DNA from: Lactiplantibacillus pentosus | GTDB lineage: Bacteria; Bacillota; Bacilli; Lactobacillales; Lactobacillaceae | NCBI RefSeq assembly: GCF_003641185.1 | Contig: NZ_CP032757.1 | Coordinates: 620,001 to 684,000 of the forward strand | Direction of reading: 5' to 3' | DNA length: 64,000 nucleotides | In this document: piece by piece, positions 1 through 64,000 of the stretch | Position numbering within the stretch: position 1 is the first letter of the stretch | Layout: every line of letters begins with the position of its first letter | The notes under the pieces: model-generated | Seen by the model: the letters and a program-made list of their open reading frames with translations, nothing else | Told to the model about the DNA's origin: nothing | The model's database searches: none | Translations under genes and position numbers: made by a program

Positions 1-418
1 CATCCCGTGCGCCCGCAACAACGATTCCGGGATAGTCGCGCTGAACGATGGTTGCAACTTGTTGTAAGACGGCTGGTTTGGCACCTAATAAAAAGATGCG
101 TTGGTGTTGTTGGCCACCCCATTTCAACAACGTTAATAGCGTATCGTAGCCGGTAATCCGCTCTGGCAATGGCGTGCCCAGAATCTGAGCGCCCTGGATG
201 ACACCGATGCCGTCGGGCGTAATATAATCGGCTTGGGTGAGCACGTGCTGATAATCAGGATGTTCACGGGCATACATCAGAATTTCAGGATTGGCGGTCA
301 CCACGAACCGGTTATGGTGGGCCAAAATATCCGTTTGGAGTTGCTGGACGAAGCCAGCGTTAGTTGTCTTGATAAACGGGACGTTTAAGATGGCAACCGT
401 GTCAAAAGGTGCTGACAT
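1..418 (-). CDS. WecG/TagA/CpsF-family glycosyltransferase, partial (N-terminal part)
   Basis: The reading frame opens at an ATG at 418 (MSAPFDTVAILNVPF) and runs off the left edge, so about 139 codons are visible. The visible part carries features of the WecG/TagA family: an early VAILNVPF strand, a VTANPEIL stretch, a DGIGV motif and a later LLGAKPAVL segment. In Gram-positives this family transfers ManNAc onto lipid-linked GlcNAc in the linkage unit of wall teichoic acids. A weak GAGG-type ribosome site precedes the ATG. The gene is divergent from pncB. The C-terminal part is not in the window, so the exact substrate cannot be judged. Confidence 0.75.
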   Translation of the reverse strand, partial: MSAPFDTVAILNVPFIKTTNAGFVQQLQTDILAHHNRFVVTANPEILMYAREHPDYQHVLTQADYITPDGIGVIQGAQILGTPLPERITGYDTLLTLLKWGGQQHQRIFLLGAKPAVLQQVATIVQRDYPGIVVAGARD

Positions 419-479
419 AAGGAACCTCGCTTTCTAATCATAATTAAAGTATAGGTAAATCACGGAATTCTGCAACTTT

Positions 480-509
480 TTGAGTACTTAAGCGCATTCC
501 TTTTATAAA
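480..509 (+). promoter_or_regulatory. putative pncB-nadE promoter
   Basis: TTGAGT at 480-485 and TATAAA at 504-509 are separated by 18 bp and lie about 65 bp before the pncB start. The match to the vegetative consensus is moderate. No regulator site was recognised. Confidence 0.4.
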
Positions 510-575
510 AAATGCTAAAATAAGCTTAACTTACTGTAAATACGGTTATTACCTACGAAATGGAGAATTATACTC

Positions 576-2054
576 ATGACGCAAATCTATCCGGATGATA
601 GTTTCACCTTGCATACGGATGCTTATCAGATCAATATGATCCAAACCTACTGGGAACAAGGAATTCATAACAAGCATGCGGTGTTTGAAGTGTTCTTCCG
701 TAAGATGCCGTTCCAAAATGGTTACGCGGTGTTTGCGGGTCTGGAACGAGTAGTTAATTATATCAATCATTTACATTTTACGGCAACCGACATCGCGTAC
801 TTACGCGAACTCGGCGGTTATTCAGATGGCTTTTTAGATTATTTAAAGAATTTTAAATTTGATGCCACGATTCGGGCCGTTCGTGAAGGGGACCTAGTCT
901 TCAACAACGAACCGCTATTACAAGTCGAAGGGCCACTGGCAACCTGCCAATTGATTGAAACGGCGTTATTAAATATTATCAATTATCAGACGTTGATCGC
1001 GACGAAAGCAGCGCGTATCAAGTCGGTCGTTGGTGAAGACGGCTTGCTAGAATTTGGGACGCGGCGTGCCCAAGAATTCGACGCGGCGATTTGGGGCACC
1101 CGGGCCGCTTACATCGGTGGCTTCGATGCCACGAGTAACGTGCGGGCCGGCAAAATTTTTGGTATTCCAATCAGCGGGACGCACGCACATGCGCTCGTGC
1201 AGACTTATCGAAATGATTATGAAGCGTTCAAAGCTTATGCTGAAACACACCACAACTGTGTCTTCTTAGTCGATACGTACGATACGCTACGTAGCGGGGT
1301 GCCAAGTGCGATTCGGGTGGCCAAGGAAATGGGCGATAAGATCAATTTCCAAGGCGTCCGCATTGATAGTGGTGATATGGCGTACTTGTCCAAACGGGTG
1401 CGGGAACAGCTGGACGAAGCTGGTTTCCCAGATGCCAAGATTTATGCCTCGAACGATTTAGACGAAAAGACGATTCAAAACTTGAAGATGCAAGGCGCCA
1501 AAATCAGTGTCTGGGGTGTCGGGACCAAGCTCATCACGGCGTTTGACCAACCAGCGCTGGGGGCCGTCTACAAGATGGTTTCGATTGAAAATGACCACCA
1601 TCAGATGGTCGATACGATCAAACTGTCGAATAACGCGGAAAAAGTTTCAACGCCGGGCCAAAAGCAGGTATGGCGAATTACAAAACGCGCGGATGGCAAG
1701 TCTGAAGGCGATTACGTGACCTTGTATGACGAAGATCCTCGTAACGAAGAGTCGATTTACATGTTCCATCCAAGCTACACGTATATCAACAAAACGGTCA
1801 GTGACTTTGACGCGCGGCCATTACTCGTACCAATTTACGACCGGGGCCAACAAGTTTATCAACTGCCGACCTTGGATGAAATTCGTCAGTATTCGTTTGA
1901 AAGTCTGGATGCCTTGTGGGATGAGTACAAGCGTGACCTGAACCCTCAGGATTACCCAGTCGACTTGTCACAGAAGCTGTATGACCATAAAATGAATATT
2001 ATTAATACAGTTAGAGACTATGTTAACCACAAAGATGAGGAAGGAGCCTACTAA
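576..2054 (+). CDS. pncB: nicotinate phosphoribosyltransferase
   Basis: This enzyme joins nicotinate to PRPP (with ATP) to give nicotinate mononucleotide, the first step of the Preiss-Handler NAD salvage route. The 492-residue protein has the family start ([15 protein letters not shown]), the [11 protein letters not shown] and GGFDATSNV segments, and the conserved GTHAH motif at about residues 201-205, which in this family holds the histidine that is phosphorylated during catalysis. The start has a GGAG site 8-10 bp upstream. The stop overlaps the nadE start (TAATG), so the two genes are translationally coupled. Confidence 0.95.
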
Positions 2055-2881
2055 TGCGGGCATTACAAGCTGAAATTATCAAAGCGTTACATGTAGCACC
2101 AACGATTGATCCAGAAACCGAAATTCGGCGGAGTGTGGACTTTTTAAAAGCCTACCTCAAGAAAAACACGTTTTTGAAGAGTTACGTCCTCGGCATTTCA
2201 GGCGGGCAAGACTCGACCTTAGCTGGTAAATTAACGCAAATGGCAATCACCGAAATGCGCCAAGAGACGGGCGATGACAGTTACCAATTCATCGCCGTCC
2301 GGTTACCATACGGCAATCAAGCGGATGAAGCGGATGCGATGGCAGCGATTGATTTCATGCAAGCCGACGTGACGGATCGTGTTGATATTCAACCGGCAAC
2401 GGATGCGATGGTCACGGCACTTGAAGCCAACCAACTGACGATTCACGATTTCAATAAGGGTAATATTAAAGCCCGTCAACGGATGATCGTTCAATACGGG
2501 ATTGCAGGCGAGATGCACGGGGCGGTGGTCGGAACTGACCACGCTGCCGAAGCCGTGACTGGTTTTTATACTAAATACGGTGACGGGGGTGCCGACGTGG
2601 TTCCGCTATGGCGGCTCAACAAGCGTCAAGGGAAGCAATTACTGGCAGCCCTGAATGCACCTAAGCACTTGTACGACAAGGTCCCAACCGCTGACCTGGA
2701 AGAAGACCGGCCAGCATTACCTGATGAAGTCGCACTTGGCGTCCGTTATGATGACATCGACGATTACCTTGAAGGGCGGACCATCAGTGACGCGGCTGCA
2801 GAAAAGATCGAAGCCTGGTACTTGAAGACGGCTCACAAGCGGCACGCAGCCATTACGGTATTTGACGATTTCTGGAAATAA
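2054..2881 (+). CDS. nadE: NH3-dependent NAD+ synthetase
   Basis: The enzyme adenylates and then amidates nicotinate adenine dinucleotide to NAD+, the last step of the pathway begun by PncB. The 275-residue length is that of the ammonia-dependent type without a glutaminase domain. The ATP pyrophosphatase loop SGGQDS sits at residues 49-54. A later [19 protein letters not shown] stretch and a PLWRLNKRQ segment also match the family. The start ATG overlaps the pncB stop and is preceded by AGGAG. A terminator follows about 47 bp downstream. Confidence 0.95.
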
Positions 2882-2930
2882 CCCCAGTCCGTCTGATTAT
2901 GACAATTGAGATTCAAACCATTAGTTAAAA

Positions 2931-2980
2931 ACGAGATTCGGATGAGCCTTTTGAAGCGGCCCATGCGAATCTCGTTTTTT
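2931..2980 (+). terminator. Rho-independent terminator of pncB-nadE
   Basis: A perfect 10-bp stem (ACGAGATTCG at 2931-2940 with its complement at 2966-2975) is followed by TTTTTT. It closes the NAD salvage operon. Confidence 0.85.
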
Positions 2981-2984
2981 AGGT

Positions 2985-4230
2985 GCTTGTGTTCAAACCA
3001 GTTATATCACAGGTTTATCTATTAGCGTTGGAACTGAAACGTGGTCTATTGTAAGCAAACGCAGATGCCTTTTGAAACGTGCTGGTTCTTAAGTTCAAAT
3101 GCAGCCAGCTTAGACCCGCTGGAAGCAGTGCGAGTTACCGTAAACTTTCTGTTGTAGTTGCGTCCTAGTCCGGCTTCCAGGCATTCTGGGCAATGGCCGG
3201 AACGTGATGGACGCAGATTTAAGCCGACAAACCACGTCTTAAATACTGGTCTTTCACTAACCAAGCACAAAACGCTTGCTAAGTGAAATTTCACCACTGG
3301 GCCTTGCCCCAAATACCTTCCAGCCGGGACAGTATTCGAAAGGCAGACATGGGTGTACCCAGCTTTTTAATGAAATGTCCGCTGATTTGCAGTAAACAGT
3401 CGTTTTGACCTTCAACTGTCAGACTTGTTCATAATGATAGCTAAACTTTTTCCCTAGTCTTTAGGTCTTCAAATCATCGGGTTCACTGGACTTTCCATAC
3501 CTTTCTATGTTGCCTAAGATAATAAAACCGTGAATTCTAAACGAAGAGAATTTTATCGATTAAATTCAAGACTAGTGTCCGTTGAAATTAATGAATCATA
3601 TTTTAGCAATCTTCTCAGTACTTAAATGTCGTAAAGTATCAACGATACCACTTTAAAGTTTGCCTGAAAGGCCGGTCTTCCAACATTCAGTTGTCAATTG
3701 CACCCAAATAGGTGGCCGTTCATCAGCCATTCGAGCGGGTTCCCGACTGTCCGGCCCGCCGGACAATGCTCAGTAGCCAAATTATTCTTAGTCGGAAGTG
3801 GTCTTCTTCCGGCTTAGAATAAGACTCGTATTTGAAATTGCGCAGTGGGTTTCTGCGTGAGTTCAAATCGATGTCGGCTGCGCTCCAGCAATTGTCAGCC
3901 GGCCCCGGAAGTCGGAGTAGGATGCGCAAATGCTGACGAACATTACACCAACTAACTGGCACGTTTCAATCATGAGCCATGACATCGACTCTCACACGCG
4001 TCATAACGGAACTTGGACCATAAGCGCACACAGCCGTTTTATCTAGCGTTTGATACCGTTTTCGTGGCTTTGGGCTAATATAAGTATTAAAATTGAGGTT
4101 AACAAAATAAGTGAACATTTGACTGTACTAGAACAGGAACATCATAAGTTATCACGGCGTTGACGGTATAAAGTGCGCAGGAGTTGAAATCGCACACTTG
4201 ATCGTTCAAGCGATTATTTTGCTAGACAGC
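2985..4230. other. 1.25 kb gene-free region rich in imperfect hairpins
   Basis: No reading frame here has a good start, ribosome site and protein-like composition. The sequence is dense in hairpins: 3100-3127 (loop 8), 3252-3288 (15-bp stem with 2 mismatches, loop 7), 3559-3592 (10 of 11 paired), 3748-3765 (perfect 7-bp TGTCCGG stem, loop 4), 3784-3820 (15-bp stem with one mismatch and one wobble, loop 7), 3830-3868 (ATTTGAA plus CGCAG stems, loop 7) and 3875-3901. CTGGAAGC at 3119-3126 can also pair with GCTTCCAG at 3173-3180. The region could be a large structured RNA or a decayed repeat or mobile element. I cannot assign a known family. Confidence 0.5.
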
Positions 4231-4248
4231 CCCCATAGAATCTGTTAT
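4219..4248 (+). promoter_or_regulatory. putative promoter of the riboswitch-ATPase transcript
   Basis: TTGCTA at 4219-4224 and TGTTAT at 4243-4248 are 18 bp apart. This would start transcription about 4255, just before the first riboswitch helix. Confidence 0.45.
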
Positions 4249-4257
4249 TCTTACGTT

Positions 4258-4352
4258 ACAATCATAAGGGAGTAACTAGCAGAGTCATTCTGCGGCAATA
4301 TCGTCAGCAAGAAGCCAATCCGGTATTGTCTTAAATAGTGAGACTTATGTAT
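4258..4352 (+). promoter_or_regulatory. yybP-ykoY-type Mn2+ riboswitch
   Basis: The element begins CATAAGGGAGTAACTAG and ends AGTGAGACTTATG. P1 forms from CATAAG (4263-4268) and CTTATG (4344-4349). The GGGAGTA segment after P1, the internal CGTCAGCA and the closing AGNNAGACnTT-like segment match the conserved parts of the yybP-ykoY class. That class binds Mn2+ and often sits before P-type ATPases and Mn exporters. The 3' strand of P1 is shared with the following terminator, which implies that metal binding permits read-through. The assignment is by eye. Confidence 0.75.
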
Positions 4353-4390
4353 GTCCACACAATTTTGCGTGCATACATGAGTCTCATTTT
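4339..4390 (+). terminator. regulated terminator overlapping riboswitch P1
   Basis: TGAGACTTATGTATG at 4339-4353 pairs at 14 of 15 positions with CATACATGAGTCTCA at 4372-4386, followed by TTTT. Its 5' arm includes the P1 3' strand (4344-4349), so the two folds are mutually exclusive. Confidence 0.8.
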
Positions 4391-4444
4391 CTATCTGGAG
4401 AACATTTAGGAAGTGGGGCTCGGATGCCAGAAAAGGAGCATAAG

Positions 4445-7099
4445 ATGAGTACAAAACCTAAGTATCAACAGTCGTTGCCAGCCATATATCAGGAGTTAGA
4501 AACTGATGAACATGGGTTGCAACAAAGCGCCGCTGCCCAACGGCTGGAACAATATGGTCCGAATGCGTTGAACCAGCAGAAGACCACGTCCCTGCTACAA
4601 AAATTCATCGCCCAATTCAAGGACTTCATGATTATCGTGTTGTTAGTGGCTGCTTTAATCGCCGCGTTTACCGGGGAAGCCGTTGATGCGGTCATCATCC
4701 TGTTAGTGGTCGTTTTGAACGCGATTTTTGGGGTTTTCCAAGAATCCAAAGCAGAAGAGGCCATCAACGCGTTGAAGGAGATGTCGGCGCCGGATGCCAC
4801 GGTGTTACGTGATGGTCAGTTACAAACGGTCAAGAGTGATGCGTTGGTTCCTGGGGATATCGTTTCCTTGGAAGCCGGTGACATCGTTCCAGCTGATTTG
4901 CGATTGATTGAAAGCGCGTCTCTCAAGGTGGAGGAATCCGCACTGACCGGGGAATCCGTTCCGGTCGAAAAACAGGCTGAAATGGTGGCTGATGGTGAAT
5001 TGCCAATCGGGGACCGGTTGAACATGGCCTATATGAACAGTAATGTCACCTATGGTCGTGCAATGGGGATCGTAGTTGCTACTGGGATGCAGACTGAAGT
5101 TGGTCGGATTGCCGGCATGATTGAAGCCGCTGATGAAACGACGACGCCACTGCAAGCCAACTTGACCCAATTAGGGAAGTCGTTGACCATCTTGATTCTG
5201 GTTATCGCGGCTGTCGTCTTCGGGATTGGAATGTTGCGGGGCCAAGAGAGCCTGATTAACATGCTGCTCACGGCGATTTCGTTAGCGGTGGCGGCCATTC
5301 CAGAAGGACTCCCCGCAATCGTGACGATTACCTTGGCTTTAGGAACGCAACGGATGGCCAAACGCCACGCCTTAGTTCGTAAGTTGCCAGCGGTTGAAAC
5401 GCTTGGTAGTACTGATATTATTGCTTCCGATAAGACCGGGACGTTGACACAAAATAAGATGACGGTTGAAAAGTTAGTCCTCAACCAGGAATTAGTCGAT
5501 GCCCGCACGACCGAATTACCGCTTGATAGCCACTTAGCACAAGTGATGATTTTAAGTAATGATACGAAGATCATGTCGGATGGCTTAGCTGGTGACCCGA
5601 CCGAAACGGCTTTGATTCAATACAACTTGGATCAGAACTACCCAGTCGACCAGTTATTAGAACAACGTCCGCGGGTCAACGAAGTACCATTTGATTCAGA
5701 ACGGAAGTTGATGTCGACGGTTCATCCGCTGGAAGACGGCCGCTTCTTGGTCGCTGTTAAGGGTGCGCCAGATGAATTGCTCAAACGGGTGACACAGGTC
5801 GAAACGAACGGCGAAGTTGAACCGTTAACTAAGACCAGTCGTGACCAGATTTTAAGTGTTAACCACGAATTAGCAACGCAAGCCTTACGAGTGCTCGCAT
5901 TTGCTTACAAAATCGTGACGTCGGTGCCCGCCACCGTTAATAGTGACACGCTCGAAAATGACTTGATTTTTGCCGGGATGGTCGGGATGATCGACCCTGA
6001 ACGGCCAGAAGTTGAACAAGCCGTTGCTGAAGCTAAGTCTGCGGGGATTCGCCCATTAATGATTACGGGTGACCACCGGGATACGGCCGAAGCGATTGCG
6101 GTTCGTTTAGGAATCATCGACGAGGGCGAAGACGATGCCGTGATTACTGGGGCAGAGTTGGACGCCATGAGCGATGATGAATTTGGTAAAAAAGTTGGGG
6201 ACTATTCCGTGTACGCCCGAGTTGCGCCAGAGCATAAGGTCCGAATCGTGAATGCTTGGCAAAAACGTGGGAAAGTCGTTGCCATGACGGGTGACGGGGT
6301 CAACGATGCGCCCGCCTTGAAAGCCGCTGATATTGGTATCGGGATGGGTATCACCGGGACTGAAGTTTCCAAAGGGGCTAGTGATATGGTCTTGGCGGAT
6401 GACAACTTCGCGACGATCGTGGTGGCTGTTGAAGAAGGACGGAAAGTCTTTGCTAACATTCAAAAGGCCATCCAATACCTCTTATCGGCTAACTTAGGTG
6501 AAGTCTTAACACTGTTCGTCATGACGATGCTTGGTTGGCAGATTTTAGCGCCAGTCCACATCTTGTGGATTAACTTGGTCACTGATACCTTGCCAGCGAT
6601 TGCGTTAGGGGTCGAACCAACTGAAAAGAACATTATGCAGCACAAGCCACGGGGCCGTAATTCGAACTTCTTCTCCGGCGGGGTCTTCAGTAGTATCATC
6701 TACCAGGGGCTGCTCGAAGGTGGAATCACGCTATTTGTTTACTGGATGGCGTTAACGTACCCTGTTCATGCAAGTGCTAGTTTGGCCCACGCGGATGCCT
6801 TAACGATGGCCTTCGCAACCTTAGGATTGATTCAATTGTTCCACGCCTTCAACTCGAAGTCGATTCACGAATCACTCTTTACGGTCGGCCTGTTCCGCAA
6901 CAAGTTCTTCAACTGGGCCGTCCTGATCGCCTTTGTCATGTTGGCAATCACGATCGTTGTTCCTGGGTTGAACGGCTTATTCCACGTGACCCACTTGGAC
7001 GCTTACCAATGGGGGATCGTCGCTGCCGCCGCACTTTCAATGGTAATCATCGTTGAAATTGTTAAGTTCTTCCAACGTCGGCACATGCGGCGCGCCTAA
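4445..7099 (+). CDS. cation-transporting P-type ATPase (P2A-like; probable Mn2+/Ca2+ exporter)
   Basis: An 884-residue membrane pump. In order it has a cation-ATPase N-terminal domain, TM1-2, the actuator TGES at 168-171, TM4 PEGL at 286-289, the phosphorylation motif DKTGT from D329, a nucleotide-binding domain with KGAPDELL, the hinge TGDGVNDAP near 615, and TM5-10 with NLVTDTLPA in TM6. These are P2A (Ca2+/Mn2+-type) signatures. I chose the ATG at 4445 because AAAAGGAG lies 6-7 bp before it; an in-frame ATG at 4424 has a poor site. The Mn2+-type riboswitch upstream suggests Mn2+ efflux, as described for the Lactococcus yoaB homologue. Confidence 0.9.
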   Translation: MSTKPKYQQSLPAIYQELETDEHGLQQSAAAQRLEQYGPNALNQQKTTSLLQKFIAQFKDFMIIVLLVAALIAAFTGEAVDAVIILLVVVLNAIFGVFQESKAEEAINALKEMSAPDATVLRDGQLQTVKSDALVPGDIVSLEAGDIVPADLRLIESASLKVEESALTGESVPVEKQAEMVADGELPIGDRLNMAYMNSNVTYGRAMGIVVATGMQTEVGRIAGMIEAADETTTPLQANLTQLGKSLTILILVIAAVVFGIGMLRGQESLINMLLTAISLAVAAIPEGLPAIVTITLALGTQRMAKRHALVRKLPAVETLGSTDIIASDKTGTLTQNKMTVEKLVLNQELVDARTTELPLDSHLAQVMILSNDTKIMSDGLAGDPTETALIQYNLDQNYPVDQLLEQRPRVNEVPFDSERKLMSTVHPLEDGRFLVAVKGAPDELLKRVTQVETNGEVEPLTKTSRDQILSVNHELATQALRVLAFAYKIVTSVPATVNSDTLENDLIFAGMVGMIDPERPEVEQAVAEAKSAGIRPLMITGDHRDTAEAIAVRLGIIDEGEDDAVITGAELDAMSDDEFGKKVGDYSVYARVAPEHKVRIVNAWQKRGKVVAMTGDGVNDAPALKAADIGIGMGITGTEVSKGASDMVLADDNFATIVVAVEEGRKVFANIQKAIQYLLSANLGEVLTLFVMTMLGWQILAPVHILWINLVTDTLPAIALGVEPTEKNIMQHKPRGRNSNFFSGGVFSSIIYQGLLEGGITLFVYWMALTYPVHASASLAHADALTMAFATLGLIQLFHAFNSKSIHESLFTVGLFRNKFFNWAVLIAFVMLAITIVVPGLNGLFHVTHLDAYQWGIVAAAALSMVIIVEIVKFFQRRHMRRA

Positions 7100-7154
7100 T
7101 CCGCATAATTGGCGTAGAATGAGACTAACTAATTAATAGAAAAGAGTTCTAACC

Positions 7155-7589
7155 ATGAAAAAAGCAACGGTTCAAACGTATATGCCGGTTCTATCAAAGA
7201 TCATCGAAAGCACGGAAAAGATGGGGGAAGAATTGAATCCTTCGTTTGAAAAACTCCGCAAAGCTATTGATGACGACGCGGTCGCTGAAATGGTTCCCGC
7301 TGAGTTCAGCGATATTCAACTGGAATTCAGTGACGGCACGGAACAGTACGAACAGAATTTGGCCCAATTGAAAAAGGTCGGTGTTCCAGCGCGCTTGATT
7401 GGTCGGCACCGTAATTTGATCAACGCCTATGAAGCTTATACCAAGGCGTGCGCGGCCATGACGGCTAGCATGGACCTCGAAAATCAGACCATTGATGTCG
7501 CTGCTTTTAACCAAGCGGAAAGTGACCAGGAAACTGAAATGGGCCGGATTTCGAACAACGTCCAACGCATTATGTCGACTGTGATGTAA
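7155..7589 (+). CDS. conserved hypothetical protein, helical
   Basis: A 144-residue protein without a signal peptide or membrane segment. It is rich in Glu, Lys and Met and is predicted mostly helical (for example EKMGEELNPSFEKLRKAI near residues 19-36). The ATG is preceded by AAAAGAG. It lies 55 bp after the ATPase and before a terminator, so it may be co-transcribed with the pump and share its riboswitch. I do not recognise the family. Confidence 0.7.
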   Translation: MKKATVQTYMPVLSKIIESTEKMGEELNPSFEKLRKAIDDDAVAEMVPAEFSDIQLEFSDGTEQYEQNLAQLKKVGVPARLIGRHRNLINAYEAYTKACAAMTASMDLENQTIDVAAFNQAESDQETEMGRISNNVQRIMSTVM

Positions 7590-7639
7590 GCTAGTTCGGT
7601 AGTACGCCTTTGGACGATTAAAAACTAATCACGTCGTTA

Positions 7640-7676
7640 AACGCTCAGTAACGGTCCGCTGTTGCTGGGCGTTTTT
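7640..7676 (+). terminator. Rho-independent terminator
   Basis: A 13-bp stem (AACGCTCAGTAAC at 7640-7652 with GTTGCTGGGCGTT, two G-U pairs) is followed by a T-run. It ends the ATPase-hypothetical unit. Confidence 0.8.
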
Positions 7677-8009
7677 AGGCGCTTCGTTAAGTGGCGTTGT
7701 TTATGAAGTATCTGGATCTAAGTTGGTCTAGGTGCTTTTTTGGTCCGACAATTTTTAAGTCCACCATCAATTGTTTTTGGCGGTGGGGACGCGGAAAATC
7801 GGACTAAAACGCGTATAATATAATAGAACATCGGATGGCAAAAACTGCTGGAACTTTGCGGCTGGTTATCGGCTGAGACAAGTCGAACCGTAGTCGTTCA
7901 AGGTTGGTGGCTGTTAGTCGTGCTGGCTATCTAGGTTGTTAACCGAAATTAGTGGTGACGACCTGCCATCCCGATGGTGAGTGATGAGATTAAAAGATTG
8001 GGTGAAATA
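7677..8009 (+). promoter_or_regulatory. tex upstream region with -10 box and a leader closed by a long-range helix
   Basis: Two overlapping TATAAT boxes lie at 7814-7819 and 7819-7824, without a good -35. About 10 bp downstream CATCGGATGGCA (7829-7840) can pair with TGCCATCCCGATG (7964-7976) with a single bulge, enclosing about 120 nt. The helix ends 33 bp before the chosen tex start. A smaller GTCCACC/GGTGGGGAC hairpin lies upstream (about 7759-7790). It looks like a structured 5' leader; no known riboswitch class was recognised. Confidence 0.45.
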
Positions 8010-10190
8010 ATGGATAATCAGATTTTAACGTTAGTGAACCGCGCGCTAACGAAGTTTAAACCGCAACAGATCAAAGCGGTGTTAGGCCTCATGGATGAGG
8101 GCAATACGGTTCCATTCATTGCCCGGTATCGGAAGGAACGCACCGGCAATTTAGATGAAGTTGAAATTCGGGAGATCAAGGAAAATTACGACCGGCTTGC
8201 TAATTTAGAGAGTCGCAAGGCCGACGTCATGAAGCTGATTGCTGAGCAGAATCACTTGACGCCCGCTTTAAAACAGGCCATCGAGAAGGCCGATAAGCTG
8301 CAGGACGTCGAAGATTTGTATTTGCCGTATAAACAAAAACGGCGGACGAAGGCAACGATTGCCAAAGATGCTGGGCTGGAGCCGTTAGCCGCATGGTTGT
8401 TGCGTTTTCCAGCGAGTGGCATTGAAGCCCACGCCGCACAGTTCGTTAACCCTGACCAAGAGGTGGCGGATGTGGACGCTGCATTGGCAGGTGCTCACGA
8501 AATATTGGCGGAAGCTTTCGGTGATAATGCTAGTTTACGTAACTGGGTGCGGAACTATACTCGGGACCGGGGCTCAGTTGTCGTGAAGGTCAAACCTAAG
8601 GCGGAAGCGCTGGACGAACAGGGTGTCTATCAACAATATTATGATTTCAGCAGTCGCATTAAGCAGATGGTGCCGTACCGAGTCCTCGCCATCAATCGTG
8701 GTGAGTCTGAAAAGGTGCTGAAGGTCAGTATTGACGTGGACCGTGCCGGTATCGACCGTTACTGTCATTTCCGCTTCGTCGGGCAACACCAAGGGCCAGC
8801 TGTCGAGTTGGTAGAAGCGGCGTACCAGGATGCCTACAAACGGTTCATCGGGCCGGCCATCGAACGTGAGTTGCGCAATGAACTCAGTGCGACTGCCGAC
8901 GAACAGGCCATCAAAGTCTTTGGCGATAATTTGTATCATTTACTGATGCAGGCGCCGTTAAAGGGCCGCGTCGTTCTTGGGTTTGATCCGGCTTACCGGA
9001 CCGGCTGCAAATTAGCGGTCATGGATGCCAACGGGAAGTTCTTGGACAAACTTGTGATTTATCCCCATAAGCCAGCGCCAACGGCCAAACGAGAAGCAGC
9101 GGCTGGCGAATTTAAGGCCTTCCTCGAAAAGTATCAAGTCGAAATGATTGCGATTGGGAACGGGACCGCTTCACGTGAATCCGAAGAATTTGTCGCCCAA
9201 GTCTTAAAGACGCTTTCGCGGCCAGTTTACTACGTGATCGTGAACGAAGCCGGCGCTTCCGTTTATTCAGCGAGTGCCAAGGCGCGGGCAGAATTCCCAG
9301 AATTGCACGTTGAACAACGGAGTGCCATCAGTATTGGGCGTCGGCTGCAAGATCCGTTAGCAGAATTGATTAAGATCGACCCGAAATCCGTCGGCGTGGG
9401 CCAGTATCAACACGATGTGCCCCAAAAGGCGTTGACGGCCCAGCTGGATACCGTGATTGAAACGGCAGTCAACCAGGTCGGGGTTAATCTGAATACGGCT
9501 AGTTCAGAGCTATTGACCCATATTTCAGGGCTGTCCAGTACGATTGCCCAGAATGTGATTGCTTATCGCGATGAGAACGGTGAGTTTACCAGTCGGCCGC
9601 AATTGAAGAAAGTGCCGCGCCTTGGACCTAAGGCGTACGAACAGTCCGTGGGGTTCTTACGAATCATCGATGGCAAGAACGTTTTCGATAACACCGATAT
9701 TCATCCGGAAAGTTATCCGGCTGCTAAGGACCTGCTAGCTGCGGCTGGGTTAAAGACGACTGATGTTGGAACGGCGAAAGCCCAACAGCTGAATCGGCTT
9801 GACTTGGCGCAACTGGCAACCACGACCGGTGTGGGTGAATTGACGCTGAAAGATATTATCAGTAGCCTCCAAAAACCAGGTCGCGACGTTCGTGATACGA
9901 TGCCGGCACCACTATTACGGCAAGATGTGTTGAAGATGAGTGATTTACGACCAGGAATGCAGTTGCAAGGAACGGTCCGCAACGTCGTCGATTTTGGCGC
10001 GTTTGTAGATATTGGTGTCAAACAAGATGGGTTGGTCCACGTTTCCAAGCTAACAGACAAGTTCCTGAAGGATCCACGGCAGGCCGTTGCTGTCGGTGAT
10101 ATTGTGACGGTGTGGGTCGAGACCGTCGATGAACAGCGGCAACGCATCGCTCTGACGATGATTGCCCCAAGTGAACCTGCTAATGACTGA
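8010..10190 (+). CDS. tex: Tex-family RNA-binding protein (S1 domain)
   Basis: A 726-residue cytoplasmic nucleic-acid-binding protein of the Tex/YdcI family, linked to transcription and RNA handling. Domains in order: helical N-terminal region with PQQIKAVLGLMDEGNTVPF near residues 13-31, a YqgF/RNase H-like fold from about 320 (VLGFDPAYRTGCK), helix-hairpin-helix motifs about 500-560 (VPRLGPKAYEQSVGFLR), and a C-terminal S1 domain about 643-715 (GTVRNVVDFGAFVDIGV). I prefer ATG 8010 over the in-frame ATG at 7974 because homologues start MDNQI and GGGTG precedes it. The stop overlaps the sprT start. Confidence 0.92.
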   Translation: MDNQILTLVNRALTKFKPQQIKAVLGLMDEGNTVPFIARYRKERTGNLDEVEIREIKENYDRLANLESRKADVMKLIAEQNHLTPALKQAIEKADKLQDVEDLYLPYKQKRRTKATIAKDAGLEPLAAWLLRFPASGIEAHAAQFVNPDQEVADVDAALAGAHEILAEAFGDNASLRNWVRNYTRDRGSVVVKVKPKAEALDEQGVYQQYYDFSSRIKQMVPYRVLAINRGESEKVLKVSIDVDRAGIDRYCHFRFVGQHQGPAVELVEAAYQDAYKRFIGPAIERELRNELSATADEQAIKVFGDNLYHLLMQAPLKGRVVLGFDPAYRTGCKLAVMDANGKFLDKLVIYPHKPAPTAKREAAAGEFKAFLEKYQVEMIAIGNGTASRESEEFVAQVLKTLSRPVYYVIVNEAGASVYSASAKARAEFPELHVEQRSAISIGRRLQDPLAELIKIDPKSVGVGQYQHDVPQKALTAQLDTVIETAVNQVGVNLNTASSELLTHISGLSSTIAQNVIAYRDENGEFTSRPQLKKVPRLGPKAYEQSVGFLRIIDGKNVFDNTDIHPESYPAAKDLLAAAGLKTTDVGTAKAQQLNRLDLAQLATTTGVGELTLKDIISSLQKPGRDVRDTMPAPLLRQDVLKMSDLRPGMQLQGTVRNVVDFGAFVDIGVKQDGLVHVSKLTDKFLKDPRQAVAVGDIVTVWVETVDEQRQRIALTMIAPSEPAND

Positions 10191-10641
10191 TTCAGAACTC
10201 CAACAACTCGTCATGACGATTTCACAGCAGGATTTTCACCGGCCGTTTCGCCACCGGGCTTATTTTAACGCCCGCTTACGGACGACGGGTGGTCGCTATC
10301 AGTTGGCCTCACACGACATTGACATCAACCCGAAGATGCTGACGGATTTTGGTGAAGCGACGCTGATTGGGGTCATCAAACACGAGCTGTGTCATTACCA
10401 CTTGCACTTGAGTCACCGTGGATATCAGCATCGGGATCCGGCGTTTAAACAGCTGTTAGCTCAAGTGGGTGGCTCACGGTATGCGCCGGCACCCAAGCAT
10501 CCCAAGGTACAACCGTATCGTTACCTATACAAGTGTCAGGATTGTGGACAGACCTATCCGCGCAAACGGCGGATGAATACGGACCGCTATCGTTGCGGCC
10601 GTTGTCGCGGACCGCTTAAATTCGTTGAAAAGGTTTGCTAA
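10183..10641 (+). CDS. sprT: SprT-like zinc metalloprotease-fold protein
   Basis: A 152-residue SprT-family protein. The HELCH metal-binding motif is at residues 67-71 in GVIKHELCHYHLHL. A C-terminal zinc ribbon follows (CQDCG and CGRC). The family is related to SPRTN peptidases, but the role in Firmicutes is not established. The ATG overlaps the tex stop (ATGACTGA), indicating coupled translation. An upstream TTG at 10162 is possible but lies inside tex and has no ribosome site. Confidence 0.85.
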   Translation: MTDSELQQLVMTISQQDFHRPFRHRAYFNARLRTTGGRYQLASHDIDINPKMLTDFGEATLIGVIKHELCHYHLHLSHRGYQHRDPAFKQLLAQVGGSRYAPAPKHPKVQPYRYLYKCQDCGQTYPRKRRMNTDRYRCGRCRGPLKFVEKVC

Positions 10642-10693
10642 AGCGGTACGCTTCCGATAGAATTAGCTTAACTATTGATATGGAGGGATTAAG

Positions 10694-11980
10694 ATGGAAA
10701 CGATTAAAATTGGTGTGGTCGGACTAGGGACAGTCGGCACCGGCGTTGTTAAAATGCTTCAAGCGCATCAGGAAAAGATTTCGGAAATCACCGGTCGCAA
10801 ACTCGAACTGGCCTGCGTGGTTGTCCACAACTTGAAAAAGCACGAACAAGTTGATTTGGGGGACGTGCAGTTGACCGACCAAATCGCCACCGTCCTCGAT
10901 GATCCGTCCATTCAAATTATGGTCGAAGTCATGGGTTCGATTCATCCGGCGAAGGAATACATCACACAAGCGCTACAAGCGGGCAAACACGTGGTAACGG
11001 CCAATAAGGACTTGATTGCCCAGTATGGCCGCGAATTAGTCCAAATCGCGCGTGAGAACCATCGTGACCTCTTTTATGAAGCGAGCGTTGCAGGTGGGAT
11101 TCCAATCTTGCGGACGATCGACAATAGTTTTGCTGCCGACCGCATTCAGCGGGTGATGGGTATCGTCAACGGGACGACGAACTACATCATGACGCAGATG
11201 TTGACCAAACACTGGTCATACGACCAGGCCTTGAGTTCTGCTCAGGACTTGGGTTTTGCGGAAAGCGACCCCACCAATGATGTCGAAGGACTAGATGCAG
11301 CCTACAAGATGATTATTTTGACCCAGTTTGCGTTTGGCATGAGCCTGTCCTTAGACCACGTCAAGGTCCAAGGGATTACCAAAATCAGCCCAGAAGATAT
11401 TGCAGAAGCCCATCAACTCGGCTATACGATCAAGCTACTCGGGATTGCGGAAGAAGTCGATGACCGCATCGCCGTGTCAGTCGGGCCGGTGCTCGTCTCG
11501 GATCAGCACCCATTAGCGACGGTTCAAAATGAGAACAACGCCGTGATGGTAACGGGGACTGCAGTTGGTAATACGATGTTCTACGGCCCTGGTGCTGGTG
11601 AATTACCGACTGCTAACAGTGTGTTGAGTGATATTACGACCGTGGCGAAAAACATCGCGCTGGATACGACCGGGAATACGTTTAACTCCTATCGGCAAGA
11701 AACGGTCTTGGCAACGCCAGAAGATGTCGTTTACCCACACTTCATTGCGTTGAAGATGCGGGACGTTCCTGGGATGATGATGAAGTTGACGGCAATCATG
11801 ACGCGTGCAGAAGTGTCGTTCAGTCGGATCATCCAAAATCAACTCGGCGACGGCAATGCCCGGGTCGTTATCATCACTCATGAGATGAACGACCAACAGT
11901 TGGCGGATATTACTCGCGAAATCGGTGAACAGGATAATATGCAACTGTTGGCAAGCTACAAAGTTTTGAAGAATGCGTAG
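10694..11980 (+). CDS. hom: homoserine dehydrogenase
   Basis: This enzyme reduces aspartate semialdehyde to homoserine with NAD(P)H, the branch point to threonine and methionine. The 428-residue protein has the Rossmann motif GVVGLGTVGTGVV near residues 7-19, the KDLIAQYG and GGIPILR catalytic-domain segments, GTTNYIM, and a C-terminal ACT domain from about residue 350 that is the usual site of threonine feedback. A strong GGAGG lies 8 bp upstream. thrB follows after 8 bp. Confidence 0.95.
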   Translation: METIKIGVVGLGTVGTGVVKMLQAHQEKISEITGRKLELACVVVHNLKKHEQVDLGDVQLTDQIATVLDDPSIQIMVEVMGSIHPAKEYITQALQAGKHVVTANKDLIAQYGRELVQIARENHRDLFYEASVAGGIPILRTIDNSFAADRIQRVMGIVNGTTNYIMTQMLTKHWSYDQALSSAQDLGFAESDPTNDVEGLDAAYKMIILTQFAFGMSLSLDHVKVQGITKISPEDIAEAHQLGYTIKLLGIAEEVDDRIAVSVGPVLVSDQHPLATVQNENNAVMVTGTAVGNTMFYGPGAGELPTANSVLSDITTVAKNIALDTTGNTFNSYRQETVLATPEDVVYPHFIALKMRDVPGMMMKLTAIMTRAEVSFSRIIQNQLGDGNARVVIITHEMNDQQLADITREIGEQDNMQLLASYKVLKNA

Positions 11981-11988
11981 GTGAGTTG

Positions 11989-12864
11989 ATGTTAACCATT
12001 TCTGTTCCAGCAACTTCTGCTAATCTCGGACCCGGGTTTGATTCAATCGGCTTGGCGCTGGACATGCAGCTGACGTTACAAGTCTTGCAGCCGAGTGATC
12101 ACTGGCAGATCGATCACCCATTTGGGGCGGATGTTCCGACGGATGAACGTAATTTGATCATTAAAACCGCGTTGCACTTGGTTCCAGACTTGCACCCGCA
12201 ACACTTACAGATGGCGTCCAAGATTCCGCTTGCGCGCGGACTAGGAAGCAGCTCGACCGCGATTGTTGCAGGCCTCGTTTTAGCGAATGAATTGACGGGG
12301 GCCATGCGCTCCTCAGCCGAGTTATTGGCAGTGGCGACCCAGTTAGAGGGCCATCCTGACAACGTGGCGCCAGCGCTCTTAGGCGGCCTGGTAGTGGCAA
12401 CCTATGTGGGCGAACAAGTGCGCGCCGTCAAATTACCATTGCCGACCCTGTTTGCCAGCGTTTACGTGCCCAACGAACCCTTATTGACCAGCGCTAGTCG
12501 CCAAGCGTTACCAGCCGAATTAGATTATCATCAGGCGGTAGCGGGCAGCAGCGTGGCAAATACGCTAGTCGCAGCCTTAGCGACGCAAAATTGGGAGGTA
12601 GCCTTGCCGCTGTTAGAGCAAGACCAATTCCACGAGCAATACCGCGCTAAGCTCGTGCCAGCATTACAACTGGTGCGCGAACAGGCACATGCACTCGGGT
12701 TGACGGGGACGTATCTAAGTGGTGCCGGTCCGACCGTGATTACATTAGGCGACTACGGTCAGCTCGCCACCTTACAGACCAAATTAAGCCAGGATGACCG
12801 ATTGACCGGGCAATTATTCTTATTGCCGATGGACGCAACCGGAGTAAAAGTACAAAAATCTTAA
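11989..12864 (+). CDS. thrB: homoserine kinase
   Basis: A GHMP-family kinase that phosphorylates homoserine to O-phosphohomoserine for threonine synthesis. The 291-residue protein starts MLTISVPATSANLGPGFD. It has the ATP-binding PLARGLGSSSTA motif near residues 80-92 and a C-terminal GTYLSGAGPTVI. ATG 11989 is preferred over TTG 11986 because AGGTGA precedes it. It forms an operon with hom; threonine synthase is not adjacent. Confidence 0.93.
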   Translation: MLTISVPATSANLGPGFDSIGLALDMQLTLQVLQPSDHWQIDHPFGADVPTDERNLIIKTALHLVPDLHPQHLQMASKIPLARGLGSSSTAIVAGLVLANELTGAMRSSAELLAVATQLEGHPDNVAPALLGGLVVATYVGEQVRAVKLPLPTLFASVYVPNEPLLTSASRQALPAELDYHQAVAGSSVANTLVAALATQNWEVALPLLEQDQFHEQYRAKLVPALQLVREQAHALGLTGTYLSGAGPTVITLGDYGQLATLQTKLSQDDRLTGQLFLLPMDATGVKVQKS

Positions 12865-12871
12865 AATAAGC

Positions 12872-12900
12872 TTGTCAGACTCACAAAATTTTGTTATTAT
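12872..12900 (+). promoter_or_regulatory. tRNA-Leu promoter
   Basis: TTGTCA at 12872-12877 and TATTAT at 12895-12900 are 17 bp apart and end 19 bp before the tRNA. A CTCACAAAA / TTTTTGTGAG inverted repeat spans the promoter. Confidence 0.7.
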
Positions 12901-12919
12901 ACTTTTTGTGAGTTGTGAT

Positions 12920-13004
12920 GCGGCCATGGCGGAATTGGCAGACGCGCAAGATTAAGGATCTTGTCGGGGTTAACCCGGTGGAAGTTCGAATCTTCTTGGC
13001 CGCA
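12920..13004 (+). tRNA. tRNA-Leu(AAG)
   Basis: An 85-nt class II tRNA. The acceptor stem is GCGGCCA with TGGCCGC; the anticodon stem CAAGA/TCTTG holds the loop TTAAGGA, giving anticodon AAG (Leu). It has a long variable arm and a T-loop TTCGAAT. CCA is not encoded. The last 16 bases are the phage attachment core, and integration restores the 3' end. Confidence 0.96.
12989..13004 (+). other. attL core
   Basis: AATCTTCTTGGCCGCA, the last 16 bases of tRNA-Leu, is repeated exactly at 55557-55572. Confidence 0.93.
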
Positions 13005-13102
13005 TTTTTTATGCAGAATAGTCGGTATTGATACGATTAATCGTTGATATACCGGCTTTTCTTTTATACATGATAGTGAATAATACGGAATAAAACGGAA
13101 CA

Positions 13103-13157
13103 AAAACGATACTATTTTGACAAAAGCGATACCAGAAACGATACCAGAAACGATACC
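13103..13157. repeat. arm-type integrase-site-like repeats beside attL
   Basis: Four copies of an RCGATAC word occur: about 13105-13112, 13124-13132, 13136-13144 and 13148-13156. The last two lie in a 12-bp tandem unit (ACGATACCAGAA). Related GCGATACT copies lie beside attR. Spacing and location fit integrase arm-binding sites. Confidence 0.6.
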
Positions 13158-13166
13158 AGATTTTGA

Positions 13167-14324
13167 TTATTGAGCCAGTATTTTACTCATATCGTAGACC
13201 TGTGCAGACAGTTCCTGTTGGGATAGATGAGCATAAATATTGAGCGTAATTTTAATATCACTATGACCCATTTGCATTTGTAGTGCTTTGACGTTGATAT
13301 TATTTGCAACTTGAATTGATGCAAACGTGTGACGTAACCCGTGGACTGTGATTGTGGGTAAGTCCGTTTCACCTATCAAGGCCTCGAGCCAATGGTTGGG
13401 TGTCATCACTGACATGATTTGGCCTTTCTTGTTGGTAAAGATAAGATCTTTAGCCCGCGGGATGGCTACTAACGACTTGCGATACTTTTTAAGTCGGTCG
13501 ATTGTTGAGCTATCCAGTGAGAGTGTGCGGTAGGCATTTCTAGTTTTGGGTGTTGATATTATCTGATGGTTATCAATTGAACGAGAGATAGTTTTACTGA
13601 TTGTTACCATCCCATTCTTAAAATCAATATCCGACCATGTTAACGCAAGTGCTTCACCTTTCCGCATACCTGTGGTAGCAAGTAAATAAAACAGTGCACT
13701 ACGGTCATACCGTGGTTGTGTTCTGTGTCCGTCGGTAGCATCAACAACTGATAGAAATGTAGCCAATTGCTCAGCAGTCCAAAAATTATCAGCTGCTTTA
13801 TCCTTTGAATAGTCAACGGGAACTTTTGGGACGTCAACTAATTTCATTGGGTTGGTAGTAATAACGCCCATTTTTTGAGCTGTCCGGAAAACTAGTGCTG
13901 CATATTGGGATAGCTTATTGAACTGCTTAACACTCTCACGCCACTTTAAAGCTTCTTCTTGGCACTTTTGCCATGTAATCGTATTAATCCTCATGCCACC
14001 GAAAGAAGGCATTATATGGTGCTTAAAGATGCCTTCAACGCGATTCAAAGTACTTTCTTTTACGCCTAGCTTGTAAGTCTTTAGCCATACTTCGTAAACT
14101 TCATCGAAAGTAGGATTATCCATAATAGCAGCTGGATTGTTTTTACGCTGATCAAATTCAACTTTGGCGCGATCAAACGCTAACTTAGCAGCCTTACTAC
14201 TACTAAAGCCCCCGTGGTGATAGGTTTTAGTTTTGGTGTTACCGTTAATATCAGTATACTTTCCAAGGTAGCCACGAACGTCATATACCCGTTTGCTACC
14301 AATTATTTTATGTGTAATTTTCAT
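13167..14324 (-). CDS. int: phage tyrosine-type site-specific integrase
   Basis: A 385-residue recombinase that would insert and excise the prophage at tRNA-Leu. It has an N-terminal AP2-like arm-binding region (residues 1-60), a SAM-like core-binding domain (about 70-165) and a catalytic domain. Catalytic residues visible are R221 (TGMRKGEA), H328 and R331 (HGLRHTFAS), H354 (MGHSDIK) and Y364 (NIYAHL). Ribosome site GGAGG precedes the ATG. It is the last gene of the leftward lysogeny operon and lies 160 bp from the attachment core. Confidence 0.96.
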   Translation of the reverse strand: MKITHKIIGSKRVYDVRGYLGKYTDINGNTKTKTYHHGGFSSSKAAKLAFDRAKVEFDQRKNNPAAIMDNPTFDEVYEVWLKTYKLGVKESTLNRVEGIFKHHIMPSFGGMRINTITWQKCQEEALKWRESVKQFNKLSQYAALVFRTAQKMGVITTNPMKLVDVPKVPVDYSKDKAADNFWTAEQLATFLSVVDATDGHRTQPRYDRSALFYLLATTGMRKGEALALTWSDIDFKNGMVTISKTISRSIDNHQIISTPKTRNAYRTLSLDSSTIDRLKKYRKSLVAIPRAKDLIFTNKKGQIMSVMTPNHWLEALIGETDLPTITVHGLRHTFASIQVANNINVKALQMQMGHSDIKITLNIYAHLSQQELSAQVYDMSKILAQ

Positions 14325-14344
14325 TTTATTTTTTCCTCCATATT

Positions 14345-14371
14345 GACTATGCGAGGGGCCAAATTATTGGA
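14345..14371 (+). repeat. dispersed repeat copy 1 (CTATGCGAGGGGCCA)
   Basis: The word CTATGCGAGGGGCCA followed by NTTATTGG upstream of int is repeated at 19673-19699. A shorter inverted relative (TTGGCCCCTCACAAG) lies next to attR near 55461. It may be a recombination or excisionase site. Confidence 0.45.
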
Positions 14372-14401
14372 AAAAATATTGCAAGCAACACCTTCTTTCA
14401 G

Positions 14402-14489
14402 TAAAATAGAGTATACAAAAGGGGTACATGATTAATGTATTCTGGTGCAAGCACATCCAACTTCTTGGCGGGAGGGGATGTGCTTTTTT
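14402..14489 (+). ncRNA. candidate small RNA divergent from int
   Basis: On the plus strand TTGCAA (14379-14384) and TAAAAT (14402-14407) are 17 bp apart. About 40 bp downstream comes a terminator: AGCACATCC with GGATGTGCT, then TTTTTT (about 14452-14489). The predicted 75-nt transcript also holds a TACAT/ATGTA hairpin and no convincing reading frame. It would be a short RNA transcribed away from the integrase. Confidence 0.5.
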
Positions 14490-14494
14490 GCTCC

Positions 14495-14857
14495 TTACAG
14501 GTCGTTATTAGCGAATGTATCTCTTAAAAGAACTAATGCCAACAAAGCAATCCACATTAAAGGATAATGAAAATGATAGTAGAAAACAGCAAATATAATT
14601 CCAATAACTCCTACGATCATTATCAGCCACGAGACTAGGCTTGAAGTGTAATGTTTCTGATCAAGTGAAGGATTACTTTTAATAGCTGGTTTATATAGAG
14701 TAAAATGGGCTATTAATGAAAATATAAAGATAACTGGCAATATCCATAGTGAATCTGCAAATATTGATTTTGGATATGTTTCCTCCAATGCCAGCACTAT
14801 GAAAAATGGGTAAAAGTCAATATTATTCACAAGAGCATATTTCCAATTGAAATTCAT
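14495..14857 (-). CDS. hypothetical four-TM membrane protein
   Basis: A 120-residue protein with four hydrophobic segments (near YPFFIVLAL, WILPVIFIFSLIAHF, WLIMIVGVIGIIFAVF and MWIALLALVLL). I chose ATG 14857 because GGAGATGG lies 8-9 bp before it; the upstream ATG at 14869 overlaps that ribosome site. It lies between int and tRNA-like element 1 in the lysogeny operon. It could be a lysogenic-conversion or exclusion protein, but no family was recognised. Confidence 0.6.
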   Translation of the reverse strand: MNFNWKYALVNNIDFYPFFIVLALEETYPKSIFADSLWILPVIFIFSLIAHFTLYKPAIKSNPSLDQKHYTSSLVSWLIMIVGVIGIIFAVFYYHFHYPLMWIALLALVLLRDTFANNDL

Positions 14858-14908
14858 CGATCTAACCATCTCCAATAATTGTTAAGTTTTATATTCAAAA
14901 ATTTAAAC

Positions 14909-14999
14909 GCGAGCGGCAGGAGTCGGACCTGCATCAATATAGGATGTGAGACCTATGAGAAGTGTGCAAATAATCGTTCTACCGTTGAACTACGCTCGC
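14909..14999 (-). ncRNA. tRNA-like element 1 (43-nt insert)
   Basis: On the minus strand: acceptor GCGAGCG with CGCTCGC (7 of 7), TA, D-arm GTTC-AACGGTA-GAAC, then 43 nt (14933-14975), then T-arm GCAGG-TCCGACT-CCTGC. The anticodon arm and variable loop are replaced by the insert, which holds only an ATAGG/CCTAT hairpin with an 8-nt loop and no canonical 5-bp stem and 7-nt loop at the right place. CCA is not encoded. Confidence 0.75.
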
Positions 15000-15014
15000 A
15001 TGTTAACAGAAGTT

Positions 15015-15203
15015 TCAATAGATGTTGTAAAAAGTTGTGTACATACCAAACAATCCCACGATGATGGCAACTATTAATTTGAGGGTTATTATAAACATGT
15101 TGTAGGGGTTGTTATGATTTGTTTGCAGAAGTGTGTCTACAACTAAGTAAAGAGATAGCACTATCAATCCCCAATCTAATAGTTTTGTGATATCAATATT
15201 CAT
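15015..15203 (-). CDS. small two-TM membrane protein
   Basis: A 62-residue protein starting MNIDITKLLDWG with two hydrophobic segments (GLIVLSLYLVV and IITLKLIVAIIVGLFGM). ATG 15203 is preceded by GGAGG at ideal spacing; the upstream in-frame ATG at 15215 overlaps that site. It sits between tRNA-like elements 1 and 2. Function unknown. Confidence 0.6.
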   Translation of the reverse strand: MNIDITKLLDWGLIVLSLYLVVDTLLQTNHNNPYNMFIITLKLIVAIIVGLFGMYTTFYNIY

Positions 15204-15239
15204 AGGTGCCTCCATAATTATTTGCTATTAACGTACAAT

Positions 15240-15320
15240 GCGAGCGACAGGAGTCGAACCTGCATAATAGTATTAGTGAGAGAGAAGGGGCATAGTGTTC
15301 TGCCATTGAACTACGCTCGC
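15240..15320 (-). ncRNA. tRNA-like element 2 (33-nt insert)
   Basis: Same scaffold as element 1: GCGAGCG/CGCTCGC acceptor, GTTC-AATGGCA-GAAC D-arm, T-arm GCAGG-TTCGACT-CCTGT (one G-U). The 33-nt insert (15264-15296) is pyrimidine-rich (CCCCTTCTCTCTC) and shows no stem at all. The D-loop GG motif reads GGC, and the T-loop is canonical. Confidence 0.75.
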
Positions 15321-15372
15321 ATAAGGGGACACCAACTTGTTATCTGATGTCTCACTATTTTAGATGTAAAAA

Positions 15373-15462
15373 TTAATTTCGCTTGCTGTAAGGTACAGCA
15401 TACTCTTCGGGCGCGTCTCTGGGACTAGCATGTTTCCAATGAGTGTTTGATTTATTCAGCAT
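15373..15462 (-). CDS. 29-residue hypothetical peptide
   Basis: The reading frame (MLNKSNTHWKHASPRDAPEE...) starts at an ATG overlapping the stop of the preceding 48-codon frame, with AAAGGATG upstream. Composition looks protein-like. It is too short for a firm call. It sits between tRNA-like elements 2 and 3. Confidence 0.35.
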   Translation of the reverse strand: MLNKSNTHWKHASPRDAPEEYAVPYSKRN

Positions 15463-15602
15463 GGGGGGTCATCCTTTAAACAAGTAAACCTAGAGCCGTG
15501 AGCATCTTCGATAATAAAAATACGTTGAAAAGAATGTAGAGTATTGACAATTTTACAATTGTCGTGCTTGATATTATAAACGTCTGTATATATTTTCCCC
15601 AT
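15456..15602 (-). CDS. 48-residue hypothetical protein
   Basis: The frame starts MGKIYTDVYNIKHDNCKIV at 15602, about 8 bp after GAGG; an ATG two codons earlier (15608) is too close to that site. Stop and downstream start overlap (ATGCTGA). Predicted soluble and unrecognised. It lies in the leftward operon between tRNA-like elements 3 and 2. Confidence 0.4.
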   Translation of the reverse strand: MGKIYTDVYNIKHDNCKIVNTLHSFQRIFIIEDAHGSRFTCLKDDPPC

Positions 15603-15643
15603 ATTCATTACCTCGTTTCTATTTTGGGGGAGAGACGATATAA

Positions 15644-15733
15644 GCGAGCGGCAGGAGTTGGACCTGCATAGTAGTCCAAGAAAGAATGGGCTTCAAGACT
15701 TGGAACAATGTTCTACCGCTGAACTACGCTCGC
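15644..15733 (-). ncRNA. tRNA-like element 3 (42-nt insert)
   Basis: Scaffold: GCGAGCG/CGCTCGC acceptor, D-arm GTTC-AGCGGTA-GAAC, T-arm GCAGG-TCCAACT-CCTGC. The 42-nt insert (15668-15709) has a TCCAAG/CTTGGA stem with an 18-nt loop, not an anticodon arm. The T-loop departs from TTCRA (TCCAA). Confidence 0.75.
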
Positions 15734-15780
15734 AAGATGCCAACTGAAATGATTCAATTGGCTTGACTGGCAAAATTTTA

Positions 15781-15963
15781 CTATTCCTCTCTTTGCTTGA
15801 AGCGTGTCACCAAATCGTCTTTAATTCCTTTAAGCATACGGTCGTATTCTGCTTCGGAATAGCTATCTTTTGATAGGTAGAGAATGGCGTCAGATTTTAC
15901 AAAGGCTGTTAAGTCACTGATAATATCTTCTATTAGTTCGTACCTTGAAATATCTTGATGCAT
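15781..15963 (-). CDS. 60-residue hypothetical helical protein
   Basis: A charged, helical protein (MHQDISRYELIEDIISDLT...) with AAGG about 9 bp upstream of the ATG. It lies between tRNA-like elements 4 and 3. No family recognised. Confidence 0.6.
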   Translation of the reverse strand: MHQDISRYELIEDIISDLTAFVKSDAILYLSKDSYSEAEYDRMLKGIKDDLVTRFKQREE

Positions 15964-15990
15964 AGTATTGCCTTCTTTCTTTATTTTAAT

Positions 15991-16086
15991 GCGAGCGGCA
16001 GGGGTCGAACCTGCATCTGAATAGTAGTTTGAGTTATTTAATCGAGGGAAAATAAAGCAACCGTTCTACCGTTGAACTACGCTCGC
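15991..16086 (-). ncRNA. tRNA-like element 4 (48-nt insert)
   Basis: Scaffold: GCGAGCG/CGCTCGC acceptor, D-arm GTTC-AACGGTA-GAAC, T-arm GCAGG-TTCGACC-CCTGC. The 48-nt insert (16015-16062) has a TTATTT/AAATAA stem with a 10-nt loop and ends CTACTATTCAGAT, a tail shared in part with elements 2, 3 and 5. It ends only 5 bp before the genuine tRNA at 16092. Confidence 0.75.
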
Positions 16087-16091
16087 AAAGA

Positions 16092-16165
16092 TGGACCTTG
16101 TTGGACTCGAACCAACGACCGGACGGTTATGAGCCGTCTGCTCTAACCAACTGAGCTAAAGGTCC
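16092..16165 (-). tRNA. tRNA with anticodon CAT (Ile2-type, or Met)
   Basis: A complete cloverleaf on the minus strand: acceptor GGACCTT with AAGGTCC, D-arm GCTC-AGTTGGTTA-GAGC, anticodon arm GACGG-CTCATAA-CCGTC, T-loop TTCGAGT. Anticodon CAT. From memory the body resembles Bacillus tRNA-Ile2, whose C34 is changed to lysidine, more than elongator tRNA-Met. CCA is not encoded. It sits between tRNA-like elements 4 and 5. Confidence 0.9.
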
Positions 16166-16180
16166 AATGAAAATTTAAAT

Positions 16181-16265
16181 GTGAGCGGCAGGAGTCGAAC
16201 CTGCATCTGAAAGTATCTAGTCAGCAACTCAAAGGAGTACTATTCTACCGTTGAACTACGCTCGC
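16181..16265 (-). ncRNA. tRNA-like element 5 (37-nt insert)
   Basis: Scaffold: GCGAGCG with CGCTCAC (one G-U), D-arm GTTC-AACGGTA-GAAT, T-arm GCAGG-TTCGACT-CCTGC. The 37-nt insert (16205-16241) contains ACTCCTTTGAGT, which can fold as a tiny hairpin and includes CTCCTTT, identical to an anti-Shine-Dalgarno core. A forced anticodon arm GTACT-CCTTTGA-GTTGC has one mismatch, two G-U pairs and lacks U33. Confidence 0.73.
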
Positions 16266-16299
16266 ATGTTGCCCGCTAGGCTGGTAGTGGGCGAGGGTG

Positions 16300-16419
16300 C
16301 TACTTTCGTTTATGAATCCAGTAAACTAACATGACGACTAGCGCTATGAAGCAAATGATGCCAATTTCAATGGTAAAGTCGAACACGTGTGTGCTGTACG
16401 TTCCTACATACAATTCCAT
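16300..16419 (-). CDS. 39-residue single-TM peptide
   Basis: The frame MELYVGTYSTHVFDFTIEIG... has one hydrophobic segment (IGIICFIALVVMLVYWI) and a basic C-terminus (HKRK). A GGGG stretch precedes the ATG by about 9 bp. It lies between the 81-residue membrane protein and tRNA-like element 5. Function unknown. Confidence 0.45.
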   Translation of the reverse strand: MELYVGTYSTHVFDFTIEIGIICFIALVVMLVYWIHKRK

Positions 16420-16449
16420 AGCTTTTACCCCGATTAAAATATATTTATA

Positions 16450-16695
16450 CTAGTTATACTTAGCATGTTTATACCCGGCTAAGCCGATAAAATATAATAT
16501 CGCGATTGGCACCCAAATCACCATAACAATTGCTTGTGAAGGAATCCATGTTGCCAGGATAAATAGTACGGCTAATATTGGCAAAAAGATGTGGCCTAGT
16601 GTTCCTAATATCTTCCATAGTGCTAGAAAGATGACGATCATTATTAGTAGTCCCATTACAATTATTCCTCCAAATTCCCCAGCTTTTACCGACAT
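16450..16695 (-). CDS. small membrane protein, three hydrophobic segments
   Basis: An 81-residue protein (MSVKAGEFGGIIVMG...) with hydrophobic stretches IVMGLLIMIVIFLALW, IFLPILAVLFILATWI and VMVIWVPIAILYFIGL. It follows the ImmA-like gene by 10 bp and is likely co-transcribed with the repressor. It resembles superinfection-exclusion-type proteins only in size and location. Confidence 0.65.
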   Translation of the reverse strand: MSVKAGEFGGIIVMGLLIMIVIFLALWKILGTLGHIFLPILAVLFILATWIPSQAIVMVIWVPIAILYFIGLAGYKHAKYN

Positions 16696-16705
16696 CCGTA
16701 TCTGG

Positions 16706-17122
16706 TCAGTAAGTTAACTTATTAGTGCGGAAGGCGTTAACGACATCATCTTCTAATCGTTTGGGTATACCAAAATTTTCCATAAACGGCATGACACTAT
16801 TGTCAGCATACGTATCAACTTCGCTTAAATAAATTGGAATAAGTATTTTCAATGCTTCTAAATTAGCCATGCGCTCGTATTTAGATTTATTGCTAAAACT
16901 AGAAAAATATAATATTCCTTCATCATGGTTGATAACGTGGCCTAGTTCATGTGCCATTTGAAAGGCGATTTCAGACGGATTGTGCCATTTTAGGTTAATT
17001 AAAACGATGTTATTTTCCGGTTTGGCTGACGACGGAGTGTATGCATCTAGTTTGTCTGTTAAGATGCAAGATATTCCATGATCCCAAGCATACTGCATTA
17101 AACGCTTGATGTAGATATTCAA
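16706..17122 (-). CDS. ImmA/IrrE-family metallopeptidase
   Basis: A 138-residue protein with the zinc motif HELGH at residues 58-62 (QMAHELGHVINHDEG). In related mobile elements ImmA-type proteases cleave the phage repressor to trigger induction. It lies 6 bp downstream of the XRE repressor in the same operon, the usual arrangement. The C-terminus (DVVNAFRTNKLTY) is short and without another domain. Confidence 0.85.
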   Translation of the reverse strand: MNIYIKRLMQYAWDHGISCILTDKLDAYTPSSAKPENNIVLINLKWHNPSEIAFQMAHELGHVINHDEGILYFSSFSNKSKYERMANLEALKILIPIYLSEVDTYADNSVMPFMENFGIPKRLEDDVVNAFRTNKLTY

Positions 17123-17128
17123 ATATTA

Positions 17129-17455
17129 TCAGTCCTTCCCACCGTTTAAGATGCGTTTGATGTACTCCATATCTTCAGGAGGGATAGGCTTACCCTGATA
17201 GGTCATAATATAGTCGTCATCTGTAATATCAACTTGTTTGGGCTTCATTGAAGTAGAATTGTCATCCGTTTTGCCCAATAAGTAATCAACAGAAACATTT
17301 AGAACATCGGCAACGGCTTTTAAATTATTGATACTAGGCTCTTTGGTTTTCCATGAATAAATAGTATTTTTGCCTAAATTTGCCTTGTCGTTAACTTGGG
17401 TTAGACTAAATCCGCGTTTTTTTGAAACTTTTTTTATTCTATCCAATACTGTCAT
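17129..17455 (-). CDS. CI-like phage repressor, XRE helix-turn-helix
   Basis: A 108-residue protein with an N-terminal HTH (residues about 5-62: FSLTQVNDKANLGKNTIYSW, then INNLKAVADVLNVSVDYLLG). The short C-terminus lacks a LexA-like peptidase domain, consistent with inactivation by the adjacent ImmA-like protease rather than self-cleavage. It heads the leftward lysogeny operon, and three operator-like sites lie upstream. Confidence 0.88.
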   Translation of the reverse strand: MTVLDRIKKVSKKRGFSLTQVNDKANLGKNTIYSWKTKEPSINNLKAVADVLNVSVDYLLGKTDDNSTSMKPKQVDITDDDYIMTYQGKPIPPEDMEYIKRILNGGKD

Positions 17456-17489
17456 ATCAATGATTTCTCCAAATTCTATGACAAAACAA

Positions 17490-17504
17490 TTAGACTTAGA
17501 CTAA
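17490..17504. promoter_or_regulatory. operator-like site O1
   Basis: TTAGACTTAGACTAA, one of three related 15-bp sites between repressor and cro-like gene (consensus TTAGACTWAGWCTWA). Confidence 0.65.
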
Positions 17505-17511
17505 TTAATTG

Positions 17512-17540
17512 TTGACTATTTTTAGACTAAGACTTATTAT
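17512..17540 (+). promoter_or_regulatory. rightward early promoter with operator O2 in the spacer
   Basis: TTGACT (17512-17517) and TATTAT (17535-17540) are 17 bp apart. Operator-like TTAGACTAAGACTTA (17522-17536) fills the spacer and reaches into the -10, so repressor binding would block the polymerase. Confidence 0.6.
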
Positions 17541-17650
17541 TGATTCATCAAGTAATTAAGCAACAAAAAATACACCTATCGAAACAATAACTTTGGCGAG
17601 AGATTTAGATAGTAGTAGGTTTTAAATTGCTTATTTCGTATGCACTCATT

Positions 17651-17665
17651 TTAGACTTAGTCTAA
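17651..17665. promoter_or_regulatory. operator-like site O3, perfect dyad
   Basis: TTAGACT-T-AGTCTAA, extended to an 8-bp perfect dyad (17650-17666). It lies 48 bp before the cro-like ATG. Confidence 0.7.
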
Positions 17666-17713
17666 ATATAAGTCAATAACTTGATGAATAAATTATGTAA
17701 AGGAGGAGTAAAA

Positions 17714-17935
17714 ATGCCAGAACAAACAATCGAAGATGTCGCATTGGAAATTGAAATTAAATACAAAACTGCATTGAGCCGCCACAAAATTTCTCAAAAA
17801 GAAATGGCTGAAATGCTTACCACTAAGTCCGAAAAGGTCACACCGCCACAAGTTAACCGTGCAATCAAAGGTGGCAACGAACCCAAGTCAAGACGGATTC
17901 GGTCACAAATGGCCAAAATTTTAGGGATTCAATGA
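17714..17935 (+). CDS. Cro-like HTH protein
   Basis: A 73-residue basic protein with a helix-turn-helix (ALSRHKISQKEMAEML ... VTPPQVNRAIKGG). ATG 17714 has AAAGGAGG at good spacing; the in-frame ATG at 17681 lacks a site. It is the first rightward gene opposite the repressor, so it is the probable Cro-type early regulator. Its stop lies 14 bp before the Rha-like start. Confidence 0.75.
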   Translation: MPEQTIEDVALEIEIKYKTALSRHKISQKEMAEMLTTKSEKVTPPQVNRAIKGGNEPKSRRIRSQMAKILGIQ

Positions 17936-17949
17936 AAGGAATGATCCAC

Positions 17950-18648
17950 ATGAATGATTTAGTAATTATGAAGAACCAACAAGCCGTTACTAGTAGCTTG
18001 CAAGTAGCTGAAACGTTTGAGAAAGAACATCGTAATGTATTAGCAACAATTGGGGGTCTGCTTAAAAATAAGCATACCCAACACATGTTCGCAAAGGAGA
18101 CATATATTAACGAACAGAACGGTCAATCTTACCCAATCTATTATATGAACCGTGATGGTTTTACTTTGTTAGCAATGGGATTCACTGGTACTAAAGCACT
18201 TAAATTTAAACTTCAGTACATTGAAGCATTCAACTCTATGGAAGAACAAGTGAAATTGCCAACATCACCACGAGAGATTGCAAGATTGGCACTCCAAGCC
18301 AATGAGGAAACTAATCAACGACTGGATAGCGTGGAGGGCGATGTGAAAGACCTCAAGGAGAACCAAGTTATTCCTAATCCTGAATATAGTGCGCTTAACC
18401 GGCGTGTTAACCAGCGCGTGTCGGAAGTTGCACATAGCTATGGTCATATCACACAGAAACAACGAGGTGAGCTGTTCAAAGATATCGGCAGTGGAATCAA
18501 GAAGATTGCTAACGTGAGCGCTCGGTCAATGCTACGCAAGAAGGACTACCAGATGGTAATGGACTTCATCAACGATTGGGAACCGTCTACAGCAACTAAG
18601 ACAATCATTCGACAGACGTCACTTCGATTCGACAAGGAGCCAGCATAG
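17950..18648 (+). CDS. Rha-family phage antirepressor/regulatory protein
   Basis: A 232-residue protein with an N-terminal Rha domain (MNDLVIMKNQQAVTSSLQVA ... EKEHRNVLATI ... YYMNRDGFTLLAMGFTG), a coiled linker (RLDSVEGDVKDLKEN) and a C-terminal ORF6C-like region (SEVAHSYGHITQKQRGELFK). Such proteins act in early phage regulation. Start ATG 17950 has AAAGGA about 9 bp upstream; the ORF is open from 17932. Confidence 0.8.
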   Translation: MNDLVIMKNQQAVTSSLQVAETFEKEHRNVLATIGGLLKNKHTQHMFAKETYINEQNGQSYPIYYMNRDGFTLLAMGFTGTKALKFKLQYIEAFNSMEEQVKLPTSPREIARLALQANEETNQRLDSVEGDVKDLKENQVIPNPEYSALNRRVNQRVSEVAHSYGHITQKQRGELFKDIGSGIKKIANVSARSMLRKKDYQMVMDFINDWEPSTATKTIIRQTSLRFDKEPA

Positions 18649-18659
18649 GAGGTAAAACA

Positions 18660-18869
18660 ATGGAATTTGAAAATGTACGTGAAGCACTGAAATTCTTGCT
18701 TGAGTATAACGATACGATGTTGAACCCTAACCTTAAATCTCGGGTTAACGGTGGTAAGTGGGAGCCGAGCACAGTTAGCGAAGTTCAAGCGACGAACTAT
18801 GACGCTTTAGCACAAGCAGCGGACATGCTTGGTATGAGCGACCTTTACTTAAATGAACAGCCAGCATAG
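18660..18869 (+). CDS. hypothetical phage protein (69 aa)
   Basis: A soluble protein (MEFENVREALKFLLEYNDT...) with strong GGAGG upstream. It ends DLYLNEQPA just before another GGAGG that serves the next small gene. No family recognised. Part of the rightward early operon. Confidence 0.7.
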   Translation: MEFENVREALKFLLEYNDTMLNPNLKSRVNGGKWEPSTVSEVQATNYDALAQAADMLGMSDLYLNEQPA

Positions 18870-18881
18870 GAGGTGAGTTAG

Positions 18882-19013
18882 ATGGAACAATTAAATGTAA
18901 CAATTGAAAGTTTAGATGAATTAAAAAAGCTGCTTGACGAGGCATCAGACCAGGTCAAACAACTTCAAAATACGATGTCTAAAATTACTGAATATCAAAT
19001 GAAGTTCCATTAG
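18882..19013 (+). CDS. 43-residue coiled-coil-like peptide
   Basis: The frame MEQLNVTIESLDELKKLLDE... is highly helical with heptad-like Leu spacing and an AGGAGGTGAG site upstream. Its last 29 bp overlap, tail to tail, the 3' end of the minus-strand gene at 18985-19311. Confidence 0.6.
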   Translation: MEQLNVTIESLDELKKLLDEASDQVKQLQNTMSKITEYQMKFH

Positions 19014-19311
19014 ATAAGCCATTTAGAACATAAAATTCAATAGCTTCATCTCGCATTTCAGTAAAACTTGAAAACTGTGAATTTTTGTTAATGATTTCGT
19101 CAACTACAGGTTTATCAAAATCATCAAAGGATTTAACGTTATCTGCCGGGATAGCGCTTAGCAAATCACCTGTTGTCTTGAAGCTTGTATATTTGTTCAA
19201 GAAATTATTGGTAAATAAATTCTCAAAGGAAACTTTATGATCGCCATCAAGTTCTTTGGCATTGTTGCTCATGCGATCAAAATCGGACACCAGTTTATCC
19301 AAACCATCCAT
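18985..19311 (-). CDS. hypothetical protein on the opposite strand within the early operon
   Basis: A 108-residue soluble protein (MDGLDKLVSDFDRMSNNAKELDG...) with AGGTGATAAG before the ATG. The pattern, a short DRMSNNAKEL helix then NLFTNNFLNKYTSF, resembles a small hypothetical family I recall from Firmicute mobile elements, of unknown role. It is the only minus-strand gene among the early genes and converges on the 43-residue gene, so it likely has its own promoter in the lysogen. Confidence 0.7.
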   Translation of the reverse strand: MDGLDKLVSDFDRMSNNAKELDGDHKVSFENLFTNNFLNKYTSFKTTGDLLSAIPADNVKSFDDFDKPVVDEIINKNSQFSSFTEMRDEAIEFYVLNGLSNGTSFDIQ

Positions 19312-19378
19312 ATCTTATCACCTCGATTTATTGGGATAAGCAAAGTATACAACTAAGCAAACATAGGAGGCGAGTTAC

Positions 19379-19657
19379 ATGGAATCTAACGACATCTCTT
19401 TAAGCCTGCCTAGCAAGGTATTAGAGCCAATCAAGCAAGAGCTAACAGGGATAATCAAATCTGTATTTAAAAGTATGATGGACCGTGAAGCTTTACCGTA
19501 TTGGATGAAGAAACAGGAAGCTCAAATTTACATGAATGTTAGTGACAAAACTTTAGACAAATTCATTGTTGACGGTTTGAGGGTTTCCGTTGTTGACGGA
19601 GTTCAACGGATTTCAAAAAAATCCGCTGATAAATATTATGAAGATCATGAATTATAA
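19379..19657 (+). CDS. HTH DNA-binding protein, excisionase-like
   Basis: A 92-residue protein with a C-terminal MerR/excisionase-type HTH (YWMKKQEAQIYMNVSDKTLD ... IVDGLRVSVVDGVQRISK). GGAGGCGAG lies upstream. It could be the excisionase: it sits just before the second copy of the CTATGCGAGGGGCCA repeat that also flanks int. The role is inferred. Confidence 0.65.
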   Translation: MESNDISLSLPSKVLEPIKQELTGIIKSVFKSMMDREALPYWMKKQEAQIYMNVSDKTLDKFIVDGLRVSVVDGVQRISKKSADKYYEDHEL

Positions 19658-19672
19658 ATAGTCTATGCGAGG

Positions 19673-19699
19673 GGCCATTTATTGGGAGGAATTGCCATG
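19673..19699 (+). repeat. dispersed repeat copy 2 (CTATGCGAGGGGCCA)
   Basis: Second copy of the repeat near int (14345-14371): 15 identical bases followed by a shared TTATTGG. It ends at the ribosome site of a 27-codon frame. Confidence 0.45.
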
Positions 19700-19780
19700 G
19701 TAGAAGTAGCGGCATTAACCTGGGCGCTAACAACCGTGTGGTGCAAACGCCGAGAGATTAGAAACTGGTTTGGAATTTAG
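19697..19780 (+). CDS. 27-residue hypothetical peptide
   Basis: The frame MVEVAALTWALTTVWCKRRE... has GGGAGGAATTGCC upstream and a hydrophobic N-terminal half. The stop overlaps the GGAGG of the next gene. Plausible but very short. Confidence 0.35.
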   Translation: MVEVAALTWALTTVWCKRREIRNWFGI

Positions 19781-19791
19781 GAGGAAACGAT

Positions 19792-20031
19792 ATGTATGAA
19801 GAAAACATTGAGCACGCGTTAAGAGCACGTAAGTATAACGCAATTCGTGCAGATGAACGTGAGCTGATTAACGCTATCACGTACGATACAGATGGAATCA
19901 TTAAGCGGCGCCCGTGCTTTGGATATTCGGAAGAATTTATTGGCGAATTGCAAGAACACGATATTAATGTTTGCGAGCCAGATGAAGAAAACGACGATGG
20001 ATGGACATTTACATTGCCACCAATGTATTAG
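19792..20031 (+). CDS. hypothetical phage protein (79 aa)
   Basis: An acidic protein (MYEENIEHALRARKYNAIRA...) with TAGGAGG before the start and an acidic tail (CEPDEENDDGW). Early operon; unrecognised. Confidence 0.7.
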   Translation: MYEENIEHALRARKYNAIRADERELINAITYDTDGIIKRRPCFGYSEEFIGELQEHDINVCEPDEENDDGWTFTLPPMY

Positions 20032-20042
20032 GAGGAATGATC

Positions 20043-20243
20043 ATGAAAGTTCATGTAGGTGATCGAGTGAGTTACAAGGCTGAGTATAGTTGCGGCCAAT
20101 TAATACGAGAAGCCGGTGTTGGCAGAGTAGTTGAAATTAAGCAAATTCCGTTCACGTTGCGCACAAAAAAAGATGTAGCTGTAGTAAAAGAGAATGGCCA
20201 GCAATTTGAAATCATTACCAATGGTATTCAAGTGCTCAAGTAG
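20043..20243 (+). CDS. hypothetical phage protein (66 aa), beta-rich
   Basis: Starts MKVHVGDRVSYKAEYSCG at ATG 20043, preceded by TAGGAGGAATGATC. The in-frame ATG at 20001 lies inside the previous gene without a site. The VGDRVSYK...GVGRVVEIK pattern resembles small beta-barrel (SH3-like) folds. Function unknown. Confidence 0.65.
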   Translation: MKVHVGDRVSYKAEYSCGQLIREAGVGRVVEIKQIPFTLRTKKDVAVVKENGQQFEIITNGIQVLK

Positions 20244-20254
20244 GAGGAATGATC

Positions 20255-20485
20255 ATGCAAAAAGTATCAATTTTACCACTCCACGAGTGGAAACGAGCGC
20301 AAAAAAAGCCATCGCTAGTAATGGCTAACGATGGGCTAATGGAAGAGATGATTAGTACCAACACTTACTTTATTCCAAAGCGGTCTCGTTTGCAAGCTAA
20401 AAGACAAAAATACTCCCTACTGGAGTGGATTACAAGAGTAGGGAGCAAGAAAACAATTCAAGGTATGCGTATATATTATCGCTAA
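20255..20485 (+). CDS. hypothetical protein (76 aa) spanning two hairpins
   Basis: The frame MQKVSILPLHEWKRAQKKP... starts at ATG 20255 with TAGGAGGAATGATC, the same leader as the previous gene. Its body overlaps two hairpins (20307-20337 and 20413-20445) that look like minus-strand terminators, so part of the peptide may be incidental. Basic overall. Confidence 0.45.
   Translation: MQKVSILPLHEWKRAQKKPSLVMANDGLMEEMISTNTYFIPKRSRLQAKRQKYSLLEWITRVGSKKTIQGMRIYYR
20300..20337 (-). terminator. minus-strand terminator-like hairpin
   Basis: Read on the minus strand, AGCCCATCG pairs with CGATGGCT (one bulge) and is followed by seven T. No T-run follows on the plus strand. Confidence 0.5.
20405..20445 (-). 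terminator. minus-strand terminator-like hairpin
   Basis: A perfect 8-bp stem CTCCCTAC / GTAGGGAG (20413-20420 and 20438-20445). On the minus strand it is followed by TATTTTTG. Confidence 0.5.
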
Positions 20486-20527
20486 CCAGAAATGTTTGCA
20501 AGTGCTAAGAAAGTGAGGACGGTAGTT

Positions 20528-20698
20528 ATGGATAATCCATTACCTTACAAAGAACAACAGGATTGCATTCTTCATGGCATTACACGGATTGCATCAATCG
20601 ATCCACAAGAATTAACTCCAGAATGGCTGCTAATTCAAAATAATATGGCAATGGCGTTTTGCTTGAATTCATGGATGTTTAATAGGGGGCTGAAATAA
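20528..20698 (+). CDS. hypothetical phage protein (56 aa)
   Basis: Starts MDNPLPYKEQQDCILHGITR at ATG 20528 after GTGAGGAC; the open frame extends to 20492 without a site. Its stop overlaps the start of the next gene (TAAATG). Unrecognised. Confidence 0.6.
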   Translation: MDNPLPYKEQQDCILHGITRIASIDPQELTPEWLLIQNNMAMAFCLNSWMFNRGLK

Positions 20699-21004
20699 AT
20701 GGTGGACTTACTATCTGAATGCCAATCATTTGAAATGAAACTTAATCGTGTAGAAAAAAAGTTATCTGCAGCCACAAGCGCTGCTGACTTTGCCTACAAG
20801 GCGGTACAGGCACGTCAAAAAATTGTTTCGTTTGACGACCTAGACGATGAGGAAAAGATTGCACTGTTTAACGAATATGACTGGTTGTTATTAGAACTAG
20901 AAAGTTACTTAGGTGGATTGGAACAGCAATTTGAAGATGCGGATGAAGGCTTGTCTGGTGGAAAATTTTTGCTGGAGACTTTAAAAGATAATTCGGTGAT
21001 ATAA
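20699..21004 (+). CDS. hypothetical coiled-coil phage protein (101 aa)
   Basis: MVDLLSECQSFEMKLNRVEKKL... is helical with an acidic middle (DDLDDEEKIALFNEYD). Ribosome site GGGGG overlaps the previous stop. Its place before the HNHc nuclease and replication genes suggests a replication or recombination accessory, but no motif supports this. Confidence 0.65.
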   Translation: MVDLLSECQSFEMKLNRVEKKLSAATSAADFAYKAVQARQKIVSFDDLDDEEKIALFNEYDWLLLELESYLGGLEQQFEDADEGLSGGKFLLETLKDNSVI

Positions 21005-21023
21005 ATTAGGCAGAGGTGATCGT

Positions 21024-21716
21024 GTGGAACTGCTACCGACTAAGTTAATTGAAAAAGATGGCGAGTGGTATCAGGTTCAGAAGCTCACCCATAAGCCTAA
21101 CCTTGACCATGTTGAGACGGTAAGTGGTTCTGATGACGAATACTACACGTACTCTGAATTAGCTGACACACGTAAAGCTAGTCCACAACAACGACGCTTG
21201 TTCTTCGCGTTGCTTAGTGACATCTATACGTGGTCAGGCATGCCGACAGACTTCTTGAAAAACTTGTTTTATTTGCAGTATGAGTCATATACGTTTGGCA
21301 AGCAGATTAGCCTGTCAGACACCACAGAATCGTCTGTGAGCGATGCTAACCAGTTACTCGACCTAGTTATCGACTTCATGTTTGAGTGGCACGTGCCGTT
21401 CAAGGAAGGCTATAAGCTATTGCCACGTGAGCAAGAGTATTACCTGTTCCAGTGTTGCCGTCATCGAGTTTGCATGATCTGTGGTAATCGTGCTGATATC
21501 CATCATGTAGACGTTATCGGAGCCGGCTTGAACAGAACACACGTTGACCACACCAAACGGCACGTTATGGCATTGTGTCGAGTCCATCACAGCGAGATTG
21601 AACAAATTGGCTCCGTGGCATTTAGTGCAAAATACCACGTTCCGGTAGATGGCATAAAACTAGATAAAGAAACGTTAAAACGAATTGGCTTGAAAGGTAA
21701 ATACAGCAGTGACTAA
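21024..21716 (+). CDS. putative HNHc nuclease
   Basis: A 230-residue phage protein starting at GTG 21024 with AGAGGTGATC upstream. The C-terminal half carries the nuclease pattern CMICGN-ADIHHVD (about residues 151-163), then LNRTHVDHTKRHVMALCRVHHSEIE. The N-terminal half (KASPQQRRLFFALLSDIYTW) is typical of recombination-linked HNHc proteins beside phage replication modules. It likely cuts DNA in replication or recombination; the precise role is unknown. Confidence 0.8.
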   Translation: MELLPTKLIEKDGEWYQVQKLTHKPNLDHVETVSGSDDEYYTYSELADTRKASPQQRRLFFALLSDIYTWSGMPTDFLKNLFYLQYESYTFGKQISLSDTTESSVSDANQLLDLVIDFMFEWHVPFKEGYKLLPREQEYYLFQCCRHRVCMICGNRADIHHVDVIGAGLNRTHVDHTKRHVMALCRVHHSEIEQIGSVAFSAKYHVPVDGIKLDKETLKRIGLKGKYSSD

Positions 21717-21765
21717 TACACCGGGTGGGTGGAATGCCTACTAGTAAACAAGGGAGGATTAAGAG

Positions 21766-22569
21766 ATGGCACAGAGAAGAATGTTTAGTAATACGATCAC
21801 GGATTCTGATTTGTTTATGGATATGCCTAAGTCAGCTCAGCTACTATATTTTCATTTGAATATGCATGCTGATGATGATGGGTTTGTGGGTAATACAAAA
21901 TCCATTATGCGGATGACTGGTTCAAGTGACGATGATTTGAAAATTTTGTTAGCCAAGCAGTATCTTATTCCGTTTGAGAATGGCGTCACTGTGATTAAAG
22001 ATTGGCATATTCATAATTACATCCGATCAGATCGTAAGCACCCCACGAAATATACTAGTGAGCTTAAACAATTAGAGCTAAATGAAGACGCTAGTTATAG
22101 TAAATTACCTTTCGGTAGTCAAGTGTCAACCAACGGTCAACCAAATGACGGACACTTGGTAGGCAATTGTCATACCGAGGTTAGGTTAGGTAAGGATAGG
22201 TTAGGTAAGGTTAGTAAAGGTAAGTATATAGAACCAGGTAAGCCCAAGCCAGGCAAAGCCAAACCAGCACGACACAAATATGGACAATACCAAAATGTCT
22301 TGCTGACAGATGAACAACTGGAGAAACTTAAATCGGAGTTTCCTTCTGACTGGCAGGGCCGAATCGAACGCGTTTCTGAGTATTGCAGTATGAATGGCAA
22401 GGCGTATAAGAACTATCTGGCAACCATTCGCAACTGGGCTAAAAGGGACAAACAAGGGCAAAGCCAATTAAATCAACCACGGAAAGAATTTGGACGTTCA
22501 GGAAGTGGTCGGTCTAACGGCTTTACCCTTGAGGGTAGAGAAGTTAAGGATAGTGACCAGCCATGGTAA
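21766..22569 (+). CDS. phage replication initiation protein (replisome organizer-like)
   Basis: A 267-residue protein starting MAQRRMFSNTITDSDLFMDMP, the usual start of phage replication proteins with a winged-helix N-terminus (KSAQLLYFHLNMHADDDGFVGNTKS...). A repetitive basic linker (RLGKDRLGKVSKGKY..., about residues 139-160) is encoded by iteron-like DNA. The C-terminus (YCSMNGKAYKNYLATIRNWAKR) fits DnaD-like domains. It would bind the internal origin and load the DnaC-like helicase loader encoded next, whose start overlaps its stop. Confidence 0.82.
   Translation: MAQRRMFSNTITDSDLFMDMPKSAQLLYFHLNMHADDDGFVGNTKSIMRMTGSSDDDLKILLAKQYLIPFENGVTVIKDWHIHNYIRSDRKHPTKYTSELKQLELNEDASYSKLPFGSQVSTNGQPNDGHLVGNCHTEVRLGKDRLGKVSKGKYIEPGKPKPGKAKPARHKYGQYQNVLLTDEQLEKLKSEFPSDWQGRIERVSEYCSMNGKAYKNYLATIRNWAKRDKQGQSQLNQPRKEFGRSGSGRSNGFTLEGREVKDSDQPW
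22177..22226 (+). other. candidate phage replication origin (iterons inside the initiator gene)
   Basis: Direct repeats of GGTTAGGTAAGG and variants (GGTTAGGTTAGGTAAGGATA then GGTTAGGTAAGGTTAG) lie in the linker of the initiator gene. Phage origins of this type often sit inside the replication protein gene. Confidence 0.55.
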
Positions 22570-23438
22570 AAACCGTAGGCGATGTAGTCACTAACCTAAT
22601 GTCTAAGGTGTTTGAAACCTATGGGGTTAACTGTCCCGTTTGTGGGAAACCGTTACTACGACCACAGATTTTAAACAAGCGTACGGGCCAAAAAATGGCC
22701 GGTGCATGCCCTAGTTGCGGCTATATGGAAGACATTAACCACCGTGAAATACCAGATAACAAAGCCCTGACAGCATCCGCACATAAAAACGAAGCGCTAG
22801 GCTATATTAACACCTACAGTATTTTCAGCAGCTTTGATGTCTTTAATCGTCGCTTTAGTAATTATACAGCATCGAGTGATGCTAGCAAACAAGTCTTAGA
22901 GCGTAGTCGTACGATAGCTAATCGCATTATTAACGGTGAAACAATCCACACGTTGATGATTGGTGCAACAGGGCGTGGGAAGACGCACCTTGCTGTAGGC
23001 ATGATGTACTGGATATTAGAGCGGTCTGGTTACAAGTTATTAAAGACTGTGATGAAGAATGGCAAGCCAGTTGAAACGTTCTTTAGTTGGAAAATTATCT
23101 TTATTGACTGGCGTGAACTTATCGAACGCAAGAAACAGTCTTTTAATGACGATCAGATGGCAAAACAAATCAATAAAACCATGGCTGAGATAAAGAACGC
23201 TGATGTCGTTATTTTAGATGATTTTGGTAGTGAACGTGGCACCGAGTATTCGTTAGATTTGGCGGATGCATTCTGGCGTGACCGAGAAAACAAGACGGTG
23301 ATTGTGACCACTAACTTAATTGGTAGCGACTTAACTGCAAGATATGGTGACAGAACATTAAGCAGAATGAAAAACCACGGTGTTAATAATGGAATCACGT
23401 TTGCAAATATTCCAGACCACCGCGGATTAGTTGAATAG
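22563..23438 (+). CDS. DnaC/IstB-like helicase loader ATPase
   Basis: A 291-residue AAA+ protein. An N-terminal zinc finger uses C24, C27, C49 and C52 (CPVCGKP ... CPSCGY). Walker A GATGRGKTH is at 134-142, and Walker B VVILDDFGSERG begins near 214. It would load the replicative helicase at the origin with the initiator encoded just upstream (7-bp overlap). Confidence 0.88.
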   Translation: MVKTVGDVVTNLMSKVFETYGVNCPVCGKPLLRPQILNKRTGQKMAGACPSCGYMEDINHREIPDNKALTASAHKNEALGYINTYSIFSSFDVFNRRFSNYTASSDASKQVLERSRTIANRIINGETIHTLMIGATGRGKTHLAVGMMYWILERSGYKLLKTVMKNGKPVETFFSWKIIFIDWRELIERKKQSFNDDQMAKQINKTMAEIKNADVVILDDFGSERGTEYSLDLADAFWRDRENKTVIVTTNLIGSDLTARYGDRTLSRMKNHGVNNGITFANIPDHRGLVE

Positions 23439-23455
23439 AAAGGAGCGAGAAGTGT

Positions 23456-23638
23456 ATGAGTTGTGAATTATGTCATGGTAGTAAAGTCGTTCAACAACCA
23501 CTTGGGAGTTATGGTTTCACATTTGACCCATGTTCTAACTGTGTGAATAATAAACATAAACAATATGAACAAGAGTTTGAAAGGAAGATTGTTTATGACA
23601 AGCAAAAATTGGTCGAAAGAGCTGGAAGTAATTCATAA
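23456..23638 (+). CDS. small zinc-finger-like protein (60 aa)
   Basis: Two CxxC pairs (CELC at residues 3-6 and CSNC near 28-31) separated by about 20 residues suggest a zinc knuckle. AAAGGAGCGAG lies upstream. The 3' end overlaps the next gene by 44 bp. Confidence 0.65.
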   Translation: MSCELCHGSKVVQQPLGSYGFTFDPCSNCVNNKHKQYEQEFERKIVYDKQKLVERAGSNS

Positions 23639-23903
23639 GCTAGAAGTGAGATATGGCAGCATGGCTAACGTGCCTGAGAGCAAATTAGCTAACTTGCATA
23701 AGATGCCTGGAATTAAGACCGTATCAGGCGATTACATGGAGATTACGCGTACCCAGTATAATGCCATTAAATTAGTCATGGAAGGCAAGCAGGGTAAAAC
23801 TAGGACGTCTCAGGAGCTAAAACACAGTAACGCTTGGCTTGATAATCGTATTCGTGCGATTGACGAAAACAAATACTACATTACGGAGGACGAGAATGCC
23901 TAA
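23595..23903 (+). CDS. hypothetical phage protein (102 aa)
   Basis: Starts MTSKNWSKELEVIHKLEVRYG at ATG 23595 after GAAAGGAAG. Basic, with a possible HTH near its end (TRTSQELKHSNAWLDNRIRA). It overlaps both neighbours. Unrecognised. Confidence 0.65.
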   Translation: MTSKNWSKELEVIHKLEVRYGSMANVPESKLANLHKMPGIKTVSGDYMEITRTQYNAIKLVMEGKQGKTRTSQELKHSNAWLDNRIRAIDENKYYITEDENA

Positions 23904-24063
23904 ACACACTAAGAAGCGTTCAACGATTAAACGGAAGCACCGGCGAATGAAGCAACATGCCGAAGCGAACACAGCTAAAACGCTGGATAGTAAGCAATTA
24001 GCTAAGGAATATGAGCCATACAACATTAATAAGCGGGCGTTTGAAGCGTTCGGGGAGGATTGA
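23896..24063 (+). CDS. small very basic protein (55 aa)
   Basis: MPKHTKKRSTIKRKHRRMKQ... has a lysine/arginine-rich N-terminal half and an acidic end (FEAFGED). ACGGAGGACGAGA precedes ATG 23896. Possibly nucleic-acid binding; no family recognised. Confidence 0.65.
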   Translation: MPKHTKKRSTIKRKHRRMKQHAEANTAKTLDSKQLAKEYEPYNINKRAFEAFGED

Positions 24064-24065
24064 AA

Positions 24066-24125
24066 ATGAGTGAATCAGATGAAGTAATAGAATGGCTTTT
24101 AAGTCAATTGGCACAGGCTTGCTAG
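24066..24125 (+). CDS. possible 19-residue peptide
   Basis: MSESDEVIEWLLSQLAQAC begins 2 bp after the preceding stop, behind GGGGAGGATTGAAA. The site is good but the frame is too short to be sure. Confidence 0.25.
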   Translation: MSESDEVIEWLLSQLAQAC

Positions 24126-24143
24126 CGATTGGAGGTAGTAACG

Positions 24144-24320
24144 ATGACCGATGAAATGAAAGAATTACGTAAGCGGCTTAACAATGTCATTATTGATAGC
24201 TGGAATGAGGGACGTTTCGAGGATGTCAAAGGAATTAAGATTGCTTTATATGAGTTGGAACATTTAGACGAACCTTATATGGGCACTGATTATTCGCAAG
24301 GAGGTGATGACGATGATTAA
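24144..24320 (+). CDS. hypothetical phage protein (58 aa)
   Basis: Starts MTDEMKELRKRLNNVIIDSW at ATG 24144, behind GGAGGTAGTAACG. An acidic tail ends in four Asp. Overlaps the next frame by 8 bp. Confidence 0.6.
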   Translation: MTDEMKELRKRLNNVIIDSWNEGRFEDVKGIKIALYELEHLDEPYMGTDYSQGGDDDD

Positions 24321-24450
24321 GTTTAGGGGTATTCCAACGATTAGTACTGAAAACATGAAAGTCATTAATGCTAATTACGATGGGACATTTGTGTATGGAA
24401 ATTTGATTAGTGACGATGATCGAGCTTTCATTATTGTATCTGGTACTTAA
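24313..24450 (+). CDS. short protein (45 aa), resembles the N-terminus of YopX-like phage proteins
   Basis: MIKFRGIPTISTENMKVIN... followed by GTFVYGNLIS resembles the start of larger YopX-type or similar phage proteins, but the frame stops after 45 codons. The following 130 bp are not coding. It could be a truncated remnant. Site: AAGGAGGTGATGACG. Confidence 0.5.
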   Translation: MIKFRGIPTISTENMKVINANYDGTFVYGNLISDDDRAFIIVSGT

Positions 24451-24586
24451 ACGGCTAGGTTCAAACCTGATTGGACAAGCTGCTATGATGAACTTTTTGA
24501 CACATTACTATTCAGTGAAGCTTAAGAAAAGTAGATTTGTTAGATGGATTATTAAATAAAGTTCTTATTTTATAGGAGGATGAACA

Positions 24587-24820
24587 ATGACAAAAGAAAT
24601 TGAACCACGAGTTGATGATGAAGGTACTTTAATTAAGAAACATGATGTGTTGGTTAACGTGAATAACGGTGAAGTTGTGCTGGTGATTGACACTACTAAT
24701 CAAGCGGGCGTCAGTGGACTCGCTGTTGAAAATAGGTATGCAGGCATTGGTGACTGGCTAGATGTATATCCAGATCGAGCATTTCATATCGTAGGCAATG
24801 CTGATACTTCGATTGGTTAA
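24587..24820 (+). CDS. hypothetical phage protein (77 aa), beta-rich
   Basis: MTKEIEPRVDDEGTLIKKHD... has alternating beta-type segments (DVLVNVNNGEVVLVID). TAGGAGG precedes the ATG. It is the last gene before the early/late boundary. Unrecognised. Confidence 0.65.
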   Translation: MTKEIEPRVDDEGTLIKKHDVLVNVNNGEVVLVIDTTNQAGVSGLAVENRYAGIGDWLDVYPDRAFHIVGNADTSIG

Positions 24821-24822
24821 AT

Positions 24823-24851
24823 AAAAAAACGCAGCCATTGCTGACTACGTT
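24823..24851 (-). terminator. hairpin, terminator-like on the minus strand
   Basis: CAGC/GCTG with outer ACG/CGT pairs. On the minus strand the stem is followed by seven T; on the plus strand by TTTAC only. It may close the early operon weakly and block leftward transcription strongly. Confidence 0.45.
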
Positions 24852-24915
24852 TACTTACTTGGAATAGGCAAATTCTACTACAATTACCAAAGCATTGCAA
24901 CGTTACTGAATAATT

Positions 24916-24948
24916 AAAAACCCTACACTGATTAGGGAAAATGTAGGG
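24916..24948 (-). terminator. minus-strand terminator-like hairpin
   Basis: A perfect CCCTACA / TGTAGGG stem (24921-24927 and 24942-24948). On the minus strand the stem is followed by TTTTTAA. Confidence 0.5.
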
Positions 24949-25032
24949 CTGGGGGAAGCGTATAGAACGCTTACAAAGTAAGTTTACATCAAAAATAACA
25001 ATTTTACAAAAAAGTATTGCTATTGCTGACAG

Positions 25033-25041
25033 TGCTATGAT
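25033..25041 (+). promoter_or_regulatory. extended -10 promoter before arpU-like gene
   Basis: TGCTATGAT is an extended -10 (TG-N-TATGAT) with no good -35. It lies 25 bp before the TTG start. Confidence 0.45.
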
Positions 25042-25065
25042 TAATGACTACAAGGAGGAATTAGT

Positions 25066-25494
25066 TTGCGACTTTCAACTATCCGCAAGGTGGAAGATAT
25101 CTTGCGAGACTACCCGAAGATTGACAAATATATCGAAGACCGTGAACAAGAATTGCGATACCCGGTGAAACCGGCTGATGACAACGTGGGTGGAGGCAAG
25201 GCACAATATAAATATGGTAGCCAGACGTTAGACATATTGATTACAATTGACGATGATCGGTGCATTAATACCTTAAGGCGACAACAAAACGTGATTACTG
25301 ACTGCTTGGATGATGCTGGCAAGGATACGGAAGTCATTATTAATGAGTTGTATTTTCGTAAACGACCGCAGTATACAATCGATGGTCTTATTGCAAACCA
25401 CCTAATTAACGTTAGTCGTCGTAATGCGTTTAGATTAAAGAATAGTTTCATTAAGGAATGTGCAAAAGGTTTTGGTCTTTATGATATTGACTAA
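25066..25494 (+). CDS. ArpU-family phage transcriptional regulator
   Basis: A 142-residue protein at the early/late junction. TTG 25066 is the start, 7-8 bp after AAGGAGG. The N-terminus (VEDILRDYPKIDKYIEDREQE) and the C-terminal HTH-like region (YTIDGLIANHLINVSRRNAF) fit the ArpU/RinA-type late regulators, which switch on packaging and structural genes in many Firmicute phages. Confidence 0.82.
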   Translation: MRLSTIRKVEDILRDYPKIDKYIEDREQELRYPVKPADDNVGGGKAQYKYGSQTLDILITIDDDRCINTLRRQQNVITDCLDDAGKDTEVIINELYFRKRPQYTIDGLIANHLINVSRRNAFRLKNSFIKECAKGFGLYDID

Positions 25495-25599
25495 GTTGGC
25501 ACTATTTTGGCACTTTCGACCCCTAAAAACGTGATAAATTAGTAGTATGCCAAATGTGATTGACGTGCATGAAGTAATCCTCCAAATTACAGACTGGTA

Positions 25600-25659
25600 A
25601 TCGCTGTGGGCTAATTGGTAAGCCACAATTGGATGTAGGTTCGAGGCCTACCGGCGATA
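25600..25659 (+). ncRNA. tRNA-like element 6, no anticodon arm
   Basis: Acceptor ATCGCTG with CGGCGAT (one G-U), TG, D-arm GGCT-AATTGGTA-AGCC, only 10 nt (ACAATTGGAT), then T-arm GTAGG-TTCGAGG-CCTAC and discriminator A. The T-loop TTCGA and D-loop GG are canonical, so the elbow should form, but there is no anticodon arm at all. Confidence 0.75.
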
Positions 25660-25705
25660 TAGTTATATAGCATGGTCACTCATGAGGGCTAAACATTTAT
25701 AACAC

Positions 25706-25812
25706 GTGCTTGTGGCGGAATAGGTAGACGCACAGTTAGATGCGAGAAACGGGTGTTGGTTGACAACCAGTATGTCCACACGTCATGTAGGTGCAAATCC
25801 CTACCAAGCACA
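25706..25812 (+). ncRNA. tRNA-like element 7, Leu-like scaffold with 55-nt insert
   Basis: Acceptor GTGCTTG with CAAGCAC (7 of 7), TG, a Leu-type D-arm (GCGGAATAGGTAGACGC), 55 nt (25732-25786), T-arm GTAGG-TGCAAATC-CCTAC (8-nt loop) and discriminator A. The insert has GTTG-GTTGA-CAAC and an ACG..TGT/ACACGT stem, but no anticodon stem-loop directly after the D-arm. Confidence 0.7.
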
Positions 25813-26104
25813 TTAAGCAAGTAAGTATGCAAGCGATAGTGCGTGAAATCATTTGAATCAACAATAACTCAGCTTACTTGCTTGCCATTCAGCGTGGAAA
25901 ACTGGACGGCACCTACATAAGACGCGCAATTAAACTGGCCACCAGATTGCATGCAGGAACATGCGCGCTGTGGTAATATAATCAAGCATGGTTGCAAAAA
26001 CTATAATCGTTTTTCTGATAATAACCGTGTACAGGAGCCTGACATTTAGTTGGGATCTTTTTAGTAAAGTAAATAGTGTGTATTGCAACTCAAATGATGT
26101 TGGA

Positions 26105-26195
26105 TATAGTATGATATAAAATTGTATTGTTGAATAACAGGATCGCCATCTTATGAGGCAACAATACATAGGCCTGGCTGACGTCAGGCTTTTTT
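26105..26195 (+). ncRNA. candidate small RNA with its own promoter and terminator
   Basis: TTGCAA (26083-26088) and TATAGT (26105-26110) are 16 bp apart. The predicted RNA opens with a perfect 10-bp stem (TGTATTGTTG at 26123-26132 with its complement at 26159-26168), a 26-nt loop, then the terminator GCCTG/CAGGC plus six T (26172-26195). The length is about 80 nt. No reading frame inside. Confidence 0.55.
26172..26195 (+). terminator. Rho-independent terminator
   Basis: GCCTG-GCTGACGT-CAGGC followed by six T. The inner CTGACGTCAG is a perfect palindrome. Confidence 0.75.
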
Positions 26196-26222
26196 AAGTA
26201 CATACGATTAGGAGGAACCACA

Positions 26223-26342
26223 ATGAATATGGAAGGCAACGAGGCTATTGAGAATGATTGGAAAAAAGTTAATCTAGAACTATTTGGGGTACAATATCCA
26301 TTCTGTTCAAGCAACGAGGCAACTCATGGTAAAGATGATTAA
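26223..26342 (+). CDS. hypothetical phage peptide (39 aa)
   Basis: MNMEGNEAIENDWKKVNLEL... has TAGGAGGAACCACA upstream. Overlaps the next frame by 17 bp. Unrecognised. Confidence 0.5.
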   Translation: MNMEGNEAIENDWKKVNLELFGVQYPFCSSNEATHGKDD

Positions 26343-26496
26343 CACAAAATATGACTACGTCACGCCACAAGAAGCGGAGATGGATGCTCACTTAGATAAA
26401 TGGATGAAGCGTCGTGCTAATAAGCATGGCGCTTTTAGTTTGGATAAGAAACGGAGGAAGCAACATGCCAAGGACAAGAAGATGCCGCTATCCTAA
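26326..26496 (+). CDS. hypothetical basic phage protein (56 aa)
   Basis: MVKMINTKYDYVTPQEAEMD... ends in a very basic tail (SLDKKRRKQHAKDKK). ATG 26326 follows GAGGCAACTC; an alternative is ATG 26335. Overlaps the HNH-like gene by 32 bp. Confidence 0.5.
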   Translation: MVKMINTKYDYVTPQEAEMDAHLDKWMKRRANKHGAFSLDKKRRKQHAKDKKMPLS

Positions 26497-26809
26497 CTGC
26501 CATGCAATGGTCACTTTCCCTGACCACTATTGTCAGCAGCACTATGAGTATGAAGCTGAGTACTTGGCTAGTCGGCAACGTTGGGCACGTAGCAATGACA
26601 AACAGTACACGCACAAGTGCAACACGGTTACACGTTATCGTAATGAGGATAAGCGTCAGCAATACAACTTCTATCGGACAAGGCAATGGTCACATCTAAG
26701 GCAACGAGTCCTAGAGCGTGACCATTACTTATGTGCATACTGTAAAGCTCAAGGCGCTGTCACACCAGCTATGACAGTTACTCAAGGGATTGAGTGGAAA
26801 CGCAGCTAA
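26465..26809 (+). CDS. truncated HNH endonuclease-like protein
   Basis: A 114-residue protein from ATG 26465 (AACGGAGGAAGCAAC before it). N-terminal cysteines (CRYPNCHAM...HYCQQH) and a typical HNH lead-in (FYRTRQWSHLRQRVLERDHYLCAYCKAQG) are present. The region that should supply the catalytic VDHI...NN...C..CH segments is missing, and the frame ends TVTQGIEWKRS. It therefore looks like a broken copy. An intact HNH gene lies 1 kb downstream. Confidence 0.65.
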   Translation: MPRTRRCRYPNCHAMVTFPDHYCQQHYEYEAEYLASRQRWARSNDKQYTHKCNTVTRYRNEDKRQQYNFYRTRQWSHLRQRVLERDHYLCAYCKAQGAVTPAMTVTQGIEWKRS

Positions 26810-26865
26810 TAAATAAGGCTGTTAAAGACTGTTGCTGATAGATGTATTCTCAATCTATTAATTAG

Positions 26866-26938
26866 TGCAGGGCAAAGCGGTGGACGCTTACTTGTTTCAT
26901 AAACAAGAATGGTACTGGTTCGATTCCAGTCTCTGCAA
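26866..26938 (+). tRNA. tRNA-Met(CAT)
   Basis: Acceptor TGCAGGG with CTCTGCA (one G-U), D-arm AAGC-GGTGGAC-GCTT, anticodon arm CTTGT-TTCATAA-ACAAG, T-arm ACTGG-TTCGATT-CCAGT, discriminator A. Anticodon CAT. Position 8 is C instead of the usual T, and the D-arm is atypical, so it is a divergent phage tRNA but with an intact anticodon arm. CCA is not encoded. A terminator follows. Confidence 0.85.
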
Positions 26939-26945
26939 TTCTAGT

Positions 26946-26970
26946 CTAGCCAAGCGCTAGGCTTTTTTGT
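26946..26970 (+). terminator. Rho-independent terminator after tRNA-Met
   Basis: CTAGC-CAAGC-GCTAG stem followed by GCTTTTTTG. Confidence 0.65.
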
Positions 26971-26995
26971 TGTCTTTAATTATGGAGGGATTAAC

Positions 26996-27190
26996 ATGCT
27001 AGTTTATCATGACGGCTTTGGTGAGACGGCCAAGCTCAGTATCAACAAGACACATGGCTTACTGGTTACAACTGATACAGTGAGTGGCGACACAGTTACT
27101 ATGCAGATTAGACGCTCAGACTTAGCCAAGTTGTTAGAGTTCCTGACTACAGAGCTATCAGCCACTGAGAAGGGAGCTGACTTGCTGTGA
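26996..27190 (+). CDS. hypothetical phage protein (64 aa)
   Basis: MLVYHDGFGETAKLSINKTH... with TATGGAGGG upstream. Predicted two beta strands followed by a helix (SDLAKLLEFLTTELS). Overlaps the next start by 4 bp. Unrecognised. Confidence 0.65.
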   Translation: MLVYHDGFGETAKLSINKTHGLLVTTDTVSGDTVTMQIRRSDLAKLLEFLTTELSATEKGADLL

Positions 27191-27432
27191 ATGAGAACTC
27201 TACGCATATACTCATGAGAAAGTTAGACAGTAATCACTTCAAGATTGAAATTGGTGGCAACCTGACCTATGAAGAACTGACTTGGTTTATTGGTCAACTT
27301 GCAGATAAGACAGCTTTATCATGGTCAAAGACATCAGGCTCGAACTATGCAGACTCATTGCAAGCCGTACTCTTAACCGTGCGTGCTAATCAATTACAAG
27401 AACACAACAACAGCAAAGGAGCTGACAAGTAA
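27187..27432 (+). CDS. hypothetical phage protein (81 aa)
   Basis: Starts at GTG 27187 (MNENSTHILMRKLDSNHFKI...), coupled to the previous gene by overlap. Its arrangement resembles the preceding small protein: strands, then a helix (LTWFIGQLADKTAL). Function unknown. Confidence 0.6.
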   Translation: MNENSTHILMRKLDSNHFKIEIGGNLTYEELTWFIGQLADKTALSWSKTSGSNYADSLQAVLLTVRANQLQEHNNSKGADK

Positions 27433-27788
27433 TGAATCTTAAAGCAATTACAGCAGAGAATGTAGATGACGTACTTGGTGAAGTGAAGGAGAGCTATGCA
27501 CAGATTAGTGGCAGCCCGCTCAAGCTAGATTCACTATCATTCCACAAGAGAGCCTATGACGTTATGACTGATGAAGACTGGGAGAAAGTAAACAAGGAAG
27601 TAGCAGATGTGGCGTTAGACTTCACTACCAAGTATTTACTATTTAGTTCAACCAAACCAATGCTGAGCCGGTTCAAAGTGTTACAGATTGCTGAAGCGTT
27701 CTATAACGCTAATTACCCTGTAAACTATGATTACACGAATGACGGTACAGATAACAACATTAATGTGTATGTAGACTTATGCCGGTGA
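27432..27788 (+). CDS. hypothetical phage protein (118 aa)
   Basis: MNLKAITAENVDDVLGEVKE... has AAAGGAGCTGACA upstream, and its ATG overlaps the previous stop. Soluble, helical. It lies just before the HNH endonuclease and terminase. Unrecognised. Confidence 0.65.
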   Translation: MNLKAITAENVDDVLGEVKESYAQISGSPLKLDSLSFHKRAYDVMTDEDWEKVNKEVADVALDFTTKYLLFSSTKPMLSRFKVLQIAEAFYNANYPVNYDYTNDGTDNNINVYVDLCR

Positions 27789-27792
27789 TGTT

Positions 27793-28299
27793 ATGAGAAT
27801 GAAAGTCTGTCGCATGTCAGGTTGTAATGAGCTGGTGAGTTATGAGCAAGAGAATCCTTTCTGTGCTAAGCACGCTAGTTGTTACAAGCCTAGACCTTAT
27901 CAGCACTACAACAAGTGGGAACGCAAGCAACTCAGCAAGGATTACAACCACAACTATCGTGACAAGGAAGCCAATGCTTTCTATCACAGTGTGGCATGGC
28001 GCAAGCTTAGCAGAGTTGCTAAAGAGAGAGCGTACATGACATGTGAATGCTGTGGCCATACTGCTCTTGGTAAAGGAAAGCTAGTTGTAGACCATATCAC
28101 ACCAAGACGGATAGACAAGCGCAAGCAATTAGACAGCAACAATCTCTGGGTGCTCTGCTATAGTTGCCACTATTGGAAAGGACAGCTTGAGCAAGACATT
28201 TATGAAGACGGAGATGAAAATTTTATTTCAAATTTAGATGTTGCGACTCAGTGGAACAAAGAGAGCTGCAGAGAGTGGATTTTAGCACACAAGCACTGA
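27793..28299 (+). CDS. HNH endonuclease (packaging-associated)
   Basis: A 168-residue protein with N-terminal cysteines (CRMSGCNEL...FCAKH), the lead-in FYHSVAWRKLSRVAKERAYM, CECCG, the catalytic VVDHITPRR (about residues 97-105) and NNLWVLCYSCHYWKGQLEQ. In HK97-type phages an HNH protein beside the terminase is needed for cos cleavage; position and sequence fit that role. Confidence 0.88.
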   Translation: MRMKVCRMSGCNELVSYEQENPFCAKHASCYKPRPYQHYNKWERKQLSKDYNHNYRDKEANAFYHSVAWRKLSRVAKERAYMTCECCGHTALGKGKLVVDHITPRRIDKRKQLDSNNLWVLCYSCHYWKGQLEQDIYEDGDENFISNLDVATQWNKESCREWILAHKH

Positions 28300-28401
28300 A
28301 AAACACCCCCCGCCTATGAAGCTCAGGGAGAGCTCACACAAGCACTCTCAAAAACAAACAAAACTGCGAAAATTAAAAGGTTGATCAAGGTGGTGATACT
28401 A

Positions 28402-28902
28402 GTGAATGAAAAACATGCAGGAAGAAAGCGCAAAGTCACTCATGACGGTGATTATCATAAAGAGATTCATGAAGAAGATAAGAAAATTTCAAAAATTCAA
28501 AGCGGGCTTGCTGATATTCAATTGACACCCCCACGCCACTTAAACGGGTACGGGAGGGCACTGTGGAAAGTCTTAGTACCTGAATTGAGAAAATTGAACA
28601 AAGTGAAGCAGTTAGACCGTACCAGTTTAGAGTTATTTTGCTCTGAATATGGGTACTATCGGAGTGCTGAAGAGAAGCTTGAAGAATATGGTGAGTATAT
28701 CTCTAATGATGACGGCATACCCGTAAAACGTTCACCAGCACTTGTGACGGTTGAAACGGCTGCAAGGACTCTGAAGAGTCTAGGCGCTGACTTAGGACTC
28801 TCATTTGACGCACGGAGTGGACAGGTACTTGCAGAAACTCATGATGATGAAGACGACAGTGCCAAAAGCACCCCGTTGAAGGTGGTGAAGTTCAGTGTCT
28901 GA
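28402..28902 (+). CDS. terS: terminase small subunit, P27 family
   Basis: A 166-residue DNA-recognition subunit for packaging. I chose GTG 28402 (MNEKHAGRKRKVTHDGDYH...), 8 bp after AAGGTGG; the open frame extends to TTG 28381. Features: basic N-terminus, PPRHLNGYGRALWKVLVPEL, and a helical YYRSAEEKLEEYG region typical of the P27 family. It overlaps terL by 8 bp. Confidence 0.85.
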   Translation: MNEKHAGRKRKVTHDGDYHKEIHEEDKKISKIQSGLADIQLTPPRHLNGYGRALWKVLVPELRKLNKVKQLDRTSLELFCSEYGYYRSAEEKLEEYGEYISNDDGIPVKRSPALVTVETAARTLKSLGADLGLSFDARSGQVLAETHDDEDDSAKSTPLKVVKFSV

Positions 28903-30772
28903 TTATGTTGGAGTAGAAGACATCAAGCAAGCCATTATTGAAGAAGAGCCTACTTATAAGGCACTGCTGTCAGATTATCCTGACGCTGCCACACAGTACG
29001 CCTATGACGTACTCTTCACTGATAAATACATAACTGGTCAAGATACTCAGCTTGGCTGTATTCGTCACCTGAACGATCTACTGCGTCAGGGTGATGAAGA
29101 TTTTCCGTATATCTACAATTTAGACATGGTGAACGCAATAGAATACTTTGCCCGTACCATTCCTGACCCTACAGACATTCATACGCTAATCAATCCTATG
29201 CCGTGGCAGTCTTTTATCTTGGATAACTTGATTGGCTGGCGTGATCCTGTGCATAAAGGTAGCAGATTCCATACTGGAATTGTTTCAATCGCACGGCAAC
29301 AAGGGAAGACTTGGCTTGCTTCAATCTTGGTTAATTTCAGCTATTTTGTGATTGGTCTACAGGCCAGCTCGCAAGATTTTCTTGTGGCAAGCTATGACAA
29401 TGAACACGCTAAAAAGCTTTTTGACTACGTTTCTTTGCAAGCTCAAGTGATTATCAAGTCGCCTGATTTTAAAGAAGACGCTGCAAAGCAAGGCGTTGAA
29501 GCTCAAACACGTCAGGTAATTGGCCATAAGAACAAGAACACTATTCGTATTGGTTCAGCACAGGCAGGGGGATTTGATAGTTACCACAACCTAATTGCTG
29601 TGTTTGATGAAATTGGAAACTTGCAGCCTAAGATGAACGAAAGTGTTAACCAGATTATTTCGGGACAGTCAAAAATCAGTAACCGTCTTTTTCTTGAAAT
29701 TTCAACCGCTTATCCTAATGTCAAAGTTAAATTCAAGAATGATCAGGACGTTATGCGCAAAATAATGCGACAAGACAGCCTGCGCGACGCTGAAGATACT
29801 TTCATGATGATTTATAGCCAAGACAATGATAGTGAAGTCTTCAGTCCTGAACTCTGGGAGAAGTCAAACCCGTTGCTGGGACACCCTGAACTTAAAGACC
29901 AGTTGTTAGACGGCCTTATCAAGCTTAGAGATAAGCAAGAGCGTGAAGGTGAGCTTGCTTCATTCGTGAACAAGTCGCTTAACGTGTGGAGCCGCCGCTT
30001 TCAAAATAGCTTCATCTCTCTTGAGAATATCAAGAACAATATTATTGACGGCTTTGACGTTGACAATCGTGAAGTATACGTTGGTTTTGACGCAAGCCAG
30101 ACCAATGATAATACGTCTTTTGGATTGATTTACCCTTATCAGGTAGGAAAGAGCAACCGGTTCTACGCTCAGCAGTACAGCTTCATTCCGTTTGCGGCCG
30201 CTAAGTCCATTGGTGCTAAAGAGAAACAGGACGGGTTAAATTATCGGCAACTTGCTGAACGTCATCTCTGCGAAGTCACTAGAAACCCTGCTGGGACAAT
30301 TAACCAGCAACAGGTTTACCAATGGCTGGTAGATTACGTTTATCAGCACCAGTTAAAGATAAAAGCGGTAGTTGCCGACCCTAACTTAGCTGCTTGGTTC
30401 GTTAAAATGATTGAAAATTATCAACCAGAATGGCCACTGCTGACTTTAGCACCTACTTCTTATAAGTTGTCTGTGCCTACTAAAGAATTTCAGACACAGT
30501 TCATAAACGGCAATATTAAAATGATTGATGACCCGCTCATGACAGACGGCTTGAACAACGCTGTACTTGTTGAAGACAGGGGTGGTGCAATCAAGATTGA
30601 CCGTCAAAACTGGGTCAGTGAGCACATTGATACGACAGACGCACTGATCAACGCATACTCACAAGCAATGGATTATTTTAAAGGCTACAGGCCAGATGAA
30701 GGCTACAACCCTTTGAATAATTTGAATCACAGTGAGCGTGCGGACTTCTTCAAAGCAATGTTTGGGGGGTGA
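28895..30772 (+). CDS. terL: terminase large subunit
   Basis: A 625-residue packaging motor. An ATPase domain with Walker-A-like RQQGKTW (about 134-140) and Walker B AVFDEIG (about 233-239) is followed by an RNase H-like nuclease with YVGFDASQTND (about 395-405) and a later VVADPNL. Starts at GTG 28895 within terS. Cuts concatemers and pumps DNA into proheads. Confidence 0.95.
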   Translation: MSDYVGVEDIKQAIIEEEPTYKALLSDYPDAATQYAYDVLFTDKYITGQDTQLGCIRHLNDLLRQGDEDFPYIYNLDMVNAIEYFARTIPDPTDIHTLINPMPWQSFILDNLIGWRDPVHKGSRFHTGIVSIARQQGKTWLASILVNFSYFVIGLQASSQDFLVASYDNEHAKKLFDYVSLQAQVIIKSPDFKEDAAKQGVEAQTRQVIGHKNKNTIRIGSAQAGGFDSYHNLIAVFDEIGNLQPKMNESVNQIISGQSKISNRLFLEISTAYPNVKVKFKNDQDVMRKIMRQDSLRDAEDTFMMIYSQDNDSEVFSPELWEKSNPLLGHPELKDQLLDGLIKLRDKQEREGELASFVNKSLNVWSRRFQNSFISLENIKNNIIDGFDVDNREVYVGFDASQTNDNTSFGLIYPYQVGKSNRFYAQQYSFIPFAAAKSIGAKEKQDGLNYRQLAERHLCEVTRNPAGTINQQQVYQWLVDYVYQHQLKIKAVVADPNLAAWFVKMIENYQPEWPLLTLAPTSYKLSVPTKEFQTQFINGNIKMIDDPLMTDGLNNAVLVEDRGGAIKIDRQNWVSEHIDTTDALINAYSQAMDYFKGYRPDEGYNPLNNLNHSERADFFKAMFGG

Positions 30773-30918
30773 TGATACTGAAAGTGATGAAAGCTATTGG
30801 CTTCTTTTTAGCTAACTGGTTATCTGTAATTCTGTTCATTGCAGGATTAACATTTCTTGACTTAGAGCCTTTAATGTCAATTTCACTCTTGGCCTTCTGG
30901 TGGCCGGTCTTGCCCTGA
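30772..30918 (+). CDS. DUF1056-like small membrane protein (48 aa)
   Basis: MILKVMKAIGFFLANWLSVI... with two hydrophobic stretches, ATG overlapping the terL stop (TGATG). Tiny DUF1056 proteins occupy this exact slot, between terminase and portal, in many lactobacillus phages. Role unknown. Confidence 0.7.
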   Translation: MILKVMKAIGFFLANWLSVILFIAGLTFLDLEPLMSISLLAFWWPVLP

Positions 30919-30961
30919 TCACAATGGCTTTGGCCTATGCACATGAAAGGGGGTGAGATAA

Positions 30962-32134
30962 ATGGGATTGATGACACCAAGCAATTACAGACGGCCAAAA
31001 ATTCGCAATGACATGAGCTATCCTAGCACTAGTGAGCAGCCCACCTTTGTGACTAATATCGCTGGTAATCCAATTAGCTATACACCCGCACGCAGTGCTT
31101 TTAATAACACTGACGTTTATGCGGTTGTAGTCCGAATTGCCAGCGACATTGCCAGTGCAAGGCTGAGCACGGAAAATACAGCGGTTTTAGACCTTCTTGA
31201 GCGCCCTAATCCTTTGATTGGACGCTTTTCTTTTTGGCAAGGTGTAATTATTCAATTGCTGTTAGCAGGTAATGCTTATGTGCCATTGAATGGCAACCAG
31301 TGGGAACACGTGCCGCCGTCTGATGTTCAAATTAATTACAATTCAGGCAATCAAGGTATCACGTACACTGTTATGGCCAATAATGACCGGCCAGAAATGA
31401 TTTTGCCGCAGTCACAAATGCTTCACTTTAGATTGAGCCCTGACGCACGCTATCGGTATCTGGTAGGGCGTTCACCGCTAGAAAGTCTGAAGGGTGCGCT
31501 TGATATTGCCGAAAAGACGTATCGCTCAAATGGTAAAGCATTAGATAGTCAAATTGCCCCTTCAGGGACATTGAAACTATCCAATTTTATCGGCAATGCT
31601 GCTGATTTGAAGTCAGCACGAGAAGAGTTTGAGAATGCGAACGCTGGCAATAACGCAGGTAGAGTCATGGTCTTGACTGACAGCATGGAATATAGCCCGT
31701 ATGAAATGAAAACAGACGTTTTCTCTGTGCTCACGGAGAACTCAAACTTTAGTGCTGATCAAATTTCTAAAGCGTTTGGCGTTCCTAGTGATGTGCTGGG
31801 TGGTGGTACTTCTACTGAAAGCAATCACAGTAACATTTCTCAGGTTAATTCTGTGTACCTTTCAAATTTAAACTCGTACATTTACCCGCTAGTTGAAGAA
31901 TTAAAGCTCAAGCTTGCGGTGCCTGATTTGACAATTGACACCAAGACTATCCAAGACGCAAATGACACCGTGCTTGTGAACCAAGTCAATGCACTGGTTA
32001 CAAGCGGGGCGATTGATCAAGGGCAAGCTGAGTTCTACTTGAAGTCAAAAGGCTATTTACCGCTGAATTTGCCAGAGTTTAAAGCACCGGCAACGGGGAC
32101 TACTTCAACATTGAAAGGAGGTGAGAAAGAATGA
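30962..32134 (+). CDS. portal protein, HK97 family
   Basis: A 390-residue protein forming the dodecameric portal at the capsid vertex. Family segments: NTDVYAVVVRIASDIASA (about 50-67), LLERPNPL, the wing/clip region RYLVGRSPLESLKGALDIAE, and VPSDVLGGGT. GGGGGTGAG lies upstream. Stop and protease start overlap by 4 bp. Confidence 0.93.
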   Translation: MGLMTPSNYRRPKIRNDMSYPSTSEQPTFVTNIAGNPISYTPARSAFNNTDVYAVVVRIASDIASARLSTENTAVLDLLERPNPLIGRFSFWQGVIIQLLLAGNAYVPLNGNQWEHVPPSDVQINYNSGNQGITYTVMANNDRPEMILPQSQMLHFRLSPDARYRYLVGRSPLESLKGALDIAEKTYRSNGKALDSQIAPSGTLKLSNFIGNAADLKSAREEFENANAGNNAGRVMVLTDSMEYSPYEMKTDVFSVLTENSNFSADQISKAFGVPSDVLGGGTSTESNHSNISQVNSVYLSNLNSYIYPLVEELKLKLAVPDLTIDTKTIQDANDTVLVNQVNALVTSGAIDQGQAEFYLKSKGYLPLNLPEFKAPATGTTSTLKGGEKE

Positions 32135-32808
32135 ACGTTTTAAACGTCAATGGAGTAATCACAAATGATGATGACGCTGACATCTATCGTGACTATATTG
32201 GTATGACGGTGGTTTCACCTAAAGACATCATTGATAATTTGCCAAGTGACGGCAGTGATGTAGTCGTTGACATTAACAGCTTTGGTGGTGAAGTTGACCC
32301 TGCTGCTCAAATTTATACGGCGTTAAAAGACTACAAGGGCAAGGTAACTACAAAGATTAGTAGCTCTGCATATAGTGCGGCCACGATTATTGCAATGGCT
32401 GGTGACACAGTTCGTATCAGTCCTGCCGCTCAGATGATGATTCACAATGCTTCTTCAAGCGCAGACGGTGACTATCATGATATGGATAAAAGTTCAGGCA
32501 TGTTAGAAGCTACTAACCGCACAATTGCTGGGGTTTATGCAGCCAAAACTGGCCGTACTACTGATGAGTTTTTGCAATTAATGGATAAAGAAAGCTGGTT
32601 GACACCACAAGACGCTCTTGATCTTGGCTTAGTTGATGAAATTATTGACTACTCAAAAGAAGCGGTGTTCAACGCCGTGCCACAGATACCAATTAAGCTG
32701 ATGAACAAAGTGAAGACCATGTACCACAAGCAACAAAAGAAGCAGGAAGACAGTGCAAAGCTGTCTTTAACACAACAAAAGCTAGAGATTTTAAAGGAGG
32801 ATTTATAA
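32131..32808 (+). CDS. head maturation protease, ClpP-like
   Basis: A 225-residue prohead protease. The ClpP-fold serine motif is in SSAYSAATIIAMAGD (Ser near 82), and the histidine in MMIHNASS (about 104). It is followed by ESWLTPQDALDLGLVDEI, typical of phage ClpP proteases. It would cleave the scaffold-like N-terminal region of the capsid protein encoded next. Confidence 0.9.
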   Translation: MNVLNVNGVITNDDDADIYRDYIGMTVVSPKDIIDNLPSDGSDVVVDINSFGGEVDPAAQIYTALKDYKGKVTTKISSSAYSAATIIAMAGDTVRISPAAQMMIHNASSSADGDYHDMDKSSGMLEATNRTIAGVYAAKTGRTTDEFLQLMDKESWLTPQDALDLGLVDEIIDYSKEAVFNAVPQIPIKLMNKVKTMYHKQQKKQEDSAKLSLTQQKLEILKEDL

Positions 32809-34002
32809 ATGGATTTACAAGCAAAATACCGGCAAATTAGTGATAAGTGCAGCGATTTAAACGCACAATTACAAGCCGCATTAGTTGATGACAGCTTCAA
32901 TGAAAAAGATTTTAAGGTGATCAAGAACGAATTACATAATGCGAAAGTACAACGCAATGCTTTGCGTGAACAGTTAGCTGAAGACGACAAGGACAACGAC
33001 GCTGAACCACAACCAGTGTTAGACAAGAAAGGCAAAGACTTAACGCCTAAGAAGAGCAATCTGGAAAAGCAAAAGACTGCTATTAATGACTTTGTACATA
33101 GCCGTGGCCGTAAAATTTCAGATGACGCTGCAACTGCTGTGACGTCAACGGTTGTTGAACCGTTAGTGCCAGAAACAATCATCTATGACCCTACGGCTGA
33201 AATTAACACGGTTGTTGACTTATCAACTTTAGTTACTAAGTTGCCTGTAACTACTAAGAAGGGGACTTATCCAATTTTGAAGCGGGCAGATGATTCCTTA
33301 GCTTCAACTGAAGAATTGAAGGCTAACCCTGAACTAGCTGCACCAGAATTTGATGAAGTTGATTGGTCAGTTTCTACTTACCGTGGTGCATTACCAATTT
33401 CTGAAGAGTCAATTGATGACGCTGAAGTAGACGTGACTTCTTTAATTGGCCACTCTATCGGTGAAAAGAAGGTCAATACGGTTAACAAGGCCATTGCACC
33501 GGTATTACAATCATTCACGGCGGTTTCAGCAGAATCAAGTGACTTAGTTGACGCTATCAAGCACATCTTGAATGTTGATCTTGATACTGGCTATGCGCGC
33601 ACGATTGTTGCCAGCCAAAGCATGTACCAAGTTCTTGATACCTTGAAGGACAAGAACGGCCAATATTTACTTCACCAAAGTATTACAGAACCTTCAGGCG
33701 GCGTTTTGTTAGGCGTTCCCGTGAAGGTTGTCAATGACAGCCTGCTAGGTACTGACGGTGAAGCAAAAGCCTTTGTTGGTGACCTGAAGCGTGCGGTGCT
33801 CTTCCCTGATCGCAAAGAAATTTCATTATCATGGATTGATAACCCTACCTATGGTCAATATTTAGGTGCTGTCATGCGGTTTGGTGCACAGCAAGCTGAT
33901 TCTAAGGCCGGTTACTTCTTAACCGTCTCAGATGTAGAATCAACGACCACTACGACTACTGCGGCTTCAACTAATACGACTACCACCACTACGGCAGCCT
34001 AG
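32809..34002 (+). CDS. major capsid protein, HK97 fold, with Thr-rich C-terminal tail
   Basis: A 397-residue protein. The N-terminal coiled, charged delta region (residues 1 to about 110) is probably removed by the adjacent protease. The HK97-fold body has LVPETIIYDPTAEINTVVDL, then WSVSTYRGALPISEESIDDA, and a late KEISLSWIDNPTYGQYL. The last about 20 residues are a low-complexity Thr tail (TTTTTTAASTNTTTTTTAA) using varied Thr codons. Similar tracts recur in three other virion genes; the tail could be exposed on the capsid and O-glycosylated. Confidence 0.93.
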   Translation: MDLQAKYRQISDKCSDLNAQLQAALVDDSFNEKDFKVIKNELHNAKVQRNALREQLAEDDKDNDAEPQPVLDKKGKDLTPKKSNLEKQKTAINDFVHSRGRKISDDAATAVTSTVVEPLVPETIIYDPTAEINTVVDLSTLVTKLPVTTKKGTYPILKRADDSLASTEELKANPELAAPEFDEVDWSVSTYRGALPISEESIDDAEVDVTSLIGHSIGEKKVNTVNKAIAPVLQSFTAVSAESSDLVDAIKHILNVDLDTGYARTIVASQSMYQVLDTLKDKNGQYLLHQSITEPSGGVLLGVPVKVVNDSLLGTDGEAKAFVGDLKRAVLFPDRKEISLSWIDNPTYGQYLGAVMRFGAQQADSKAGYFLTVSDVESTTTTTTAASTNTTTTTTAA

Positions 34003-34027
34003 TTTATAACTGCAAGGAGGGCTGCTA

Positions 34028-34399
34028 ATGTCTGAAACAACAGAGACTACGACTGTAGCAGAAACAACCACTACAACGACTGTAGCGACTACCAGCGGTG
34101 TGACCGTTGCTAATATGCAAGAATATCTGTCTGTTGATGAACAGGATAATTTGCTGGCCACGCTAATCTCAATGGCTGAAGTAGATGTCATCAGTAAAAT
34201 AGATGACTCTATTGATGTCAGCGTGTATCGTGCTAACGCCTTGTTCAATCAGGCTGTTAGAACGTTGGTAGACTTCACTTATAACAACCGTGGTGGCCTA
34301 TCAGACAGTGAATTAGCTTACCCGCCTGCTTATTTGTACTTTATCAATAGTATTAAATATCGTATTAAGTCGGAGGTGGACGATGCAACTGAAAGCTAA
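34028..34399 (+). CDS. head-tail connector (gp6-like adaptor) with Thr-rich N-terminus
   Basis: A 123-residue protein. Residues 2 to about 24 are Thr/Val/Glu-rich (SETTETTTVAETTTTTTVAT). The rest fits a gp6-type adaptor: VANMQEYLSVDEQDNLLATL, then helical YRANALFNQAVRTLVDFTYN and YLYFINSIKYRIKSE. AAGGAGGGC precedes the ATG. The family normally begins at the VANMQEYL part, so the Thr region is an N-terminal extension. Confidence 0.85.
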   Translation: MSETTETTTVAETTTTTTVATTSGVTVANMQEYLSVDEQDNLLATLISMAEVDVISKIDDSIDVSVYRANALFNQAVRTLVDFTYNNRGGLSDSELAYPPAYLYFINSIKYRIKSEVDDATES

Positions 34400-34730
34400 C
34401 CGACTGAATAAGCGGGCAGAGTTTGGTGAAATGGTGGCGGGTGATGAAGTTAACCCTAATACTGGTGATTCTATTGACGTGTTTCAAGCTTCATTTTCAC
34501 GATATGCAGGGCGCTACAGTCGTTCATTTTCTCAACAGGTTGAAGTGGCCGGTACTACACTTGAAGATACGTCAGTTATAGTCATAAGGCATACCGATAA
34601 GATCAATGACCAGATGAAGGTTAAGTTTGACGGCGATTTGTACAGCGTTGTTAGCATTTCATCTGATGACAGTACAGCCGTTAGTTATGACTTGGTTACA
34701 GTTAGAAAGTATGTGGTAACTCATGGCTAA
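34383..34730 (+). CDS. head closure/stopper protein
   Basis: A 115-residue beta-rich protein (MQLKANRLNKRAEFGEMVAG...) with the NPNTGDSIDVF segment usual for SPP1 gp16-like stoppers. Overlaps the connector gene by 17 bp and the next gene by 8 bp. It would seal the portal after packaging. Confidence 0.8.
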   Translation: MQLKANRLNKRAEFGEMVAGDEVNPNTGDSIDVFQASFSRYAGRYSRSFSQQVEVAGTTLEDTSVIVIRHTDKINDQMKVKFDGDLYSVVSISSDDSTAVSYDLVTVRKYVVTHG

Positions 34731-35160
34731 TGAGCTTGATTCTGAGTCGTTAGATAACCTTATGGCCAGCCTTGAGACTGGACTGAGCACTACAGAGCGT
34801 CTGAAAATCAACACTAAAGCAGCGGACGCTTTCAAAACGGTAATGCTTAGTGATGATCGCATACCAAAGAGTGCTCATGTATACGGTGGCGGTACGGTTC
34901 ACTTGCGTTCTGCATTCATCATGCACATTAACGCATTGAATGGCACCGTAGAAGACGGCTTTTCTAAAGAGAGCAAGAAAGCCTATATTGGCCGTTTCCT
35001 AAATGACGGGTGGACGGTTAAAGATAGAAATAAGCAGACTCACTCTCATGTAGAGGGGCTTCATTTCTGGGAGCTCACACGGCTTGAAAGCAAGTCTGCT
35101 GTTCAAAAAATTATGATTAACGGTGTCAAAAACGCCATTGATAAGAAGGTGAAAAAATGA
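34723..35160 (+). CDS. HK97 gp10-like neck/tail protein
   Basis: A 145-residue protein with a basic end (NAIDKKVKK) and HLRSAFIMHINALNG / FLNDGWTVKDRNKQTHSHVEG, which fit gp10-like tail-completion proteins. Overlaps both neighbours. Confidence 0.78.
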   Translation: MANELDSESLDNLMASLETGLSTTERLKINTKAADAFKTVMLSDDRIPKSAHVYGGGTVHLRSAFIMHINALNGTVEDGFSKESKKAYIGRFLNDGWTVKDRNKQTHSHVEGLHFWELTRLESKSAVQKIMINGVKNAIDKKVKK

Positions 35161-35531
35161 CCCCCGCTTCAAAAGTGGTGGCGCTGCTCAAAGCAAATAC
35201 AGCAACTCTGGTGAATATAGATTCTTCAAATATTCACGCTTATAAAATTGCTGATAGCGACTGGGTAGATAACGCCCCTATCATTTTAGTAACTGAAATA
35301 GACGTTGATACATATGTATACGGCAATGGTGTTGCGGTTAAAGCCTATGATGAAGTTCAAATTCAGTTCTATTACCCTGCTGATTATGATCAGGACATGA
35401 ACACAATTGAAGAGAGCCTAAAAGTAGTGATGTCCAATAACGGGTATCACTTTTTTAGTATCGGTGGCCACGCAATAACGCCAGACACGAAAAATATTAT
35501 ACAAACGATTAAATTTAGAAAATCGAATTAG
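35157..35531 (+). CDS. DUF806-like tail terminator/completion protein
   Basis: A 124-residue protein (MTPASKVVALLKANTATLVN...). The position just before the tail tube gene and the VQIQFYYPADYDQDMNTIEESLK pattern match DUF806-type tail components of lactic phages. ATG overlaps the previous stop. Confidence 0.75.
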   Translation: MTPASKVVALLKANTATLVNIDSSNIHAYKIADSDWVDNAPIILVTEIDVDTYVYGNGVAVKAYDEVQIQFYYPADYDQDMNTIEESLKVVMSNNGYHFFSIGGHAITPDTKNIIQTIKFRKSN

Positions 35532-35545
35532 GAGGATATACATAT

Positions 35546-35893
35546 ATGGGTGCAAAAGGTGGATATATTGGCTTACAAAAAGCCAAGTTAGCATTATTGG
35601 ACAGCAACAACAAGGTAATCACTTCAGGTGGTTTAAATGATGGCGGTGACGGCATTTACACTGTCACCGTTTCTGAAGACTTAGGTGCAAATGCCGCTTC
35701 ACTGACTGGTTTAGCAGGTTCTACTACTTCAGTTTATGGTAACAATACACGGGTGAAAATGTCTGTAGGTAAGGCGCAGCCAAGTGTTGCTCTTACCGTC
35801 AATGCTTTTAACTATGAAACGTTGAATAAGATTCTTGGTCGTAAAGACCTTGGCAACGGTAAGTTCAACTTTGAAGGCGACCCTGTGAACTGA
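35546..35893 (+). CDS. major tail protein, N-terminal part (interrupted by in-frame TGA)
   Basis: 115 codons (MGAKGGYIGLQKAKLALLDS...) of a tail-tube protein; GGAGG lies upstream. The frame stops at TGA 35891-35893, and the very same frame continues GCA ATG GCC into the 36169 stop. Read through, the product would be about 207 residues, the expected length for this protein. A point nonsense mutation, a sequencing error, or functional read-through/reinitiation are the alternatives. Confidence 0.85.
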   Translation: MGAKGGYIGLQKAKLALLDSNNKVITSGGLNDGGDGIYTVTVSEDLGANAASLTGLAGSTTSVYGNNTRVKMSVGKAQPSVALTVNAFNYETLNKILGRKDLGNGKFNFEGDPVN

Positions 35894-35896
35894 GCA

Positions 35897-36169
35897 ATGG
35901 CCGTATATTCAAACACTGATGACGGTGGTGACATCATTTTTGGCTTCTATAAAGGTATCATGACGCCCGGTGATTTATCACTTGCAACTGATCAAGATAC
36001 TGAAAACCGCGTCACTGACGCATTAACTTATACGCCACTTGGCAATGAAGACGGTGACTATGGTTTGATTGCATGGTCTGACGCTGACGGTTATGAAGAA
36101 GCTGATGTGCTTGATACGATTTTCCCGCAAGCAAGCAGTGACACAACCACCACTACAACAGTAGCCTAG
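35897..36169 (+). CDS. major tail protein, C-terminal part with Thr-rich tail
   Basis: 90 codons from ATG 35897 (MAVYSNTDDGGDIIFGFYKG...), in frame with and 3 bp after the TGA. No ribosome site precedes this ATG, so reinitiation or read-through would be needed. It holds the rest of the tube fold (FYKGIMTPGDLSLATDQDTE ... YGLIAWSDADGYEEADV) and ends SSDTTTTTTVA, another Thr tract. Confidence 0.75.
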   Translation: MAVYSNTDDGGDIIFGFYKGIMTPGDLSLATDQDTENRVTDALTYTPLGNEDGDYGLIAWSDADGYEEADVLDTIFPQASSDTTTTTTVA

Positions 36170-36192
36170 TTTAAAGAAGGAGAGAAAGCGAC

Positions 36193-37077
36193 ATGCACTA
36201 TATTCTATGTCAACCAGCAATCCAACGGTTTAAGTGGGAACTTGAAGTGTGCTTGACTAACCTGATTGACAGCAATCACGTTAAACCGGCAGATATTATT
36301 CTGCTATTCACGTCACATAACAATAAAATTCCACAGTTCTTTGCTGACAAGTACGGTGTAGAAGTGCACGTCTACAGAGACGAACGTGGGGACAAGCAAT
36401 ACATTCCAAGCGTGAAGCCGTACCTTTGGTGGAAATTCTTGGAAGAAGACAGTTCACGCCAATATGAGACGTATTTCTACATGGATTCTGATGTGATTTT
36501 TCGTGAGAAGCCAAGTTTTAATAAATTGCCTGCAAAGCCTAATTGCTGGGTGGCAAGCAACTGCAATGGATATTTGAACCTTGACTATATCCGTAGCCGC
36601 AAGAACGGGAAAAAGTTACTACATAAAATGGCTGACCTAATCGGGGTTACAGTCTCATCACTAGAAACAATCAACGGTAATTCTGGCGGTGCTCAATGGC
36701 TCATTGTTCAGCCTAGTGTTGAATACTGGGAAAAGGTTTATAAGGACTGCACGCCGCTATATAGCTTGCTTCATCAGGCTGATAGCGACATTCAAGCATG
36801 GACTGCTGAGATGTGGGCGCAGTTATGGAATTTGATGTATTTCAATATTGGTGTACTAGTAGATCATGAGCTTGATTTTTGCATGGCCACTGATGATGTA
36901 AAGAAGTATAAAGAAACTAAGATTTTACATAATGCCGGCGTGGTTAAAAGTGATTCTGATCACTTATTTTTTAAGGGTCAATATGTACGAAAAACACCGT
37001 TCAAAACAGATTTAAGCTTTGTAGATGAACACCGGTGCTCAGCAAAGTATGTGCACGCAATTAATCAGGTCAAATAG
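36193..37077 (+). CDS. phage glycosyltransferase (GT-A-like, DxD) in the tail operon
   Basis: A 294-residue soluble protein with no signal or membrane segment. The glycosyltransferase pattern is visible: an N-terminal nucleotide-sugar-binding-like half (PADIILLFTSHNNKIPQFFA), the DxD motif at residues 98-100 (YFYMDSDVIF), a later GNSGGAQWLIVQPS, and a C-terminal KILHNAGV that resembles the metal/sugar-contacting HxxG segment. AAGGAGAGAAAGCG precedes the ATG. It is placed between the tail-tube and tail-chaperone genes, where no such gene is usual. It probably modifies virion proteins, with Thr tracts in neighbouring gene products as candidate acceptors. Confidence 0.8.
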   Translation: MHYILCQPAIQRFKWELEVCLTNLIDSNHVKPADIILLFTSHNNKIPQFFADKYGVEVHVYRDERGDKQYIPSVKPYLWWKFLEEDSSRQYETYFYMDSDVIFREKPSFNKLPAKPNCWVASNCNGYLNLDYIRSRKNGKKLLHKMADLIGVTVSSLETINGNSGGAQWLIVQPSVEYWEKVYKDCTPLYSLLHQADSDIQAWTAEMWAQLWNLMYFNIGVLVDHELDFCMATDDVKKYKETKILHNAGVVKSDSDHLFFKGQYVRKTPFKTDLSFVDEHRCSAKYVHAINQVK

Positions 37078-37092
37078 AAGGAGAAATTAACC

Positions 37093-37419
37093 ATGAAATT
37101 AACTTTAAACAACGTAGGAATTAAGAAGACTGTCAATGTAACTATCACTAACCGTATCGCCCGCAACGCCCTGCAAGTTGCCAAGACAGCTAATGCAAGT
37201 GAAGCGGCTGACAGTGAAGATGTAGCCTTATCAGGTCAAATTTCAATGATTGGTGAAGTCATTGACTTCTTGGCTGATGTTTTCAAACTCAATGAAAAAC
37301 AAATTGATCGTATCTGGGACGCAGGCTTTGTTGAAACGCAAAACGCTTTTGCTGATGTTTCAGCCGCTATCTTTGGTGCACAGCCTATGTCTCCAACGGA
37401 GGAAAAGGCAAAAAAATAG
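37093..37419 (+). CDS. tail assembly chaperone (gpG-like)
   Basis: A 108-residue protein (MKLTLNNVGIKKTVNVTITN...) that would coat the tape measure protein during tail assembly. It ends EEKAKK-stop at a slippery A-AAA-AAA (37410-37416), from which a -1 shift gives the longer gpGT form. AAGGAGAAATTAACC lies upstream. Confidence 0.85.
   Translation: MKLTLNNVGIKKTVNVTITNRIARNALQVAKTANASEAADSEDVALSGQISMIGEVIDFLADVFKLNEKQIDRIWDAGFVETQNAFADVSAAIFGAQPMSPTEEKAKK
37410..37416 (+). promoter_or_regulatory. -1 ribosomal frameshift slippery heptamer
   Basis: A-AAA-AAA in the zero frame (GCA AAA AAA TAG). After a -1 shift the frame continues ATA GCC GCC CGC into the downstream T region, up to the stop at 37646. 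Confidence 0.75.
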
Positions 37420-37646
37420 CCGCCCGCAAAAGGCTGCGTGAAACAAAAAATGCACTTGAAGACATGGACTATAACTATCAGCAGGCCATGATTCAAATGG
37501 GTATTCCTATCAGTGTTTATGAGAGTGAAGACTTCTTCAAAATTAATCGGGTTATGCTGGCCAAACCACGTGAAGAGCGGGCACAAGACCCACTTGCTGC
37601 ACTACGCAGTGCAGGCTTGTCAATTGGTGGTTCTATCAAAGCGTAG
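37416..37646 (+). CDS. gpT extension of the tail chaperone, made by -1 frameshift
   Basis: A region open in the -1 frame from the slippery site. Its protein (IAARKRLRETKNALEDMDYN...) continues into VYESEDFFKINRVMLAKPRE and ends SIGGSIKA. An ATG at 37464 exists but has no ribosome site, so expression as a fusion with the upstream gene (about 184 residues) is more likely, as known for lambda G-GT and many siphophages. Confidence 0.8.
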   Translation: MAARKRLRETKNALEDMDYNYQQAMIQMGIPISVYESEDFFKINRVMLAKPREERAQDPLAALRSAGLSIGGSIKA

Positions 37647-37660
37647 GAAGGGGGAAAATA

Positions 37661-40600
37661 ATGGAAACAATTTCAGGCTATCGGTTCAGATTTGATATTG
37701 AACAGAGCAGCTTCAAGACTGCAATTAAGCAAATGCGGGAACAGTTGCGTTTCTTAAAAAGCGACACGAACGCAAGCTTCAAAGAAATGCGGTCAGCAGG
37801 TAACACTACTGAAGCATACAGTGAGAAAGCTAAGAAGCTTGCTCAGCAATTAAAAGTGGAGAAAGAAATTCTTCAGCAATCAAGAGAGCAGGTCAAGGAA
37901 CTCACTAGTTCTTTTAACCGGCAGGAAGACACACTGAAGAAAGAATCTGAAGCACTTAGCAGCGTAGGCACAAAGCTAAAGTCCGAAAAAGAACGGCTTG
38001 AGCAGGTCAAGGAAAGTCTGGGGACTAATTCGAGCGCCTACAAGAAGCTAAAGAGTAATGTAGAGAGCCTAGAATCAAGTTATAAATCACAAGTGAACGT
38101 TGTTTCAAAGGCCAATTCTAAGTATGAAAATACACGCAAGTATTTAAATCAAGCTACTACTCAGGTAACAAGAACCCGCAAAGAGATTGCGTCACTGACT
38201 GCGCAACAGCAAAGGGCTAATGAGAAGGCTGAACTTTACAAGACGGGCATTACTCAAGTAAAAGCCGCTATCAAGAGAACCAGAGAAGAAACATCTAGCT
38301 ATGTAGACAAGCTCAAATCTGAAGGCAATGTCTATAGTGCTCAAAAAGCCAAGCTTAGCGGTCTGAAAAAAGAGCATACTTTGCTTGATGAACAACTGAC
38401 CAAAGAAAAAAGCTTGCTTAGCAGTCTTAATGCCCGTTACGGCACAAGTTCTGATAAAGCTCAGGAACAGCGTACCCGCATTAATAAGCTCACCACTGCT
38501 TATAACAAGCAGGCAAGTGAAATGCGTAGCTTAAATAGTCGGTACGGTAAAATGTCCACTGGCATGACTAAAGTGCGTGACACGGCTTCTAAGACCGCTT
38601 CTAAGATAAGCTCTACTTTTTCACGTTACCGCAATGCAATTCTGACAGTTACGGCAGCAACTGCTGGGCTGGGGGCTGCAACGGTCAGCGGTACTAAGAA
38701 AGCTTCTGACTTACAAACCACTTATAAGACTGTTACAAACGTTTTAGTTAAAGGTGGTGAAAGTGCCAAGTCAACTGCTAAGCAGGTTGCAAAAATGCAG
38801 TCAGACGCAACAAAATACTCAGTGAAGTACGGTAAATCACAATCATCAATTGCTGAAGCTTATCTTGATCTGGTCAAACGTGGCCATACCGCAAAAGAAG
38901 CTGTAGCAGTTATGAAGTCTGAACTTCAAGCGTCTGTTGCAACGGGTGATAAATTCTCTGATGTCGTTTCAGTATCATCTCAAGTTATTGAGTCTTTTGG
39001 TATGAAGACCAACAATACAGCCAAGATGACGGCTAACACAAAGAAAGTTGTTAACGAATTAGCTTACACGGCTGATATGACCGCCACAGATTTTCATAGC
39101 TTAGGTAAGGGTATGGAGTATGTCGGTTCGATTGCAAAGACAACTGGCGTTAGCTTATCATCAACGTCTGCAATGCTTGGTGTGCTTAGTAATCGGGGCT
39201 TGGAAGCGGACAAGGCCGGAACTGGTGTCCGTAAAGTTTTGACTTCACTTTCAAGCAACGCTTCAGCACTCAAAAAGTATGGTATTCAAGTCAAAAACTC
39301 AAATGGTAACTTAAAGTCAATGAGCAACATTTTCACTCAGATTAACGACAAAACCAAAAATTGGGGCACGGTTAAGAAGAACGCATTCTTCAAAGCTATT
39401 TTTGGCACAACTGGAATGAATGCTGCTTCAATCCTTTCTGAGAATGCTAATCAACTTGGCAACCTAACTAAAAAAATTGGTGCTGCTGGTGAGAAGGGCA
39501 CTTATGTTGCGTCACTGGCCAAAGCTAACATGAAGACTGCTAAGAATGCCTATGCTCAATTTAAGCAGGCAGGGCAAGCGCTGATCACTTTGCTGGGTAA
39601 AAATTTATTGCCAGCACTTTATAAGTCATCAAAAGAGTTAACAAAGACGTTTTACAATACGCAGACAATGGCAGGACTAAAGCAGTTAGGTAAAGCTGTG
39701 GGGAGCTTGGCTAATAAGATTGCTGATCTGTTCGGCTATTTAGCTAAGCATTCATCTGCGTTAGCTGGGATTGTTAACAATCTGGGTACAATCACTGGGC
39801 TGATTGCTAAAGGTGCATGGTCAGTTTTCGCTGGCACACTGAAGACTATCGGTACAATGTTTGGAGTTGTACATAAGAATGGCAAAAATTCTAGCGGTGT
39901 ATTGGAAGACATCAACGGTATTCTAGGGAAAATTGCCAAACATCAAACAGCGCTAAAAGCTGTTGGTGGCGTATTGATTACATATTTTGCCAGCAAGAAA
40001 TTACTAACATTTGCTACTTCATTAAAAAGTAAATGGTCAGGGCTCTTTGACTTGTTCAAGAGTTCAAAATCAAAGGTTGCTGTGACTGCTACTGAAGAAA
40101 CTGCTGCAATTAACACTGAAACGGGTGCTGTGAAGCGCCTTACAGCAGCGTTAAAGGAAAAAGAAACGGTAGGTTCTTCAAGCAGCGTCACCAGTGAAGT
40201 TGAAGATACCGTCAGCACTACTTCTACCAGCGGTGGCAGTAGTTCAACTTGGTCAAAAGCTGAAAAGGAAACGGCCAAGACTGCTAAAAACGTTAAGAAA
40301 GCTGAAACCGCTACTGAAGGTGTAGTTACAAAAACCGGTCGTTGGTCTAAGTTACTCACTGCTTCACGTAGTGTTGTCAGCAAGGTGGGCTCAGTTGCAC
40401 TGAAAGCGGTCAACGTTGTTGCGCTTGCCGCTGAAGGCATTGACCTTGGCAAGAACATCTATACTTCTTTGACCAGCTCAAATACTAAGACCAAAACAAA
40501 GGCCGGTGCTAAGTCTATCGGTACAGTTCTTGGTGGTGGAATTGGTGCAGCTTTAGGTTCTGTCGTTCCCGGCCTTGGTACAACCGCAGGCTTAGCGTTA

Positions 40601-43312
40601 GGTGCTTCAATCGGTAACGCTCTTGGCGGTAGCAAGACTACAAGCAAGCTTATCTCAGCTTCTAAAAAGAGCATAGATAAGCTGAATAAGTACAATAAGA
40701 CTCACACGATCAAGACCGTAGTTAAGGCTGACGGTACTACTGAAACTGTTACCAAGCTCACAAAAGCTGCAAAGAAGGCTAAAGAATTACAAAAGACCTT
40801 CAACTCACTGCCTAAGTCGGTTCAAAGCTCTGTAAAGAAGGCTAACGCTTCTTTCAAAACGATTAACAAGAGCCGTCTGAAGCTCAGTGTCAGCTATGAC
40901 AAGACCAGCTTCAACTCTGCTAAGAAGAGCATTATTTCTAGCGTAAACAGCTTATACAAACAAGTTAAGAGCAGTAGTGCAAAACAGGCTAAGAGCCAAC
41001 TAGCTCAAGCTAAGAAGATGTACAAGAACGGCCTTATCAGTAAAAGTGATCTAGCCAAAACTGAAAAGCTGGTTAAGTCGCACTACAGCAAGACTACTAA
41101 GAGTGCTAAGAGCGCTGCTTCAAGCATTAAGAAAATTACCAAGCAAGAGACTAAGCAGCTTGAGACTGAAACATCAAACCGCAATAAAGCAATCAACAAG
41201 GTTGAAAGTAAGTACAGCGGAAAACGCAGCTCAATGGCCACTGAAGAGAAGAGCAATATCGCAAAAATTAAGCGTGGCCAGACGGTTACTCTTGACGGTA
41301 TTGAGTACAGTGGTCAAAAGGGCATTAACAAGATTCAAAAGGCATACAAAGCAAAGCGTGAGAAGCTATCTAAAGATGAAGGCAAAGAGATTAATAGCAC
41401 CAGTCGTTCATACTCAAAGAAGCGCCAAAGTATTATTTCTGAATACGCTAAAAAGTATGCTGACAAAGAGTCTGACTTAGCCAAGACCATTTCTAAAACA
41501 ATGACCAATAGCAGCAAAGATCAGAAAGCAATCATGTCTAAGCTGAAATCTTCTAAAGGCAAAATTTCAACGCAAATGGCAGATAAGCTGATCAGTGAAT
41601 CATATCGAACAGCCAAAAAGAGCATTAAACAGGCTGAAGATGATTATGATTCTGAAAAGAAGACGGCTTCTAAAAAGCGTGATGACATTATTGCGTTTGC
41701 TAAGAAGACCTATACAGGTAACAGTGATTATGCTGTCAAAATGCGCAAGAAGCTGACTGATGAAGCAAATACTCAGTACAAAAATTCTGTGTCTGCTGCA
41801 AAACAGACCAAAGAAAAAACTGAGTCTCAAATTTCTGCTCAAGAAAAGTCAGTTGTTAAGACGGCCAAGAGTCAATCTAAGGGCGTTACAACGCATATGG
41901 TTAAGCAAGGTAATAACACCATTGAAGCTGCCGGTAAAGGCGCAAGCGGCTCATCAAACATCTTCTCAGGTTTCATCAAATGGCTTAGCAAAATCAAGTG
42001 GCTGACCGGTGTGAGTGGTTCAACTGCCAAGTACAATGCCACCATGACTAAAGTGGGCGGCATGACGTATGCAAAAGGTACTGGTAATGGCACCGTAGGC
42101 AAGACAGGAACGGCACTTGTTGGTGAAGAAGGTACAGAATTAGCCTACAGTCCTACACGGGGCACCATGCGCTTGCTTGGTACTCAGGGGGCTGAAGTAA
42201 CGCAGGTCTACTCTGATGAACATATTCTAAATGCTAAAGACAGTGCCAAAGTTTTAAATGGTGGTTATGGTGAAGGCAAGGTATTGCCGGGCTTTGCAAG
42301 CGGTACTGACACGTTGTCTAGCTTTGTAAAGTCACTCACTAAAAATGCAAGCAAGATATACAAGAGCCTAAGTAAGACAGTAAAATCTGCAATCAGTCAC
42401 CCTATCAAAACAGTTGAGAAAATGCTGAGCGGCATGACTAGCATTAAAGTCCCTAATAAGGGCTGGGTGAAGTCAAGCACTTGGAATAAGGCATACAACA
42501 ACGTTGGTAAGTCAGTCATCAAAAATGCTGAAAAGATCTTCAAGAAACTTGCTTCAGCAATTAATGGTGGTAGCAGCGGCAACGCTAATAACCCTACTGG
42601 CTCAGGGGTAACACGTTGGAAGCCGGTTATCAAAAAAGTTGCTGCAAATATGAATGTTGATCTAACTTCTAGCGGTATGTCAGCCGTACTGAGCCGAATT
42701 AAACAAGAGTCAAACGGTAGTGCCACTGTAGAAAATGACTGGGATTCTAACGCAAAAGCGGGAACTCCTTCAATTGGTCTGCTTCAATATATTCAGCCTA
42801 CTTTCAAATCATGGTTGCCTACAAAAGCGGGGCATAAATACCCGAATAACATCAGACATGGTGCTTCTCAGATTGCCGCAATGTTTAATGATTCAAGCTG
42901 GTTATCTGATATTAGCGTATCTGGTGGGTGGGGGCCAACTGGCCACAAACGCTATGCTAACGGGGGTTTCAGCAATACTGAGAAACTTGCTCACATTTCT
43001 GAAGGCAACCAATTGGAAGCCATTATTCCTATGAGTTCTCAAAAGGGTAGCCGTGGTTATGAGTTGCTTGGTCAAGTTGCCACAATGTTTGCTTCACGTG
43101 ATAAGAATAAGTTGAGCGCAGCTAGTGGTACATCATCAACTTCAAGTGCTAGTGATTCTACCATTACAGCATTGCTTCAAAAAGTGGTAGATGGCCTTGA
43201 TAATCTGTACACTGCGCAATATGATACAGCGCTGACTAAGAACGACATTTACAAGATTAACAAGAGTGTATCTAAGAAACAGACTAGGATTAAAAACTTT
43301 GCAACAGACTAG
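37661..43312 (+). CDS. tape measure protein with lytic transglycosylase domain
   Basis: A 1883-residue protein that sets tail length and reaches the host wall first. Order: long coiled coil (1 to about 310), TP901-type tape-measure core (about 340-560), hydrophobic/Gly-rich segments (about 690-800 and 945-985), Ser/Lys-rich coiled repeats (about 1000-1440), and an SLT-type domain about 1650-1770 with the catalytic-type Glu in RIKQESNGS (near 1682) and SIGLLQYIQPTF. GGAAGGGGG lies upstream. At about 0.15 nm per residue, the tail would be near 280 nm (estimate). Confidence 0.92.
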   Translation: METISGYRFRFDIEQSSFKTAIKQMREQLRFLKSDTNASFKEMRSAGNTTEAYSEKAKKLAQQLKVEKEILQQSREQVKELTSSFNRQEDTLKKESEALSSVGTKLKSEKERLEQVKESLGTNSSAYKKLKSNVESLESSYKSQVNVVSKANSKYENTRKYLNQATTQVTRTRKEIASLTAQQQRANEKAELYKTGITQVKAAIKRTREETSSYVDKLKSEGNVYSAQKAKLSGLKKEHTLLDEQLTKEKSLLSSLNARYGTSSDKAQEQRTRINKLTTAYNKQASEMRSLNSRYGKMSTGMTKVRDTASKTASKISSTFSRYRNAILTVTAATAGLGAATVSGTKKASDLQTTYKTVTNVLVKGGESAKSTAKQVAKMQSDATKYSVKYGKSQSSIAEAYLDLVKRGHTAKEAVAVMKSELQASVATGDKFSDVVSVSSQVIESFGMKTNNTAKMTANTKKVVNELAYTADMTATDFHSLGKGMEYVGSIAKTTGVSLSSTSAMLGVLSNRGLEADKAGTGVRKVLTSLSSNASALKKYGIQVKNSNGNLKSMSNIFTQINDKTKNWGTVKKNAFFKAIFGTTGMNAASILSENANQLGNLTKKIGAAGEKGTYVASLAKANMKTAKNAYAQFKQAGQALITLLGKNLLPALYKSSKELTKTFYNTQTMAGLKQLGKAVGSLANKIADLFGYLAKHSSALAGIVNNLGTITGLIAKGAWSVFAGTLKTIGTMFGVVHKNGKNSSGVLEDINGILGKIAKHQTALKAVGGVLITYFASKKLLTFATSLKSKWSGLFDLFKSSKSKVAVTATEETAAINTETGAVKRLTAALKEKETVGSSSSVTSEVEDTVSTTSTSGGSSSTWSKAEKETAKTAKNVKKAETATEGVVTKTGRWSKLLTASRSVVSKVGSVALKAVNVVALAAEGIDLGKNIYTSLTSSNTKTKTKAGAKSIGTVLGGGIGAALGSVVPGLGTTAGLALGASIGNALGGSKTTSKLISASKKSIDKLNKYNKTHTIKTVVKADGTTETVTKLTKAAKKAKELQKTFNSLPKSVQSSVKKANASFKTINKSRLKLSVSYDKTSFNSAKKSIISSVNSLYKQVKSSSAKQAKSQLAQAKKMYKNGLISKSDLAKTEKLVKSHYSKTTKSAKSAASSIKKITKQETKQLETETSNRNKAINKVESKYSGKRSSMATEEKSNIAKIKRGQTVTLDGIEYSGQKGINKIQKAYKAKREKLSKDEGKEINSTSRSYSKKRQSIISEYAKKYADKESDLAKTISKTMTNSSKDQKAIMSKLKSSKGKISTQMADKLISESYRTAKKSIKQAEDDYDSEKKTASKKRDDIIAFAKKTYTGNSDYAVKMRKKLTDEANTQYKNSVSAAKQTKEKTESQISAQEKSVVKTAKSQSKGVTTHMVKQGNNTIEAAGKGASGSSNIFSGFIKWLSKIKWLTGVSGSTAKYNATMTKVGGMTYAKGTGNGTVGKTGTALVGEEGTELAYSPTRGTMRLLGTQGAEVTQVYSDEHILNAKDSAKVLNGGYGEGKVLPGFASGTDTLSSFVKSLTKNASKIYKSLSKTVKSAISHPIKTVEKMLSGMTSIKVPNKGWVKSSTWNKAYNNVGKSVIKNAEKIFKKLASAINGGSSGNANNPTGSGVTRWKPVIKKVAANMNVDLTSSGMSAVLSRIKQESNGSATVENDWDSNAKAGTPSIGLLQYIQPTFKSWLPTKAGHKYPNNIRHGASQIAAMFNDSSWLSDISVSGGWGPTGHKRYANGGFSNTEKLAHISEGNQLEAIIPMSSQKGSRGYELLGQVATMFASRDKNKLSAASGTSSTSSASDSTITALLQKVVDGLDNLYTAQYDTALTKNDIYKINKSVSKKQTRIKNFATD

Positions 43313-43324
43313 GAGGGGTGATCT

Positions 43325-46177
43325 TTGGAATTAACAAGCAGTGATTTTCAGTCTAATAACATTTTGAGTATTGGTACTTTGACCAATTATGATATGGGTT
43401 TCTTGGTAAATAAATTCACCAGAAACTTAACGCCTGACATCACTGAAAATACGCAGACAATTCCCGGCCGTGTGGGACTGGGTTACATGTCTAATTCGTA
43501 TGGTGGGCTTCAGCTCACGGCTGAGTGCACTGTTATTGCAGACAAATCTGATGACGTATATCAGATTATGCGTGATATTAGTGAAGGTCTTTGGAGTGAT
43601 AAAGCTGATGAAGAAGAGCAGCCTATTACTTGGTCAGGTGACAACAATGATGGGATTATTGTTTATTTTGGCCATGTTACTGATGTATCTACACCGTCAT
43701 GGACTGATGAAGCAAGCTATTATATGGCAACTTTCACAATTACTTTTAAATGTAGTGACCCACATGGCTTTGGTGCACAGCACTGGGTTTATCCACGTTA
43801 CTACACTTCAGGTAAGCTTTTACAGCTAAGTGATGACGCTTTGGATATTAAAACGGTTGCTTCAAGCAATTATCTTGAAGACACTGTGAATGAAGTCGGT
43901 GATGACACTGATACTCAGCGTGACTACGGCAGTGATGACTATGCTGAAGGTGTTGCGGTAGAAAGCGCTAGTGTTGCTGATGACTTCATCACAGACGCTC
44001 AGGGCAGTGACGTGCAGCTTCAGTTTGACTACATCATAGACGCACCGTCTACTACAGCAGTTACATCTAGTGACGCTACAGGTGACGCAACTGCTACAAC
44101 TTCAGTAGGCTCAACCAGTGAAGTTTATGCCACATTTACGGTGACGTACTCAGACGGCACTACACAAGACGTTACGGCAACAATTGCAATTGATAGCCCT
44201 GACGGTACAAGTACCTATTCAGGGACGGCAACAGGGACAGCAACGCTCTCAAGCACGCTGTCAATTGCCAGCGTTTCTGATTGTTCTTTGTACATTAACC
44301 TATTTGCTGAACGTGTCACCCTGAGTGGCCTTCAGTTGATGATTCAGGCTCAACCTGCGGCTACACACTTCAATTGTTCATGGAACAGTGACGCAGACAG
44401 CGTGTCTAACACGTTCAATATTCAGTTAGCTGAGTATGATAGTAGCGGGGCACTTGTTGCCACTAATACTGTTGCAACGGTTACGCCTGACGCTGATGAC
44501 ACTGATGAATATGGAAATTATGAAGGCACGGTTGATACAGATTTTTCTTGGCCGTCTTTGAATAGTGCCACCGAAAGCCTGTATTTGTATCTATCTCAAG
44601 GGAACACGGACACTATCGCCATTGACAGCTTCAAGTTCTATGTCACGAACTCAGACGCTACGATCACAACCCTATTTGATGACTCAGACACGGCTTACTA
44701 CACTCAATTTATCTTGACTGACAGTACAACTTTCAGCGTTACGCCAGACGGGAATGCAACCACTGAGCCTGTATTCACCGTAGTACCAACTGAAAGCATT
44801 AACCGTGCGGGAATTGTTTATGATGACGCATATAATAGCAAGCAATCATACAGCTACGTTGGTGAAGATGTTGATACTGAAACAGGCACTGAAGCAGCAA
44901 CAGGTGATACGTTAATTCTTCATGACCCTATGGATACCAGAAACAAGTGGAGCACCTTAACTAGTACATCATTTGAACTGGAGAACAGTTCAGTTGATGG
45001 CAAGATGGCCACGCTGTCAACTAGTGGGTTCCGTGTGGCGACACATACGGTAAAGGTATACAACTCAAGCGGTTCATATACTAATAAGAAGGTTGCTAAT
45101 TTTGGGACAGCTAAGAACCACTCTTATACGGCTTTTTACGGGCCGGTTGTCATGCGAACTCTTTCAACTGCGCCTACTGATTGGCAAGTTGATGTGCGTA
45201 TGTCAATGCACGTTAAGCAGTCTTATGCTAAAGGCAAAATTGAGTTTTACTTATTAGATGAAGACGGCGCACGCCGTGGCAAGATTATGCTGAAAGATAA
45301 TACTGATAGCGGCAAGGTAATGGCGCAACTTCAAATTGGTACACACTCTGCTCACACTCATCTTTATGAAGGCTATGGAACGACTTCCAAGGGGAAGACT
45401 AGCACAAAAACAATCAAGTATTATGACAGCTCAACGACTAAGAAAACAGTGAAGAGCAAAGTGCGCTATAGTGCTTCTAAAATCAAGTCATACAAGGCTA
45501 CGTTGAAAAAGCTTGAGAAAAAGAAGAAGTTGACTACAGCTCAAAAGAAACAGCTTAAAAAGTTGAAGACACTGGCTGCAGCAAATTGGTACTATACAAC
45601 CACTAGCAGCAAGAGCGTTGCTCAGGCTAAAACCGTGACAACGCCTGCAAATACTAGTACATCATCATTTAGTGATTTTTATGGCCTGTTCAGGATCAGA
45701 AAAGTGGGTAACAAGTACACCTACAAAATAGAAGAGCTTGATAGTAGCACGCACAAAGCCAAGAAGAACGGATTTTCAACGAGCGGTAGTAAGACACTTT
45801 CATCTAGCTACGCTTTCTCTTTGGCAAAAATTGCAATGCACACGGCTAAGATGAACATTAAAGGCTTAGATACCTATGACAGCACTTCTAAGGGCAACGC
45901 CGTTTATTACAAAAATGACGTGATGTCTGGGTATGATTTGAAGGTTTATCAGGCCGTTGACACTGAAGATGTAACACCAATTGCTGACAGTGACAACACG
46001 CTTAAATTTGATTTTCAAGAGCACAAAATCTATAAAGATGACGCTGAATATATGGACAAGCTGTCTATTGGTAGCTCTTGGCCAAGTCTTCAAGGCGGTG
46101 AAGAGACTGAGATTGCTATTTCACCAACGATTGCTACAGCAGACTGGGCTATGACATATAGACCAACGTACAAGTAA
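43325..46177 (+). CDS. distal tail protein (evolved Dit with inserted carbohydrate-binding-like modules)
   Basis: A 950-residue protein starting at TTG 43325 behind AGGAGGGG. Residues 1 to about 160 match Dit N-terminal folds (IGTLTNYDMGFLVNKFTRNL). A standard Dit is about 250-300 residues, so this is a much enlarged 'evolved' form. The middle is rich in Asp/Thr beta-sandwich-like sequence (about 200-560), then a jelly-roll-like part with a basic linker (KLEKKKKLTTAQKKQLKKLK, near 740). Likely the hub that carries host-sugar binding. Confidence 0.8.
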   Translation: MELTSSDFQSNNILSIGTLTNYDMGFLVNKFTRNLTPDITENTQTIPGRVGLGYMSNSYGGLQLTAECTVIADKSDDVYQIMRDISEGLWSDKADEEEQPITWSGDNNDGIIVYFGHVTDVSTPSWTDEASYYMATFTITFKCSDPHGFGAQHWVYPRYYTSGKLLQLSDDALDIKTVASSNYLEDTVNEVGDDTDTQRDYGSDDYAEGVAVESASVADDFITDAQGSDVQLQFDYIIDAPSTTAVTSSDATGDATATTSVGSTSEVYATFTVTYSDGTTQDVTATIAIDSPDGTSTYSGTATGTATLSSTLSIASVSDCSLYINLFAERVTLSGLQLMIQAQPAATHFNCSWNSDADSVSNTFNIQLAEYDSSGALVATNTVATVTPDADDTDEYGNYEGTVDTDFSWPSLNSATESLYLYLSQGNTDTIAIDSFKFYVTNSDATITTLFDDSDTAYYTQFILTDSTTFSVTPDGNATTEPVFTVVPTESINRAGIVYDDAYNSKQSYSYVGEDVDTETGTEAATGDTLILHDPMDTRNKWSTLTSTSFELENSSVDGKMATLSTSGFRVATHTVKVYNSSGSYTNKKVANFGTAKNHSYTAFYGPVVMRTLSTAPTDWQVDVRMSMHVKQSYAKGKIEFYLLDEDGARRGKIMLKDNTDSGKVMAQLQIGTHSAHTHLYEGYGTTSKGKTSTKTIKYYDSSTTKKTVKSKVRYSASKIKSYKATLKKLEKKKKLTTAQKKQLKKLKTLAAANWYYTTTSSKSVAQAKTVTTPANTSTSSFSDFYGLFRIRKVGNKYTYKIEELDSSTHKAKKNGFSTSGSKTLSSSYAFSLAKIAMHTAKMNIKGLDTYDSTSKGNAVYYKNDVMSGYDLKVYQAVDTEDVTPIADSDNTLKFDFQEHKIYKDDAEYMDKLSIGSSWPSLQGGEETEIAISPTIATADWAMTYRPTYK

Positions 46178-46188
46178 GGAGATTTGAG

Positions 46189-48621
46189 ATGTATTATGTT
46201 TTCAATAACGCTTTAGATAAGATCATCTCAACCGCAACACCGGTGGGTGGCCATAGTCAGAGTGATTGGTTCGTGAACGATGAAATTCATACAGAGATTG
46301 CGTCTGAAGACTCCACCAGTGATGATGACACGTCTGTTAGTGAGATTCTGAACGGTAACTCTAAAGAATGGAATAGCTATGTAACTATGGACGTGCCACG
46401 GCCGTCTTCGCTTTATCCAATTATGGAAACGGGTGTACATCTAGTTCACCGAAACGCTGACGGGTATCTTCACTGTTACCGTGTTTCTGAAGTGGAAGTT
46501 GACCGCTCAACTGGTCTAAAAAGCATTACTGCATATGACTTGTTACTCTGGAATTTAAAGCACCTTGTCCCTGACTCAAAGACAATGGTGAACCCTACTT
46601 CTCAGGACGTTATGGAGTACCTGCTGGGAGACTCAGACTTCATCATCAATTCTGATGAGTACACTGGTGAGAGTGAAGACGACAGCGGGCGTGCCAGTTA
46701 TACAATTGACGGCACATCTACAGCAAACTCATTACTGCAAACCGCCTTACAAGACTTTGATTTAGAAATTCGTTCTTATGTTGAAGTGAGTCAGGGTAAA
46801 GTGATCAATAAATATGTAGATATTGTTAGTGAGTTAGGCGATCAGAGCACAGGCAAACGGGTAGAATACCGCTTCAACGCTGAGAATATTCAGCGTGAAA
46901 CAATTGATACTAGCTTAATCACTGCACTCAAGCCGCTTGGTGGTTCGGACGGTACAACGACAATTGCAGACGCAAATAGCGGTAGTGAGTGGATTTTTGA
47001 CGCAACAGCAAATGATGAATATAACGCAGGCAATGCTAATTATCTTGAAGGCGTTACTTCAAACACCAGTATTAACACAGCAGCGGGGTTATTGACGTGG
47101 GGGAAGAAAGTGCTGGCTTACTACAATCACCCACGATCAAATTACACTGTGACTATTTCACCTGATTTTATTGCTGCGATTGGTGACAGTGTGCGGGTGG
47201 TTGATCTTGAAGATGACCCACAACAAGCACTTTCTTCACGGGTAATTCAGCAAGTTGAATCTGAAGCAACTCCTACAAGCAACTCAGTTGTTTTGGGTGA
47301 ATTTACAACATTAGCGCTGATCACACCAAGCTTGATTAATTCATTAGAAAATAAGCTGAATACCAGCATTTCTGATTTGATTCAGGACGCTCTGAGTGAC
47401 AACACGGCTTTAGTGGCCACGATTTTACAGCCTGACGGTGCTGACTGGTCTTCTTCAGAATCAACTAAGCGGTTTATTGGCCATGTAGAAATTTATGGCA
47501 CTGACGTTACCAGCTACTGTGAAGCGCCAGCTTTTGTATGGAATGTGTACAACAGCTCAGGCAGTGCTGATACGGACTTTTATACGACTCACCGCAATGA
47601 TGGCTACTTGCTGGAATTGTCAAAAGATGAATTGAGTAGCGGTTCGTTGACGCTCAGCATTGATACTGACTACATCAGTGATACCAACGTGCTAGAAATG
47701 AATGAAGACAACGGTTCAAACTTATTCAAGTACAGCTTGAGTGACGGCTCAGATGATTCATACACTGGGAGTGTCAAGGCGTTTCAGTATGTACAACCTA
47801 TTACTTCAGGAACGTATGAAGGCTACTACATTGCGTCAAGGGCATATAAGGACAGCCCTAGTACAACGGTATCTTTGTCAGTTACTCATGATTATGCAGT
47901 TGAATTTTTGCTATTGGATAGCAGTGGCACTTATCAATCATCAATGGTTATTGACGGTAGCCGCCACGGTGCTGATTTTGGCATTCAAGTAGTTGATGAT
48001 TTACCCTACATCTGGACGCAAGTATATGATGACTCCAACTACTATATCAGCCGTGTTAAATATCAAGTGAACACTATTGTAGCCGTGGACAAGCTAACTA
48101 CTTATTACAAGAGCACCCGCCACATTACTTGCAATTATGACGCAACAAATAACATGGTTGGTATTCGTCTCACGTATCTTGGTCAGCTTTCAGTGATTGA
48201 CGCAGATGAATTGATGAATGGCAGCACTGAACTTAAATACTCTATCTTAGTTACCGACTTTGGCTATTCACTCACTGATCAGACCTTTCAATCTTTCACG
48301 GTATATGGTGACTATGTTCTCTGGGATTCAGGAAAGGTTGACATGTCAGACAAGAGAATGCTTTATTGTGCAAATCTTGTAACTAATTCGTTAGTGTTCA
48401 GCTATGAGTGGGAGCTGGTAGACATTGCCGCTAGTAATGATGTTTATGAACCGGAAACTGTGTACTATGACGGTACTAATTTGTATGCTGGCTTTAACGT
48501 TAAAAATAGCACTACATCAACTGATAAAGTGGAATATTTGCAGCAATACCCACTAGCTTTGAGAGCTGATAGCAGTGTTTCATTTAGTGATGATGACGAC
48601 TCTGAAGATGAGACAGAATAA
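46189..48621 (+). CDS. tail-associated (Tal/endopeptidase-tail-like) protein
   Basis: An 810-residue protein just after Dit. The N-terminal 380 residues fit the gp27-like Tal hub (MYYVFNNALDKIISTATPVG ... GVHLVHRNADGYLHCYRVSE ... LDIATYDLL-type segment). The C-terminal half is beta-rich with an acidic tail (DDDDSEDETE). TAAGGAGATTTGAG precedes the ATG. It would close the tail tip; no peptidase motif is evident. Confidence 0.8.
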   Translation: MYYVFNNALDKIISTATPVGGHSQSDWFVNDEIHTEIASEDSTSDDDTSVSEILNGNSKEWNSYVTMDVPRPSSLYPIMETGVHLVHRNADGYLHCYRVSEVEVDRSTGLKSITAYDLLLWNLKHLVPDSKTMVNPTSQDVMEYLLGDSDFIINSDEYTGESEDDSGRASYTIDGTSTANSLLQTALQDFDLEIRSYVEVSQGKVINKYVDIVSELGDQSTGKRVEYRFNAENIQRETIDTSLITALKPLGGSDGTTTIADANSGSEWIFDATANDEYNAGNANYLEGVTSNTSINTAAGLLTWGKKVLAYYNHPRSNYTVTISPDFIAAIGDSVRVVDLEDDPQQALSSRVIQQVESEATPTSNSVVLGEFTTLALITPSLINSLENKLNTSISDLIQDALSDNTALVATILQPDGADWSSSESTKRFIGHVEIYGTDVTSYCEAPAFVWNVYNSSGSADTDFYTTHRNDGYLLELSKDELSSGSLTLSIDTDYISDTNVLEMNEDNGSNLFKYSLSDGSDDSYTGSVKAFQYVQPITSGTYEGYYIASRAYKDSPSTTVSLSVTHDYAVEFLLLDSSGTYQSSMVIDGSRHGADFGIQVVDDLPYIWTQVYDDSNYYISRVKYQVNTIVAVDKLTTYYKSTRHITCNYDATNNMVGIRLTYLGQLSVIDADELMNGSTELKYSILVTDFGYSLTDQTFQSFTVYGDYVLWDSGKVDMSDKRMLYCANLVTNSLVFSYEWELVDIAASNDVYEPETVYYDGTNLYAGFNVKNSTTSTDKVEYLQQYPLALRADSSVSFSDDDDSEDETE

Positions 48622-48640
48622 ACGAAAGGAGGTGAAATAA

Positions 48641-50602
48641 ATGTCAACTCTTGGCACGGTGTCTGTGTCAATCACAGACGCTTCAACAACCGCTGAAACT
48701 GCGCAAGCAACTGCAGACACGGCAAGCGCAGGTGTCACTAGTTTAAATACTAGTAGCATAATGTCAGTGATTGAAAAGCAACAGCTTGAGTATTCTTTGA
48801 CTGTGGCCACAATTCAATATACGGCAATTGTCACCACAGCTAAAAGTAGTAGTATTAGTACAACGGCATTAACCACAGCTTACAACGCAATGAACACTTA
48901 TGAATCAAGTCTATTAGCAGATTTGACGACTGCAAGCACGGTTGACCGTGACAACCTGACTACGTTGCAAAGTACATATAACACCGCTTATTCAAATGTT
49001 CAGACGCTGATCAACAACAGTTTTAGTAGTTCAATCAGCGAAGCCGCAGCTAGTGCAGCAACGGCAAGTACGGCTGCAAGCACCGCTTCAGCAGCCGCAA
49101 CCAGTGCTGGTGTGGTTGGTAGCAATGCTTCAAGTACAGCTTCAGCTGCTTCAGCGGCCGCAAGCCAAGCAAGCGCAGATTACACCACGCTTAGCACAGG
49201 GGTTTCAGACGGTTCATTAATTCATATCACAACCAAGACAACTATTGATGAAGCTGTCATTGGCACAGCAGAATTAGCAGACGCAGCTATCACTAATGCA
49301 AAAATTGGTAGTGTATCTGCAAGCAAATTGACTGCGGGCACGATTGACTTCAGCACTATTACTGGTACAAATATTAATGCCACCAATATCACCACAGGGA
49401 CACTAGATGTAGCACGCTTGAATGTCGGTAGTTTATCAGCCTTGTCTGCTGATCTAGGGACAGTGACAAGCGGCACGATTAAAGGTAATACAATCACCGG
49501 TGGCACAATCAGTGGGGCTACAGTTTCTGGTAATACAATCACCGGTGGCACGATCAGCGGTACTACAATCACGGGTACGGTCATCAATGGTGGCACGATT
49601 AACAGCGGAGTGATCAACAGCGGGACTAAGAGCACTAGCAGTTATAACACCGGCGGCTATTACCCGCTCACTATTAATGCTAGCGGCGTGTACACATCTA
49701 CTATGTTTGATAGCAGTGTGGGCTTGCAAGCCGCAATTGATCAAGCGTCACTCACAACAAGCGTAAGATACTATACTGCTTCAAGTGACGGCACATATTA
49801 TGCAAATCAAACTTCACTGAGCAATGGCCAATTGACACTTACTGACGGTTATACAGCAGCTTCAGATAACACATTTTCAAGCGGCGTTACTGCTACTGGG
49901 AGTGTCAGTCTTAGCTCTGTGTATGGTATTAATTTGTATGGCAATACGCAGACTATCACTTTTAACGGCCTGATCACTGACACTAACAAGGGTATTACTT
50001 TTACTACATACGGCAACATTAAGAGTAATGGTGATCAAGGCACTTGGTATGTTGGTTATAGCAATGACAGTCAGACTGCTAATTTTGGTATTGATTCAGC
50101 AGGAAGTAACCCTATCACTTTCAGCCGTGAGCTGTGGGTCAGCAATATGGGGCTAGGTCTTGCACATCAGATCAGGTCTAAAGACGGCGGCGGTATCTAT
50201 TTCACTGACGACAGTTCAGCACGTGTAGACACCTACCACAAGAACATTTATTATTCAGGATCATCTTCAAAGTCGCTACTGTCTGAAAAGACCAATGTAG
50301 AGGCTGCTGACATTAATTACTGGTCAAACCTTGCCATGAGTATTGATTTGGCCACGTATAACTATGATACAGATGATTATACAGACCCACTGCGCTTATC
50401 AGGGATTATTGATGACGTAAACGCAACAAAAGAATGGGTTTTACCTGAAGCATTCTATGCCCGTGATGAAGACGGCAACATAGTTGGTATTGATAACGGT
50501 GTTCTTTTGAACGCTGTACTAGCTTTATCGCAGGAACAGGCAAAGCAAATTGACGAATTAAACACTAACGTTTTAGCTATGGAGGCAAAAATCAATGGAT
50601 AG
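48641..50602 (+). CDS. tail fibre/baseplate receptor-binding protein
   Basis: A 653-residue protein. The N-terminus is Ala/Ser/Thr-rich and coiled (about 1-185). A run of GNTITGGTISG-type repeats (about 270-330) suggests a beta-helix. The C-terminal end (SEKTNVEAADINYWSNLAMS ... LSQEQAKQIDELNTNVLAME) resembles S74-type intramolecular chaperone tails that fold fibres as trimers and are then cut off. AAAGGAGGTG lies upstream. Confidence 0.78.
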   Translation: MSTLGTVSVSITDASTTAETAQATADTASAGVTSLNTSSIMSVIEKQQLEYSLTVATIQYTAIVTTAKSSSISTTALTTAYNAMNTYESSLLADLTTASTVDRDNLTTLQSTYNTAYSNVQTLINNSFSSSISEAAASAATASTAASTASAAATSAGVVGSNASSTASAASAAASQASADYTTLSTGVSDGSLIHITTKTTIDEAVIGTAELADAAITNAKIGSVSASKLTAGTIDFSTITGTNINATNITTGTLDVARLNVGSLSALSADLGTVTSGTIKGNTITGGTISGATVSGNTITGGTISGTTITGTVINGGTINSGVINSGTKSTSSYNTGGYYPLTINASGVYTSTMFDSSVGLQAAIDQASLTTSVRYYTASSDGTYYANQTSLSNGQLTLTDGYTAASDNTFSSGVTATGSVSLSSVYGINLYGNTQTITFNGLITDTNKGITFTTYGNIKSNGDQGTWYVGYSNDSQTANFGIDSAGSNPITFSRELWVSNMGLGLAHQIRSKDGGGIYFTDDSSARVDTYHKNIYYSGSSSKSLLSEKTNVEAADINYWSNLAMSIDLATYNYDTDDYTDPLRLSGIIDDVNATKEWVLPEAFYARDEDGNIVGIDNGVLLNAVLALSQEQAKQIDELNTNVLAMEAKING

Positions 50603-50951
50603 TTTATTAATCACGAATTACAAACCAGACTATAACAACAACATCATGACTATTTCTTTCACTATTAAAAACCTTATGATTAGCTCAGAAAGCACAATTT
50701 CAATGGACGACTTCAACGCAGCAATTGCGAACGGCGTTGAAGCTATCAAGAAGCTAGTTCTGAATAGCTTAATTACTGCACTCAGCGCAATGTTGCCTGA
50801 CGACACAACGACTACTACCACAGTTGAAGAAACGACAACTACAACCACGGAAGCGGCTGCTGATAATACGACTGAAAGCACTACTGAAGCAGTAGCTGAA
50901 GAAACGACAACTGAAAGCACAACTGAAGCAGAAAGTGGGGTGACTGAATAA
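50595..50951 (+). CDS. small tail protein with long Thr/Glu-rich C-terminus
   Basis: A 118-residue protein. Residues 1 to about 67 form a plain domain (MDSLLITNYKPDYNNNIMTI...). The remaining about 50 residues are low-complexity Thr/Glu/Ala with two six-Thr runs (DDTTTTTTVEETTTTTTEAA) and further TTES repeats. It overlaps the fibre gene by 8 bp and the next gene by 1 bp. It is the strongest candidate acceptor for the tail-operon glycosyltransferase. Confidence 0.7.
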   Translation: MDSLLITNYKPDYNNNIMTISFTIKNLMISSESTISMDDFNAAIANGVEAIKKLVLNSLITALSAMLPDDTTTTTTVEETTTTTTEAAADNTTESTTEAVAEETTTESTTEAESGVTE

Positions 50952-51100
50952 TGAAAGTTGACGGGCAAGCGCTAGTTGATAAAATGCGTGAAAATTTTGC
51001 ACAAAAAATTGCGATTAGCGAACAAGAAATTGCTATGCTTCAGGTTCAAAATGACAACTTGCAACATGAACTAAACGCTTTAAAAGGAAAGAAGGAATAA
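50951..51100 (+). CDS. small coiled-coil protein (49 aa)
   Basis: MKVDGQALVDKMRENFAQKI... is helical with heptad-like spacing and a basic end. ATG overlaps the previous stop (TAATG). Located between tail and lysis genes; similar short coiled proteins occur here in lactic phages. Unknown role. Confidence 0.65.
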   Translation: MKVDGQALVDKMRENFAQKIAISEQEIAMLQVQNDNLQHELNALKGKKE

Positions 51101-51103
51101 GGA

Positions 51104-52225
51104 TTGAACGTTAAAAAGTTAATTAAGGGCGGGCTGCTAACTGCGGCCACTCTTTTCTTTTTGTCTGGATTGAAAGTTACCGCAAACGCCGCAACACAGC
51201 CTGTGCTTGACCTTTCAGAATGGCAAGGCCAGATCACAACTAGCCAAGCCAAGCTTCTAAAAGGTGAAGTGAAGGGCGTCATCTTGCGTGTGCAATATGG
51301 CTCAAACTACAAAGATAAGTATTTTGTACATAATGTGAAGGTGCTGAAAGCAGCAGGTGTGCCATACGGCGTGTATGCCTTCAGTCAGTATGTCAATGCA
51401 AGTGACGCTAAACAGGAAGCAAAAGATTTTTACAATCGTTCTAAAACATATGCACCAAAGTTTTACGTGAATGACGCTGAAGAAGTGACAACTACTTCAG
51501 GTACATACAGCACTGCAACCAAGGCATTCGCCACAGAATTGCAGTCGTTAACCAGCAAGAAAATTTATCTCTATTCATATCAGAGTTTCTACACTACGAA
51601 CATTAATTCAAAATCTGGTTATGATGGCATGTGGTTAGCAGCCTATCAGACAAGTGCACCTTCAACCAGCTTCAGCTACCAATTGTGGCAATACACTGAC
51701 AGCCGTTACAGCACTTCACTAAAGGCTTCAACAGACGCTTCAAAGTTCACTGGTAGCAATAACTGGTTTGGCACCACTATCAACAAGGCAAATTATCCTT
51801 ATGGTGGCCATGTTCTTCAGGAGGTTGTGCGTGTTAAGGCCGGTACTAAGTTCTATGGCACTAGCAAGACTATTGACAGCTCACTTACTAAGGTTAATCT
51901 GCGTGTGCATTCGATCAAGACCGTATACACGGGCAAATCTAATCAAGTATTGACGTTGTACAACGGTACTACGGCTATTGGCCAAGTGCGTGCTCAAGAT
52001 ATTAAAGCAAGCTATTACTCTAACCCTAAAATCACAAAGGTAAAAGTAGTTAAAAGCAATGGTATCTGGACTTACAAGAACGGTAAAGTACAAAATCACA
52101 TTAAGAAGGGCACTGTACTCAAGGTGAGTGGTTATAAGCTTGTTGGTGGTTATCGGAAATTTGTACACACTGGCCATGGCACGTACTTTACCGCAAACAA
52201 GGCCAATATTAAGGTAGTGAAGTAA
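51104..52225 (+). CDS. endolysin, GH25 muramidase with signal peptide
   Basis: A 373-residue protein starting at TTG 51104. Signal peptide about 1-30 (LLTAATLFFLSGLKVTANAA). GH25 domain about 33-220, with the catalytic-type D36 (VLDLSEWQG) and D124/E126 (YVNDAEE). The C-terminus (about 240-373) has tandem beta-rich repeats, probably cell-wall binding. It would hydrolyse peptidoglycan, exported by Sec, with the holin giving timing. Confidence 0.9.
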   Translation: MNVKKLIKGGLLTAATLFFLSGLKVTANAATQPVLDLSEWQGQITTSQAKLLKGEVKGVILRVQYGSNYKDKYFVHNVKVLKAAGVPYGVYAFSQYVNASDAKQEAKDFYNRSKTYAPKFYVNDAEEVTTTSGTYSTATKAFATELQSLTSKKIYLYSYQSFYTTNINSKSGYDGMWLAAYQTSAPSTSFSYQLWQYTDSRYSTSLKASTDASKFTGSNNWFGTTINKANYPYGGHVLQEVVRVKAGTKFYGTSKTIDSSLTKVNLRVHSIKTVYTGKSNQVLTLYNGTTAIGQVRAQDIKASYYSNPKITKVKVVKSNGIWTYKNGKVQNHIKKGTVLKVSGYKLVGGYRKFVHTGHGTYFTANKANIKVVK

Positions 52226-52474
52226 ATGGCGCAGGGCGATATTAGTGATGAAACCCGTTTATTAATGGAGATTAAAGAAAATCTAGGCCGTCTAAACCAG
52301 AAATTTGACGATATGGGAAGCATTGATGAAAAGGTCAACCAAGCGTTAGCTTCTAGTAATGAAAACAGTCGTCGAATTGATCGACTAACAGCGATTCAAA
52401 ATTGGCTGATTAGTGTATTGGTGGGCGGTGGCTTAATAACCTTATTAATTTACATTGCAGAAAAATTTATTTAG
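52226..52474 (+). CDS. XhlA-like holin-associated membrane protein
   Basis: An 82-residue protein: cytoplasmic helical N-terminus (DETRLLMEIKENLGRLNQKF) and one C-terminal TM (WLISVLVGGGLITLLIYIA). Matches the haemolysin XhlA pattern, which aids phage lysis. Starts directly after the endolysin stop. Confidence 0.85.
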   Translation: MAQGDISDETRLLMEIKENLGRLNQKFDDMGSIDEKVNQALASSNENSRRIDRLTAIQNWLISVLVGGGLITLLIYIAEKFI

Positions 52475-52482
52475 GAGAGACA

Positions 52483-53037
52483 ATGATGACAAAAATAAAA
52501 AAAGCAGTAACCAAATTCTTTCAGACCATTGCGGCAACTTTTAAGGCTAACTACACTAAAGCTTCTTACTGGGCCCAAATCATTGGTTCAGTATTAGTGA
52601 TTGGACTGGCCGTCGCCACGGTATTTTTTAACGATAGGATTGATACCAATACGGTTTTATTGATCATTACCGGCGTCGGATCACTATTAGCATTTTGGGG
52701 CGTGATTACAGATAATTCCATTTTGGAGGATACGGGTAACACAATCAAAACCAAGGCGAACACGCTAGCTTCTGCGGAACAAGTGGTCGTAGAAGCCTTG
52801 TCAGAAGCTCAAGCTAAGATTGAAGTGGCTAGCTCAGCAGCGGCTAGTCAAGCCGAAGCCCAAGCGTCACAGGCGGTAGTGGCGGCTTATAGTCAAGCGG
52901 CTAGCGCGGCGGCAGTTGGTGACACGGTCACGGCTAGTTCAGCAGCCACTTTAGCGTCATCGCTAGCGGCTAATTTGGATAGCAATGCGCAATCAGTTAC
53001 CGAAACGACGTCAGAATCCGCCTCACAAGCAGGCTAA
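52483..53037 (+). CDS. phage holin with Ala/Ser-rich C-terminal coil
   Basis: A 184-residue protein. Two TM segments (WAQIIGSVLVIGLAVATVFF and TVLLIITGVGSLLAFWGVI) after YTKASYWAQI fit phi-LC3-type holins of lactic phages. The C-terminal 90 residues are a long Ala/Ser/Gln-rich helix, unusual in length. It would form the pores that trigger lysis. AGGAGAGACA lies upstream. Confidence 0.85.
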   Translation: MMTKIKKAVTKFFQTIAATFKANYTKASYWAQIIGSVLVIGLAVATVFFNDRIDTNTVLLIITGVGSLLAFWGVITDNSILEDTGNTIKTKANTLASAEQVVVEALSEAQAKIEVASSAAASQAEAQASQAVVAAYSQAASAAAVGDTVTASSAATLASSLAANLDSNAQSVTETTSESASQAG

Positions 53038-53067
53038 AAGTAGTATAATTAAATATTGAATTTGCTA

Positions 53068-53100
53068 ATCCCCTGCGTTTCGGCGTGGGGGATTTTTTGT
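53068..53100 (+). terminator. terminator A (end of late operon)
   Basis: Stem ATCCCC-TGCG with GCGT-GGGGGAT around a TTTCG loop, then TTTTTTG. Nearly identical copies lie at 54858-54895 and, degenerate, at 55364-55395. Confidence 0.85.
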
Positions 53101-53297
53101 TTTAAATATCGTGATCTAATCCTATGCGTATAAAGTCTTGAAGAGCATTTAAATAATCAAAGCTCAAAAAAGTATTGATTAACATTAAAGTAATGTCTAC
53201 AATTATTATTGTAATATAAACATCACGTTTCAGTAGTTTGACATATTTATGTGTTTTTAGATATAATACTTTTTTTAAAAATTACTTGGTTTAAAAT

Positions 53298-53894
53298 ATG
53301 ACATTTTTCATTAGGATGTTTAAGGAAGTGATACGAATTAATAACTTTTTTTGGCCTCATAATCCCTTCAACGAAAATCAACGAGAAAATTTATTTGTAG
53401 AATTGTTTAGAAATGTACTTTCTAAAGATGAATATTTTAAACAGGCTTTTATATCCATCATACAACATCTCTATGAATGTGATTATGACGTTGATACGGG
53501 GATATTTAGAGAAATGGCAGATAAAAATCATGATTATATAGAAATATACGTAAAAGATCAACTTGGACTATTAAGAACGTCAAAAATTGTAAAAAGGATC
53601 CATAGCCAAAAAGAACAGCCTTGTTATGAAATTCGTATCAATAGAAATAACGAAAAACCTAGGATCTTTTTCTCAACCTTTATAAAGCCTAATGAATTAA
53701 GTGATTGTTTTGGAGTTTGGAAAGGACTTTTACTTTGTTATGGAATTAGTAAGAATGGTAATATGGAAGTTGATGCAAATATCTTAACTGATGAGTTGTG
53801 CCAAGAAACTCATGATTTAGCAAGTGAGGTTGAAAATAATTGTTTTTGTCAAGAAACAATAAATAAGTATCAAATCACTAACTTTCCTGACTGA
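53298..53894 (+). CDS. hypothetical moron protein (possible toxin of a three-gene cassette)
   Basis: A 198-residue soluble protein (MTFFIRMFKEVIRINNFFWP...) of clearly lower GC than the phage late genes. Start uncertain: ATG 53298 has no ribosome site; ATG 53316 is an alternative. No known toxin motif was seen. It lies 20 bp before an XRE-like protein and a SecB-like protein, between two near-identical terminators. Confidence 0.6.
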   Translation: MTFFIRMFKEVIRINNFFWPHNPFNENQRENLFVELFRNVLSKDEYFKQAFISIIQHLYECDYDVDTGIFREMADKNHDYIEIYVKDQLGLLRTSKIVKRIHSQKEQPCYEIRINRNNEKPRIFFSTFIKPNELSDCFGVWKGLLLCYGISKNGNMEVDANILTDELCQETHDLASEVENNCFCQETINKYQITNFPD

Positions 53895-53914
53895 AAAATC
53901 TGGAGGCCTTGATT

Positions 53915-54418
53915 ATGAATGAAAAGTATAAAAGCTTAAAAAATCTAATTTTAAAAATGTTTCCCGACGATACAATTGTAAAAGAACAAATTGAGTCTAA
54001 GTATTTTGATTTGTCTCAAGATATTATAAGGTTAGAATCAAAAAACAAAATGGGCCAACGAGAGACTGCTGATTTCTTAAAGATGCCATTAACGGATTTC
54101 TTGGACTTTGAATCAGGATATTCACATGACGATGAGAAATATAAAGAGATAAAAGATAAATTGAAATCGCATTTAAGCAATAGCTATCAAGTGTTAAATA
54201 ATTTAAATACACACGGATTCGATTATTTAGACCCTAACACTGAGGGTGAAACTTATATAGTGGAGATAACGAAAAACTTAATAAATAACAATACGAACAA
54301 GTCTGGACAGCAAAATAATGCAATTCCGTTTATATTGGATGGGAAAATTGCAAAAGAATCGGTAGATAGGGTGGAATATACTGACAATTTAACTAATAGG
54401 GAAATTAGTTATGTTTAG
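53915..54418 (+). CDS. XRE-like HTH protein (possible antitoxin)
   Basis: A 167-residue protein from ATG 53915, behind TGGAGGCCTTGATT. An HTH-like stretch lies about residues 40-66 (NKMGQRETADFLKMPLTDFL). The C-terminal about 60 residues are Asn/Thr-rich and probably flexible, as expected of a chaperone-addiction tail on antitoxins of TAC systems. Middle gene of the cassette. Confidence 0.6.
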   Translation: MNEKYKSLKNLILKMFPDDTIVKEQIESKYFDLSQDIIRLESKNKMGQRETADFLKMPLTDFLDFESGYSHDDEKYKEIKDKLKSHLSNSYQVLNNLNTHGFDYLDPNTEGETYIVEITKNLINNNTNKSGQQNNAIPFILDGKIAKESVDRVEYTDNLTNREISYV

Positions 54419-54436
54419 AATGGAGGATTTTCGTTA

Positions 54437-54853
54437 ATGAGCAATGAAAAATTCCAATTAAAACTAATGGAAATGAGGGTCCCTTTTTTATATGCTTCGA
54501 GTCTGAAAAATTTTGAGTTTGAAAATATTGAAGATGCGATAAAGCCAGTAAAATTTGAAAAGAATAGAACAATTGTAACTATATCCATGAATTTGGAAGA
54601 AGCATCGAAATCATTAAGAGTTACTATTAATGCCTGCTTTTCGTTAAATAATGTAGTTGTTGCTGCTATAGTTACAACTAGGACTACTAAAGCCAATTCA
54701 CAGTCGTTTACAAAACAAGATGTTGAGCAACATCGAAAAGATTTAATTAGCCCTGCGGTAGGAAAAATGAATCAGTTAATTTCGGTAGACACGGAACAGC
54801 TTACTGGATTTCCATATTCTGCCAATATCCCTACTGATTCAAAGTATAAATAG
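54437..54853 (+). CDS. SecB-like chaperone (possible TAC chaperone)
   Basis: A 138-residue protein. The pattern RVPFLYASSLKNFEFENIED, the beta strands TIVTISMNL and VTINACFSL, and the end DLISPAVGKMNQLIS plus LTGFPYSANIP resemble the SecB fold, whose C-terminal helix carries a PxxxxxxxxLxxxxGFPxxxLxP-like line. Firmicutes lack export SecB, so SecB-like proteins there are usually tied to toxin-antitoxin modules. AATGGAGG precedes the ATG. By eye only. Confidence 0.6.
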   Translation: MSNEKFQLKLMEMRVPFLYASSLKNFEFENIEDAIKPVKFEKNRTIVTISMNLEEASKSLRVTINACFSLNNVVVAAIVTTRTTKANSQSFTKQDVEQHRKDLISPAVGKMNQLISVDTEQLTGFPYSANIPTDSKYK

Positions 54854-54857
54854 TGAC

Positions 54858-54895
54858 GGCTAATCCTCTGCGCTTCGGCGTGGGGGATTTTTTGT
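54858..54895 (+). terminator. terminator B (end of moron cassette)
   Basis: Same sequence as terminator A with two base changes (CTAATCCTCTGCGCTTCGG then CGTGGGGGATTTTTT). It closes the three-gene cassette. Confidence 0.85.
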
Positions 54896-54908
54896 TAACA
54901 AAATATAC

Positions 54909-54934
54909 AAAAAAGGACCAGTCAAGACTGGCCC
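54909..54934 (-). terminator. minus-strand terminator
   Basis: On the minus strand GGGCCAGT-CTTG-ACTGGTCC (one mismatch) is followed by TTTTTTG. It would stop transcription entering the moron cassette from attR. Confidence 0.7.
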
Positions 54935-55363
54935 AATGCTTAAATAAATAAAATGGGTGTTCTGTTTATCCTCAGATAATAAAGAACACAGTTATTATAC
55001 ATTAAACCTGATTAATATAACAAGGACTTATTAATATTTTTCTATAGATTACTTTCGGTATTGTGATATAAACCGACAAGTGTTATTATGTCCCTTGTCC
55101 TATTATTAGTATCACAGCTTTCAAATCCCCCCAAGATTGTCGGTTAGTGGTGCCGGAAGTGATGAGGATAATCTTCTGCTTGATGAGTGGAAGATTTTTT
55201 TGTGTTGATTGCCTGTATATTTTGTTAGTGAGAGTTTAGATTTAGCATTATTAGCTGTCAATATAGCTAATTAGATAACTACAAGACTTTGCAGAATAGC
55301 AAGTAATAAGTATAATATTAATTGTCTCTAGTGTAGTTTCTAGATGATAGTTATAACTTGATT

Positions 55364-55395
55364 AATTCCCCTGCGTTTCGGCGCGGAGGAATTTT
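55364..55395 (+). terminator. terminator-like copy C, degenerate
   Basis: ATTCCCCTGCGTTTCGGC then GCGGAGGAATTTTC, the third relative of terminators A and B; the T-run is short. Confidence 0.55.
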
Positions 55396-55474
55396 CATGA
55401 ATTTAATCAAGCCGGATTAGTATTATTGATATTAAGAAGATGTTGTGAAACTATGTAAACTTGGCCCCTCACAA

Positions 55475-55496
55475 GAGCGATACTAAAAGCGATACT
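55475..55496. repeat. arm-type integrase-site-like repeats beside attR
   Basis: GAGCGATACT and AAAAGCGATACT in tandem, 60-80 bp from the core. They match the RCGATAC words beside attL. Confidence 0.6.
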
Positions 55497-55556
55497 GAGA
55501 AAAATTAATAGGGCCTAAACACAGTGGTATCAAAGGGCTTAGACGTTTTACTATGA

Positions 55557-55572
55557 AATCTTCTTGGCCGCA
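55557..55572 (+). other. attR core
   Basis: Exact copy of the 16-bp tRNA-Leu 3' end (AATCTTCTTGGCCGCA). No complete tRNA precedes it. Confidence 0.93.
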
Positions 55573-55583
55573 CTAATGAATGT

Positions 55584-55631
55584 AAGAGCTCTTGAAATGC
55601 TGGATTACTGGTGTTTTGAGAGCTCTTTTAG
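55584..55631 (+). terminator. hairpin after the attachment site (original tRNA-Leu terminator)
   Basis: AAGAGCTCT pairs with AGAGCTCTT around a 26-nt loop, followed by TTTAG. Without the prophage it would directly follow tRNA-Leu. Confidence 0.6.
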
Positions 55632-55721
55632 TATTCAAACCTATATTCGTTCGAATGATGTATTTTTGGATAATCGGGTAGGGATTAACGGCAGGCGTTG
55701 CAAGGAACAGAGGAGTTTTGA

Positions 55722-56540
55722 ATGTCACAAGAAAAGTATTCTAATAATAAAGAATCTTCAGATAAAAATGAAAAACCAGTTAAACCAGTTAAACTAGTTA
55801 GACCAGTTAGACCAGTTAAACTAGCTAAACCGGTAGTAGACAAAAAATTAGTGCAACGCATTCGGAAGATGTCCGAAAGGGATGGTTGTACAAAAGATTT
55901 TGCAACAATTTTTGTGAAATGGTTTGATATTTACCCGACCCATATTAGTGTTACAACTTTGAAAATAAATGATAATCTCTATTGGAGTTGTAAGTATCAA
56001 TGGGCACAATGGATAGCTTTCATTAGTTTGTACTTAATAGTATGGTTTTTTTATAGGAATGCAATACCAGCAATGTTTGTTTCTATTCTGGTATGCATGT
56101 GTGCATTTAGATATGCATATAACTTAGTCAACAGATGTGCGCGAAGTAAGCCAACTCAGAAAGAATTCGTTGACATACTAAAAGAGGTAGGAATAACAGA
56201 TCTGACGATGTTACAGCAATATATTGATGATATGCAAATCATATATCCAAGTCGTAAATATGAGAACAAAAGAATTAATTATGTAGCACTTTTGTCACTG
56301 GTCGTTTCAGCAACTCTTTTATTAGCTGTTTTGACCAAAGATCACAATGAAAAGGCTGAATTTGTCGAAGGAATGCTTAAATTAATCGGATTGATCATAT
56401 TCATTGTTGCTGCGATTAAAACTGCATGTTTACTTTTGGGCTACAATACTGCCAGCAAGAGCTCCAGACTTAAAGAATTAAGAGCTGAAATGATTCAATT
56501 ACAGCATGAGTGGACATTGAGAAAGATACATCGCATCTAA
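55722..56540 (+). CDS. membrane protein with Lys-Pro-Val repeat N-terminus
   Basis: A 272-residue protein. Residues about 18-38 are KPVKPVKLVRPVRPVKLAKP, encoded by degenerate 9-bp repeats. Four TM segments follow in two pairs (about 107-145 and 186-245), with charged regions between. GAGGAG is upstream. Possibly host, since it lies just outside attR. No family recognised. Confidence 0.65.
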   Translation: MSQEKYSNNKESSDKNEKPVKPVKLVRPVRPVKLAKPVVDKKLVQRIRKMSERDGCTKDFATIFVKWFDIYPTHISVTTLKINDNLYWSCKYQWAQWIAFISLYLIVWFFYRNAIPAMFVSILVCMCAFRYAYNLVNRCARSKPTQKEFVDILKEVGITDLTMLQQYIDDMQIIYPSRKYENKRINYVALLSLVVSATLLLAVLTKDHNEKAEFVEGMLKLIGLIIFIVAAIKTACLLLGYNTASKSSRLKELRAEMIQLQHEWTLRKIHRI

Positions 56541-56873
56541 ATTAGGCGTACAGATTCATAATCAACAATTAAGCAGTATCCGTAATTATTAGTTACTGAT
56601 ATTATTTAGTTACAATTTTAGTTCGAATTTTGAATAATGGACTGAGTTTCAAGAAAGCATTAATCAGAAGAAACGAAGAGCGGTATTGTTAAGATTGTCT
56701 CATTTAGAGGATGGTGATGATTAAAAGCTGGCCAAATGAGATGTTTTCTCCTGAGTGTACTCAAAACAAAAGTGTTTTAACGATTGCAATCAGCTGCTCA
56801 GCGTTACACTCGATTAGTACCATCATTATTTTTAGCCGGTTTCAACAGCACCAATCCAAATGAGGTAAAACAG
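56541..56873. other. gene-free stretch with one hairpin
   Basis: A perfect TCTCATTT / AAATGAGA stem (56698-56705 and 56734-56741) followed by TGTTTTC may be a weak terminator. Nothing else was recognised. Confidence 0.5.
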
Positions 56874-57071
56874 ATGAACAAAGCAGAAGAACCGAAAGAA
56901 CCGAAAGAACCCACCTATGATGAACTCATCCAAAAAATCTCACACAAGTCGTGGTTTGGCGGCATGAGTATGCCTACCAGGGAAGAAATTAATGCGCTAC
57001 TAGCAGCGCGGTGGCGAGAACGTGATGAAGCGGAACGGAAGTTAAAAGCTTCGAAGCAGCATGAAGACTAA
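56874..57071 (+). CDS. hypothetical small charged protein (65 aa)
   Basis: MNKAEEPKEPKEPTYDELIQ... from ATG 56874, with TGAGGTAAAACAG upstream; the frame is open from 56784 but that part lacks a ribosome site. The C-terminal half is a charged helix (EEINALLAARWRERDEAERK). Function unknown. Confidence 0.65.
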   Translation: MNKAEEPKEPKEPTYDELIQKISHKSWFGGMSMPTREEINALLAARWRERDEAERKLKASKQHED

Positions 57072-57084
57072 CTGAATCTGAATA

Positions 57085-57120
57085 CAAAGCCGGCTGTTCG
57101 TGGGGATCAGTCGGCTTTTG
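57085..57120 (+). terminator. Rho-independent terminator
   Basis: AAAGCCGGCTG pairs with CAGTCGGCTTTT around a short loop. Confidence 0.75.
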
Positions 57121-57607
57121 TAGTGAATAACACGAATTTTGAGATATGGGTTATCATGAATTATGAGTCTGCCATAACGGGGCGGTATTGCTGAATGCTT
57201 GGGTCGTTGAACGATTCAAGAAAGCTGACAACCAAAAATGGACATCACACTTAAGTGATATCCATTTTATTGAGGGCACCGTCCACATATTTCAGTGACT
57301 ATCGCCGCCCAGTGGTCTTAAGACCATATGATAGTTCTTCCATGATTGAATACTAGTATTTTGTAACCACCGAGTCAAGTAGTGTTTAACAACGCTGTCA
57401 CTCTGCATGTATGAATTAGCTATGATACATAAATACCATTTGATTGCTTAAATCTTTGAATTAACGCAGACCTAGATTTTCAAGAACCAACACCCCTAAC
57501 GTCCACCAACTTTGCCGTATTTTATATTTCAATCTCACGCTTACCAGCATTATAATGTAAACGGTTAATCGATTGGCTAGCAGTTAATGGAAGGTGAGGG
57601 GCAGTAA
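57121..57607. other. gene-free stretch before the C39-like gene
   Basis: It contains a strong hairpin (AAAATGGACATCAC with GTGATATCCATTTT, about 57234-57267), a GGTCTTAAGACC palindrome (about 57313-57324), and a promoter-like TTTCAA-18-TATAAT (57527-57556) for the next gene. No coding frame was found. Confidence 0.5.
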
Positions 57608-58474
57608 TTGACTAAAATCAGCAGATTATGGGGTATACTCGGTAGTTTATTGGTTGGTGTAGGGCTGGCGCAAACGGCACATGCTGCTAATCCGCCACGG
57701 GCCGCGACCACCTATCCCATCCGTGCGATTCAAGTGACCCCAGCACGCGTTTATCAGACCAAGCGTCAAACGGGTGTTGGCTACCATCTAACGGTTTTGC
57801 CGGGACAGCGGGCGCAATTGCGCGTTAATTTGCATTTGAAGTATCATCCACAGACCAAGTGGACGCGAACTGAACAAGCTGACATCTATCGTCACGGTCA
57901 GCGGCAACGCTACTATTACGTGCATAACGCTGCTCATCAGAGTGGCTGGGTTGCGGCGGCCGACTTGAAACCAGTTACGACGGACGCCGTACAGTTAAAG
58001 GTCCCACTCATCAATCAGTTGCCAGAATTGCCGACGGGCTGTGAAATGACGGCGGCCACGATGCTGCTGCAGTATGCGGGTGTCCGAATCGATAAGTTGG
58101 CGTTAGCGGCGTTAGTGCCACGTAGTTCCAATCCTAACACGGGGTTTGTTGGCGACCCGACGTCTGAATACGGTGTCGGTCTCTATATTTATCCGCAGGG
58201 GCTGTTACCGACGATGCGGCATTTCTTACCAACCGCGGTCGATTTGAGTGGCGTCAGCCTGCTCACAATCAAACAACGATTAGCTGCTCGGCACCCCGTG
58301 GTCGTGTGGGTCAAAGGACTAGATGGTTTTGCCAGCCACACCATCACGTTAACGGGGTACACTGCGACGACGATTCGTTACAATGACCCCTGGAATGGCC
58401 AGCATGGCGAGCTGACCAATTCGGTCTTTGAAGCGATGTGGCAAGGTAATGGGCGCCGGTCACTGAGTTATTAA
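57608..58474 (+). CDS. secreted C39-like cysteine peptidase
   Basis: A 288-residue protein from TTG 57608, behind GGAAGGTGAGGGG. Signal peptide about 1-27 (LLVGVGLAQTAHA|ANP). A middle SH3-like region (about 40-125) precedes a C39_2/YvpB-type domain (about 130-285): the catalytic-type Cys in PTGCEMTAATMLL (about 148), His in FASHTITLTGY and the following RYNDPW. Substrate unknown; such proteins are common in lactobacilli. Confidence 0.82.
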   Translation: MTKISRLWGILGSLLVGVGLAQTAHAANPPRAATTYPIRAIQVTPARVYQTKRQTGVGYHLTVLPGQRAQLRVNLHLKYHPQTKWTRTEQADIYRHGQRQRYYYVHNAAHQSGWVAAADLKPVTTDAVQLKVPLINQLPELPTGCEMTAATMLLQYAGVRIDKLALAALVPRSSNPNTGFVGDPTSEYGVGLYIYPQGLLPTMRHFLPTAVDLSGVSLLTIKQRLAARHPVVVWVKGLDGFASHTITLTGYTATTIRYNDPWNGQHGELTNSVFEAMWQGNGRRSLSY

Positions 58475-58536
58475 GAAATTAATACCATCGTTAACTTTAG
58501 TTACTGTTTCGTAATTTTAGGTTAAAAAATACGCTA

Positions 58537-58587
58537 TTTGATACACAAAAACTGGAATTTGATACTGTATTGCTTTTGTGTATCAAA
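58537..58587. promoter_or_regulatory. inverted repeat, probable activator (ManR-type) binding site
   Basis: A perfect 14-bp inverted repeat TTTGATACACAAAA ... TTTTGTGTATCAAA (58537-58550 and 58574-58587), with a third half-site TTTGATAC at 58558-58565. It lies about 40-90 bp before the sigma-54 promoter, the usual place for an enhancer. Confidence 0.7.
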
Positions 58588-58625
58588 AAGGCCTTTGTTA
58601 TATGGGCTTTTACCGCTAGTGTATT

Positions 58626-58642
58626 TTGGCACGGAATTTGCA
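58626..58642 (+). promoter_or_regulatory. sigma-54 (-24/-12) promoter of the mannose PTS operon
   Basis: TTGGCACGGAATTTGCA: GG at 58628-58629 and GC at 58640-58641 with exactly 10 bp between them, the sigma-54 signature. The matching activator gene is at 62356. Confidence 0.9.
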
Positions 58643-58766
58643 TGTATATTAGTGAGTGCGAAAAAGATTGCGCTTACAGTATCAAAAAACATAAATAGTT
58701 ACAGGCAATTTTAGATATTATTTATTCGTTTTATATGACTGTAACGAAAAAATAGGAGGTACAAAG

Positions 58767-59741
58767 ATGGTAAGCATTATCATTGCTAGTCACGGCGAAT
58801 TCGCTAAAGGCATCTATCAATCCGGATCAATGATTTTCGGCGAACAAGAAAACGTTCAAGCTGTTACATTGATGCCAAGCGAAGGCCCTGACGACATCAA
58901 GGCTAAGTTGGAAAAAGCCATTGCTTCATTCGACGATCAAGAGCAAGTCTTATTCTTAGTCGACCTTTGGGGCGGAACACCATTCAACCAAGTCAATGGC
59001 TTGTTTGAAGCACACAAGGACAAATGGGCAATCGTTGCCGGTTTGAACTTGCCAATGTTGATTGAAGCATACGCTTCACGGCTTTCAATGGATTCGGCAC
59101 ACGAAATTGCCACCCACATCATTGAAACGGCCAAGGACGGCGTTAAGGTTCGTCCTGAAGCATTAGCACCTAAGGAAGAAAAGGCAGCTGCTGCAGCTAC
59201 CAATAATGCTAATGCCGGTCGTCCAGGGACGATGGAATATGGTTTGGCACGGATTGACTCACGTCTCTTGCATGGGCAAGTTGCCACTGCATGGAGCAAG
59301 ACGGTCAACCCAACTCGGATCATCGTTGCGTCAGATAACGTTGCGAAGGACGAGTTACGGACTAACATGATCAAGCAAGCAGCGCCTTCTGGTGTGAAAG
59401 CTCACGTTATTCCAATCAAGCAAATGATTAAGATTGCCAAGGATGACAAGCACTTTGGTGGTCAAAAAGCATTAGTCCTATTCGAAACGCCACAAGATGC
59501 CTTACGTGCAATCGAAGGTGGCGTGCCGATCAAGACCTTGAACATTGGTTCAATGGCTCACTCGGCTGGTAAAGTTCAACCAAACAAAGTTTTGGCCTTT
59601 GATCAAGATGACATTGACACTTACCGGAAACTCGAACAAGACGGCATCGAATTCGATGTTCGGAAGGTTCCAAGTGATGGTAAGGAAAACATGGATAACA
59701 TTTTAAACAAAGCTGAAAACATGTTAAAGGAACAAAAGTAG
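58767..59741 (+). CDS. pts9AB: PTS mannose-family transporter, IIAB component
   Basis: A 324-residue cytoplasmic protein. IIA domain about 1-135, with the phosphorylated His at residue 9 (IIIASHGEF); a linker rich in Ala/Asn (about 138-152); and IIB domain about 155-324, with the active His near 169 ([15 protein letters not shown]). It passes phosphate from HPr to mannose/glucose-type sugars taken up by IIC/IID. GGAGGTAC lies upstream. First gene of the sigma-54 operon. Confidence 0.95.
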
Positions 59742-59776
59742 TTTCAAGAATATCAGAAAAGATGGAGGATTAAATC

Positions 59777-60586
59777 ATGAATTTGAACGTAATTCAAGTG
59801 ATTTTAGTCGTACTTGTATCATTTTTAGCTGGTATGGAAGGTATTTTGGATGAATTCCACTTCCATCAACCAGTTGTTGCATGTACCCTAATCGGATTAG
59901 TAACCGGACAATTAGTCCCATGCATTATCTTAGGTGGGAGTCTTCAAATGATTGCCTTAGGTTGGGCCAACATTGGTGCCGCCGTTGCACCTGATGCTGC
60001 GTTAGCATCAATTGCATCTGCAATTATCTTAGTTTTAGGTGGCCAAGGCCGTGCCGGGGTTACTTCAGCCATTGCGATCGCCGTTCCTTTGGCCGTTGCT
60101 GGTTTACTTTTAACCATCATCGCCCGGACGTTAGCAACTGGTATTGTTCACATCATGGACCGTGCTGCTGAAGAAGGTAGCTTTGCCAAGATCGATTTCT
60201 GGCAATGGGTTGCCATCTGCATGCAAGGTCTTCGTATCGTGATTCCAGCCGCTTTGATCTTAGCCGTTGGTGCCACTCCTGTTAAGGCAATGTTGAACGC
60301 AATGCCTAGTTGGTTGACTGATGGTTTGTCAATCGGTGGTGGTATGGTTGTTGCCGTTGGGTACGCCATGGTTATCAACATGATGGCTTCTCGTGAGGTT
60401 TGGCCATTCTTCGCTTTAGGTTTCGTCTTAGCCGCAATCAGTGACATTACTTTGATTGGTTTAGGTGCAATCGGGATTTCCTTAGCCTTGATGTACTTAG
60501 CACTTTCGAAGCAAGGTAACTCTGGCAGCAATGGTGGTGGCGCTAATACTGGTGATCCAGTTGGCGACATTATCGACAAGTATTAG
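59777..60586 (+). CDS. pts9C: PTS mannose-family IIC membrane component
   Basis: A 269-residue membrane protein (MNLNVIQVILVVLVSFLAGM...) with the family stretches GILDEFHFHQPVVACTLIGL and GGSLQMIALGWANIGAAVAP. Together with IID it forms the transport channel. It ends in a Gly/Asn-rich tail. GGAGG is upstream. Confidence 0.95.
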   Translation: MNLNVIQVILVVLVSFLAGMEGILDEFHFHQPVVACTLIGLVTGQLVPCIILGGSLQMIALGWANIGAAVAPDAALASIASAIILVLGGQGRAGVTSAIAIAVPLAVAGLLLTIIARTLATGIVHIMDRAAEEGSFAKIDFWQWVAICMQGLRIVIPAALILAVGATPVKAMLNAMPSWLTDGLSIGGGMVVAVGYAMVINMMASREVWPFFALGFVLAAISDITLIGLGAIGISLALMYLALSKQGNSGSNGGGANTGDPVGDIIDKY

Positions 60587-60604
60587 AGAAGGAGGCAAAC
60601 TGAG

Positions 60605-61537
60605 ATGTCTGAAACTACAAATATTACTAAAAAAGTAACGTTAAGTAAAAGTGATCGTCTGCATGTTTGGTGGCGTTCAACGTTCCTCCAAGGTTCATGG
60701 AACTATGAACGTATGCAAAACGGTGGTTGGGCTTATTCATTAATTCCAGCAATCAAGAAATTATATACGACTAAAGAAGACCGTGCCGCAGCTTTGAAGC
60801 GTCACATGGAATTCTTCAATACCCACCCATACGTTGCTTCACCAGTTATTGGTGTTACCTTAGCGCTTGAAGAAGAACGTGCTAATGGTGCCCCAATCGA
60901 TGATGTTACGATCCAAGGGGTTAAAGTTGGTATGATGGGACCGTTAGCCGGTGTTGGGGACCCTGTGTTCTGGTACACGGTTAAGCCAATTGTTGGTGCC
61001 TTAGCTGCATCACTTGCGATCTCTGGTAGTATCGTTGGACCAATTTTATACTTCGTTGTTTGGAACGCAATTCGGATGGGCTTCATGTGGTATACTCAAG
61101 AATTCGGTTACAAAGCCGGTTCTAAGATTACCGATGACTTATCTGGTGGTATTTTACAAGATATTACGCGTGGTGCTTCCATGCTTGGGATGTTTATCCT
61201 TGCTGCCTTAATTGAGCGGTGGGTTGTTGTGGACTTTAGTCCTGTTAAAGTCTCGACAATCAAGCAACAAGCCGGTGCTTACATCGACTGGGACAAGTTG
61301 CCAAAGGGCTCTGCTGGGATTAAGGAAGCCTTATCACAACAAGCCGCTGGACGTTCACTTGATAAATACAAAGTAACGACTTTGCAAGATAACTTGAATC
61401 AATTGATTCCTGGGTTGATGGCCTTACTGTTAACCTTCCTCTGCATGTGGTTACTGAAGAAGAAAGTTTCACCAATCGTTATCATTCTTGGCCTCTTCGT
61501 ATTTGGGGTTCTGATGCACGTTATTGGTTGGATGTAA
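60605..61537 (+). CDS. pts9D: PTS mannose-family IID membrane component
   Basis: A 310-residue protein with the IID signatures STFLQGSWNYERMQNGGWAY, then GVKVGMMGPLAGVGDPVFWY, and C-terminal hydrophobic segments (LMALLLTFLCMWLL, IVIILGLFVFGVLM). Mannose-family IID proteins can also serve as bacteriocin receptors. GGAGGCAAACTGAG precedes the ATG. Last gene before a terminator. Confidence 0.95.
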   Translation: MSETTNITKKVTLSKSDRLHVWWRSTFLQGSWNYERMQNGGWAYSLIPAIKKLYTTKEDRAAALKRHMEFFNTHPYVASPVIGVTLALEEERANGAPIDDVTIQGVKVGMMGPLAGVGDPVFWYTVKPIVGALAASLAISGSIVGPILYFVVWNAIRMGFMWYTQEFGYKAGSKITDDLSGGILQDITRGASMLGMFILAALIERWVVVDFSPVKVSTIKQQAGAYIDWDKLPKGSAGIKEALSQQAAGRSLDKYKVTTLQDNLNQLIPGLMALLLTFLCMWLLKKKVSPIVIILGLFVFGVLMHVIGWM

Positions 61538-61556
61538 AATTCGGTTTCGTGGTATT

Positions 61557-61592
61557 GAAAGGATGGACTCGTTGGAGCTCATCCTTTTTATT
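61557..61592 (+). terminator. Rho-independent terminator of the PTS operon
   Basis: AAAGGATG pairs with CATCCTTT, with a T-rich tail (TTTTTATTT). Confidence 0.8.
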
Positions 61593-61606
61593 TAGTTCGG
61601 CAGGTT

Positions 61607-61635
61607 TTGCATAAAGCAGGCCCTCGCCGTATAAT
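61607..61635 (+). promoter_or_regulatory. promoter of the DUF956 gene
   Basis: TTGCAT (61607-61612) and TATAAT (61630-61635) with a 17-bp spacer. Confidence 0.7.
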
Positions 61636-61670
61636 CGGGTAGTAATAGAAGGTGATAGGAGGAGTGTCAG

Positions 61671-62057
61671 ATGGTTCAATCAATTAATACGAAGGTTGAC
61701 TTAGTCATGAATGGGAACTCGCATATGGGCTTGACCGACTATGGCAAAATCATGGTAGGCGACAACGGCTTTGAATTTTACGATGACCGCAATGTCCGTA
61801 ATTTTATTCAGATTCCCTGGACGGAAGTCAACTATGTCGTGGTATCAGTGATGTTTGGTGGTCGCTGGATTCCACGGTTCTCATTTCAAACGAAGCGTAA
61901 CGGCATGATTACTTTTTCGGCCAAAGACCCGAAAAAGGTGTTGCGTGCCGTGCGCAAGTATATTGAGCCGGATCACATCGTTAAGTCGTTAACATTCTTC
62001 CAGGTCCTGGGCAGAATCTTTAAGGGCAAAAATAACAAGGACAAGTATCTGAAGTAG
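61671..62057 (+). CDS. manO: DUF956 family protein (ManO-like)
   Basis: A 128-residue soluble protein (MVQSINTKVDLVMNGNSHMG...) of the family found next to mannose PTS genes in lactic acid bacteria. Beta-rich PH-like pattern (FEFYDDRNVRNFIQIPWTEV ... RWIPRFSFQTKRNG), with a basic tail. It has its own sigma-A-type promoter, so it is expressed independently of the sigma-54 operon. Role poorly known. Confidence 0.82.
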   Translation: MVQSINTKVDLVMNGNSHMGLTDYGKIMVGDNGFEFYDDRNVRNFIQIPWTEVNYVVVSVMFGGRWIPRFSFQTKRNGMITFSAKDPKKVLRAVRKYIEPDHIVKSLTFFQVLGRIFKGKNNKDKYLK

Positions 62058-62111
62058 CTGCATGATACGGGTGGCAGCGCCTGCTATCGTGATTAATTGG
62101 ACTACTATCAC

Positions 62112-62167
62112 ACGAGCTTACGTGCCGTTAGTCGTTGGACTGACCGTCGCGTGAGCTCGTTTTGTAA
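62112..62167 (+). terminator. Rho-independent terminator after the DUF956 gene
   Basis: ACGAGCTTACG pairs with CGTGAGCTCGT (10 of 11), followed by TTTTG. The 150 bp up to the next gene hold a GTGTATCAAA word (62305-62314) identical to the PTS enhancer half-site, overlapping a TATAGT box. Confidence 0.7.
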
Positions 62168-62355
62168 TCCTGTGAAATAGGACGACAGTGTGGTATAGGG
62201 GGGGCTAATCGGCAACTTGCCTGGACGGGCCTTTTGGGGAAATACCCCACTGGCCTTTAAAAAGTCGATTATCAGCTAACTATGGTAGAATGTAGTGTGT
62301 TATAGTGTATCAAATCGAACAAAATAGTTGAGCCTGGTAAAAAGGAGTGGCGATT

Positions 62356-64000
62356 TTGACCAGAAAATCCAAAATATACGAATACGTCCGCGAGCACAGT
62401 GATTCGCACGGGCTAACAACGGAAATGGTTGCGACCGCGTTAATGATAGCGCGTTCAAACGTTAGTAAAGAATTGAATACACTCGTGCGCGAAGGCCAAC
62501 TCCATAAGTTAGCTGGCCGGCCAGTCCATTATGTGCCGGCCACGGATGAATTGGCAACTGCGCCAACCACTGTTAGTGACGTAGCGAATGCCACGATGGC
62601 GAAGCGAATGCCGAATACCGGAACGACGACCACGGCACCTAAGTCAGCTGCCACCGATATTTTTGAAAATATGATTGGGTCGCACGAAAGCCTAGCTAAT
62701 CAGGTCGAACAGGCCAAGGCGGCAATTCTGTACCCACCGCGGGGCTTGAATACGTTGATTATTGGGCCGACTGGTTCGGGGAAGACTTACTTTGCAAACG
62801 CCATGTATCGTTTCGCAGAGAACCAACAAGTGCTGACCAATCCACAAGGACTGATTACGTTCAACTGTGCGGACTACGCCCATAACCCTGAATTATTGAT
62901 GTCGCACTTATTTGGTTACGTCAAAGGGTCGTTTACGGGTGCTAACGAAGATAAGGATGGGCTGATTCAGGAAGCAGACGGCGGCATGCTGTTCTTGGAT
63001 GAAGTGCACCGGTTGCCACCAGAAGGGCAAGAAATGATTTTCTACTTCATGGATCATGGCACCTATTCGCGGCTGGGCGAGACGGCCAAGAGTCACCATG
63101 CCAATGTGCGCCTCGTCTGTGCGACGACCGAAGACCCCGAGAGTACCTTGTTACAGACCTTTGTGCGGCGGATTCCGATTACGATTCAACTTCCGGCCTT
63201 CAATCACCGTTCGGCGAAGGAACGTTTGGAATTGCTGAAAGCGTTATTATCATTGGAAGCCAATCGAATCAATAAACAGATTCGATTAACGGAAGACGTC
63301 GTCCAGGCCTTGTTAGGGTCGGTCACGTTTGGGAACGTCGGCCAGTTGAAGTCTAATATCCAATTGGTCTGTGCGCAAGGCTTCGTTAATAGCATCGAGA
63401 ATGACAGTGAAATCACGATTACCATGGATGACTTACCACAAAACATTCGGAGTGGTCTGATGACGGTGGCGTCGAATCGGCATGAATTAGGGGCGATCTC
63501 AGAGTTACTCGATCCAGTTCTGATCGTTAAACCCAACGATGGCCCGACACCATTACGGAATAAAAATGATAATTATGAGTTACCTTATAATTTATACGAA
63601 ATTATTGGGGATAAGGCGTCCTTGCTTCGCCGTGAAGGGCTGGATAAGGAGCACATCAACCGCTTCATTACGACGGACATTAACTTGCATTTGAAGTCGT
63701 TTTATAAGCAGAATCAACTAGAAGTGTCACCGGAGAACAAACTCGCTGAAATCGTCGATCAAGACGTTATCGATTTCACGAAGACGGCCCAGATGACGAT
63801 TCAGGACATGCTCGGTTATAATTTCAAAGATAACTTTATTTATGCGGTCAGTTTGCACGTCAGCTCGTTTATCAAACGCATTCAGGCCGGTAAACCGATG
63901 CGGCAAATGAGCTCGGATATGTTAGCGATGGTGCGCGAATATCCGGCTGAAATCAAAGCGGCTGAAACACTCAAAAAAGGCTTGGAGGAACGTTATCATC
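62356..64000 (+). CDS. manR: sigma-54-dependent activator of the mannose PTS (LevR/ManR type), partial
   Basis: An open frame from TTG 62356 (AAAAGGAGTGGCGATT before it) to the window edge, 548 codons visible. N-terminal winged HTH (about 1-60: IYEYVREHSDSHGLTTEMVA), an AAA+ domain with Walker A GPTGSGKT (about 136-143), the sigma-54 contact loop as GSFTGA (about 191-196), Walker B GGMLFLDEVHR, then the start of a PRD region. PRD and PTS-like domains in this family sense sugar supply by phosphorylation; the C-terminal part is outside the window. Confidence 0.93.
   Translation, partial: MTRKSKIYEYVREHSDSHGLTTEMVATALMIARSNVSKELNTLVREGQLHKLAGRPVHYVPATDELATAPTTVSDVANATMAKRMPNTGTTTTAPKSAATDIFENMIGSHESLANQVEQAKAAILYPPRGLNTLIIGPTGSGKTYFANAMYRFAENQQVLTNPQGLITFNCADYAHNPELLMSHLFGYVKGSFTGANEDKDGLIQEADGGMLFLDEVHRLPPEGQEMIFYFMDHGTYSRLGETAKSHHANVRLVCATTEDPESTLLQTFVRRIPITIQLPAFNHRSAKERLELLKALLSLEANRINKQIRLTEDVVQALLGSVTFGNVGQLKSNIQLVCAQGFVNSIENDSEITITMDDLPQNIRSGLMTVASNRHELGAISELLDPVLIVKPNDGPTPLRNKNDNYELPYNLYEIIGDKASLLRREGLDKEHINRFITTDINLHLKSFYKQNQLEVSPENKLAEIVDQDVIDFTKTAQMTIQDMLGYNFKDNFIYAVSLHVSSFIKRIQAGKPMRQMSSDMLAMVREYPAEIKAAETLKKGLEERYH

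Follow-up and report, generated by a model that had tools for sequence, protein, structure and literature searches.

Phages P1 and P4 encode antisense immunity RNAs (C4 and CI RNA, respectively), mascRNA is cut from MALAT1 by RNase P and RNase Z, and in engineered tRNA-scaffold RNAs the tRNA body stabilizes a cargo RNA held at the place of the anticodon. The anticodon loop is the cut site of many tRNA-cutting defense enzymes. The pseudo-tRNA of Bacillus cereus, tRNA-Other, is nontranslational and has been proposed to act as part of a regulatory RNA for which mRNA targets are predicted (PMC3399842, in excerpt). Multicopy, C-rich, G-poor sRNAs that act on Shine-Dalgarno regions are established in low-GC Gram-positive bacteria, as LhrC, RsaE, and FsrA (PMC4132741, in excerpt).

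The tRNA-shaped prophage elements analyzed here resemble each of these systems in part and apparently constitute an undescribed class of small RNAs. They are tRNA-like and probably stand outside translation, as does tRNA-Other, which the excerpts tie to a genomic island. However, tRNA-Other as described there is one gene whose anticodon is that of Trp; it forms part of a larger RNA, is not a family of a prophage lysogeny module, and lacks the interchangeable inserts and the arrays that the elements have. C4 and CI RNA are likewise prophage-encoded and act in lysogeny or immunity, but they are not tRNA-shaped cassettes; the Rfam model of C4 antisense RNA has no match in the window (the whole 64-kb stretch of DNA analyzed) at the gathering threshold, and none up to E = 5 in 14300–16700. 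Phage tRNA arrays also consist of tandem tRNA-fold genes, and real tRNAs, a tRNA-Gly(UCC) and one with a CAT anticodon, accompany the elements, which differ in having no decoding anticodon arm. Engineered tRNA-scaffold RNAs are a laboratory design, whereas the elements are natural and shuffled by evolution. The tRNA-like ends of mascRNA give a stable small RNA, as those predicted here may do, but mascRNA, as far as its partial description goes, is an animal RNA without variable cargo. The initial annotation knew of no described family of this kind, and literature searches among open-licence papers found none; the term tRNA-like in a lactobacillus paper (PMC10763512) means tmRNA.

The window contains five elements, all on the minus strand, where they had first been noticed. 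With the discriminator base included, these are E1 at 14908–14999 (insert 14934–14975, insert family F5; 45.6 bits with the Rfam tRNA model RF00005 and 80.1 bits with the family model R1), E2 at 15239–15320 (insert 15265–15296, F9; 45.2 and 79.1 bits), E3 at 15643–15733 (insert 15669–15709, F3; 43.2 and 78.9 bits), E4 at 15990–16086 (insert 16016–16062, F10; 47.1 and 84 bits), and E5 at 16180–16265 (insert 16206–16241, F0; 42.1 and 78.6 bits). The RF00005 scores (42–47 bits, against a gathering score of 29) come from alignments that skip the anticodon region. Four of the five are listed in the Rfam search of the 64 kb (E = 6e-7 to 1.5e-5), and E3 was matched in a shorter search of 14300–16700 (E = 2.8e-7). 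The R1 scores (78.6–84 bits) are expected to be high because R1 itself derives from relatives of E1 to E5; the sole ordinary tRNA listed scores 18 bits. In each element the acceptor measures 7 bp, the D-arm 4 bp, and the T-arm 5 bp, and the elbow bases are the usual ones. The common scaffold proposed initially holds for the presence of all the arms but not in full for E5, in which acceptor pair 2 is a C-A mismatch and the D-stem ends in a G-U. From D-stem to base 48, the inserts measure 42, 32, 41, 47, and 36 nt in E1 to E5, and their comparison bears out that they do not align with one another. The insert of E3 contains an inner helix of 6–7 bp, those of E4 and E5 have short helices at most, and no convincing inner helix was found in E1 and E2.

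The genes around the elements are also on the minus strand. A CI-like HTH repressor (17129–17455; PF01381, E = 5.7e-7) and an ImmA/IrrE-type peptidase (16706–17122; PF06114, E = 8e-9) represent the lysogeny module. They are followed by a small membrane-like ORF of family p4 without Pfam match (16450–16695) and by a p1 ORF from the ORF listing (16300–16419), upstream of E5, coding for a 39-aa single-pass membrane peptide. An ordinary tRNA with a CAT anticodon (Met or lysidine-type Ile2; Rfam 71.8 bits, also found by ARAGORN) lies within the array at 16092–16165. Small ORFs separate the remaining elements: p0 between E4 and E3 (15781–15963; no Pfam match), p5 between E3 and E2 (15456–15608; ORF listing), and the membrane-like p2 between E2 and E1 (15015–15215; a 62-aa form without Pfam match). 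The membrane-like p6 (14495–14875; no Pfam match) lies between E1 and the integrase that ends the array (13167–14324; PF00589, E = 5.3e-28).

The family comprises at least 277 copies with at least 87 distinct inserts, in 119 of the 121 stretches examined (loci L001–L120 and the window; L073 and L083 have none). Where host and genes are named, the location is the repressor-to-integrase region of Lactobacillaceae phages; part of this host and context survey used a strict scaffold, so that diverged elements are undercounted. Inserts were sorted by our own keywords into 19 families (F1 denotes the tRNA-Gly group), and the copies fall in 18 of them because F19 comes from genome contigs. The counts behind the family listing, tRNA-Gly(UCC), and the tallies over 72 scaffolds include repeated stretches of the own genome. 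In a model search of 148 genomes of the order (only about 20 of the same family), element-grade matches above 75 bits were confined to the own genome, and the highest score elsewhere was 56 bits; at the 19 loci inspected, ordinary tRNAs occupy the matched place. Of the ordinary tRNAs, tRNA-Gly and tRNA-Trp are the nearest relatives, and the closest intact one, the tRNA-Gly(UCC) that ends many arrays, is a separate gene. These relatives would suit tRNA genes in decay, or ordinary tRNAs of type II that have been misread, as would the ARAGORN labels (tRNA-Glu for E4, tRNA-Lys for E5, and Lys or Leu for others). Such an origin is highly improbable given the large number of copies with a near-constant scaffold, the compensated changes in the stems, the inconsistent anticodon, and the variable discriminator; base tallies, compensated changes, and copy number led us to reject both forms of it. 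Homologs with intact anticodon arms, as expected of recent decay, were also sought, and the 119 stretches have instead elements with these or other long inserts and with compensated stems.

The scaffold fold is under selection. Standard pairs occupy 97.8% of the 400 pair cells of the scaffold alignment, against 33–55% when the structure is slid along the alignment as a control, and compensated double changes occur at 7 of the 16 pairs, which none of 500 shuffles matched. The elbow and the acceptor are the best conserved parts. Over 72 scaffolds (a tally that leaves out ordinary tRNAs and the F11 scaffolds beginning GTGAGCGTAGTTTAAGGG), U55 is replaced by C in 16, which tells against the antisense reading favored below. 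A purine starts 86 of the 87 distinct inserts, as at tRNA position 26. The early suggestion of a selected tRNA-like fold carrying a variable cargo in a prophage is supported. The scaffold might alternatively be mainly a DNA homology block for shuffling morons between prophages, its RNA being functionless. Shuffled array orders agree with this, as do copies of F0, F2, F3, F5, and F8 in flanks differing at 0.36–0.55 of sites (in F4, F6, F7, F9, F10, and F11 the flanks show partial or close relationship). Yet compensated changes and kept elbow bases indicate selection on the RNA fold and not on DNA identity, and a homology block has no need of C-rich inserts, which makes this reading quite improbable.

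The best conserved parts also bear on whether the elements are decoys or sponges for a host or phage protein that binds the tRNA body (an anticodon nuclease, a synthetase, or a modification enzyme), with the insert blocking normal use. The mixing of elements with real tRNAs would fit as well, but this possibility leaves the recurring, sequence-specific C-rich inserts unexplained, and the anticodon loop is absent. We consider it improbable; in particular, the tRNA-cutting enzymes named in the initial annotation are less likely partners, since no anticodon loop is left for them and the inserts form recurring sequence families.

The boundaries of the elements are those of tRNAs. No copy encodes CCA (0 of the 277), and all 277 have a U after the discriminator, which is A in 167, G in 70, and U in 40. 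This variation would argue against a single amino-acid identity. Among copies of seven insert families in differing contexts, identity is 0.31–0.78 upstream, 0.87–1.00 in the 5′ half, and mostly above 0.9 in the 3′ half (the lowest values being 0.65 and 0.81); it falls to 0.56 at the discriminator, is 1.00 at the base that follows and 0.75 at the one after that, and drops to about 0.3–0.6 beyond. Conservation thus stops at the predicted mature ends, and together with the missing CCA and the lack of C after the discriminator this gives the signature of RNase P and RNase Z substrates. RNase Z cuts CCA-less tRNAs after the discriminator, whatever the base, and a C just downstream is inhibitory (PMC7479834 and PMC8549757, both in excerpt); the absence of an encoded CCA and the U after the discriminator suit this enzyme.

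Inserts are 32–49 nt long across the family and have no common anticodon. A 5-bp anticodon arm with a 7-base loop and a readable anticodon was sought and not found. The description of inserts replacing the anticodon arm is nevertheless too strong, since several in the wider family open with a helix at the place of the anticodon stem, closing an enlarged loop: F4 (5 bp, with compensated variants by eye), F7 (11 bp), and F11 (4–6 bp). A covarying inner hairpin in F6, sought by eye, was not upheld. Composition is strongly biased. Taking one insert per family (as in the stem survey and the pyrimidine-run and Shine-Dalgarno statistics), the 19 families have 85 G and 193 C, against 3419 G and 3111 C in same-strand spacers (Fisher p = 9e-13). 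Pyrimidine runs of at least seven occur in 13 of the 19 (0 of 500 shuffles; 12% of 337 spacer windows) and CCC or CTCC in 14 (6 of 500 shuffles; 18% of spacer windows). Against the pairing favored below, GGG or GGAG is more frequent than in shuffles too (3 families; 18 of 500). The inserts have the CU-rich, G-poor segment of the C-rich Gram-positive sRNAs. As excerpted in PMC4132741, LhrC, RsaE, SprD, and FsrA have such segments, single-stranded, and Shine-Dalgarno targets, to which those inferred here would correspond, and LhrC is G-poor and multicopy. These sRNAs differ in being free-standing, without tRNA scaffold, and with known targets, and the inserts show no enrichment of the strict UCCC motif (5 of the 19 families; 117 of 500 shuffles). 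In 12 comparisons with linked four-fold sites, inserts diverge less in 6 and more in 6 (a 13th pair had one haplotype), and no claim of strong purifying selection on them is therefore made.

Among the functions offered initially, an antisense or guide RNA fits best, because of the CU-rich, G-poor inserts and the tRNA-end signatures. We tentatively favor, as somewhat less than an even prospect, that the elements are tRNA-scaffolded sRNA genes, made in the lysogen, whose CU-rich loops pair with Shine-Dalgarno regions and block translation. They would be transcribed within the repressor-to-integrase transcript, with which the absence of terminator-like sites in 14300–17700 agrees. RNase P and RNase Z would release them in the manner of tRNAs by cutting at the acceptor ends, and the closed acceptor/D/T fold would protect the released RNA. 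In place of a 7-base anticodon loop, a CU-rich, G-poor segment of 32–49 nt would be presented, in some families on an anticodon-stem-like helix, and would pair with purine-rich Shine-Dalgarno regions of chosen mRNAs, those of competing phages, of the prophage's own lytic genes, or of the host. Differing inserts would mean differing targets. Because the scaffold is constant, we propose that whole elements or inserts swap between prophages by recombination, which could yield arrays of interchangeable regulators. It is doubtful, though conceivable, that this amounts to a programmable guide system of lactobacillus prophages that has no proteins of its own. A constant host-processed scaffold would display antisense loops directed at mRNAs of rival phages or of the host, and exchange of the loops through the shared scaffold would re-aim the array in the way of CRISPR spacers.

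Sixty loci have at least three elements, giving 49 distinct array maps in which elements are mixed with small ORFs and real tRNAs in an order shuffled between loci. Elements and ORFs mostly alternate (103 element-ORF and 95 ORF-element successions). Together with the tRNA-like ends and the absence of terminator-like sites in 14300–17700, this alternation agrees with processing punctuation, in which the folds would be RNase P and RNase Z cut sites splitting the lysogeny transcript into small mRNAs, as mitochondrial tRNAs do, and the insert would be filler. In the same maps, however, 27 pairs of elements are directly tandem and 32 pairs of ORFs have no intervening feature, and filler would not give recurring C-rich insert families that persist where flanks differ. 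Punctuation, already raised at the outset, is accordingly unlikely: the alternation fits it, but the tandem elements and the insert families do not. As to a promoter and intrinsic terminator of their own, as in the C-rich Gram-positive sRNAs, promoter-like sites number 21 on both strands (shuffle mean 13.8), terminator-like sites 0, and the flanks of several insert families are not conserved.

Alternation with small single-pass membrane ORFs also suggests that the elements might be antitoxin-like RNAs that silence the membrane-peptide ORFs of the array (e.g., p1, p2, and p3), forming addiction or exclusion modules. For example, p3 lies directly upstream of F4 in most maps holding either, and the top insert/ORF-start pairs are F13 with p2 and F10 with p1 (about 10 and 15 hand-counted pairs, respectively), which may be chance after 684 tests. 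On the other hand, families are not bound to one ORF, as p1 precedes F0, F3, F6, F8, F10, F12, F14, and F18; L164 and L178 carry F10, yet their p1 starts lack the complementary stretch; and the p1 start of the window is outside the five best hybridization sites for E4. Such local silencing is distinctly unlikely.

For the favored Shine-Dalgarno pairing, pooled complementarity to the consensus exceeds that of dinucleotide shuffles (Fisher p = 6e-4), F11, F13, and F15 carrying most of it; the single-family match is unremarkable (p > 0.2) in 14 of the 19, and a reversed-consensus control nearly equals the score (−6.8 vs −7.6). When inserts were hybridized with 1726 predicted start regions and with array ORFs, the pooled signal was weak and no single pair convincing. 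Searches of the host genome, its prophage regions, and the phage collection likewise yielded no convincing target, which counts against the antisense proposal. Near-complements of parts of the five inserts (17–25 nt, 2–3 mismatches) in the own genome are only elements and one two-mismatch site for E5. Four of the five inserts were searched in the phage collection, where they recovered further copies or hits no stronger than E = 0.6, and blastn-short against loci with elements masked gave unmasked copies or matches judged chance. In the three own prophage regions, six of eight inserts fail to surpass the strongest of their 8 shuffles in hybridization. E2 and E5 beat all 8 by 0.3–0.4 kcal/mol, but the sites do not look clearly like ribosome sites, and neither is counted as a target.

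If the favored reading is true, this is a natural RNA class in which a single tRNA body carries many interchangeable cargoes and is matured by existing bacterial enzymes, and phages convert tRNA genes into small regulators. Further cases could be sought with tRNA models from which the anticodon arm is removed, and the binding partners of inserts are directly testable in food-grade bacteria. Annotation programs may overlook such genes or label them as unusual tRNAs for Lys, Glu, or Leu. F11 was also considered as antisense to a start region, its reverse complement containing GGAGGT..ATG, and this was rejected: among 35 viral stretches, those in F11 context are elements and the remainder lie in unrelated surroundings. 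The stretch in L166 is a changed element copy that the finder had not flagged.

Five tRNA-like elements lie on the minus strand at 14908–16265. Each matches the Rfam tRNA family with 42–47 bits (gathering score 29) in alignments that skip the anticodon arm, and four of the five were also found in the Rfam search of the 64 kb. A family model built on 25 relatives gives these elements 79–84 bits and gives the single ordinary tRNA listed in the window 18. The initial annotation, which described a shared tRNA-like scaffold with unrelated inserts replacing the anticodon arm, holds overall and needs correction at three points: the acceptor, the insert start, and the helix. The acceptor is shared, with one mismatch in element five (16180–16265); the first insert base is a purine in 86 of the family's 87 distinct inserts, as is often the case at tRNA position 26; and some relatives have a helix at the place of the anticodon stem. 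Because they have no anticodon arm, the elements are not tRNAs. ARAGORN calls such elements tRNA-Glu, tRNA-Lys, or tRNA-Leu (15989–16087 and 16179–16266 in the window, and in viral contig L001), and may therefore introduce false tRNAs into genome annotations.

Searching viral contigs for the scaffold's 5′ half gave at least 120 stretches. With the window added, 119 of the 121 stretches contain elements, at least 277 in all, of which at least 130 are distinct; their inserts, at least 87 of them distinct, are 32–49 nt long and cover 18 of the 19 insert families (F0 and F2–F19). The L. pentosus genome has eight elements at three places. Among genomes of the bacterial family, 7 of 301 have a strict scaffold match, in 3 of 40 genera. 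In a collection with one genome per species, nine of ten matches are from Lactobacillaceae, the tenth being a different scaffold on a Prevotella contig. Phage Sha1 has three elements between annotated genes, without annotated features of their own. Four circular records labelled plasmids, three from L. plantarum and one from Levilactobacillus brevis, have one to four elements each between repressor-type genes and an integrase; these records contain lysis genes and, in one, a tail gene.

One of the three places in L. pentosus adjoins a real tRNA-Gly(UCC) whose scaffold resembles that of the elements (G000:C1:2471264–2471334, L215). This tRNA occurs at more than 40 loci and differs from the element consensus at 12 of 49 scaffold positions; it is a possible ancestor of the elements. 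It is present in many arrays, and Lactiplantibacillus phage H1-Guo (L129) carries in one module a changed copy (2299–2368; anticodon loop CCTCGAA in place of CTTCCAA) and a diverged F2-type element (2936–3019).

The array of the window is in a lysogeny module, flanked by a CI-like repressor and an ImmA/IrrE peptidase on one side and by an integrase (13167–14324) on the other, all on one strand (Pfam). The tRNA-Leu beside the integrase (12919–13005) is likely the attachment site. An ordinary CAT tRNA lies within the array (ARAGORN, 16092–16165), and copies 88–100% identical to it occur in phage or plasmid records of Listeria, Enterococcus, the Bacillus group, and lactobacilli. Small ORFs separate the elements, several membrane-like and without Pfam match. 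Upstream of element five, a further small ORF (16300–16419) codes for a 39-aa membrane peptide ending in YWIHKRK, which by eye looks like small type I toxins; it has relatives in about 40 of the loci analysed, and a Pfam search with one relative gave no match above cut-off. Between 14300 and 17700 there are 21 promoter-like sites (shuffle mean 13.8) and no terminator-like site was found.

Among 49 distinct array maps, neighbour pairs are element–ORF (103), ORF–element (95), ORF–ORF (32), and element–element (27). The elements might punctuate the transcript, but such tandem elements and the existence of insert families are contrary to pure punctuation. Insert and ORF families are widely recombined, with some steady partners (ORF family p3 with F4, and F9 with p2). 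Hence, in several families the moving unit is the element alone, not the element plus a gene.

Inserts are unrelated across families and alike inside them; in the 11 families for which it was measured, the pairwise difference is 0–14%. For F0, F2, F3, F5, and F8, the 60-nt flanks of the copies differ at 0.36–0.55 of sites, and in the remaining six families the flanks show partial or close relationship. Relative to linked four-fold sites, insert divergence is lower in six and higher in six of 12 comparisons. Inserts are C-rich and G-poor (G 85 : C 193, versus G 3419 : C 3111 in same-strand spacers; p = 9e-13). Of the 19 families, 13 have a run of seven pyrimidines (shuffle mean 5.9, 0/500 shuffles; 12% of 337 spacer windows) and 14 have CCC or CTCC (6/500 shuffles; 18% of spacer windows). 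GGG or GGAG, present in 3 families, is also above shuffles (18/500). For strict UCCC there is no enrichment (5/19 families, 117/500 shuffles). Helices that join the insert's two end regions surpass those of shuffled sequences once families are pooled (Fisher p = 2e-4); taken singly, F3, F4, F7, and F12 reach p < 0.05. Two alternatives, that the elements are recombination blocks or products of decay, run contrary to the fold evidence.

Three steps are best supported: selection on an RNA fold, ends that are those of a tRNA, and a bias of the insert towards CU-rich, G-poor sequence. Gram-positive sRNAs commonly bind Shine-Dalgarno regions through C-rich single-stranded segments, and LhrC of Listeria is likewise multicopy and G-poor (PMC4132741); the elements may work like such sRNAs. 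On these grounds we give somewhat less than an even chance to the reading of the elements as antisense sRNAs with a tRNA body, made in the lysogen; they could alternatively be decoys for tRNA-binding enzymes. Pooled over families, the inserts are more complementary to a Shine-Dalgarno consensus than dinucleotide shuffles are (p = 6e-4), a signal driven by F11, F13, and F15; singly, p > 0.2 in 14 of 19 families, and the reversed-consensus control scores close to it (−6.8 versus −7.6).

The antisense reading is weakened by target searches that gave no convincing target. In a search with parts of each of the five inserts, the only near-complements (17–25 nt) in the L. pentosus genome are the elements themselves and one two-mismatch site, and four of the five inserts gave nothing convincing against 50,697 phage records. 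In hybridisation with three prophage regions of that genome, only elements two and five beat all eight shuffles, by 0.3–0.4 kcal/mol. The elements might instead silence the small membrane peptides locally: in 684 tests, the strongest local candidates pair F10 to the p1 start and F13 to the p2 start, and co-occurrence backs neither. Targets of antisense sRNAs could possibly be reached via short seeds, or lie in rival phages beyond the searched collections.

No description of such a family was found in the open-licence literature searched; the one lactobacillus paper found with the word tRNA-like uses it for tmRNA. The nearest case is a single pseudo-tRNA of Bacillus cereus, tRNA-Other, proposed in PMC3399842 to act as a tRNA-like part of a regulatory RNA. 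Judged by its anatomy, we regard the class as categorically new, any function being only proposed. Viral contigs L228, L229, L231, L234, and L236 have tRNA-like sequences with other acceptors and 39–56 nt between D- and T-arm; some resemble ordinary tRNAs whose variable arm is long, which is not obviously so for L228 and L229. A Prevotella MAG contig (L185, about 2462–2567) has a tRNA-like element whose acceptor is different and whose insert measures 57 nt, possibly an independent case; it adjoins a tRNA-Ser, in DNA that is phage-like by eye.
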